From a virus, in the IMG/VR virus record IMGVR_UViG_3300010354_000379, positions 1 to 30,281 of that record: a stretch of 30,281 nt of DNA; one strand, given 5' to 3'. Within the stretch, counting starts at the first letter, position 1. The number at the start of each line of letters is the position of its first letter. The translations under genes and the position numbers were made by a program. Of this stretch, positions 1-30,281 are shown one piece after another. Under the pieces are notes generated by a model. The model did no database searches. It worked only from the letters and a program-made list of their open reading frames with translations, and was not told the origin of the DNA.

Positions 1-321
1 ATGGCAGGTAAGCTATCAATCGCACATGGGCATCATGTAGTTAAAGGCATCATTGCACCTGTAAACGCTGCACGTGGGGTTTATACAAAGGCAAAGCGTT
101 CAATGTTAATTGGTCACGTACACGTAGAAAGTAGCCATACCGAAACGGATTTGCATGGAGATATCGTTACAACATTTTCAACGGGTTGTTTATGTACACT
201 GACTCCAGAATATCAGCCGATGGGTGGCAAGGCTTGTCATGGCTTTGCTCACGTATTAACCGAAGATGACGGCAATTTTATCGTTAAGAATTATAGAATA
301 CACAAAGGGAAACTTTTATGA
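1..321 (+). CDS. Calcineurin-like metallophosphoesterase, C-terminal part (5' truncated by window)
   Basis: This is the end of a metal-dependent phosphoesterase. The visible 106 residues hold an HGHHVVKG segment and, further on, the GHVH motif that supplies metal ligands in calcineurin-like enzymes. They are followed by an FSTGCLC segment and a short tail. Family members are much longer, so the ATG at base 1 is probably an internal Met and the N-terminal Asp/His/Asn metal ligands lie outside the window. The stop overlaps the next start (ATGA). In phages such proteins usually act as DNA exonucleases or phosphatases in the replication and recombination region, which fits the genes that follow. 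The fold is fairly sure; the substrate is not known. Confidence 0.7.
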   Translation: MAGKLSIAHGHHVVKGIIAPVNAARGVYTKAKRSMLIGHVHVESSHTETDLHGDIVTTFSTGCLCTLTPEYQPMGGKACHGFAHVLTEDDGNFIVKNYRIHKGKLL

Positions 322-509
322 AGCCTCCAAAAAACTTTAATAAAATGAGCAGAGCAGAGCAGGAAGACTGGATCGTTAGCAAGCTTATGAAAGTAGAAAA
401 GGAAATGAACATTTTAAGGCGATTGCTTGCAAAGGTTCGTGGAGGTGAAAAGTTAGTAATACAATTGGATGAACGCCCTGACGAAATAGCTTTGAAGGAT
501 GTCGGATGA
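318..509 (+). CDS. Small charged helical protein, function unknown
   Basis: A 63-residue protein that I do not recognise. It is rich in Lys and Glu and has a likely helical stretch (roughly residues 15-43, including KLMKVEKEMNILRRLLAKV) with coiled-coil character. Its ATG overlaps the stop of the phosphoesterase gene (ATGA), and its own end overlaps the following start by 11 bases, so the three genes are probably translationally coupled. It has no membrane segment and no cysteine pairs. It is judged real from the tight packing and typical composition. Confidence 0.6.
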   Translation: MKPPKNFNKMSRAEQEDWIVSKLMKVEKEMNILRRLLAKVRGGEKLVIQLDERPDEIALKDVG

Positions 510-762
510 TTTAGTCATAGGATCGGAGGAAAGTGCTGATAATTCGGAGGGATTAGAGCATTTTGAGTATGTAGAATATTCAGAGATGGACTACATAACG
601 GCTGCTTATTATGCCCTAGATGCGGCAGAAAGTAGCAATCCAATGACAAAAGAAGGACAAAGGCAAATGGCACGGATTAGGCGTAAATGCCTACGTATAA
701 TTGACCATTGCATTACGGAGTTATACGATCAGCTATTTGATGACGAGGAAGTAAGCGATTAA
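499..762 (+). CDS. Small acidic protein, function unknown
   Basis: An 87-residue acidic protein that is not recognised. The N-terminal third is Glu/Asp/Ser-rich. The middle reads as helices (ITAAYYALDAAES; RQMARIRRKCLRIIDHCI) and the C-terminus is again acidic. It is the last gene before a strong intrinsic terminator, which marks the end of this operon. Its start lies inside the preceding gene in another frame. An acidic shape could suggest a DNA-mimic or inhibitor protein, but nothing specific supports that. Confidence 0.6.
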   Translation: MSDDLVIGSEESADNSEGLEHFEYVEYSEMDYITAAYYALDAAESSNPMTKEGQRQMARIRRKCLRIIDHCITELYDQLFDDEEVSD

Positions 763-791
763 GGTTCTTTTGTTTTTTTAAGGTGTAATAC

Positions 792-820
792 GCCCTGTAT
801 ATCCATACGGGGCTTTTTTA
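792..820 (+). terminator. Intrinsic terminator
   Basis: A 9-bp stem (GCCCTGTAT with ATACGGGGC, one G-T pair), a four-base loop ATCC, and then TTTTTTA. It lies 29 bases after the stop of the acidic protein gene and closes the left operon. Confidence 0.9.
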
Positions 821-887
821 TTTTATTGATTATCAAAGAGTTATAAAAAGATATAAAGATTTATTTTTTTATTTAATTAAAAAGATA

Positions 888-895
888 TAAATTTG
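888..895 (+). promoter_or_regulatory. Candidate -7 promoter element (TAnnTTTG)
   Basis: TAAATTTG matches the Bacteroidota -7 consensus TAnnTTTG and lies between the terminator and a small peptide gene. No good TTTG -33 element is seen 19-22 bases upstream, only a T run, so support is weak. It would start a transcript near 902 that serves the small peptide and the Cro-like regulator. Confidence 0.35.
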
Positions 896-926
896 ATATA
901 TCAATTCACGTTTAAAAAAATATAAA

Positions 927-1010
927 ATGAAAAAAGAAACTAAACAAACAATTGCAATTTTAATCATTGTTTTATTGATCTGCTTATCTGACAACTTATT
1001 CAATTATTAA
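927..1010 (+). CDS. 27-residue single-pass membrane peptide
   Basis: A very short reading frame with a Lys-rich start (MKKETKQ), then an uninterrupted hydrophobic segment TIAILIIVLLICL and a short polar tail ending in NLFNY. It has an A-rich upstream region typical of Bacteroidota starts (AAAAAAATATAAAATG), follows a candidate promoter, and ends 18 bases before the Cro-like gene. The composition is that of a small inner-membrane peptide, possibly toxin-like or a leader. Function is unknown. At this length chance cannot be excluded. Confidence 0.4.
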   Translation: MKKETKQTIAILIIVLLICLSDNLFNY

Positions 1011-1028
1011 TCACCAAATAAACACAAA

Positions 1029-1220
1029 ATGGAAAAAGAAAAAATCAGAGAACTACGTAAGTCAAAAGGTTTAACACAGGAACAACTTGCAAAGGAAACT
1101 GGGTTAACAACCGTAACTATCAACCGTGTAGAGAAAAGAGGTACTACCCGTTTTTCTACTCTTAAAAAAATTACTGACTATTTAAATCAAAATCAAAATG
1201 GTAATGGAACTCACAATTAA
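1029..1220 (+). CDS. Cro/C1-type (XRE) helix-turn-helix regulator
   Basis: A 63-residue DNA-binding protein made almost only of the HTH_3 fold. IRELRKSKGLTQEQLAKETG and the recognition-helix segment LTTVTINRVEKR give the classic XRE helix-turn-helix, and a short helix (STLKKITDYL) follows. It is at the small end for the family, close to Cro. The last residues (NQNQNGNG) are encoded by the A-rich start region of the next gene, which overlaps by 23 bases. It is first in the recombination operon after a terminator, so it may control that operon. No palindromic operator was identified with confidence. Confidence 0.85.
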   Translation: MEKEKIRELRKSKGLTQEQLAKETGLTTVTINRVEKRGTTRFSTLKKITDYLNQNQNGNGTHN

Positions 1221-1473
1221 AATGAACATCCCGATGTCATGGCTCAAGATGGATTGGCTTGACAACCAGTACTGCATGATCACAGGAGTAGTTGACGATT
1301 CAAATGAATGCTTTGACGTTACAATTAAGAGCATGAACTTTTCAGGATATTCCGCTTTTAACCTTGTCGGAGGCGTTCAAAAAATGTTCGTTGAATTAGC
1401 AGAGCAAATGCTCATAAATAAGTTCTGCGATCAGTACGAATGCAAGTACGAGGAAACTGAAATATATGAGTAA
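1198..1473 (+). CDS. Hypothetical phage protein
   Basis: A 91-residue protein that is not recognised. It begins with a mixed hydrophobic and Met-rich stretch, has a central segment (DVTIKSMNFSGYSAFNLVGG) and a helical part (KMFVELAEQMLINKF), and ends acidic. There are two in-frame starts, 1198 and 1204. Both are preceded by AATCAAAATCAAAATGG, the same A-rich start context used elsewhere in this phage. It overlaps both neighbours in other frames, which fits a compact early operon. Confidence 0.55.
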   Translation: MVMELTIKMNIPMSWLKMDWLDNQYCMITGVVDDSNECFDVTIKSMNFSGYSAFNLVGGVQKMFVELAEQMLINKFCDQYECKYEETEIYE

Positions 1474-1735
1474 AAACCGTGTTGATCTTTGCCTTGAATA
1501 CAACGATAAATTGATCCATGTTGTATCCGTTGTTAACACTTTTAAATCTATTGAGCGACAAAGATATTTATGGGTAAAACTTTACGGATTAACTCCGAAA
1601 AAGAATTGGAGTATTTACATAAATATTTTATCTTCAATGGGTAAATTTGACCCAATCAGATTAACGAAAAAACAATTCAATCACCAATTAAAAAAACAAA
1701 ATGAAAATGCAAACACAATCTCTGAATTCATCTGA
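1466..1735 (+). CDS. Hypothetical phage protein
   Basis: An 89-residue basic protein, not recognised. It contains a short beta-like N-terminus (VDLCLEYNDKLIHVVSVV) followed by a Lys/Arg-rich region with several aromatics. The start overlaps the previous stop by eight bases and its end overlaps the annealing-protein start by 35 bases. The terminal residues (KKQNENANT) coincide with the A-rich initiation tract of the next gene. The position suggests a recombination accessory protein, but there is no direct evidence. Confidence 0.5.
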   Translation: MSKNRVDLCLEYNDKLIHVVSVVNTFKSIERQRYLWVKLYGLTPKKNWSIYINILSSMGKFDPIRLTKKQFNHQLKKQNENANTISEFI

Positions 1736-2411
1736 CGTTATCAGTCAATTGATCCTTAACGGGGATTTATCTAAACTATCCCAATCCGAAAAAATCAATT
1801 ATTACAAAGGCTACTGTGATCGCATGGGTTTAGACCCTTTTACAAAGCCATTTGATTTATTACGGCTCAATGGCAAAGAGGTTTTATATTGTACACGTAG
1901 CGGTACACAGCAGCTAAATAAAAAACACGCTCTTTCCCATACCATAACCAGTCGGGAAATTATAGAAGCAGCAGGTGTTTATCAAGTAACTGCACGTGCT
2001 TGTTTACCTGACGGAAGATGCACCGAATCAATCGGGGCGGTAAACATCGGAGGGTTAAAAGGCGATGCGTATGCCAACGCAATTATGAAAGCGGAAACAA
2101 AAGCTAAACGCAGGGCAACCCTTGATCTTTTAGGACTTGGGGTTCTTGATGAAACCGAAGTAGAAACAATCCCAAACGTAAAGCCTGTTGAATTTGAAAT
2201 GATTACTGAAGTTGAAACGGTATCTACTCCATTAACCGATGACGAAATCTTTGATGAGGTTGCGATTGTAAACGCATTATATCAATGCGAAACCATGCAG
2301 CAACTTCGGGATTTGTATATGAGTAATCAGAAAATGGTTGATAGCTTACCCCACATTAAATCACAATTCACAACTAGAAAAAATGAACTCAAATCCAACA
2401 TTAACGCTTGA
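1701..2411 (+). CDS. Putative single-strand annealing recombinase (RecT/Red-beta-like)
   Basis: A 236-residue protein resembling phage annealing proteins. The N-terminal segment KINYYKGYCDRMGLDPFTKP matches the pattern in which RecT/Bet proteins place a GLDP or GLNP turn near the start. The conserved block KAETKAKRRATLDLLGLG followed by LDETEVETIP (about residues 130-155) is seen in many phage recombination proteins. The C-terminal 80 residues are acidic and less conserved. Such proteins anneal complementary single strands during recombination-dependent replication. Genes for a nuclease, a MazG-like protein and an SSB-tail-like protein follow, which supports the role. The exact family (RecT, Erf or an unnamed one) is not settled. 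An alternative start is 1707. Confidence 0.55.
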   Translation: MKMQTQSLNSSDVISQLILNGDLSKLSQSEKINYYKGYCDRMGLDPFTKPFDLLRLNGKEVLYCTRSGTQQLNKKHALSHTITSREIIEAAGVYQVTARACLPDGRCTESIGAVNIGGLKGDAYANAIMKAETKAKRRATLDLLGLGVLDETEVETIPNVKPVEFEMITEVETVSTPLTDDEIFDEVAIVNALYQCETMQQLRDLYMSNQKMVDSLPHIKSQFTTRKNELKSNINA

Positions 2412-2823
2412 GCAAATAAAGATCGGTGATATTGTTCCTACAAAGTTTGCAATTGAATTGATAGCTGAAACAATTAAAGAACAAGTAATAAATGGCGAAC
2501 ATGACCCTTTACAGGTAGCGATTAAGATGAACGTATTGGAGCAGCTAACAAAATCAGTCCGTGATAAAATCCAGTCCGATGTTCTTGATGAACTAGGAAA
2601 ATATCCCAAAGGTAAAGCTGAAATAAACGGTGCATCTGTTTCTAGTTTTGATTCTATCAAATATGATTTTAGTTATATTGAGGAATGGGCAGACCTTGAG
2701 CAGATAATCGCATCGGCTAGGGAAAGGCAAAAGGAAATAGAGGAAGAAGAAAAGAAATGGCGTAGGGGTGAACTTCCGATTAAATCAGCGGCAACCACAT
2801 TTAAAATCAATTTAAGCAAATAA
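2383..2823 (+). CDS. Conserved hypothetical protein of phage recombination module
   Basis: A 146-residue protein with an N-terminal helical half (FAIELIAETIKEQVINGEHD), a KYDFSYIEEW segment near residue 90, and a Lys/Glu-rich coiled-coil-like tail (ERQKEIEEEEKKWRRGE) ending in a beta-like strand. The open frame extends 45 bases further upstream, but the ATG at 2383 is preferred because it follows an A-rich tract (CTAGAAAAA) and shortens the overlap with the annealing-protein gene. Proteins of this shape commonly follow the annealing protein in Bacteroidota phages. The biochemical role is unknown. Confidence 0.6.
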   Translation: MNSNPTLTLEQIKIGDIVPTKFAIELIAETIKEQVINGEHDPLQVAIKMNVLEQLTKSVRDKIQSDVLDELGKYPKGKAEINGASVSSFDSIKYDFSYIEEWADLEQIIASARERQKEIEEEEKKWRRGELPIKSAATTFKINLSK

Positions 2824-2824
2824 G

Positions 2825-3037
2825 ATGGCAGACTTTGTTTGTATTGACGATTCCGATTCTATTGTTTATAAAGTTGTACGTAAGTTAAAAGATCGTCAAC
2901 ATGATGGATATAAAAAGTACGGAGTAACAATGGACAGAAAAGATTTATCTATTATGGATTGGATCAACCATGCACAGGAAGAAGCTATGGATTTTGTTTT
3001 ATACCTTGAAAAGATTAAAACAGAAATCCGTAAATGA
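2825..3037 (+). CDS. MazG-like nucleotide pyrophosphohydrolase-type small protein
   Basis: A 70-residue protein in which RQHDGYKKYG, TMDRKDLSIMDW and HAQEEAMDFVLYLEKI resemble the helical core of MazG-like and phage dATP/dGTP pyrophosphohydrolase-like proteins. The EEAMD acidic cluster is a likely metal site. Full-length MazG folds carry EXXE plus EXXD on two helices. Only one clear acidic helix is seen here, so activity is uncertain. It starts one base after the previous stop and overlaps the next gene by four bases (ATGA). A dNTP-pool or house-cleaning role would fit the replication setting. Confidence 0.5.
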   Translation: MADFVCIDDSDSIVYKVVRKLKDRQHDGYKKYGVTMDRKDLSIMDWINHAQEEAMDFVLYLEKIKTEIRK

Positions 3038-3768
3038 CCTACGAAACTTTTGTTCAAAGGCTCAAGGCATCGCAAGTAGCGGTGAACTTTGTTGCTGAAT
3101 ATTACAAGGGTTTGGGTTATATGGTAAATGTTCCCGAATTGGTAATCGCTCCGCACACGGTAGGTGCTTTTAGTCAATATGCAGATCAAGGCGACTTAAT
3201 GATAAAAAAAGATAATATGTCATTAACCGTTGAAGTTAAGCATTCAGGAAAGGTATTTAACAATTGGACGATGCCTGAAATGATCGTTAATTCATATACT
3301 GGGTGGCATAGTAAAAAAGTAAAACCTGATTTGCATTTTATTGTAGCAAAAGACTTCGGATCGGCTGCGATAATTGATTCTAAAACTTCCGATCAATGGG
3401 AACTTAAAAGGGTTTATGATTCGTACAAAAAAGAGAATCTTTTATTTTATTTCGTAAAAAAAGAGTTAGTTAAATTTTTAATTTTAAATCAAAATCAAAA
3501 CAAAATGGCAAAGCAAAATCACGTGATCCAGTTAAAGATTGATGTAAACAAGATCAGCAAGGAAAGGCTCTATGAGGGCAAAAAGGGTAAGTACCTGACG
3601 GCAGCGGTAATTTTAAAGGATGAGCCAGATCAGTACGGCAACGATGGGTTCATTGTTGAATCCATTAGCAAAGAAGAAAGAGAAAAAGGAGTTAAAGGAA
3701 CTATTATCGGTAACGCTAAATACTCTAATTTTTCGGAAGCGGAACAAGGGAACGACCTACCTTTTTAG
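3034..3768 (+). CDS. PD-(D/E)XK-like nuclease domain in one frame with an SSB-tail-like protein
   Basis: A 244-residue open frame that looks like two proteins joined. Residues 1-150 form a nuclease-like domain: D54 in YADQGDLMI and E67-V-K69 in LTVEVKHSG match the D...ExK core of PD-(D/E)XK nucleases, preceded by a helix and a YMVNVPELVIAP strand. Residues 158-244 start with Met and end in NDLPF, as in single-stranded DNA-binding proteins. The linker LNQNQNK is the translation of an A-rich start tract. Either a stop has been lost between two genes, or the second is also made from an internal start. The nuclease could serve recombination or junction processing. Confidence 0.55.
   Translation: MTYETFVQRLKASQVAVNFVAEYYKGLGYMVNVPELVIAPHTVGAFSQYADQGDLMIKKDNMSLTVEVKHSGKVFNNWTMPEMIVNSYTGWHSKKVKPDLHFIVAKDFGSAAIIDSKTSDQWELKRVYDSYKKENLLFYFVKKELVKFLILNQNQNKMAKQNHVIQLKIDVNKISKERLYEGKKGKYLTAAVILKDEPDQYGNDGFIVESISKEEREKGVKGTIIGNAKYSNFSEAEQGNDLPF
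3505..3768 (+). CDS. Probable separately initiated SSB-like protein (in-frame internal start)
   Basis: An 87-residue product read in the same frame as the gene around it, starting at Met158. The bases before this ATG (AAATCAAAATCAAAACAAAATGG) are nearly the same as those before the ATG at 1198, which argues for a true start. The sequence MAKQNHVIQLKIDVNKISK, then a KGKYLTAAVILKDEPDQYG strand pair and an acidic NDLPF end, resembles small phage single-strand-binding proteins whose acidic tail recruits partners. A strong terminator follows within 20 bases. The fold is inferred only from length and tail. Confidence 0.5.
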   Translation: MAKQNHVIQLKIDVNKISKERLYEGKKGKYLTAAVILKDEPDQYGNDGFIVESISKEEREKGVKGTIIGNAKYSNFSEAEQGNDLPF

Positions 3769-3786
3769 TATCATGGTTAGAAAACG

Positions 3787-3814
3787 GCTGACATTTCTAT
3801 GTCGGCTTTCTTTT
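3787..3814 (+). terminator. Intrinsic terminator
   Basis: An 8-bp stem (GCTGACAT with ATGTCGGC, one G-T pair), loop TTCT, then TTTCTTTT. It ends the recombination operon directly after the SSB-like gene. The rest of the 156-base gap up to 3924 is AT-rich with no clear promoter. Confidence 0.85.
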
Positions 3815-3924
3815 AAATCGTTTATAAGCCTATTTAGAGGCTTAAATTTCGCTTCAAAACATAAAATAGTAGTTAGATATACCCTTAATAAAATAACGCC
3901 TTAAATCGCCTTAAAACAAATATT

Positions 3925-4182
3925 ATGAAAACTTATACATCAAGTTTAGAAAATAGCGTCCCACATTGGCTATATGACTTAAGCCTACCACTTGCAGAAC
4001 GTAGGGAGAAACGGGTATTATTTCGGACTGCAAAGGATGTAGCTTTATTCGTAGGGATCATGTATTCATCGGTTACACATTTCAGGAAACCCGGAAATCG
4101 GGTTCAAGGTAAAGACGGAAAGTTATATGCCATCCGTTTAGCCACTGAAAAAGATTTGGAAGAATACAGAAAAAAGAAATAG
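3925..4182 (+). CDS. Small putative DNA-binding protein (NUMOD1-like helix-turn-helix)
   Basis: An 85-residue basic protein. The central part (FRTAKDVALFVGIMYSSVTH, then a GNRVQGKDGKLYAIR ending) follows the pattern of small HTH modules such as NUMOD1: an amphipathic helix, a G-I turn, a recognition helix with S-S-V, and a C-terminal beta wing with GK.Y.IR. The tail is Lys-rich. It sits alone between a terminator and the promoter of the replication initiator, and that promoter's -33 element lies inside its 3' end. A regulator of replication genes is plausible but unproven. Confidence 0.5.
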   Translation: MKTYTSSLENSVPHWLYDLSLPLAERREKRVLFRTAKDVALFVGIMYSSVTHFRKPGNRVQGKDGKLYAIRLATEKDLEEYRKKK

Positions 4183-4187
4183 ATTTG
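4155..4187 (+). promoter_or_regulatory. Bacteroidota-type promoter for the replication operon
   Basis: TTTG at 4155-4158, 21 bases, then TAGATTTG at 4180-4187, which fits the Bacteroidota -33/-7 consensus (TTTG and TAnnTTTG). The TA of the -7 element belongs to the TAG stop of the preceding gene. A start near 4194 leaves a leader of about 20-30 bases before the initiator gene. Confidence 0.65.
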
Positions 4188-4212
4188 TATAAACAAGCAA
4201 GATTTTGAAGTA

Positions 4213-5019
4213 GTGAGCAAAATCATGTTTGAAGGTTCAGACAGAATAAAGGGGGAATGGTTAACTCACTACACCATATCCCCTATTTTTTTTATGGAAC
4301 AAAATTGGGCAGCTATAATTCCAAGCCGATATTTAATGGCAAAAGATATAAACAGTAGCCAAAAACTTTTAATCGGTTTAATATCTTCATTATCTAATTT
4401 AAAGGGTTACTGCTTTGCATCAAATGATTATTTGGCTAATCTTTTAGATATATCAAAAACAACCGTTAGCCACTTAATATCTGATTTAGAACACAAAGGA
4501 TATATTGGTCGGGCAATTTACCGTAATGACAAGCAACAAATTGAGCAAAGGATTTTAGTTTTAATTTTAGATAAACAGGTAGTGTTAAATTCCGATATAC
4601 CTATATCCGAAAACGGATACCCCCTATATCCGAAAACGGACATACCTATATCCGAAAATCAAAAAGATAATAATAAGATTAATAATTATATTAATAATAA
4701 TATTAATAATATATATGATCGGTCTAAAAATTCTAAATTTAAAAAACCTGAATTATTTGAAGTACAAAACTATTTTGAGGAACAAAACCAGCTAGATCAA
4801 TATGATTCATTTTTTAACTATTATGAATCAAATGGATGGAAAGTAGGTAAAAACCCGATGAAGGATTGGAAAGCTGCTGCTCGTAACTGGATAAAAAACT
4901 CTAAAAACTATAAGAAAAATGATACCCCTAAATCAAATCTTGACCTCTACGCTGAAAGAAGAGCAGAATTACACGAAATCGCAGCAATCATTGACAGAGA
5001 GCGAGGCATTAGCTCTTGA
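4213..5019 (+). CDS. Phage replication initiator (winged-helix, lambda O-like)
   Basis: A 268-residue replication protein. Residues 29-110 (NWAAIIPSRYLMAKDI, KLLIGLISSL, GYCFASNDYLANLLDISKTT, HLISDLEHKGYI) form the winged helix typical of phage replication initiators and DnaD-type proteins. A low-complexity Asn/Ile linker follows. The C-terminal part (WKAAARNWIKNSKNYK) resembles the region that contacts the helicase loader in related proteins. The gene contains repeats and a nearly pure AT stretch that look like the origin itself. The start is GTG at 4213 or ATG at 4225; homologous proteins often start near Met28 (position 4294). It is transcribed from the promoter just upstream and overlaps no earlier gene. 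Confidence 0.75.
   Translation: MSKIMFEGSDRIKGEWLTHYTISPIFFMEQNWAAIIPSRYLMAKDINSSQKLLIGLISSLSNLKGYCFASNDYLANLLDISKTTVSHLISDLEHKGYIGRAIYRNDKQQIEQRILVLILDKQVVLNSDIPISENGYPLYPKTDIPISENQKDNNKINNYINNNINNIYDRSKNSKFKKPELFEVQNYFEEQNQLDQYDSFFNYYESNGWKVGKNPMKDWKAAARNWIKNSKNYKKNDTPKSNLDLYAERRAELHEIAAIIDRERGISS
4600..4660 (+). repeat. Three iterons (CCTATATCCGAAAA)
   Basis: The 14-mer CCTATATCCGAAAA occurs exactly at 4600, 4623 and 4645, spaced 23 and 22 bp, about two helical turns. In the first two copies CGGA follows, giving a palindrome TATCCG-AAAA-CGGATA in copy one. Because the spacings are not multiples of three, copy two is translated in a different frame (LYPK) from copies one and three (PISEN), so conservation acts on DNA and not on protein. 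Confidence 0.75.
4600..4717 (+). other. Candidate replication origin inside the initiator gene
   Basis: The iterons are followed at once by 56 bases (4661-4716) with only two G and no C, a likely unwinding element. Iterons plus an AT-rich stretch within the initiator's own coding sequence is the arrangement of the lambda origin within gene O. In the protein the segment encodes only an unstructured Asn/Ile-rich linker, so the region is free to serve DNA function. Confidence 0.65.
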
Positions 5020-5065
5020 GCGTTTCCGTCATAGCAGAACAACTGTAAGTATAAAAGAAACAAGC

Positions 5066-5674
5066 ATGGCTTTGTTTATTGATGAACTTTTAAAAGGTAT
5101 GTCAATGCTAGGAATGAAAGGTGATAAATTGCCATCTCAACCCGAAATGGTCAATATGTATAAATCAGTACTTGACGAATACCCTAACCTTAAAATAGGT
5201 GAGTTAAGCCTAGCGTTTGATCTAGCAGCAAAAGGAAAACTTGATATTGAAGTTGAAACCTACCAAAACTTTTCAATGCTTTACCTACACAGAATCCTGC
5301 GAAGTTTTGCGAGATATGGAATTAATCAACTATCCAATATAAAACAAGTACCAACCGAATCTAACTGGATGCCTCGTGATGTAACGGATGAGGAAAAGAT
5401 TGAACTTGCCTTTGAATGTTACAAAAAGTTCAAACAATGGGACGGAATCGTTTTTGGTTTAGATGTGTTCAATATACTATTTAAAAGAAACGAACTACGT
5501 TTTAACGCAAAAGAAATCTTAGAATTGACAAAGCAGGAAATGACAAAGAAAATGATGAGCCTTCCATACATTGATAAACTTGAAATACGTGGCAGAATGC
5601 AAGACGAAGAATATATGGAAAACCAATGTCGTAGGATGGCTCTATCTATTTACTTTGATAAAAAAATGGGGTAA
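5066..5674 (+). CDS. Putative replication accessory protein in helicase-loader position
   Basis: A mostly helical 202-residue protein, not matched to a named family with certainty. Notable segments are MALFIDELLKGMSMLGM, PEMVNMYKSVLDEYPNLKIG, FDLAAKGKLDIEVETYQNFS and a C-terminal helical region. The open frame extends back to 4919, but that part overlaps the initiator gene by 100 bases. ATG 5066, preceded by an A-rich tract (AAGTATAAAAGAAACAAGC), is preferred. Genes directly after an O-like initiator commonly encode the helicase loader (lambda P analogues). No Walker motif is visible, so a DnaC-type ATPase is unlikely and a P-like adaptor remains possible. Confidence 0.5.
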   Translation: MALFIDELLKGMSMLGMKGDKLPSQPEMVNMYKSVLDEYPNLKIGELSLAFDLAAKGKLDIEVETYQNFSMLYLHRILRSFARYGINQLSNIKQVPTESNWMPRDVTDEEKIELAFECYKKFKQWDGIVFGLDVFNILFKRNELRFNAKEILELTKQEMTKKMMSLPYIDKLEIRGRMQDEEYMENQCRRMALSIYFDKKMG

Positions 5675-5994
5675 TGGAATTAACGGCAGGCATGATTACT
5701 AAAATAGCAATGCAAGAACTTGAGCGAAGGAATTGTTTTGTTTGGAGGTCTAATAATTTAAGCGTACCCGGAAGGAAGTTTATCGGACTTAAAGGTGTAC
5801 CCGATATTTGCGGATTTCATAAACAAACTGGTATGGCGGTTTATTGCGAAGTGAAAACAAAAAATGATAAACTTTCAAACTTTCAGATTAACTTTATGAA
5901 TAGAGCAAAAGAAAGTAATTGTTTATGTTTGATGGCAGTTGATGAGAATGGGCGTGTAATTATAAAAGAATGGCAAACAATAGAGATGAAATAA
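5674..5994 (+). CDS. VRR-NUC domain nuclease
   Basis: A 106-residue stand-alone VRR-NUC protein of the PD-(D/E)XK superfamily. Visible motifs are an N-terminal helix with ELERRNCFVWRSNN, GVPDICGF (first catalytic Asp), VYCEVKTKNDKLSNFQ (E-V-K core, then the conserved S.FQ), and FMNRAKESN. The length is typical of phage members. They cleave branched or structured DNA and often sit beside replication genes. Start and preceding stop overlap as TAATG, so translation is coupled. The 3' end overlaps the next frame by 25 bases. Confidence 0.85.
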   Translation: MELTAGMITKIAMQELERRNCFVWRSNNLSVPGRKFIGLKGVPDICGFHKQTGMAVYCEVKTKNDKLSNFQINFMNRAKESNCLCLMAVDENGRVIIKEWQTIEMK

Positions 5995-6173
5995 TTGAGG
6001 CTTTGTATCGGGATAAAGATATTGAAAACGCAATATCTAAAATGCAACCCGTACACCTTCAAGATGATTTGAGGCAGGAGATGTTTATGGTCATTTGTGA
6101 ACTGGATGAAAAGCGGCTTTATGAAATGCACGTCAACGGTTACTTGAAATTTATTTGGTTAAGACAATGCTAA
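5970..6173 (+). CDS. Sigma-like protein, N-terminal part (reading frame broken)
   Basis: A 67-residue frame whose content (EIIEALYRDKDIENAISKMQ, then HLQDDLRQEMFMVICELDEK) resembles region 2 of sigma-70-type proteins, with the DDLRQEMF helix matching the usual D-L.QE.F pattern. It runs into a stop after GYLKFIWLRQC. In the -1 frame the sequence continues as YLVKTMLTMMKSDRS, which looks like the natural continuation. No canonical X XXY YYZ slippery heptamer lies in the correct frame (AAATTTA at 6147 is out of phase). A mutation, an assembly indel or separate translation are all possible. Confidence 0.5.
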   Translation: MANNRDEIIEALYRDKDIENAISKMQPVHLQDDLRQEMFMVICELDEKRLYEMHVNGYLKFIWLRQC

Positions 6174-6673
6174 CCATGATGAAATCAGATCGGTCTACGT
6201 TTTATAATAAGTTCCGTAAAACATTTATGGAAATAAACGAGCCGATCTATAATACAACAGAGTTGCAAGATACCGTCAATGAACACATGATAGAAAAGGC
6301 TAATAACGCATTTAACGAGTTACATTGGTACGCTCAAGGGGTGTTTAGGCTTTATGCTGACAACGGAAATATATCAGAGTTAAGCAGAGAAACTAAAATA
6401 CCTTACAGATCACTTTCCAAAACAATAGCAGATACTAAACAAAAATTAAAGAAAGCTTTGAAAACAGATAACAACCAACCCAAGCTAATCGGAAACTATG
6501 TTTATGCCGATTTAAGCATATTGATAGACGTAAACAAAGATACAACCCCTGAAGAAATGGCTGATATATTAGCTGATTTGCAGGAGTATATTACCCAAAG
6601 AATACAGGGTAAAATTAAAAATCAAGCCTTGATACGTGAAATTAAATCACTAAAAATAAAACGAATAATATGA
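6155..6673 (+). CDS. Sigma-like protein, C-terminal part (region 4-like HTH)
   Basis: 172 residues if started at TTG 6155; ATG 6167 is the alternative. The segment HWYAQGVFRLYADNGNISEL followed by SRETKIPYRSLSKTI and a Lys-rich helix resembles sigma region 4: a helix, a G-N-I-S turn and a recognition helix. A C-terminal extension (about residues 115-172, including PEEMADILADLQEYI) is not recognised. Joined to the preceding frame by a -1 shift near 6152 it would give about 240 residues, a normal size for a small sigma-like factor. It could direct phage transcription. It overlaps the following gene by four bases. Confidence 0.5.
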   Translation: MVKTMLTMMKSDRSTFYNKFRKTFMEINEPIYNTTELQDTVNEHMIEKANNAFNELHWYAQGVFRLYADNGNISELSRETKIPYRSLSKTIADTKQKLKKALKTDNNQPKLIGNYVYADLSILIDVNKDTTPEEMADILADLQEYITQRIQGKIKNQALIREIKSLKIKRII

Positions 6674-6936
6674 TAATGTTTAAAACCATTTTAGCCACGC
6701 TCTTGATTGTTTTCTATTTCATTGAAATGGCACGCATACCCGAAAAAGTTAAGGTGCTAAATAGAAAGCCTTTTAATTGCACTATGTGTTTATCGGTTTA
6801 TGTTGCCATTGGATTATATTTCTGTCCTATATGGGTAATAAATTTATTACTTGTCGCTTTTCTTTCAGGAGTATTCGCACCTTTTTTCAGAGCCTTTTTT
6901 AATAACATCTTTAAAAAACTAAATTACGGATCATGA
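6670..6936 (+). CDS. Small membrane protein with CxxC
   Basis: An 88-residue protein with an N-terminal hydrophobic helix (FKTILATLLIVFYFI), a short basic loop, FNCTMCLSVYVAIGLYF carrying a CxxC at the edge of the second helix, and a third hydrophobic segment (WVINLLLVAFLSGVFAPFF). It is predicted to span the inner membrane two or three times. Starts at 6670 and 6676 are both possible. Small membrane proteins of this kind are common in Bacteroidota phages. Function is unknown, and a holin role cannot be excluded, though no endolysin lies nearby. Confidence 0.55.
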   Translation: MIMFKTILATLLIVFYFIEMARIPEKVKVLNRKPFNCTMCLSVYVAIGLYFCPIWVINLLLVAFLSGVFAPFFRAFFNNIFKKLNYGS

Positions 6937-7154
6937 AATCGCAACCCTTTAATAATCGTGAAAAGTTAAACCACAGAATCAATGCATTTGTAGTTACAGA
7001 AAGCCTAAAAAATAAATTAATACAGATATCCGAATTAGAAGATATCATGATCCATCAAACGGTTCGCAAACTTTTAGATATCGCAACTACCCAGTACTTT
7101 GAAAACCCCGACTTTAAATTCACCAAACGCAATAACTTTTTAGATTTACAATAA
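6933..7154 (+). CDS. Small putative ribbon-helix-helix-type protein
   Basis: A 73-residue protein. HRINAFVVTESLKNKLIQIS, then EDIMIHQTVRKLLDIAT, has the strand-helix-helix order of Arc/MetJ-type ribbon-helix-helix proteins, with the alternating RINAFVV strand at about residues 16-22. The tail is basic. It overlaps the membrane protein gene by four bases (ATGA). The DNA-binding assignment is only from pattern and length. Confidence 0.45.
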   Translation: MKSQPFNNREKLNHRINAFVVTESLKNKLIQISELEDIMIHQTVRKLLDIATTQYFENPDFKFTKRNNFLDLQ

Positions 7155-7161
7155 CTCAATC

Positions 7162-7461
7162 ATGATTCCGCAAGACCTACAATTCTGTAAAGATTACATC
7201 GTTCATTTAGAAGCCGCAAAGCTTGGCTTCGGTAATATGCCGTTTCATATCCTCGCAGAGTTTGAGGCGATCTATAAACGCAACGTCATGGCAGGCTTTG
7301 TGCTTACATCATGGTGTCAATCCTGTGTATTGGATATGATGAAACGATTGGCTGCATATTACGATTCACTACCAAATGTAGAACCCATTACCCCTAAATC
7401 AGAAACCTTTGTCAACCCGTATGCTGATAAACCTAGACGAGGAAGACCAAAAAAATCATAA
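7162..7461 (+). CDS. Hypothetical protein with C-terminal AT-hook-like motif
   Basis: A 99-residue protein. The N-terminal 70 residues appear helical and include a cysteine-containing segment (TSWCQSCVLDMMKRLAAYYD). A Pro-rich linker follows, and the last residues KPRRGRPKKS match the AT-hook core RGRP with flanking Lys/Arg, which binds the minor groove of AT-rich DNA. The last base of its stop is the first base of the next start (TAATG). Function is unknown; a nucleoid-type or terminase-accessory role is possible. Confidence 0.55.
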   Translation: MIPQDLQFCKDYIVHLEAAKLGFGNMPFHILAEFEAIYKRNVMAGFVLTSWCQSCVLDMMKRLAAYYDSLPNVEPITPKSETFVNPYADKPRRGRPKKS

Positions 7462-8483
7462 TGAAAATATTAGCAATCGGAAGCCGTTTTAGTGGTGTTT
7501 CCTTTCATCGTTTGTTTATGCCGATTTCCTATATGGAAAAGGAATACGCTATGTTAACCGATAAACTAACGGAGGAGGAACTACAAAAAGGATATGACAT
7601 TGTTTTTATCAATAGGCACATTCCAAGTGTAGATGCTGATCAATTGATTGAATGGCGTAAACAATACGGGTTCAAACTGATAGTTGATATTGACGATTAT
7701 TGGTTCTTGGATCAATGGCATATCTTGGTTAAATACTACCCTACGGAAAAGATTATTAGGCATATACAGATAGCAGATGTGGTTACTTGCACAAATGAGT
7801 TTCTATACAACGAAATCAAACTGCTAAACAAAAATGTTTATATATTACCGAATGCCTTACCCTATGGTAAAGAACAATTCAGCGATATAAAACAAGAAAC
7901 ACTTGAAGCTGACGGAAAACTTCGGGTTATATATGCAGGCGGTATAACACATGAAAAGGATATTCAGTTAATCAAAAACCCTTTTAAAAGAATATCAACC
8001 GATCCATATTTAAAAAGTAAACTTCATTTCACGCTTTGCGGATATGAGCCGGAACAAAAACAAACGCATCCAATATGGCATAAAATGATTGATTCTTTTC
8101 TTTGTGGCTTCAAACTAAACGGATACATACGTGCAGCCTTGCCGGTTGATTCTTACATGAACTTCTATAACGAAGCCGATGTGTCAATTGCTCCGCTAGT
8201 TGAATCCAAGTTCAATAGCATGAAATCAAACCTTAAGGTATTAGAAGCAGCAGCAAAAAAACTTTGCATATTAACTTCTAATGTACATCCTTACAAATAC
8301 TGCCCATACGCAATCAAGATCAATAGTCAGCCTGACTGGTATCGTCAAATAAAAAAAATAACTTTTGATGCTATTTATAGAGAGGAGATGGCTGAAGCGA
8401 ATCAAAACTGGTGCTTTGAGAATTTCCATCTTGATAAAATAAACATTGAACGTAAACAAATCTTTCAGTCATGCCTGTCTTAA
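7461..8483 (+). CDS. Glycosyltransferase, GT4-like (GT-B fold)
   Basis: A 340-residue GT-B glycosyltransferase that transfers a sugar from an activated donor. The N-terminal domain starts MKILAIGSRFSGVSFHRL with an early basic His-Arg. VIYAGGITHEKDI (about residues 155-168) is the usual start of the nucleotide-binding C-terminal domain. ADVSIAPLVESKFNSMKSNL followed by KVLEAAA (about 240-265) holds the E-x7-E-type donor site. The length is somewhat short for GT4. It heads a cassette with a beta-helix transferase and a GT2 enzyme. Substrate is unknown; phage uses include modification of host surface glycans, virion proteins or DNA bases. Confidence 0.8.
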   Translation: MKILAIGSRFSGVSFHRLFMPISYMEKEYAMLTDKLTEEELQKGYDIVFINRHIPSVDADQLIEWRKQYGFKLIVDIDDYWFLDQWHILVKYYPTEKIIRHIQIADVVTCTNEFLYNEIKLLNKNVYILPNALPYGKEQFSDIKQETLEADGKLRVIYAGGITHEKDIQLIKNPFKRISTDPYLKSKLHFTLCGYEPEQKQTHPIWHKMIDSFLCGFKLNGYIRAALPVDSYMNFYNEADVSIAPLVESKFNSMKSNLKVLEAAAKKLCILTSNVHPYKYCPYAIKINSQPDWYRQIKKITFDAIYREEMAEANQNWCFENFHLDKINIERKQIFQSCLS

Positions 8484-8695
8484 AATGCTCAAACGGAAAA
8501 TATAGAATCGGATCGGGTTCTTGTATATACGACACAAAAGAAGAAGCGGAAAGAGTATGGGCAGCGATACGTGCAGAGGGTAAATACAAAAGCAAGTTTG
8601 TATCTTGTCGTAACTGCAAAGGTAAATTCTCGGTAACTATAAACCCAAAAGAAAAACATAATAGCTTTTGCCCACATTGTAAAACAGAAAATTAA
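8471..8695 (+). CDS. Small zinc-ribbon protein
   Basis: A 74-residue protein with two parts. The N-terminal half (LKCSNGKYRIGSGSCIYDTK, then EEAERVWAAI) is a pattern repeated in many phage proteins. The C-terminal half carries two Cys pairs, CRNCKGKF and FCPHC, forming a likely zinc ribbon. The start overlaps the GT4 gene by 13 bases and it ends one base before the next start. Role is unknown. Proteins like this sit as small accessory genes near terminase or glycosyltransferase loci. Confidence 0.65.
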   Translation: MPVLKCSNGKYRIGSGSCIYDTKEEAERVWAAIRAEGKYKSKFVSCRNCKGKFSVTINPKEKHNSFCPHCKTEN

Positions 8696-9196
8696 ATGCC
8701 TACAATCCACGAATCAGCACAAATACATACAACGGCAATAATATGCGACAATGTTATTATTGACGAAAACGTTATTATAGGTCCCTACTGCGTCATCGGT
8801 TTACCACCTGAATGGAAAGGATGGGAACACGCAGACAAAGGAGTTTACATAAAAGCAGGAACGAGGCTCACAGGGTTTGTAACTATTGACACGGGGGTAA
8901 ATAAAAAGACAATAGTAGGACGGAACTGCTACCTTCAAAAGCATAGCCATGTATCGCATGACTGCGAGTTAGGAGAAAACGTAACACTAGCGATGGGCGT
9001 AAAGATCGGAGGCAATGTTTTAATCGGGATGAATACAACCATTGGAATGAACGCAAGCATACATCAAAACGTAATGATCCCTGACGGAGTTATGATCGGT
9101 GCAAATGGTTTCGTTGGTAAGCATAGCAAGATTGAACGCTATCATAAATATGCAGGAGTTCCTGTTAAAAGACTTGGACCAAATCAAATCAAATGA
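8696..9196 (+). CDS. Left-handed beta-helix (hexapeptide) acyltransferase-like protein
   Basis: A 166-residue LbH protein of LpxA/acetyltransferase type. It has repeated hexapeptide turns (IIDENVIIGPYCVIG; ELGENVTLAMGVKIGGNVLI; GMNTTIGMNASIHQNVMI; PDGVMIGANGFVG), and the segment HSHVSHDCELG supplies a His-rich site as in LpxA-like enzymes. The C-terminus YHKYAGVPVKRLGPNQI ends the helix. It could acylate an amino sugar made or used by the neighbouring glycosyltransferases. The start follows the zinc-ribbon stop directly and its end overlaps the GT2 start by four bases. Confidence 0.8.
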   Translation: MPTIHESAQIHTTAIICDNVIIDENVIIGPYCVIGLPPEWKGWEHADKGVYIKAGTRLTGFVTIDTGVNKKTIVGRNCYLQKHSHVSHDCELGENVTLAMGVKIGGNVLIGMNTTIGMNASIHQNVMIPDGVMIGANGFVGKHSKIERYHKYAGVPVKRLGPNQIK

Positions 9197-9831
9197 GTGT
9201 AATATATCTTAATTACGATGCACGTGGTCGCTATGACGCTGAAGTAAAGCAATCAATTGCTACTGATAAAATATACGAAGTCAATCGCTTGGGAATATCA
9301 GCGGCAATAAACGAAGGGATGCGATATTGGTTTCAGTACAATAGTGCTGAATATGTTTTTATTTGTGCAAACGATATATTGCTACCTCGTGAATGGAAGG
9401 AGAAATTGATCCATGCCTATCAAAAAATACCGAACACGGGAATGATAGCCGTGTATTGCGTTGAGAACCTACCGCCCGAACAAATGATAAACGGAATCAA
9501 AATACATCCTGAATGGGGTGTATTCGGTGATTGTTTAATTAGTAGACAGGCTTGGGAAAAGATCGGGTATTGGAATACAGAACAAGACCCATATGGAATG
9601 AATGATTCCGACTATTGCTACCGCCTACACAAAGCAGGATTCTTAAACTATTATCTTGGCGGTTTACGTGCCGATCATTTAGGACATGACGTAGGCGACG
9701 GCGGTCAATACCGTAAAATGAAGGATGAAGGATTAAATAAAGCACTGGCAGTTTACAACAAATGGGTACCTATCTATGACGCAGGTCATCTATATTTGCC
9801 ATACGATCAAGCAGGAATTTACATAAAATAA
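9193..9831 (+). CDS. Glycosyltransferase, GT2-like (GT-A fold)
   Basis: A 212-residue GT-A enzyme. YVFICANDILLPREW (about residues 54-68) carries the metal-binding acidic site after the nucleotide-binding strand, with ND in place of the usual DxD. GDCLISRQAWEKIGYW and YGMNDSDYCYRLHKAG (about 132-147) match the acceptor and catalytic region, where D-S-D replaces the common E-D. The protein is short for the family and lacks the first part of the usual Rossmann start. It completes the GT4-LbH-GT2 cassette. The acceptor is unknown. Confidence 0.75.
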   Translation: MSVIYLNYDARGRYDAEVKQSIATDKIYEVNRLGISAAINEGMRYWFQYNSAEYVFICANDILLPREWKEKLIHAYQKIPNTGMIAVYCVENLPPEQMINGIKIHPEWGVFGDCLISRQAWEKIGYWNTEQDPYGMNDSDYCYRLHKAGFLNYYLGGLRADHLGHDVGDGGQYRKMKDEGLNKALAVYNKWVPIYDAGHLYLPYDQAGIYIK

Positions 9832-9835
9832 ATAT

Positions 9836-11002
9836 ATGGAAATCAAAGTCGTATCAATAAAAGATGTAAAGGCTAACCCGAACAATCCTAGAATAATAAA
9901 GGATGATAAGTTTCATAAACTGGTCAAGTCTATTAAAGAGTTTCCTCAAATGCTAAACATACGCCCAATTGTAGTTAATGAGGATATGATTGTGCTTGGA
10001 GGTAATATGCGACTGAAGGCTTGTAAAGAGGCAGGACTTACTGAAGTGCCGATAATCAAAGCAAATGATCTAACCGAAGAACAACAAAAGGAATTTATAA
10101 TAAAAGATAATGTTGGCTTCGGTGAATGGGATTGGGAAGACCTTGCAAACAATTGGAATGCTGAACAACTGAATGAATGGGGATTGGATATACCGGACTT
10201 TAAGCCAATAGAAGCAGAAGCACAGGAGGACGATTACGAAATACCTGAAGAGATAAAAACGGATATTGTACTCGGTGATTTGTTTGAGATTGGACCACAT
10301 CGTTTGCTTTGTGGGGATTCAACCGATAGCGACCAAGTGGCAAAGTTGATGAATGGACAAAAGGCAGATATGGTGTTCACTGACCCACCATATGGAATGA
10401 ATTATCAATCAAATTGGAGAAATAATAAAAGTGAAAATAAATTTGATATTCTTGAAAATGACAATAAATATCTTGATTTTAAACCTATTTTAATTTTATA
10501 TACAAAAGAAAATTCAGCTTGGTTTATTTGGACATCTCACCAAGTTTATCCGATTTGGAGAGATATGTATAAGGATTATTACATAAATACAATAATATGG
10601 AATAAAGGGAAAATGAGCATGGGTGATTTAAGTAGTTATGGTAACAATTATGAGATGGCTTTATTTTGCTCACAAGGTAAACCAAAGCTAAAAGGGGAAG
10701 GAAAAAAAGCAATATGGGAAATTAATGTTGAGGCAGGTTCCGAATATATGCACCCTACACAAAAGCCTATTACACTTTCAGCTTATGCAATTCCAGATTT
10801 TATAAATGATAATGATTTGGTTTTAGATATATTTCTTGGCAGCGGTTCAACAATGGTCGCAGCACATCAGCTAAATCGCAAGTGCTATGGAATGGAACTA
10901 GACCCTAAATATTGTCAAGTTATTGTGGACCGAATGATTAAACTTGATCCTACATTGGAAGTCAAGCGAAACGGCATACCTTATTCTAAAACAGCGAATT
11001 AA
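9836..11002 (+). CDS. ParB-domain DNA methyltransferase (beta-class, N6-A/N4-C)
   Basis: A 388-residue two-domain protein. Residues 1-95 are a ParB/Srx-like N-terminal domain (NPNNPR, VVNEDMIVLGGNMRLKACKE). The remainder is an amino-methyltransferase: GPHRLLCGDST, the catalytic TDPPYG (residues 182-187), HPTQKP (306-311) and the SAM-binding DIFLGSGST (331-339). The DPPY-before-FxGxG order is that of beta-class enzymes. The target-recognition region between them (encoded by about 10411-10620) has roughly 23% GC against 40-43% at the flanks. Such genes often sit just upstream of phage terminase. They can protect DNA from restriction or mark it for packaging. No cognate endonuclease is seen. Confidence 0.9.
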   Translation: MEIKVVSIKDVKANPNNPRIIKDDKFHKLVKSIKEFPQMLNIRPIVVNEDMIVLGGNMRLKACKEAGLTEVPIIKANDLTEEQQKEFIIKDNVGFGEWDWEDLANNWNAEQLNEWGLDIPDFKPIEAEAQEDDYEIPEEIKTDIVLGDLFEIGPHRLLCGDSTDSDQVAKLMNGQKADMVFTDPPYGMNYQSNWRNNKSENKFDILENDNKYLDFKPILILYTKENSAWFIWTSHQVYPIWRDMYKDYYINTIIWNKGKMSMGDLSSYGNNYEMALFCSQGKPKLKGEGKKAIWEINVEAGSEYMHPTQKPITLSAYAIPDFINDNDLVLDIFLGSGSTMVAAHQLNRKCYGMELDPKYCQVIVDRMIKLDPTLEVKRNGIPYSKTAN

Positions 11003-11007
11003 CAGCC

Positions 11008-11376
11008 ATGCCTAATCCAGAGAATGTATTACCGTATAGAATGAAAAAGGGTGAGACTTTAAACCCTAATGGCAGACCTAGAAAGTACGTTAGCCTATTG
11101 AAAGAGCAAGGGTATAAACTATCGGAGATCAACGATACGATACAGACTATGCTTTCAATGGACGTCAGTGAACTGAAGCAGGTTTGGGATAACCCGAAGG
11201 CTACGATACTTGAAAAGACGATAGCGAACGCAATGCGTAAATCATTGGAGAAGGGTAGCCTGTATTCAATTGAAACTTTACTTACCCGTGTATATGGTAA
11301 ACCAAAAGAAACATCTCAAGTACAGACTGATAGCAGGATTGAGGTTGTATTCGTTGATGGGAAAACAATTTTATGA
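11008..11376 (+). CDS. terS: Terminase small subunit-like protein
   Basis: A 122-residue protein. The N-terminal MKKGETLNPNGRPRKY matches the KGxSGNPxGRP motif of DUF5681-type proteins found upstream of large terminases. The central helices and the basic segment are consistent with DNA recognition. The C-terminal GKPKETSQVQ followed by a strand is typical of small terminase proteins of Bacteroidota phages. It overlaps the large subunit gene by four bases (ATGA), which supports coupling. It would bind the packaging site and pass the DNA to the large subunit. The HTH is not obvious, so the call depends partly on position. Confidence 0.7.
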   Translation: MPNPENVLPYRMKKGETLNPNGRPRKYVSLLKEQGYKLSEINDTIQTMLSMDVSELKQVWDNPKATILEKTIANAMRKSLEKGSLYSIETLLTRVYGKPKETSQVQTDSRIEVVFVDGKTIL

Positions 11377-12530
11377 CGATTGAACTGCCGAAGCCACATA
11401 TTAATCAACAGGGAATACTTAATAATTCAAGTAGGTTTAGAGTAGTTTTATGTGGTCGTAGATTTGGCAAGAGTGAACTTTCACAGATAGAATTGATCAA
11501 ACGTGCGTTAACAGGTGAGCAGGTAGCGTATATAACTCCTACCTACAATCTAGCAAAAACATTCTTTGATCGTTTAGCAAAAGCAGTACCTTTTCCTGCA
11601 AACCGCTCCGAACTTAATATGTCTTTTCCGAATAACGGATCGGTCCAATTCTTTACAGGTGAGCGGTTGGATAACCTGCGAGGTCGGAAGTTTAATTTTG
11701 TGATCGTTGATGAGGCTTCGTTTATTCCAGACCTTGAAAATGGTTGGCTTAATTCAATACGACCTACCCTTACCGATTACAAAGGTCATGCTTTATTTCT
11801 ATCCACGCCAAAAGGTAAAAACTATTTCTATTCCCTTTACATGAAAGGAATAAGCGGTGAACCTGATTGGGCATCGTTTAAGTTTAGCACCTACGATAAT
11901 CCGTATATTGATAAAGCAGAGATTGAAGATGCAAGGCGACAGCTACCCGAAGTAGTTTTTGAGCAGGAATACATGGCGAACCCTTCAGAAAATGCGGCCA
12001 ATCCGTTTGGGTATGCTTACATCAAACAATGTACTTTCCCGATATCAATGAACCCACCCGTATGCTATGGAATAGACCTTGCAAAGTCCGTTGACTGGAC
12101 GGTTATAACGGGACTGGATAAAAACGGATCGGTTTGTTATTTTGACCGATTCCAAAAGGATTGGAGGCAAACAAAGGAAACGATTAAAAGCCTTGTTCCT
12201 GCCCCTATCTTGTTAGATAGCACAGGAGTAGGCGACCCGATCTTTGAAGACCTACAAAGGGATAATCTGACCGTTACAGGGTATAAATTCAGTAGTACTA
12301 CAAAGCAACAACTTATGGAAGGATTGGCTTCAGCTATTCAGCAAAGGAAGATAACATTTCCAGAAGGTGTAATAACGGAAGAACTGTTGATCTTTGAATA
12401 TCAATATACTGCACATGGGGTTAAGTACTCAAGTCCACAGGGTTTCCATGATGACTGCGTTATGTCTTTGGCTATGGCGTGGAGGCATTACCAAAACGGG
12501 GTAGGTACGGGTCGCTACTCGTTTGCGTAG
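11373..12530 (+). CDS. terL: Terminase large subunit
   Basis: A 385-residue packaging motor protein with an N-terminal ATPase and a C-terminal nuclease. Walker A is GRRFGKS (residues 28-34), Walker B is FNFVIVDEAS with D113 and E114, and the coupling motif is LFLSTPKG (141-148). The RNase H-like nuclease has its acidic residues at D235 (GIDLAKS), D282 (LLDSTG) and D360/D361 (HDD). All key residues are present. The length is short but normal for this group. It pumps DNA into the prohead through the portal encoded at 22785, a gene unusually far away. A promoter and RNA locus follow its stop. Confidence 0.95.
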   Translation: MTIELPKPHINQQGILNNSSRFRVVLCGRRFGKSELSQIELIKRALTGEQVAYITPTYNLAKTFFDRLAKAVPFPANRSELNMSFPNNGSVQFFTGERLDNLRGRKFNFVIVDEASFIPDLENGWLNSIRPTLTDYKGHALFLSTPKGKNYFYSLYMKGISGEPDWASFKFSTYDNPYIDKAEIEDARRQLPEVVFEQEYMANPSENAANPFGYAYIKQCTFPISMNPPVCYGIDLAKSVDWTVITGLDKNGSVCYFDRFQKDWRQTKETIKSLVPAPILLDSTGVGDPIFEDLQRDNLTVTGYKFSSTTKQQLMEGLASAIQQRKITFPEGVITEELLIFEYQYTAHGVKYSSPQGFHDDCVMSLAMAWRHYQNGVGTGRYSFA

Positions 12531-12562
12531 TATTTACGAATTTGGGAAAATCTTTTTATCTT

Positions 12563-12596
12563 TTTGGGTTACTTTTTAGAATTATTGGTATATTTG
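12563..12596 (+). promoter_or_regulatory. Bacteroidota-type promoter after terL
   Basis: TTTG at 12563-12566, 22 bases, then TATATTTG at 12589-12596, a full match to the -7 consensus TAnnTTTG. The predicted transcription start (about 12603) is at the base of a 9-bp hairpin. It is the only consensus promoter I see upstream of the late genes. Confidence 0.6.
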
Positions 12597-12602
12597 TATG
12601 GT

Positions 12603-12695
12603 CAATCCGAAAGATAGTAGAAGTATGTTTCGGGTTTGATTTAGGAGAACCCTCTTTAATTAAACCTACTTGCTTCTACCAAGTGGGTTTTTTTA
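12603..12695 (+). ncRNA. Candidate short terminated RNA (about 92 nt) with two complementary hairpin loops
   Basis: This is a transcript unit with its own promoter and terminator and no reading frame. Hairpin 1 pairs 12604-12612 (AATCCGAAA) with 12628-12636 (TTTCGGGTT), with a 15-nt loop. The second hairpin is the terminator at 12662-12690. The whole terminator loop CTTCTAC (12673-12679) is the exact reverse complement of GTAGAAG (12617-12623) in loop 1, so the two can form a 7-bp kissing interaction within or between molecules. A competing 5-bp helix GGGTT/AACCC (12632-12636 with 12648-12652) exists. The class is not known to me. It might be a regulatory RNA, a late-transcription leader, or packaging-associated. 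Confidence 0.5.
12662..12694 (+). terminator. Strong intrinsic terminator with loop complementary to upstream hairpin
   Basis: Stem AACCTACTTG with CAAGTGGGTT (10 bp, one G-T; 11 with the A12662-T12690 pair), loop CTTCTAC, followed by a T run through 12694. It terminates transcription from the promoter at 12563. Late genes downstream would need read-through or another promoter. Confidence 0.9.
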
Positions 12696-12712
12696 TTATC
12701 TTTATCGGAAAG

Positions 12713-12985
12713 GCAAACATAGTTTAAGCGTCAATAAACACGATTCGGCTATGTTTTATTAATCGCATAGAATGGGGCGTTGGTAATGCGAGCAGCAGTG
12801 CTAATTTCAGAGGCTGACCAACATAGCTGATACAAGCTATAAAGCGACTGAAACGACCAGTTAAGTATCAAAGTACTGGTTGATCATGAAGGCGGTGAGG
12901 GAACTCAATGCATAATGATTAGGCAAAGCATGGTTAAAAACCTATTAGGGCTAACTGTGCTTTGATCAATCTAACGGTTCAGGAA
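12713..12985 (+). ncRNA. Candidate structured non-coding RNA (GC-rich island, class unknown)
   Basis: This stretch has no plausible gene on either strand. GC over 12761-12960 is 87 of 200 (about 44%), against about 23% before (12541-12600) and 20% after (12961-13056); in an AT-rich phage that points to selected RNA structure. Possible helices: 12715-12722 with 12749-12756 (8 bp), 12779-12784 with 12817-12822, 12823-12828 with 12835-12840, 12856-12861 with 12875-12880, 12896-12899 with 12904-12907 closed by a GGAA (GNRA) loop, and 12878-12886 with 12963-12971. No match to tmRNA, RNase P, tRNA, hammerhead or group I core was recognised. It may instead be the 5' leader of the late operon. Confidence 0.45.
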
Positions 12986-13056
12986 TCTAATGCATAATAA
13001 TATAATCTAACATTGTTAAATAGTTTACTTTTATCTATATAAAATAAAGGTAAATA

Positions 13057-13734
13057 ATGACTTGGGATGACATCAATGTATTTCAGTATCAAGGACTTTA
13101 TAAGTTATTCAACGAAAAAGAAAAGCTAACAGATGATCAGTTTATTCTTGGGTTAGCAGCTATATGTACGAATAAGACGGAGAATGAATTAAAGTCCTTA
13201 CCTTTTTACCAATACGAAAAGATAGTTGAAGGTTTAGGTTTTGTTAATGAGCAAATCCCTTCGGTTACAGTATCGCATATAAATGTAAATGGCAAAAGGT
13301 ATCGTTGCGTTTATGATGTTCGCAATATGCCTGCTGCAAGATATATAGAATCCAAGCATTACGCTCTTGATGTTATTCCTAACCTACATAAGCTTATGGC
13401 TACAATGGTAATCCCACAACGTAAAGGATGGATGGGATGGAGGGATGACAAGTACGATGCATCTAAACATAGCGAATACTCCGAAGACTTTTTGCAGGTA
13501 AAAATCACCCATGTTCTTGGAAGCGTGGTTTTTTTTTATCAAATATTTCGCAATTGGATAAGGAGTTCACAGGGTTATTTGATCAGAGAGATGGTGAAGA
13601 CGGGGATGACGATGGACGAGGCGATACTGGGGTACATATCTTTATGCGACATTATGGATGGATTTATCAAACCGAACTGGTTGCCGAACATGAGCGAATC
13701 AGCTTGGAAAAAGCATTTGAAATACCCACGATAA
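13057..13734 (+). CDS. Putative tail assembly chaperone
   Basis: A 225-residue protein starting MTWDDINVFQYQGLYKLFNE, a start I associate with phage tail assembly chaperone-like proteins. It is mostly helical with a beta-like middle (VTVSHINVNGKRYRCVYDV). An open -1 frame overlaps its end and continues past its stop for 28 codons, the arrangement of lambda G/GT tail chaperones made by programmed frameshifting. It is first in the late block, after the RNA region, and tail genes follow. A nine-T run at 13529-13537 is also present. The function is inferred from architecture rather than a clear motif. Confidence 0.5.
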   Translation: MTWDDINVFQYQGLYKLFNEKEKLTDDQFILGLAAICTNKTENELKSLPFYQYEKIVEGLGFVNEQIPSVTVSHINVNGKRYRCVYDVRNMPAARYIESKHYALDVIPNLHKLMATMVIPQRKGWMGWRDDKYDASKHSEYSEDFLQVKITHVLGSVVFFYQIFRNWIRSSQGYLIREMVKTGMTMDEAILGYISLCDIMDGFIKPNWLPNMSESAWKKHLKYPR

Positions 13735-13817
13735 ACTATTTAAACGATCTTGCCTATTTAAAAGCGAAGGGCGAATACATGAAAGAGCAAATGAATAAGT
13801 ATGGCAGAGAACGTTGA
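13707..13817 (+). CDS. -1 frame extension of the tail chaperone gene (candidate programmed frameshift)
   Basis: At 13707-13713 the zero frame reads G AAA AAG, a shifty sequence where Lys-Lys tRNAs could slip back one base. The -1 frame then reads AFEIPTINYLNDLAYLKAKG and ends in a Lys-rich tail at 13817, giving a 253-residue long form against 225 for the short form. The extension has normal helical protein character and would otherwise be a non-coding overlap. Weak points: the heptamer is not the strongest type, because the P-site slips AAA to GAA, and no stimulatory pseudoknot was examined. It overlaps the next gene's start by 17 bases. Confidence 0.45.
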   Translation, partial: EKAFEIPTINYLNDLAYLKAKGEYMKEQMNKYGRER

Positions 13818-14463
13818 TGGTTTAGTAGATAGTTTGGGTAGGTCTAAAAAAGACTATGCCTCTTTAAATGAATTGCCTATCATGGAGCAAACGATCCTTA
13901 AATATGTGGGTCGTTTTATTTTAAAGGCAATAGCAACCCTAAAAAAGCAGGGGCGTGTAGATACTGGTGAACTATCCTCATCAATCGTTCAAGGTGATTT
14001 GATAAACAATCAAGGCGACTACTCAATCGCTATCGGTTACCCTGAAGGTAGCGAAGCGTCAAAGTATTACGACTTTGTAAACAAAGGTGTACAAGGTTCT
14101 CAATCTGGCAGACCAAATAGCATCTATAAATACTCAAATAAAAACCCATCAACCAATGGACCGTTTGTTATGGCTATTGAAAAATGGGTAAAGCGTAAAG
14201 GATTACAGACCCTAAAAGAAACGCAGCGTACAAGTTCAACTGCTTTGCAAAAGAAAAGATTAAGCCTATCAAAAATACCTCCAACTAGATCAACGGCTTG
14301 GGTAATAGCTCGTTCTATTAAGCGTAAAGGCTTGGAGCGTTCAGGATTTATTGATGACTCTATTGCTTCAGCATTTGGACCAGAATTCCTTAACGCAATA
14401 GGCAAAGCCGTAGGCGGAGACGTAAGGGTGTACATAAGACAAGCGATTTCGCTATCTAAATAA
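13801..14463 (+). CDS. HK97 gp10-like tail completion/neck protein
   Basis: A 220-residue basic protein. RVDTGELSSSIVQGD, then YSIAIGYPEGSEASKYYDFV and NKGVQG, resembles the HK97-gp10-like fold: an N-terminal helix, a DTG.L..S motif, then beta strands ending in a YY.F.N.G turn. The C-terminal RSIKRKGLERSGFIDDS repeats a pattern found in Bacteroidota phage members. Such proteins sit at the head-tail junction or complete the tail end. The position between a chaperone-like gene and tail genes fits. Confidence 0.6.
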   Translation: MAENVDGLVDSLGRSKKDYASLNELPIMEQTILKYVGRFILKAIATLKKQGRVDTGELSSSIVQGDLINNQGDYSIAIGYPEGSEASKYYDFVNKGVQGSQSGRPNSIYKYSNKNPSTNGPFVMAIEKWVKRKGLQTLKETQRTSSTALQKKRLSLSKIPPTRSTAWVIARSIKRKGLERSGFIDDSIASAFGPEFLNAIGKAVGGDVRVYIRQAISLSK

Positions 14464-14477
14464 AGAAAGGATAAAAA

Positions 14478-15662
14478 ATGGCTATTACTATTAACTCAAT
14501 ACCTGAAAACTACGCATCGGCACATGACGATCTGTGGTTTGTGGTTACTTCAAATAATACGACACAAACTAATTTTAAATATGTCTTTGATATTTACGTG
14601 GCTGCAACACAGGTAGCAAGGATCAAATCATTCCCTGACCCTACTTCATCAAAAGGTATTTTAAATGTAGGAAATATTATTCGTAATTATTTAAGCACTT
14701 ATTTCAAGCCCCAAGCCGGTACTCAAACATTGTTTACCTATGACGGAAATGATATTTATATACCTTATGAGGTTAAATATGGCGAAGAATACGGAGGAAC
14801 TACATACACCAATTTAGCTACAAATAGCCTCAATGCTTACAACTTTTACAATCCTATATTTCGTGATCCGTCAACTTCATTTTTTAGCGGTTACGTTTCT
14901 GAATGGTTGACAGGTAGGGATTTATCAAATGTAGATGTAAACTTCAATGAATCTTGTTTTGTTTCTTGGATGAATGCTTCAGGTTCAGATGTTGCTACAA
15001 CGGCAACAGTACAACTTTATAATGAAAACGGAACAACGAGTGGATCACCATCAACAAGTACATCGGTAAATATTAGCAGCTTTGGATTATTTGATATATC
15101 ACCAATAGCAATAAATACAGCATTTGGATCAACTGTAATTCCTACTACGGCTACAAATTATGGGGTTAAACTAAACTACTCATCAACAAGTGGCGATGAG
15201 ATAAAATGTAGGATTGTCTGCAATCCAAGATATACGCCTACAACCCTACACTTCCTTAATTCATTAGGAGGTTATGATAGTATCACGTTTAGGCTTGTAA
15301 ATAAACAAAGCCGTACTATTGAAAAAAAGGAATATCAGCAAATGCATTGGACATATAATGCAGGCTCTACTTCAATGCGTACATATAACTCAAACAACGT
15401 AATTAACGCTGGAAACATTCCATTCAGTACAAATCAAGTAACAACCTTCAAATTGCGATCAGATTATTTGAATGCAACGGATTGGACATGGACACGTGAT
15501 TTAATCGCTTCACCGGATATCTATATGAAACAGGGTAACTATTATTATCCAGTTACAATAAAGACTAGCAACTGGGAAGAAAAGCTGAAGTACGTTGATA
15601 AAGTTAATTTCCTAGAAATAGACATAGAATATTCACGAACTATAAACTCACAGTTTAGGTGA
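14478..15662 (+). CDS. Tail structural protein, Bacteroidota phage type
   Basis: A 394-residue beta-rich protein, Ser/Thr/Asn-rich with many aromatics, as in tail or baseplate components. The N-terminal part (NYASAHDDLWFVVTSNNTTQ, FKYVFDIYVAATQVARIKSF, GILNVGNIIRNYL) recalls structural proteins of Bacteroidota phages. No catalytic motif is visible. It precedes a large protein that overlaps it by four bases (GTGA), so the two are probably made together and form the tail tip or baseplate. The exact role is not known. Confidence 0.6.
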   Translation: MAITINSIPENYASAHDDLWFVVTSNNTTQTNFKYVFDIYVAATQVARIKSFPDPTSSKGILNVGNIIRNYLSTYFKPQAGTQTLFTYDGNDIYIPYEVKYGEEYGGTTYTNLATNSLNAYNFYNPIFRDPSTSFFSGYVSEWLTGRDLSNVDVNFNESCFVSWMNASGSDVATTATVQLYNENGTTSGSPSTSTSVNISSFGLFDISPIAINTAFGSTVIPTTATNYGVKLNYSSTSGDEIKCRIVCNPRYTPTTLHFLNSLGGYDSITFRLVNKQSRTIEKKEYQQMHWTYNAGSTSMRTYNSNNVINAGNIPFSTNQVTTFKLRSDYLNATDWTWTRDLIASPDIYMKQGNYYYPVTIKTSNWEEKLKYVDKVNFLEIDIEYSRTINSQFR

Positions 15663-17701
15663 TAAGAACAGAGATATATATTGAAAATAACAAGCTTGAT
15701 CTTTCAAAGGATTTAAGCACACAGTTCACGTATGCAATTGACGATATCAAAGATTTCAGTTCACGCAATACCTCATTTTCTAAAACAATAATAATACCCG
15801 GAAATGCAAATAACAATAAACTATTCGGCAACATCTTTGAGTTCGGGTCAGCTAATTTATACAATGAAGGAGCCTCTAACGTGGGTTACAACTTTAACGC
15901 TGCCAAGTCAGTACAATGTACCGTCTTGGTAGATAAAATTCAAATCTTTAAAGGTGTTCTACGTTTACTTGAAATAGTTATAGATCGTGATACTATTGAG
16001 TATGAGTGTGCGGTATTCGGTGAGTTAGGTGGTTTTATTTCTGCGTTAGGAAATAAGAAAATTGAGGATATTGATTTCGGGATTAGTGATCAAGTATGGA
16101 ATCATAATACTATAACCAATTCATGGGACAATGTTTCTGGAGGTGGCGTATATTATCCTCTTATAGATTATGGTCAAGTAAGTTATAATAGTAAAGCGGA
16201 TTGGGATTTAAAAGCTTTCAAACCTGCTTTGTATGTAAAGCAATATATTGACAAAATAATTACTGGGTCAGGATATACTTATGAATCAGCTTTTTTTGAT
16301 ACTAATTTATTCAAAAGATTAATTATACCTTGTAATCAGTCTGTATTATCCGCAACTGGTACAAATGCCTTTTATTCAACGGCAGATATACAAACATATA
16401 CTTACGACAACTATCCAGATTTTACTGCGACAACATTAGGTAATTTCAGTTTACAAGGTGTATCATATAGGTACGATGGAACTTCGCCATTATCTGGTAC
16501 TTTGCGTTTGCAATTGTTTGGTGAATTTGAGGATGTTGACCCTGACCCCAACCCAATAACAAACGTAACAATTGAACTACGTGTTAATGGTACACCTGTA
16601 AAATCACAAACATTTGCAGTAAGGTTTGCGTTTGACAATTATTATGTAGATTTTAGTCATGATGTAACATTAAATCAAAATGATACTATCAATGCTTATT
16701 TTAGTACAAACGCTTATATTTATAATGTAGGTGGAGGTGCTATGTGGTTTGTCAGTAGTGCAGCAATTAGTGTTCCCATAAATTACAATGAATCTATCAA
16801 TATAAACAATACGATTCCAAGAGGTATCTTTCAAAAAGATTTCTTTTCCTCTATTGTTAAAATGTTTAATCTATATGTAACAGAAGATAAAAATAGAATT
16901 AAGCATTTATTAATTGAGCCTTATATTGATTATTATGATACCGATGGTCCACATGATAATTGGACTTATTTAATGGATCGCTCAAAGCCTTTAAGATTAA
17001 AGCCAATGAGTGAATTGAATGGAAGGTATTTTGAGTATATGTATAAGTCAGATGTTGACTATTATAATGAACAATATCAAAAAAAATACTCTCAAGGCTA
17101 CGGTGATTATATAGAGGATACGGGTTATGAATTTGCTAAAGAAAAGCAAACGGCTGAAATTATATTTTCAGCTACACCAATTGTCGGTTATAACGGACAA
17201 GATAAAAAATTCAGCACTATCTTAAAATTGTCAAATACGAATGTTGAAGATAGGACAGAACATAATATCAGAATTTTACAAGCAAAGAAAATAACAGGTG
17301 TTACTAGCTATGCAATAAAAAACGGTAGTTCTACTACATTAACAAATACTACTGCTTATGGATATGCAGGACACTTGAATGATCCTACAACCCCTACATC
17401 TGATATAAATTTTGGAGCACCTAAAGAGATATATTATACATTAAGCAACGCATACCCATCAGCTAATTTATTTAACGGTTACTGGAGTGATTACGTTGCT
17501 GAAATAACTGATAAGGATAGTAAGCTAATTACTGCAAACTTTCTATTAAAGGAAAAAGATATATTTAATCTTGAATTTAACAAGTTCAAATATATTGACG
17601 GTGCTTTATGGAGGCTTAACAAAATTATTGATTATGACCCAATGAATTACGATACCACAAAATGTGAACTATTAAAGGTCATTGAATTAACATACGCATA
17701 A
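15659..17701 (+). CDS. Large tail/baseplate-type structural protein
   Basis: A 680-residue beta-rich protein starting at GTG 15659 with MIRTEIYIENNKLDLSKDLS. It contains FSSRNTSFSKTIIIPGNANN followed by KLFG near residues 33-56, a segment often seen near the start of Bacteroidota phage tail proteins. The middle is rich in Tyr, Asn and Gly. The C-terminal part (IFNLEFNKFKYIDGALWRLN, KIIDYDPMNYDTTKCELLKV) resembles baseplate-hub-type ends. It starts within the preceding gene's stop and ends one base into the tape-measure start. No enzymatic motif is visible. It may be the tail-tip hub, but this is inferred from size and neighbours. Confidence 0.55.
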   Translation: MIRTEIYIENNKLDLSKDLSTQFTYAIDDIKDFSSRNTSFSKTIIIPGNANNNKLFGNIFEFGSANLYNEGASNVGYNFNAAKSVQCTVLVDKIQIFKGVLRLLEIVIDRDTIEYECAVFGELGGFISALGNKKIEDIDFGISDQVWNHNTITNSWDNVSGGGVYYPLIDYGQVSYNSKADWDLKAFKPALYVKQYIDKIITGSGYTYESAFFDTNLFKRLIIPCNQSVLSATGTNAFYSTADIQTYTYDNYPDFTATTLGNFSLQGVSYRYDGTSPLSGTLRLQLFGEFEDVDPDPNPITNVTIELRVNGTPVKSQTFAVRFAFDNYYVDFSHDVTLNQNDTINAYFSTNAYIYNVGGGAMWFVSSAAISVPINYNESININNTIPRGIFQKDFFSSIVKMFNLYVTEDKNRIKHLLIEPYIDYYDTDGPHDNWTYLMDRSKPLRLKPMSELNGRYFEYMYKSDVDYYNEQYQKKYSQGYGDYIEDTGYEFAKEKQTAEIIFSATPIVGYNGQDKKFSTILKLSNTNVEDRTEHNIRILQAKKITGVTSYAIKNGSSTTLTNTTAYGYAGHLNDPTTPTSDINFGAPKEIYYTLSNAYPSANLFNGYWSDYVAEITDKDSKLITANFLLKEKDIFNLEFNKFKYIDGALWRLNKIIDYDPMNYDTTKCELLKVIELTYA

Positions 17702-19158
17702 TGGCAAAAAAGGAAATAGTACCAGTTGAGGTACAAGTGAACACATCGGAGGCGAATAAGAACCTGAATAAAACGCAGGATGCTATTGAAGGCGTAAATA
17801 AATCGTCATCAAAGATTAAGAACCTTGCTAGTGGTTTTGGTAATCTAGCCAAGACAATCGGTGGTAATGTAGTTAAGGCTTTTACGTCTTTAAAATTAGC
17901 AGCGGCAGCCGTAAACTTTGGGGCGATCATTGAACTTGTAAAAAAGCTTTATGAGAACTGGGAAAGCATCCAAAAGGTAATCACAAATTTTATTCCCGGC
18001 TTTGGTAAGTTCGTGAACCTTGTTAAAGGATTAGTACAAAACTTTACTGACTTTATAGGATTAACAAGCCAAGCCGAAAGAGATGCCGAAGCACTTGCAA
18101 AATCAAATGAAAGAGTAAATGAATCAATTGACGATCAGATTCGGTTATTACAAGCCGTTGGTGGTCAAGAGGAAAAGATATTTGCTTTACAAAAACAAAA
18201 AAATGAGAATGAATTAAATGCACTTCGTGAGCGTTTGCGTTTGACTGGACAATTAAACGAGGAAGAGCAAAAGCGTTTTCGTGAGTTAAAAACTGATAAT
18301 GCAGTTCTTGACGCTACTGAAAAGAAAAGAAAGCAAGATATACAAGATCAAAAAAATAAAGAGGCAGCAGAGGAAGCCAAGCGAAAAAGCGATGAAGCCA
18401 AGCGAAAAAGCGATGAAGCAAAACGTATAAAAGAACAAGCTGAAAAAGAAAAAGAGGCAAAAGATCAAGACAGACGCAATCGTATAGGACAATCAATGTT
18501 TGAAGATAACATTGCAAGGATTGAACAAAAAAAGAAAAATGAAGCTGCTATAAAAGAAAGAGATTTATTTAATATAGTAAATCAAGAAAAGATTATAGGT
18601 CTGCGTGAATTAAAAAAACAATCAGATGAACAAGTAGAACGCAGCATTGAAAATCTAAAAAGAATTGCAGACGCAGAAAAAGCAAAAGATGAACTAAAAA
18701 AACAACAATTTGAATCAGAGCTTGCTCTTGCTCAACAATCACTTTTTACAATTGGTGGCTTAATAGATCAGAATAGTGCAGCAGGTAAAGGAATAGCAGT
18801 GGCACAGGCGATAATAAATACGTATCAAGGTGCAACCAGAGCAATTGCTCAAGGTGGTATATTTGGACCAGTTGCAGCAGCGGCTACAATTGCAGCAGGT
18901 TTAATTCAAGTTAAGAAAATAGTATCTACGAAAATACCTAGTGTCAAAGGTGGTTTAGTAGCGGATAGAGGAGGTACAGTGAATGGATCTGCTCCTATCG
19001 CTCCTACACCAAATATACAGGCTACACTCACACAATTAGATCAATCAACAGTTAACCGTTTAGGTTCTGCATCCGCTAGGGCATACGTAGTTGAAAGCGA
19101 TATAACAAATAAACAAGAACAAATAAGTAGAATAAACAGGGCAGCAAGATTAGGATAA
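17701..19158 (+). CDS. Tape measure-like protein
   Basis: A 485-residue protein with the layout of short tape measure proteins. A variable N-terminus (KEIVPVEVQVNTSEANKNLN) is followed by a hydrophobic section (about residues 55-75 and 95-115), a long Lys/Glu coiled coil (about 140-345), and the membrane-active helix region AAGKGIAVAQAIINTYQGAT, GGIFGPVAAAATIAAGLIQV typical of tape measure C-termini. The coiled coil contains an exact 21-bp tandem duplication. If the usual 1.5 angstrom per residue holds, the tail would be about 70 nm. It lies before the head genes, an unusual order. Confidence 0.75.
   Translation: MAKKEIVPVEVQVNTSEANKNLNKTQDAIEGVNKSSSKIKNLASGFGNLAKTIGGNVVKAFTSLKLAAAAVNFGAIIELVKKLYENWESIQKVITNFIPGFGKFVNLVKGLVQNFTDFIGLTSQAERDAEALAKSNERVNESIDDQIRLLQAVGGQEEKIFALQKQKNENELNALRERLRLTGQLNEEEQKRFRELKTDNAVLDATEKKRKQDIQDQKNKEAAEEAKRKSDEAKRKSDEAKRIKEQAEKEKEAKDQDRRNRIGQSMFEDNIARIEQKKKNEAAIKERDLFNIVNQEKIIGLRELKKQSDEQVERSIENLKRIADAEKAKDELKKQQFESELALAQQSLFTIGGLIDQNSAAGKGIAVAQAIINTYQGATRAIAQGGIFGPVAAAATIAAGLIQVKKIVSTKIPSVKGGLVADRGGTVNGSAPIAPTPNIQATLTQLDQSTVNRLGSASARAYVVESDITNKQEQISRINRAARLG
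18373..18414 (+). repeat. Exact 21-bp tandem duplication in the tape measure gene
   Basis: GAAGCCAAGCGAAAAAGCGA plus T occurs twice back to back (18373-18393 and 18394-18414), adding EAKRKSD twice to the coiled coil. Identity at synonymous positions indicates a recent duplication, one way tail length can change. Confidence 0.9.
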
Positions 19159-19168
19159 ATTAATTAAT

Positions 19169-20053
19169 ATGGAAAAAAACTTACCAATTTACGCACTTGA
19201 AATCATTGATGACGAAAACTCTGAAATAGAAGTTGACTTTGTAGCACTTGTAGATAAACCTGCAATTGAAAAACAATTTTTAGCTTTTGCTGAAGATAGT
19301 TGGAATGACTATCCCGAAGCAGCGGTTGAAAATGCAAAAACGGCTTTGCGTTGGGCAGAGGAAAACGGATGGGGTGATTGCGGAGAGGCAACAGGAAAAT
19401 TGAGAGCAAATCAAATCGCTAATAGAGAAAAGCTAACAAGGGAAACAATCGCCCGTATGAGTGCTTTCCAAAGGCATCGTCAAAATAGTGATCGCCCGTT
19501 AGGAGATGGATGCGGTAGGCTTATGTGGTTAGCTTGGGGAGGCGATGAAGGAATCGCATGGGCAGAACGTAAACTTAAACAAATAGATAGGCAAGGCTTT
19601 GCTATTCAAGATGAAGATGAAAAGATTATTTCTGGACCATTAATGCTAGCAGATAAACCAATCTACCGTAACGATGAGAATGGGGAGTATTATGTTACGT
19701 TTTCAAAAGATACAATTAAACAGATCGCTCAAAAGTTCTTTAAGAAAGGATATCAAAAAAACGTGAACTTAATGCATGATAGCGGAATGATAGCTGAAGG
19801 TTTGACAATGTTTGAGTCTTGGATTACAGATGAGAAACGTGGAATTAAAGCAATGGTAGGCTTTGAAGATGTAAATGACGGGTCATGGTTTGGGTCATTC
19901 AAGGTTGACAATGACGAGGTATGGCAATTAATTAAAGACGGCAAAGTACGTGGATTTAGTGTTGAGGGTGTATTTAACTACCGAAAAAGCGGAATAGCGA
20001 ACGCAGATAAAATGTGGTCACAGATCATTGAAATACTCAAAGATGTAGAATAA
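19169..20053 (+). CDS. Prohead protease (XkdF/U35-like) with an inserted helical module
   Basis: A 294-residue capsid maturation protease. Residues 1-42 (YALEIIDDENSEIEVDFVAL) and 145-290 form an XkdF-like protease, with H203 in NLMHDSG and S264 in RGFSVEG as likely catalytic residues. Between them, residues 44-142 hold a second module (NAKTALRWAEENGWGDCGEA, RHRQNSDRPLGDGCGRLMWL, AWGGDEGIAWAERKLKQI) that I have seen attached to phage head proteins and proteases, but whose function I do not know. The protease would process scaffold and capsid, whose genes follow. A terminator lies just after its stop. Confidence 0.75.
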   Translation: MEKNLPIYALEIIDDENSEIEVDFVALVDKPAIEKQFLAFAEDSWNDYPEAAVENAKTALRWAEENGWGDCGEATGKLRANQIANREKLTRETIARMSAFQRHRQNSDRPLGDGCGRLMWLAWGGDEGIAWAERKLKQIDRQGFAIQDEDEKIISGPLMLADKPIYRNDENGEYYVTFSKDTIKQIAQKFFKKGYQKNVNLMHDSGMIAEGLTMFESWITDEKRGIKAMVGFEDVNDGSWFGSFKVDNDEVWQLIKDGKVRGFSVEGVFNYRKSGIANADKMWSQIIEILKDVE

Positions 20054-20078
20054 TATTTGCTTTGATTAGTTTTTATTT

Positions 20079-20111
20079 AAACCCTACCAGATTGGTGGGG
20101 TTTTCTATTTT
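20079..20111 (+). terminator. Intrinsic terminator
   Basis: An 11-bp stem AAACCCTACCA with TGGTGGGGTTT (one G-T pair), loop GAT, then TCTATTTT. It separates the tail/protease unit from the scaffold and capsid unit, so capsid expression may have its own promoter, but no consensus TAnnTTTG was found in the 42 bases that remain before the scaffold start. Confidence 0.85.
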
Positions 20112-20153
20112 GCCTATATTGATATATTGTTCTATATAAGTTCAAAACTATTT

Positions 20154-20762
20154 ATGACTCCAATTGAAGCATTGTTAAAGATTAAAGCTATGTTTCAGGA
20201 AGCAGGAGAATTGCCTCCTGCCCCGTCTGAAGCACCAATTGAAGCCGCAAAAGAATACGTTTTGAAGTCTGGAGCGAAAGTTAAGATTGATAAACTTGAA
20301 ATTGGCGGCAAAGTATCTCTTATTGATGAAGCAGGAAATGAATCACCTGCACCTGCCGGTGAGCATGAACTTGCTGACGGTTCAAAAATCGTATTGGACG
20401 AATCTTCTACTATTACAGAAATCATGCAGCCTGAAGTTGAAGCACCTGAAATTGAGGTAGTTGTAGAGCAAGCTGAAGAAGAAAAGAAAGACGAAGAAGA
20501 CCCAATGGCGAAGAAGATTGCAGAAATGCAAAAGGCATTAGATGACATGAAAGACGAGTACGGTAAAAAGTACAAGCAACTAATGGAATCTGAAGCTAAA
20601 TTTTCAGAGGCTATTACAAAGCTAACTGATGTAGTTGTTGGACTTTGCAATACTCCGTCTGTTGATGCTACTGAAGCACCAAAAGACAAATTCAATGTTC
20701 ACGTAGAAAGCAAGCAAGATAAATTGGCTCGTTTTCTTGAGTTCACAAAATCAATTAAGTAA
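20154..20762 (+). CDS. Scaffold-like head protein
   Basis: A 202-residue acidic protein immediately upstream of the capsid gene. It begins MTPIEALLKIKAMFQEAGEL, then has a beta-like segment (GAKVKIDKLEIGGKVSLIDE), a Glu-rich linker (about residues 100-117), a coiled coil (KKIAEMQKALDDMKDEYGKK) and a basic C-terminal helix (SKQDKLARFLEFTKSIK), the usual layout of scaffolds that bind capsid through their C-terminus. The frame extends upstream to a TTG at 20127, but ATG 20154 is preferred because the upstream part has no coding character. It is likely a substrate of the protease encoded just before. Confidence 0.65.
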   Translation: MTPIEALLKIKAMFQEAGELPPAPSEAPIEAAKEYVLKSGAKVKIDKLEIGGKVSLIDEAGNESPAPAGEHELADGSKIVLDESSTITEIMQPEVEAPEIEVVVEQAEEEKKDEEDPMAKKIAEMQKALDDMKDEYGKKYKQLMESEAKFSEAITKLTDVVVGLCNTPSVDATEAPKDKFNVHVESKQDKLARFLEFTKSIK

Positions 20763-20792
20763 TAATTTTTCAAACAATAAAAACAAATAAAA

Positions 20793-21743
20793 ATGGCATT
20801 TAGCGTTGGTACTTTAGCAGCTTACACAAAAGAAAATGAGAAGCTGCTCGTTGCTTCATCCGTATTGGGAAGCAAAACTGCATCTTTGATTAAAGATCAA
20901 GGAAACGTAATGGTTGGCGTAAAATCAGCAGAAACCATTAACATCATGGACACAGACGCAATCTTCCAAGATGGTTCATCTTGCGGATTTTCTGCATCTG
21001 GTACAACTTCATTCACTCAAAGAACAGTAACCGTAGGTAAGATCAAGGTAAACGAAGCACTTTGCTTGAAAGACCTTGAGGCTAAATACTTGCAGAAAGC
21101 ACTTCCTGCTGGTAGCCGTTACGATTCAATGATCTTCAGCGAAGAGTACAGCAACCGTAAAGCAGAGAAAATCGCATCTCAACTTGAGAAGGCGTTGTGG
21201 CAAGGTGATACAACTGTTTACGATGTAAACCTTAACAAATTTGATGGTATCCTTAAGCAAATCACTGCTGCTGGTGCATCTGTTGTTAATGCGAACAGTG
21301 TAGCATATCATGGCTCTGTTGAAACTTCAATTACTGATGCAAACGTAGTATCTATTTTTGATAGCATCTACAAAGCAATCCCTGCTGAAGTTGTAGCTAA
21401 AGATGACGTTGTTATCTTCTGCGGTATGGACGTTTTCCGTACTTACACAGTTAAGTTGAAGAACAGTAACTTGTTCCACTACTCTAACGATTCAAAGGCT
21501 GATTCTGAATTTTTCCTTCCAGGTACTACAATCAAAGTAATTGCAGTACAAGGTTTGAACGCAACAAATGACATCGTAGCAATGCGTTTGTCTAACTTGT
21601 TCATCGGAACTGATCTTTTGAACGAAGAAGAGCGTTTTGAAATCTTCTACGCAAAAGAGGCTGACCAAGTTCGTTTCGTATCTGAATTTAAGATGGGTGT
21701 TAACTTCGCCTTCCCTTCAGAGATCGTTAAGTTCTTCGTTTAA
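20793..21743 (+). CDS. Major capsid protein (HK97-like)
   Basis: A 316-residue protein. It starts MAFSVGTLAAYTKENEKLLV, holds an E-loop-like region (FSASGTTSFTQRTVTVGKIK), a spine-helix-like section (SNRKAEKIASQLEKALWQGD), and a C-terminal part (VVIFCGMDVFRTYTVKLKN, FEIFYAKEADQVRFVSEFKM) typical of HK97-fold capsids of Bacteroidota phages. Codons are more uniform and GC-richer than in its neighbours, consistent with very high expression. It is preceded by an A-rich leader (AACAATAAAAACAAATAAAA) and followed by a strong hairpin. Its position after protease and scaffold supports the call. Confidence 0.85.
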   Translation: MAFSVGTLAAYTKENEKLLVASSVLGSKTASLIKDQGNVMVGVKSAETINIMDTDAIFQDGSSCGFSASGTTSFTQRTVTVGKIKVNEALCLKDLEAKYLQKALPAGSRYDSMIFSEEYSNRKAEKIASQLEKALWQGDTTVYDVNLNKFDGILKQITAAGASVVNANSVAYHGSVETSITDANVVSIFDSIYKAIPAEVVAKDDVVIFCGMDVFRTYTVKLKNSNLFHYSNDSKADSEFFLPGTTIKVIAVQGLNATNDIVAMRLSNLFIGTDLLNEEERFEIFYAKEADQVRFVSEFKMGVNFAFPSEIVKFFV

Positions 21744-21755
21744 TCTTTAATTTAA

Positions 21756-21777
21756 GGGTGGGGCAAGTGCCTCACCC
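21756..21777 (+). promoter_or_regulatory. Strong hairpin after the capsid gene, without T run
   Basis: GGGTGGGGCA pairs with TGCCTCACCC (10 bp with one G-T) around a very short loop. No T run follows, so it is not a standard intrinsic terminator. It may protect the 3' end of the capsid message or act as a partial terminator that makes capsid more abundant than downstream products. Confidence 0.6.
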
Positions 21778-21799
21778 ATAACTTTATAAAATATAAAAT

Positions 21800-22312
21800 A
21801 TGGCGTGTGCTTTAACAAGCGGTTACACATTAGATTGTAAAGATTCATTAGGCGGTATAAAAGCCGTCTGGTTTATTGAGCACGCCAATGTTTCATCCGT
21901 TACAGAAGCTTCTGGGGTTGTTTCAGCAATCACAAAATCAGCTGGTAAGGTTTTTTACAAGTATGAATTGGTGCGTAATACATCAACCCTTACTGAAAAC
22001 ATTACTGCTTCAGTAGAAAACGGAACTGTTTTCTATGCTCAAGAACTTTCTGTTATTCTTAACAAAATGCAGGCATCTACTAGGAATGAAATCCTATTAC
22101 TTGCTAAAAATGTTTTGATGGCAGTAGTTCAAGATAGCAACGGGAAATATTGGTTGTTAGGTAAGCAAAACGGCATAGACATCACAGGCGGTTCATCCAC
22201 TACGGGTACTGCTCAAGGTGATCGTAATGGTTACACATTGACTTTTACAGGTGGTGAGCCTAGCCTTGCTCCTGAAGTTGCAAGTGGAATCATTGCCGGA
22301 TTGACTTCATAG
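21800..22312 (+). CDS. Putative tail tube-type structural protein
   Basis: A 170-residue protein starting MACALTSGYTLDCKDSLGGI with VWFIEHANV, followed by beta-rich segments and a conserved-looking block ITGGSSTTGTAQGDRNGYTL ending TFTGGEPSLAP. Two cysteines are close to the N-terminus. The size and strand-rich pattern fit tail tube proteins, and similar genes follow capsid genes in Bacteroidota phages. It is bracketed by the capsid hairpin and a strong terminator, so it is probably produced at high level like the capsid. The tube assignment is inferred. Confidence 0.5.
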   Translation: MACALTSGYTLDCKDSLGGIKAVWFIEHANVSSVTEASGVVSAITKSAGKVFYKYELVRNTSTLTENITASVENGTVFYAQELSVILNKMQASTRNEILLLAKNVLMAVVQDSNGKYWLLGKQNGIDITGGSSTTGTAQGDRNGYTLTFTGGEPSLAPEVASGIIAGLTS

Positions 22313-22340
22313 TTTTTGTGGATTCGTGATTATAGGGTCG

Positions 22341-22368
22341 GGGTAGCCATTAGGCTGCCCTTTTTTTT
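22341..22368 (+). terminator. Intrinsic terminator
   Basis: An 8-bp stem GGGTAGCC with GGCTGCCC (one G-T pair), loop ATTA, followed by eight T. It ends the capsid and tail-tube unit. Confidence 0.92.
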
Positions 22369-22410
22369 ATCATTTTGCAAAATGCTATCGGTTTTGCTAT
22401 TTAACTTTAA

Positions 22411-22788
22411 ATGATACATTTAACGAAAGGAAATACCGAAACCGTAATCTTTACGCTTAAGGAAAAGCAAACCCTTGCAAGTCCTAATTATTTATTTGTA
22501 TTTGAGAATAGATCAACTAAAAGCGTAATCAAATTTGTCAAGTTAGTGGCTGATAATACAAGCACTTATAAGGATAGGTTTGATAAATTCAGCATTAAGG
22601 TAAATAACTATTTTAGCCGTGAGGATAGTGGTGAATGGCTTTATTATATCTATGAGCAGGCTTCGGCTACCAATATAAACCCTGAATCAGCTACTACTAT
22701 GCTTGAGGAAGGGATTATGCGTTTAAACGAATCTTCGGAGTATTCATTTACCGAATACGCAACTGATAATACATATATAACAAGATGA
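22411..22788 (+). CDS. Conserved structural protein of Bacteroidota phages, function unknown
   Basis: A 125-residue beta-rich protein. It starts MIHLTKGNTETVIFTLKEKQ followed by NYLFVFENRSTKSVIKFVKL. The C-terminal half contains SGEWLYYIYEQASATNINPE and an acidic end. I associate this pattern with small structural genes just before the portal gene. It overlaps the portal start by four bases (ATGA), so the two are coupled. A tail or fibre-adaptor role is possible. No catalytic residues are apparent. Confidence 0.55.
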   Translation: MIHLTKGNTETVIFTLKEKQTLASPNYLFVFENRSTKSVIKFVKLVADNTSTYKDRFDKFSIKVNNYFSREDSGEWLYYIYEQASATNINPESATTMLEEGIMRLNESSEYSFTEYATDNTYITR

Positions 22789-24803
22789 TGGATAATCTGA
22801 TCATATTAAATTTTCAGGAGGCTAGGCAACCTGAATACAGAGAAAAGAAAGGGGCAAACGGTGGTTATATTGAGTTTGGTGAAAAGAACGAATACCCTAC
22901 CTATTTGCTGACCCTTTATAACAAATCAGCAAAGCATAACGCAATCGTAAAGGGTAAGGTAAACTATATAATTGGCAACGGATGGGATACGAAAGAGCAA
23001 GACCCAATCGCAGAACAGTTTATTAAGCAGCCTAACTATTATGAGAGCCTTGACGACTTAACCAGAAAAGTATCAATTGATATTGAGGTTTTTGGAGGTG
23101 CGTATCTTGAGGTTATTTGGTCCGTAACGGGTGGGCAGATTACGCAGGTTTGCCATATTGACTATACAAAGATTAGGAGCAATAAAGACAATACGCAGTT
23201 CTGGTACAAAAAGGATTGGACGGATAGAAAAGAAGACCCAATCATTATCAATGCTTTCAATACACAAAATAGAGTAGGAAAGCAGATATTGTATTTAAAG
23301 GAATATAGACCCGGATTAGACACGTATGCTCTGCCCGGATATATGGGTTCACTTAATTACATTGAGTCCGATATTGAGGTATCTAAACACGTTCTAGGCA
23401 ATGCACAGACTGGGTTCTCTGCTAGTAAACTTATTACCCTTCCAAATGGTGAGCCTTCACCCGATGAAAAGCGTAATATTGAACGCAGGTTCTCGGATAG
23501 GTTTAGTGGATCGGATGGCAAAAAGTTCATTCTTTCCTTTACCAATGACCCTGCCCGAAAGCCTATCATTGAGGATTTAGGAGCGTCTGATATAACAAAA
23601 GAAGACTTCAGCCGTGTAGATACGATCATTCAGCAAAACATATTCGCAGGACATCAAATCGTTTCGCCTATGCTATTCGGTATTAAAGCCGAAGGTCAAT
23701 TAGGCGGTGCAACGGAATTGATGACGGCTTATGAGATATTTAAAAGTACATACGCTAACGATAAGCAACAATACCTAGAAGGTGTTTTTAATATGCTTGC
23801 TCGGATAAAGGGTGCTACTTCGGATATGTACATAAAACCAGTTGAACCTATCGGGGTACAATTGAGTGAGGCTGCTTTGTTACAGATAGCTCCAAAAGGA
23901 TGGCTATTGGAAAAAGCAGGTATTGATGTAAGCAAATATGAGCCTGTACAAAGTGAGCCGTTAAGTCCTGAAGGTGTAACACAGCAAGATCAACAGATCA
24001 ATGAGAATTTAAAAAACCTAACGGGCAGACAATACCAACATTTGCAGCGTGTAATTCGTGAATTTAGCAAGGGTAAGATCAGCAAAGAAATGGCGGTTAC
24101 TATGCTAAAAAGTGGACTGGGTTTGAATGATAATGACATTAATGTAATGCTCGGAATTGATGATGACCCACAAACGGAAGATTATCAATTCTCTGCTGAC
24201 ATTTTAGAAACGGTTATCGGTGTATTTTCTGAATTTGGCGTTGACAATAAAGAATATGAGGTTTTAAAAAGCCGTTCTGTATTCAGTCAAGATCAAGCCT
24301 TTGCGGAGGAGTTTGTAATTGATAAAGAGGTTGACAAAAGGATTTTAGAGGTAATAAAAAAAGATAGTAAAATATCAATTGAGAATATCGCTCGTGCAGT
24401 ACGTTCAACAGTTGATTACGTAGAGCAAAGGATTAAAGACTTTGTAGCTGCAAACGTACTCAAGTACGATGTAGTTAAAAACGAAAGGTCTTTGCTGAAG
24501 CCAGTTAGTGAAATCGTTGACAAGCCTTTAAAGACTACGATTGAGGTTTTATATTCTTATGAATGGAAACCTGAAGTTCCTATTTGGCAGCGTAATACTC
24601 CTGCACATCCTTCTAGACCATTTTGTCAAAGGTTAATGGGGTTAGATCGTTTTTATACACGTAAAGATATAGAAACCTTAACGCTTCGTTTAGGATATTC
24701 AGTTTTTGATCGTGGCGGTGGTTGGTGGACAATGCCTAACGGTGTGCGTTCCGAGTCTTGTCGGCATGAGTGGAGGCAAAATGTGGTAGTTAAAAAGAAA
24801 TAA
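22785..24803 (+). CDS. Portal protein with winged-helix and MuF-like C-terminal domains
   Basis: A 672-residue portal. The N-terminal 400 residues carry portal features: GKVNYIIGNGWDTKEQDP, FGGAYLEVIWSVTGGQI, then FAGHQIVSPMLFGIKAEGQL and ELMTAYEIFKSTYA. Two more parts follow. About residues 510-560 (KRILEVIKKDSKISIENIAR, YVEQRIKDFVAANVL) read as a winged-helix-like domain. About 589-672 (EVPIWQRNTPAHPSRPFCQR, GLDRFYTRKDIETLTLRLGY, RGGGWWTMPNG, CRHEW) resemble the C-terminal part of MuF-type head proteins. It would be the channel through which terminase pumps DNA. The portal gene lies after the capsid and about 10 kb from terL. Confidence 0.85.
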   Translation: MMDNLIILNFQEARQPEYREKKGANGGYIEFGEKNEYPTYLLTLYNKSAKHNAIVKGKVNYIIGNGWDTKEQDPIAEQFIKQPNYYESLDDLTRKVSIDIEVFGGAYLEVIWSVTGGQITQVCHIDYTKIRSNKDNTQFWYKKDWTDRKEDPIIINAFNTQNRVGKQILYLKEYRPGLDTYALPGYMGSLNYIESDIEVSKHVLGNAQTGFSASKLITLPNGEPSPDEKRNIERRFSDRFSGSDGKKFILSFTNDPARKPIIEDLGASDITKEDFSRVDTIIQQNIFAGHQIVSPMLFGIKAEGQLGGATELMTAYEIFKSTYANDKQQYLEGVFNMLARIKGATSDMYIKPVEPIGVQLSEAALLQIAPKGWLLEKAGIDVSKYEPVQSEPLSPEGVTQQDQQINENLKNLTGRQYQHLQRVIREFSKGKISKEMAVTMLKSGLGLNDNDINVMLGIDDDPQTEDYQFSADILETVIGVFSEFGVDNKEYEVLKSRSVFSQDQAFAEEFVIDKEVDKRILEVIKKDSKISIENIARAVRSTVDYVEQRIKDFVAANVLKYDVVKNERSLLKPVSEIVDKPLKTTIEVLYSYEWKPEVPIWQRNTPAHPSRPFCQRLMGLDRFYTRKDIETLTLRLGYSVFDRGGGWWTMPNGVRSESCRHEWRQNVVVKKK

Positions 24804-24805
24804 CA

Positions 24806-25396
24806 ATGAGCAGAAATATTTTATTTATTTCGGTTGATACGATAAAAGAGCGGACTGGTTTACATTTTAATGTTGATCCAAAGTTAGTATTGCCTGACAT
24901 TCAATATGCACAGGATAGCTACATACTACCTGCGTTAGGTACGGCATTATATGAGCGTTTACAAGACGGTGTAGAGTGTAAAGACTTGAATTGCGATGAG
25001 CAAGATTTGCTTGATAAATACATTACCCCTTGTTTGGTTTACTTTGTGATGAGTGAACTTCCAATGGGTTTATCCTATCAGTTCTATAACAAAGGATTGG
25101 TACGTAAAACGGGAGATGCACAAACAGAACCTTCGGCTTCGGAGTTGACAGATGTAGCCAATCGTTACATGGCACGTGCAGAATTTTACAAGCAGCGTTT
25201 GATTAAGTGGTTAAAAGAACAAAACAATAATAGCAAATTCCCAGAGTATAGCAATCCGGGTACAGGAGTGGATATAATCGTTCCTGACAACGAAGGATAT
25301 ACAACTACGATATGGCTTGGAGATGATGACTGTTGTGCAGGCAAAACCTTTGAGGAAAAATATCAAGGTAATATAAATAGATGCTGTGGCAAATAA
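24806..25396 (+). CDS. Head-tail connector-like protein (DUF6712 type)
   Basis: A 196-residue protein. TIKERTGLHFNVDPKLVLPD, then QYAQDSYILPALGTALYERL, is the pattern of the DUF6712 family of Bacteroidota phages, helical adaptors with the role of HK97 gp6-type connectors. The C-terminal third is looser, has a Cys-rich end (DDCCAGK, RCCGK) and may contact the tail. It starts two bases after the portal stop, which agrees with a head-completion role. The Cys-Cys pairs could be metal-binding or simply disulphide-prone. Confidence 0.65.
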   Translation: MSRNILFISVDTIKERTGLHFNVDPKLVLPDIQYAQDSYILPALGTALYERLQDGVECKDLNCDEQDLLDKYITPCLVYFVMSELPMGLSYQFYNKGLVRKTGDAQTEPSASELTDVANRYMARAEFYKQRLIKWLKEQNNNSKFPEYSNPGTGVDIIVPDNEGYTTTIWLGDDDCCAGKTFEEKYQGNINRCCGK

Positions 25397-25550
25397 AACA
25401 TTTCACAAAAAGAATCAAGAGAAACTGAAAGTCTATCTTGAGAAAATAGAGAAAAATGGCAGTAACACTAAATCAAATAGTTGCAAGGATTCAAGGGATA
25501 GCGGAAAAACACCAACAAATAAAGACGGTATTTTTCGGAAATCTCTTTGA
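25386..25550 (+). CDS. Possible small basic protein (GTG start), uncertain
   Basis: A 54-residue frame starting GTG that overlaps the end of the connector gene. The first 25 residues (MANKTFHKKNQEKLKVYLEK) look like a real helix and fill the otherwise empty 59 bases between genes. The remaining part overlaps the next gene in another frame and has weak protein character. It could be a short coupled gene, or just chance. Confidence 0.25.
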   Translation: MANKTFHKKNQEKLKVYLEKIEKNGSNTKSNSCKDSRDSGKTPTNKDGIFRKSL

Positions 25551-25911
25551 GTTTTTAGCTAAAACACCAGATGCTCGCTATCCTGCGATGTATTTTGATG
25601 TTGTGAATGCAAGCATAAACGGAAGTGTTACTACAATAACATTTTCTTTTTTCTTTATGGATAGGGTATTATCAGAACTATCAAACGAAACGGAAGTTTT
25701 AAGCGATCAGCTTTTGATTGCTCAAGATATTTTGTCGCAGTTTAGATATAACCAATACCCTGAATTTGTAACGGGTGAAACCATACCGATAGAATTTTTT
25801 ACGGAGGAATCACCCGATTTAATTGCAGGAGTTAAGGCAGATATTGATTTTGAAATTGATTTTGCTCTTGATAGGTGTGCAGTACCGACAACGTACACAT
25901 ACCCAAGTTAA
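25456..25911 (+). CDS. Putative tail completion/terminator protein
   Basis: A 151-residue protein with a long N-terminal helix (LNQIVARIQGIAEKHQQIKT), then strands (MYFDVVNASINGSVTTITFS) and a helix DRVLSELSNETEVLSDQLLI. This alpha-beta-alpha pattern and size resemble tail terminator or completion proteins (lambda gpU-like). Its place right after the connector fits a head-tail joining role. There is an acidic C-terminus. No direct motif confirms it, and it might equally be a neck protein. Confidence 0.45.
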   Translation: MAVTLNQIVARIQGIAEKHQQIKTVFFGNLFEFLAKTPDARYPAMYFDVVNASINGSVTTITFSFFFMDRVLSELSNETEVLSDQLLIAQDILSQFRYNQYPEFVTGETIPIEFFTEESPDLIAGVKADIDFEIDFALDRCAVPTTYTYPS

Positions 25912-25932
25912 ACTATATAAATGAAATAAACG

Positions 25933-26280
25933 ATGAGTTCAGATTTAAGACCGGCAAAGTGGGACATAACAATATGGAGGAACGATACATGGGTTCAGGT
26001 ATATTCTTTAACCCTTGATTCCAACCCGATTGATTTGCAGAATGCTACTATTTATATTCACGTACGTAAAGGCTGCGGAGGCACTCTTGCTCTTTCATTA
26101 ACGAATGGAGATGGCTTAACGATTACAGGTGCTGACAATAATCAAATTAGCATTAGCAAGTTAGTTGATATTGAAAAGGGTACTTATAAATGGGATTTGC
26201 AAGTTACCTATTCAAGCGGTATAGTTAAGACTTACATTGAGGGAGAATTTGTAGTTCAAGATGACGTAACAAAACCATAA
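25933..26280 (+). CDS. Beta-rich baseplate/fibre adaptor-like protein
   Basis: A 115-residue protein made of short strands (AKWDITIWRNDTWVQVYSLT; ATIYIHVRKGCGGTLALSLT; YKWDLQVTYSSGIVKTYIEG). Its pattern resembles the N-terminal part of BppU-type baseplate proteins: a conserved first strand with W, a D-L-x-N-A-T turn and a final EGEF strand. It lies two bases before the large fibre gene, so an adaptor that attaches the fibre to the tail is the simplest reading. It is not confirmed by any catalytic or known motif. Confidence 0.5.
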   Translation: MSSDLRPAKWDITIWRNDTWVQVYSLTLDSNPIDLQNATIYIHVRKGCGGTLALSLTNGDGLTITGADNNQISISKLVDIEKGTYKWDLQVTYSSGIVKTYIEGEFVVQDDVTKP

Positions 26281-26282
26281 AA

Positions 26283-29200
26283 ATGGCAATTGATATAAAC
26301 GCAACAAATCAGATTGTAGAGATTAATGAAAACAGTCAAGTTGTTGAAATTAATACTACAAGTCCAATTGTTGAAATTAACGCTACAAGTCAAGTTGTTG
26401 AAATTAATGCTTCAAGCGGTATAATAGAATACGATCCTGTAAACTTAATCACAAACGTACGGAATCAGACAGGTTCAACGATTGCAAAGTTTAAGGTTGT
26501 ATATATTAGCGGAGCGACTGGGAATAAACCACTAATAACGCTTGCAAGTAATTTAACAGAAGCTGCATCGTCAAAAACGTATGGACTTACACGTGATACA
26601 ATCGCTAATAATGGAACTGGTTATGTTGTAACTGTTGGTGAATTAAGAAATGTTGATACTTCTGCATTTAATGAAGGTGATCAGCTTTGGTTAGGAACAA
26701 ACGGAAATGTTTTAACTGCTCCTCCTGCCGAACCTGCACACGCAGTATTTATAGGATTTATTGTTCGTTCACATCCAATATTAGGCGTTGTTGATGTTCG
26801 TATTCAAAATGGTTATGAATTAAACGAAATACATGGGGTTGAAATTACAAACCCTACAAATAATCAAGTGCTTAAATATAATAGCACGACTGGATTATGG
26901 ATTAATTCATCCGATCTTGATACTGGTATAACAACAATAAATTCACTTACTGCTACAACTCAAAATTTTGCAACTGGAACAAGCGGTACAGACTTTAATA
27001 TTACGAGTACAATTGCTACACATACTTTTAATATTCCAAATGCTTCTTCTATAAATAGAGGTTTATTAACGACAACCGATTGGACTACCTTTAATGATAA
27101 GCAATCTGCTATAAGTTTAACAACTACTGGAAGTAGTGGTTCATCAACTTTTATTGGAAATACTTTAAACATTCCAACATATACTATTTCAGGTTTAGGA
27201 GGTGTGCCAACAACTAGGACATTAACTATAAACGGAACGGCTTTAGATTTATCAGCCGATAGGTCATGGAATGTTGGAACAGTTACTTCGGTTGCCATGA
27301 GCGTTCCAACAGGCTTTGCAATTGGTGGCATTCCAATAACATCAAGCGGTACACTTGCTCTTTCTTTTGCAAGTGGTTACTCACTACCCACAACGGCATC
27401 ACAAACAAATTGGGATGCTGCATACAATGACAAAATAAATAGTGCTTCAGTTAGTGGAACAACTACTAAGACACTTACACTTACTCAGCAGGATGGAGGA
27501 ACTATTACTGCATCATGGACAGATGATAACACAGATGCAGTTACTTCAGTATTCGGAAGGACAGGTGCAGTAGTTGCAACTGAGGGAGATTATAACTTGA
27601 CTCAGTTAGGAGATGTAACAATTACTACTCCTAGTAATGGTCAGGTATTAAAGTATAATGGAACTTCATGGATAAATGATACAGGATATGTAGGTACGGT
27701 TACAAGTGTTGGTTTATCTGTTCCAACAGGATTGTCTGTTTCAGGATCACCAATAACAACAAGCGGTACACTAGCAATATCTTTGACTGCAGGATATAGT
27801 ATTCCAACCACAACAAAACAAAGTGAATGGGATTCAGCATACAATGATAAAATTAATTCTGCAGCAGTTACAGGAACGACTACAAAAACTTTGACTCTTA
27901 GTCAGCAAGATGGAGGTACGATCACTGCCTCTTGGAGTGATATAGATACAAGTGGTATTACAAGTTTAAATGGGCTTACTGCAACTACACAAACATTTGC
28001 AAATGATACAAATGTAATTATAACATCTGCTACTTCTACGCATACGATTGGCTGGTCCGGTCAGCTCGCTATTTCAAGGGGAGGCACAGGGTTGAGTGCA
28101 TTGGGTACGGCTGGTCAATTGCTTCGTGTGAATACGGGAGCAACAGCATTAGAATATTTCACGCCAACGTATATCAGCGGAAACCAAACGATCACTATTT
28201 CAGGCGATGCAAGTGGATCAGGAACAACGGCAATCACGCTGACGCTTGCAACGGTCAATTCAAACGTGGGTACGTTTAACAACGTAACGGTAAACGCAAA
28301 GGGATTGGTCACAGCTGCTTCAAATGTTGCTTATTTAACAGCAAACCAATCAATCACATGGACTGCTGCTGGGGATGTTTCAGGTACGGCTTCAGGTGCA
28401 ACATCAATCACGCCATCGCTTACCGTTACCGGTTTGCGTGGGGTAGCATTACCGACATTGACAGCAGGCGGTGGGTTTTTAAAATATACTGGAACGGGAA
28501 CGAACACATGGGTGTTTGACACGTCAACATATTTGACTGCTGCAATCACTTCGTTGAATGGATTGACAGCAGCGACACAAACATTTGCCAACGACACGAA
28601 TGTCACAATCACTTCTGCAACATCTACACATACAATTGGTTGGAGTGGACAATTAGCAGTAGGGCGTGGAGGTTCTGGAGCATCAACATTAACTGGTGTT
28701 TTAATTGGAAATGGTACTTCGGCATTTACTGGAGTAACTGGTACTGCATCACAATATTTGAGAAGAAATGCAGGAGATACTGCGTATGAATTTGGTGCAA
28801 TATCTGGGTCAGATGTAACTGGTGCAGCATTAACTAAAACAGACGATACAAACGTAACATTAACTTTAGGTGGTACTCCAGCAACGTCATTATTAAGGGC
28901 AGCAAGTTTAACATTAGGATGGACTGGACAACTATCTATTGCAAGAGGTGGAACTGGGTTAAGTGCATTGGGTACGGCAAACCAATTATTAAGGGTAAAC
29001 GGAGGTGCTACGGCTTTAGAGTATTTTACTCCTACGTATTTTACTTTACCATCTCTTACAAGCGGGTCGGTTTTGTTTAGCAATGGAACTACGATTGCTC
29101 AAGACAATGCAAACTTCTTTTGGGATGATACTAATAATCGGTTAGGTATTGGTATGCAGAATCCTTATGCGAAGTTGACTACTTCAGTTAGTGGTACTTT

Positions 29201-30131
29201 TACAACAAATAGCAATGATTCCGATTATTCAACTTATGGATTATGGATAGCAGATGCTAATCCAACAAATGCAATAGGTGGGGCTATTGGTTTTGGTAGT
29301 AGTACGGGAAGAAAATTAGCTGCAATAGGAGCATACCACGAAGCCGATGCTGACCAAGTTGGCTTAAAATTTTATGTTCAACCTACGGCTACTGGATCTT
29401 CTGGTGTATTGACAGAGGCAATGTATATTGCTTCTTCAGGCAACTTAGGATTAGGAGTTACACCGAGTGCGTGGAGTACTTCATACAAAGTACTTCAATT
29501 AAATGCACAATCTGCTATTTGGGGGTCTAGTGATGCAATATTTCTTAGTGTAAATCAATTTCAAAACACATCAGGTTCTAATCGTTACATAGCAAACGGG
29601 TTTGCTACTCAATATAGACAAGATGGAGGGCAACATCAATTCTACACCGCTCCATCAGGCACAGCAGGTAACGCTATAACTTTCACCCAAGCGATGACGT
29701 TGACGAGTGGTGGTAACGTATTAGTCGGCACAACCACAGATGCAGGGTATAAGTTAGACATAACAGGCAATCTTCGTGCAACTACTGGTATAAAGGATAC
29801 ACGTGTTGATCCACGTTCAATCACAACAACATCAACAGCAACGCTAACGCCTGACGTTAGTGCTGACGATTTCTTTACGGTGACTGCACAGGCTGCAAGT
29901 ATAACACTTGCAAATCCAACTGGTACTCCTGTTGAGGGTCAAAAGATAATGGTTCGCATAAAAGATAACGGAACATCAAGATCAATTCTTTATGGTACTC
30001 AATATAGAGCATCAAGTGATTATGCTTTGCCAACTGCAACAACAGTGAGCCGTACTATATATCTTGGATTTATTTATAATAGTATAGACACAAAGTGGGA
30101 CTTAATAGCAAAACTTGACAATTTCGCATAA
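26283..30131 (+). CDS. Large repetitive tail fibre protein
   Basis: A 1,282-residue, Thr/Ser/Gly-rich fibre. The N-terminus has four 9-residue repeats (type SQVVEINAT). The shaft then holds two 84-residue repeats (GTVTSVAMSVPTGF type), SVFGRTGAVVATEGDYN, a motif found in many phage tail fibres, and a family of GWSGQLAISRGGTG modules. About residues 950-1180 are a less repetitive region (LGIGMQNPYAKL, LGVTPSAW) that may bind the receptor. The C-terminal domain (ITTTSTATLTPDVSADDFFT to the end) looks like a compact cap. It should recognise the host surface. A GC-rich segment at about 28040-28680 suggests a mosaic origin. Confidence 0.85.
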   Translation: MAIDINATNQIVEINENSQVVEINTTSPIVEINATSQVVEINASSGIIEYDPVNLITNVRNQTGSTIAKFKVVYISGATGNKPLITLASNLTEAASSKTYGLTRDTIANNGTGYVVTVGELRNVDTSAFNEGDQLWLGTNGNVLTAPPAEPAHAVFIGFIVRSHPILGVVDVRIQNGYELNEIHGVEITNPTNNQVLKYNSTTGLWINSSDLDTGITTINSLTATTQNFATGTSGTDFNITSTIATHTFNIPNASSINRGLLTTTDWTTFNDKQSAISLTTTGSSGSSTFIGNTLNIPTYTISGLGGVPTTRTLTINGTALDLSADRSWNVGTVTSVAMSVPTGFAIGGIPITSSGTLALSFASGYSLPTTASQTNWDAAYNDKINSASVSGTTTKTLTLTQQDGGTITASWTDDNTDAVTSVFGRTGAVVATEGDYNLTQLGDVTITTPSNGQVLKYNGTSWINDTGYVGTVTSVGLSVPTGLSVSGSPITTSGTLAISLTAGYSIPTTTKQSEWDSAYNDKINSAAVTGTTTKTLTLSQQDGGTITASWSDIDTSGITSLNGLTATTQTFANDTNVIITSATSTHTIGWSGQLAISRGGTGLSALGTAGQLLRVNTGATALEYFTPTYISGNQTITISGDASGSGTTAITLTLATVNSNVGTFNNVTVNAKGLVTAASNVAYLTANQSITWTAAGDVSGTASGATSITPSLTVTGLRGVALPTLTAGGGFLKYTGTGTNTWVFDTSTYLTAAITSLNGLTAATQTFANDTNVTITSATSTHTIGWSGQLAVGRGGSGASTLTGVLIGNGTSAFTGVTGTASQYLRRNAGDTAYEFGAISGSDVTGAALTKTDDTNVTLTLGGTPATSLLRAASLTLGWTGQLSIARGGTGLSALGTANQLLRVNGGATALEYFTPTYFTLPSLTSGSVLFSNGTTIAQDNANFFWDDTNNRLGIGMQNPYAKLTTSVSGTFTTNSNDSDYSTYGLWIADANPTNAIGGAIGFGSSTGRKLAAIGAYHEADADQVGLKFYVQPTATGSSGVLTEAMYIASSGNLGLGVTPSAWSTSYKVLQLNAQSAIWGSSDAIFLSVNQFQNTSGSNRYIANGFATQYRQDGGQHQFYTAPSGTAGNAITFTQAMTLTSGGNVLVGTTTDAGYKLDITGNLRATTGIKDTRVDPRSITTTSTATLTPDVSADDFFTVTAQAASITLANPTGTPVEGQKIMVRIKDNGTSRSILYGTQYRASSDYALPTATTVSRTIYLGFIYNSIDTKWDLIAKLDNFA
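26307..26414 (+). repeat. Four tandem 27-bp repeats at the fibre N-terminus
   Basis: Units at 26307, 26334, 26361 and 26388 encode NQIVEINEN, SQVVEINTT, SPIVEINAT and SQVVEINAS. The alternating hydrophobic pattern suggests beta-strands or a triple-stranded stalk at the tail-attachment end. A degenerate earlier copy (AIDINAT) is at the very start. Confidence 0.85.
27276..27944 (+). repeat. Two 84-residue repeats in the fibre shaft
   Basis: Copies at 27276-27527 and 27693-27944 share GTVTSV, SVPTG, PIT.SGTLA, AYNDKINSA, GTTTKTLTL and QQDGGTITASW. They are separated by the FGRTGAVV segment. The nucleotide sequences have drifted more than the protein, so the duplication is old or kept apart by selection against recombination. 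Confidence 0.8.
27966..29040 (+). repeat. Three related fibre modules (GWSGQLAISRGGTG type)
   Basis: Module copies begin at about 27966, 28554 and 28911. The first two share LNGLTA-TTQTFANDTNV, then SATSTHTIGWSGQLA. The first and third share RGGTGLSALGTA, QLLRVN and GATALEYFTPTY. Identical residues are often written with different codons, for example the two copies of STHTIGW. Confidence 0.75.
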
Positions 30132-30281
30132 TGGCTTCACAATCATTTACTACAAGTGGTACATGGGTTTGCCCTGCTGGAGTTACTTCTGTAACTGTAC
30201 AATGTTGGGGAGGTGGAGGTACTGGTGGATCTGCTGCCGGTGCAGGAGCAAGAGGTGGAGGTGGAGCAGGAGGTCAATTTG
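30131..30281 (+). CDS. Glycine-rich adhesin/fibre-associated protein (3' truncated by window)
   Basis: The first 50 residues of a gene that continues beyond the window. MASQSFTTSGTWVCPAGVTS, then VTVQCWGGGGTGGSAAG, is the pattern of Gly-rich phage and cell-surface proteins (a TF..SGTW..PAGVTSV.V..WG start followed by a Gly/Ala-rich sheet). The start overlaps the fibre stop (TAATG), so it is coupled to the fibre. It may form the distal fibre tip or an accessory adhesin. Only the N-terminus is visible. Confidence 0.7.
   Translation, partial: MASQSFTTSGTWVCPAGVTSVTVQCWGGGGTGGSAAGAGARGGGGAGGQF

Follow-up and report, generated by a model that had tools for sequence, protein, structure and literature searches.

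RNA contacts made by kissing loops are already known, and in plasmids they are the basis of antisense systems such as RNAI/RNAII of ColE1 and the attenuators of the pT181 type, where the sense and antisense RNAs are transcribed from opposite strands of the same DNA. In phage lambda the late leader (6S RNA, or PR'-tR') consists of a promoter and a short terminated RNA placed before the late genes, and involves a Q-like factor. A further system is the pRNA of phi29, which is part of the packaging motor in phi29-like phages and pairs by 4-bp loop contacts (AACC/GGUU) (PMC7357161, PMC11476376). pRNA forms open chains or rings via two non-palindromic complementary loops on one RNA (PMC7357161), and in the p16 protein of phi29, which is the packaging ATPase, the nuclease fold is vestigial (PMC11476376). 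The RNA described here also has two complementary loops and in one group of phages lies next to the terminase gene; as judged from sequence comparison, it is one half of an undescribed two-RNA cassette that moves between Bacteroidota-type phages, rather than a packaging RNA.

The locus was found in a virus record of 30,281 bases, the whole of which is referred to as the window, where 526 bases without a convincing gene separate terL (11373-12530, + strand; 385 aa; PHROG 2, E 2.6e-45) from p225 (13057-13734, +). These are the upstream and downstream neighbours in the window's phage group and both lie outside the cassette. The window TerL matches the ATPase and nuclease domains of solved terminases, the nuclease match being to residues 230-376, and in this it differs from phi29 p16 with its vestigial nuclease. 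An 82-aa frame with a GTG start (12479-12727) spans the site and was disregarded; in relatives the RNA stems are kept by compensation and the loops are 6-8 nt long. Further upstream the window encodes a fusion-like protein (9836-11002) in which a ParB-like nuclease part precedes a DNA methyltransferase (PHROG 498, E 9e-95), and the block preceding the packaging genes (7461-9831) holds two glycosyltransferase-like genes and a hexapeptide-repeat transferase.

Within the gap a small terminated RNA of about 92 nt is predicted (12601-12696, +), which scores 89.4 bits (E 1.8e-15) with model R1, the window itself belonging to the R1 seed; none of 200 dinucleotide shuffles folds as well as its strand (z -4.5). 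It is preceded by a -7 box, TATATTTG (12589-12596, +), that matches the Bacteroidota consensus TAnnTTTG (PMC7366714) and ends four bases ahead of the G at 12601, near which transcription is predicted to start. The consensus promoter of the original prediction is present in this Bacteroidota form, but a scan for E. coli-type sigma-70 promoters found none at the small RNA. The first hairpin, H1 (12602-12639, +), had been put at 9 bp and is longer than that, as a near-invariant base of nine pairs with one bulge is topped by a covarying inner stem closed by AUA/UAU, which carries the apical 7-nt loop 1 (N7; GTAGAAG, 12617-12623, +). This is followed by H2 (12643-12656, +), a hairpin with the loop AACC whose stem pairs show compensatory changes, and by H3 (12662-12690, +), an intrinsic terminator with a stem of 12662-12672/12680-12690 and a T-run to about 12694, which was the sole terminator-like site found in 12000-13500. 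The 7-nt loop of the terminator (N7'; CTTCTAC, 12673-12679, +) is the exact reverse complement of loop 1, as had been claimed, and a discrete terminated RNA with potential for loop-loop pairing is thus there with all of its stated elements and with H2 as a third hairpin besides.

Relatives were gathered in several ways. A search of IMG/VR based on TerL gave 80 relatives, twelve of which proved, in a word-7 blastn search with the intergenic region, to have the element behind terL. A pattern describing H1 led to 52 contigs; when an independent pattern describing the 3' half was used instead, almost the same set came back along with four true new members, so the conservation of the H1 base is not merely an effect of the first pattern. 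Patterns for the large RNAs described below added L151, L152 and L154, and a third pattern brought in no further true contig carrying the small RNA, its matches L159-L161 being due to chance. In total 47 distinct RNA sequences from IMG/VR phage contigs, the window included, were aligned, and 42 of these make up the counting alignment A1. Counts of promoters ahead of the large RNA covered 25 members of group A, which is window-like, and 17 members of group B. The sequence TAnnTTYG is found at the promoter position in 41 of the 42 aligned RNAs; TAnnTTTG occurs in about 0.4% of random 14-nt windows.

Perfect complementarity of the two loops is kept in all 47 distinct RNAs, over 6 nt in five RNAs, 7 nt in 37 and 8 nt in five, and this despite 22 variants of the loop sequence; when loops are drawn from different alleles, only 6% of the pairs match over 7 nt. 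In A1 all seven pairs of the loop-loop helix have changed on both sides, and all 289 cells are Watson-Crick with not one G-U pair or mismatch (0/289). For the whole structure standard pairs fill 95.6% of cells against 84.4% in shuffles, and covariation is 0.300 compared with 0.115 when shuffled and at most 0.080 for slid structures. Covariation of their own is also seen in the stem of H2 and in the apical pairs of the terminator; the core of H3 is G-C-rich and invariant, and its apical column pair 84/94 is A-U in 21 RNAs and U-A in 21. As the sequences are related and recombining these counts are not independent events, yet the lack of a single exception is still striking. The originally proposed pairing is borne out by covariation in both loops and stems, and in none of the 47 RNAs have the loops changed without compensation. 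The comparison shows two predicted loops that are held perfectly complementary by covariation while their letters vary among phages.

The original prediction pointed, as an analogy only, to the pRNA of phi29, which is a packaging RNA. Both are phage RNAs with two different, mutually complementary loops, which here amounts to a potential to pair, and in the phage group of the window the small RNA does lie between terL and p225, near the terminase gene. In group A it sits 3' of terL, from which small genes sometimes separate it, and some 360-410 bases ahead of p225 where no gene has been inserted. Unlike pRNA, however, it pairs over 6-8 nt, has its own promoter and terminator and always has a large RNA after it, and its location is not fixed. 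Contigs of group B reach up to 64 kb and have no match to the window proteins searched; in these the small RNA is upstream of recombination-type genes such as that for an Erf-like annealing protein (L154, PHROG 2324), and small genes are found upstream of the RNA, one of which resembles a nucleotide kinase (a name given from the appearance of the sequence only). In the divergent member L151 both Erf and exonuclease genes are downstream of the small RNA.

The RNA would also seem to be dispensable. Exactly one copy was found in each of the 20 records that carry it (20/20), and there was no copy in 19 related records chosen by similarity of terL or p225, including those closest in TerL, at 75-80% identity, with the proviso that these are often fragments and absence is not proven record by record. 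On the TerL tree no phylogenetic signal was detected for loop allele, H2 type or large-RNA type (20 changes of loop against 19.8 when shuffled), and the p225 tree likewise gave no significant signal for any of the three, the flank type of H1 having a weak one there (P 0.014). The absence of signal for these types on the two trees indicates that the cassette reassorts. It thus appears from these comparisons to be a single-copy unit that can be missing from close relatives and that reassorts among phages. The packaging analogy fails because of location, dispensability and the lack of linkage to TerL, with a TerL in the window that has both ATPase and nuclease regions, and a packaging RNA of the terminase motor is now scarcely credible.

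The loops could instead pair between copies of the RNA, giving head-to-tail dimers or chains as in phi29. Two non-palindromic complementary loops per RNA is the arrangement from which pRNA chains and rings are built (PMC7357161), but pairing within one molecule is geometrically possible on a rough estimate and would be favoured at low concentration, and alleles one step apart are common, so that the loop alleles are not well separated. Intermolecular kissing would therefore seem very unlikely.

Free reassortment would also be anticipated of a selfish unit acting at the level of DNA and spread by endonucleases or recombination, in which the 7-mers and the large RNA would have no regulatory role. 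A few copies have an HNH-like frame close downstream: small HNH endonuclease-like frames were observed directly past the large RNA in L154 (3576-4067, PHROG 119) and in L123 (motif only; some 290 nt after the small RNA), a hint at homing activity around the cassette. Such motifs are however present at only 4 of 40 loci, with one or two of these doubtful, no match to group I or group II introns was found at permissive thresholds, and the stems show compensation of the kind expected for RNA; a homing element is on this evidence highly improbable.

Directly downstream of the terminator a recognised type of large RNA, of roughly 230-370 nt, is found in all 47 distinct members, the predicted order being Bacteroidota-type promoter, small RNA, terminator and large RNA. 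There are at least five types, T1 to T5, which were recognised in 4, 7, 28, 4 and 4 of the 47 RNAs respectively, T2 and T4 being distantly alike. The large RNA of the window is predicted to be a multi-branched structured RNA of type T1, about 280 nt in length (12716-12993, +), on the basis of a fold z-score (-4.4 for 12697-13056) and of compensated pairs, 17 of 79 consensus pairs being compensated among only three sequences; its homologues are in L005, L009 and L123. For T3 the compensated pairs number 10 of 51, and for T2/T4 15 of 35. In scans for T3 and T2/T4 every element found was accompanied by the small RNA, with the exception of L153, which is cut by the contig end. Of the two halves of the cassette the large RNA may be the more important.

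Two features near the large RNAs are worth recording in their own right. T3 RNAs (for example L110:4199-4425, L132:350-616 on the - strand, and L151) contain two direct repeats of 4-7 nt (AGTAGAT, AATAGAT, TATAG, ACTGT, AGAA), which vary between phages and are the same at both sites within a phage, the mean shared length being 5.9 against 3.5 across phages; a direct repeat that covaries in this manner is odd. In L094 and L088 an insert resembling tRNA-Leu (GTCAGGTGGCGGAA...GGTTCGAATCCTG...CTGACTAC) lies downstream of the small RNA near the large RNA, for which ARAGORN makes no call.

The same complementary 7-mers can be arranged in two ways. In state I they are the apical loops of H1 and H3 and kiss, and in state II they make up an ordinary nested helix that encloses H2 and an alternative helix, S2, formed by GGGUUUGAU with AUURRACCC. 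In the window the first strand of S2, GGGUUUGAU (12632-12640, +), is part of H1 and can pair with AUUAAACCU (12659-12667, +), which overlaps the 5' strand of the terminator, and this pairing would open the terminator. The mean energy is -30.9 kcal/mol for state I and state II alike, state I being the lower in 17 of 42 RNAs, where nearest-neighbour energies leave out kissing loops and no term for them is included. In S2 and the base of H2 98.8% of cells are paired, although the conservation of S2 is not independent evidence because its strands also serve H1 and H3.

With these two folds in hand, the reading that we favour, tentatively and at rather less than an even chance, is that of a two-RNA phage cassette in which the small RNA would serve the large RNA as its leader and act as a two-state switch. 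If H1 and the terminator form first, the 7-nt loops would kiss within the molecule, the terminator would be clasped and a short RNA released; if the 3' strand of H1 pairs instead with the 5' strand of the terminator as S2, the 7-mers would nest as an ordinary helix and the terminator would be opened, allowing polymerase to go on into the large RNA. Since the 7-bp pairing is common to both states, such a switch would explain why complementarity is kept and yet many sequences are allowed. The obligate order, a loop pairing that fits two folds of near-equal energy and the promoter missing before the large RNA in group B together suggest a leader that would set the balance of short and long transcripts.

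It might be argued that the covariation comes from the nested fold only, as in an ordinary long hairpin, and that the loops never kiss. For the window RNA the fold of lowest energy is indeed nested, with the two 7-mers as an ordinary helix, and state II dominates the ensemble in many members of group A. However, complementarity normally stops exactly at the borders of the 7-nt loops, and the closing pairs of H1 and H3 covary by themselves. Furthermore, in L026 and L152 a C-A mismatch breaks S2 and H2 has been rebuilt, and loop pairing is retained; for L026 state II reaches only -15.4 kcal/mol, so the nested fold is broken and the 7-mers are complementary nonetheless. H1 would presumably also be the first to form during transcription. 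A nested fold without kissing appears unlikely.

The variant small RNAs of L026 (5573-5682) and L152 (3574-3682, - strand), in which the middle hairpin is rebuilt, also have GGGUCU in place of GGGUUU and, downstream, AGACC in place of AAACC, which is a possible compensatory pair between the 3' strand of H1 and the region of H2.

The sequence that follows the terminator was considered together with these folds. Addition of the next 35 nt pushes the ensemble to state II, with S2 rising from 0.52 to 0.80, but dinucleotide-shuffled tails raise it as well, to 0.68, and the effect is mostly generic. The 5' end of the small RNA is complemented just past the terminator by at least six Watson-Crick pairs in 33% of cases, against 2% of control windows, and this is clearest in group B. 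In L146 and others of that group the 5' end, GUCAAUCC, has its complement in GGAUUGAC immediately past the terminator, and in L146 both sides of this pairing have changed (GUCAGU/ACUGAC).

The main and close rival to the leader model is a stand-alone structured sRNA, in which the loops would kiss in one molecule and lock a compact, clasped form, with the large RNA a separate partner transcript, in a two-RNA complex or as one of a trans-acting pair, and free of leader control. The 7-mers coincide exactly with the apical loops of two well-formed hairpins, the pairs next to the loops covary (columns 12/30 and 84/94) and the loop helix is free of G-U pairs, all of which is in keeping with this, as is the finding that L026 and L106 keep H1, H3 and the loop pairing though the nested alternative is poor in both. 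A promoter box is furthermore found between the terminator and the large RNA in 12 of 25 members of group A, the window having none, and because a good TAnnTTYG box precedes it the large RNA could be made independently in those 12. The box is missing, however, in all 17 members of group B (0/17), and the nested alternative is otherwise well preserved. A target in trans was not found either, as a search for second targets of the loop 7-mers gave no excess of matches in the 330 nt downstream or the 600 nt upstream. A stand-alone sRNA of this kind is a serious possibility, if one that we hold more doubtfully than the leader.

None of the searches placed either RNA outside the phage contigs. Rfam 15 gave nothing at or above the gathering threshold in the window, and in eight relatives its single match was one tRNA, away from the small RNA. 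Permissive Rfam searches with the region of the small RNA and with T1, T2, T3 and T5 returned only sub-threshold matches at chance level. Cultured phages and plasmids held no meaningful match to the small RNA, and cultured phages no match to the large RNAs T5 or T3. In a set of genome contigs from 84,980 species the exact-pattern matches (L137-L144) were all unrelated, and a model search of 295 Bacteroidia genomes, the class to which the Flavobacteriaceae MAG G040 belongs, was without a match (0/295), a search for which no positive control genome exists. Bacterial DNA resembling T3 (L163 and L164) was rejected, consisting of short partial matches without the small RNA. In the literature covered, open-licence papers in PMC, neither RNA has been reported.

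When set beside the systems described at the outset, the cassette shares with ColE1 and pT181 hairpin loops of 7 nt that are fully complementary and the possibility of attenuating a downstream RNA, but in the cassette a single RNA strand carries the two loops, and nothing implies an antisense transcript. With attenuators and riboswitch-type leaders it would have in common, as far as the predicted folds go, mutually exclusive terminator and antiterminator helices ahead of a downstream unit, and it is always in cis, directly upstream of the large RNA (47/47). It differs from them in that a large structured RNA, and not a gene, lies downstream, and in that a covarying 7-bp helix fits both states. 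The phage group of the window resembles lambda 6S/PR'-tR' in having a promoter and a short terminated RNA before late genes, but in group B the RNA is not before late genes, the large RNA always intervenes and a Q-like factor has not been identified. What is novel, going by the predicted structures, is a terminated phage RNA in which the terminator loop would kiss the RNA's own 5' hairpin and which is obligately linked to interchangeable large RNAs.

Phage RNAs other than tRNAs are few, and those of Bacteroidota phages fewer still. To these is added an RNA family whose loop-loop covariation is unusually clean, with 22 loop sequences and not one exception to their complementarity among 47 RNAs. 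The small RNA is half of an obligate two-RNA module, and its larger partner comes in at least five sequence types. Being small, the module lends itself to clear predictions. Its reassortment suggests an accessory, "moron"-like function. A more speculative reading, which as a whole we regard as rather unlikely, is that of a modular two-RNA system of Bacteroidota phages, in which a small RNA of constant plan would drive or license one of several unrelated large RNAs and the loop alleles reassort, the large RNAs all serving one purpose, for example in counter-defence or in competition between co-infecting phages with the allele as a means of self-recognition. Were the large RNAs to act in conflict between phage and host or between phages, the cassette would be an RNA-only accessory system that is exchanged between phages.
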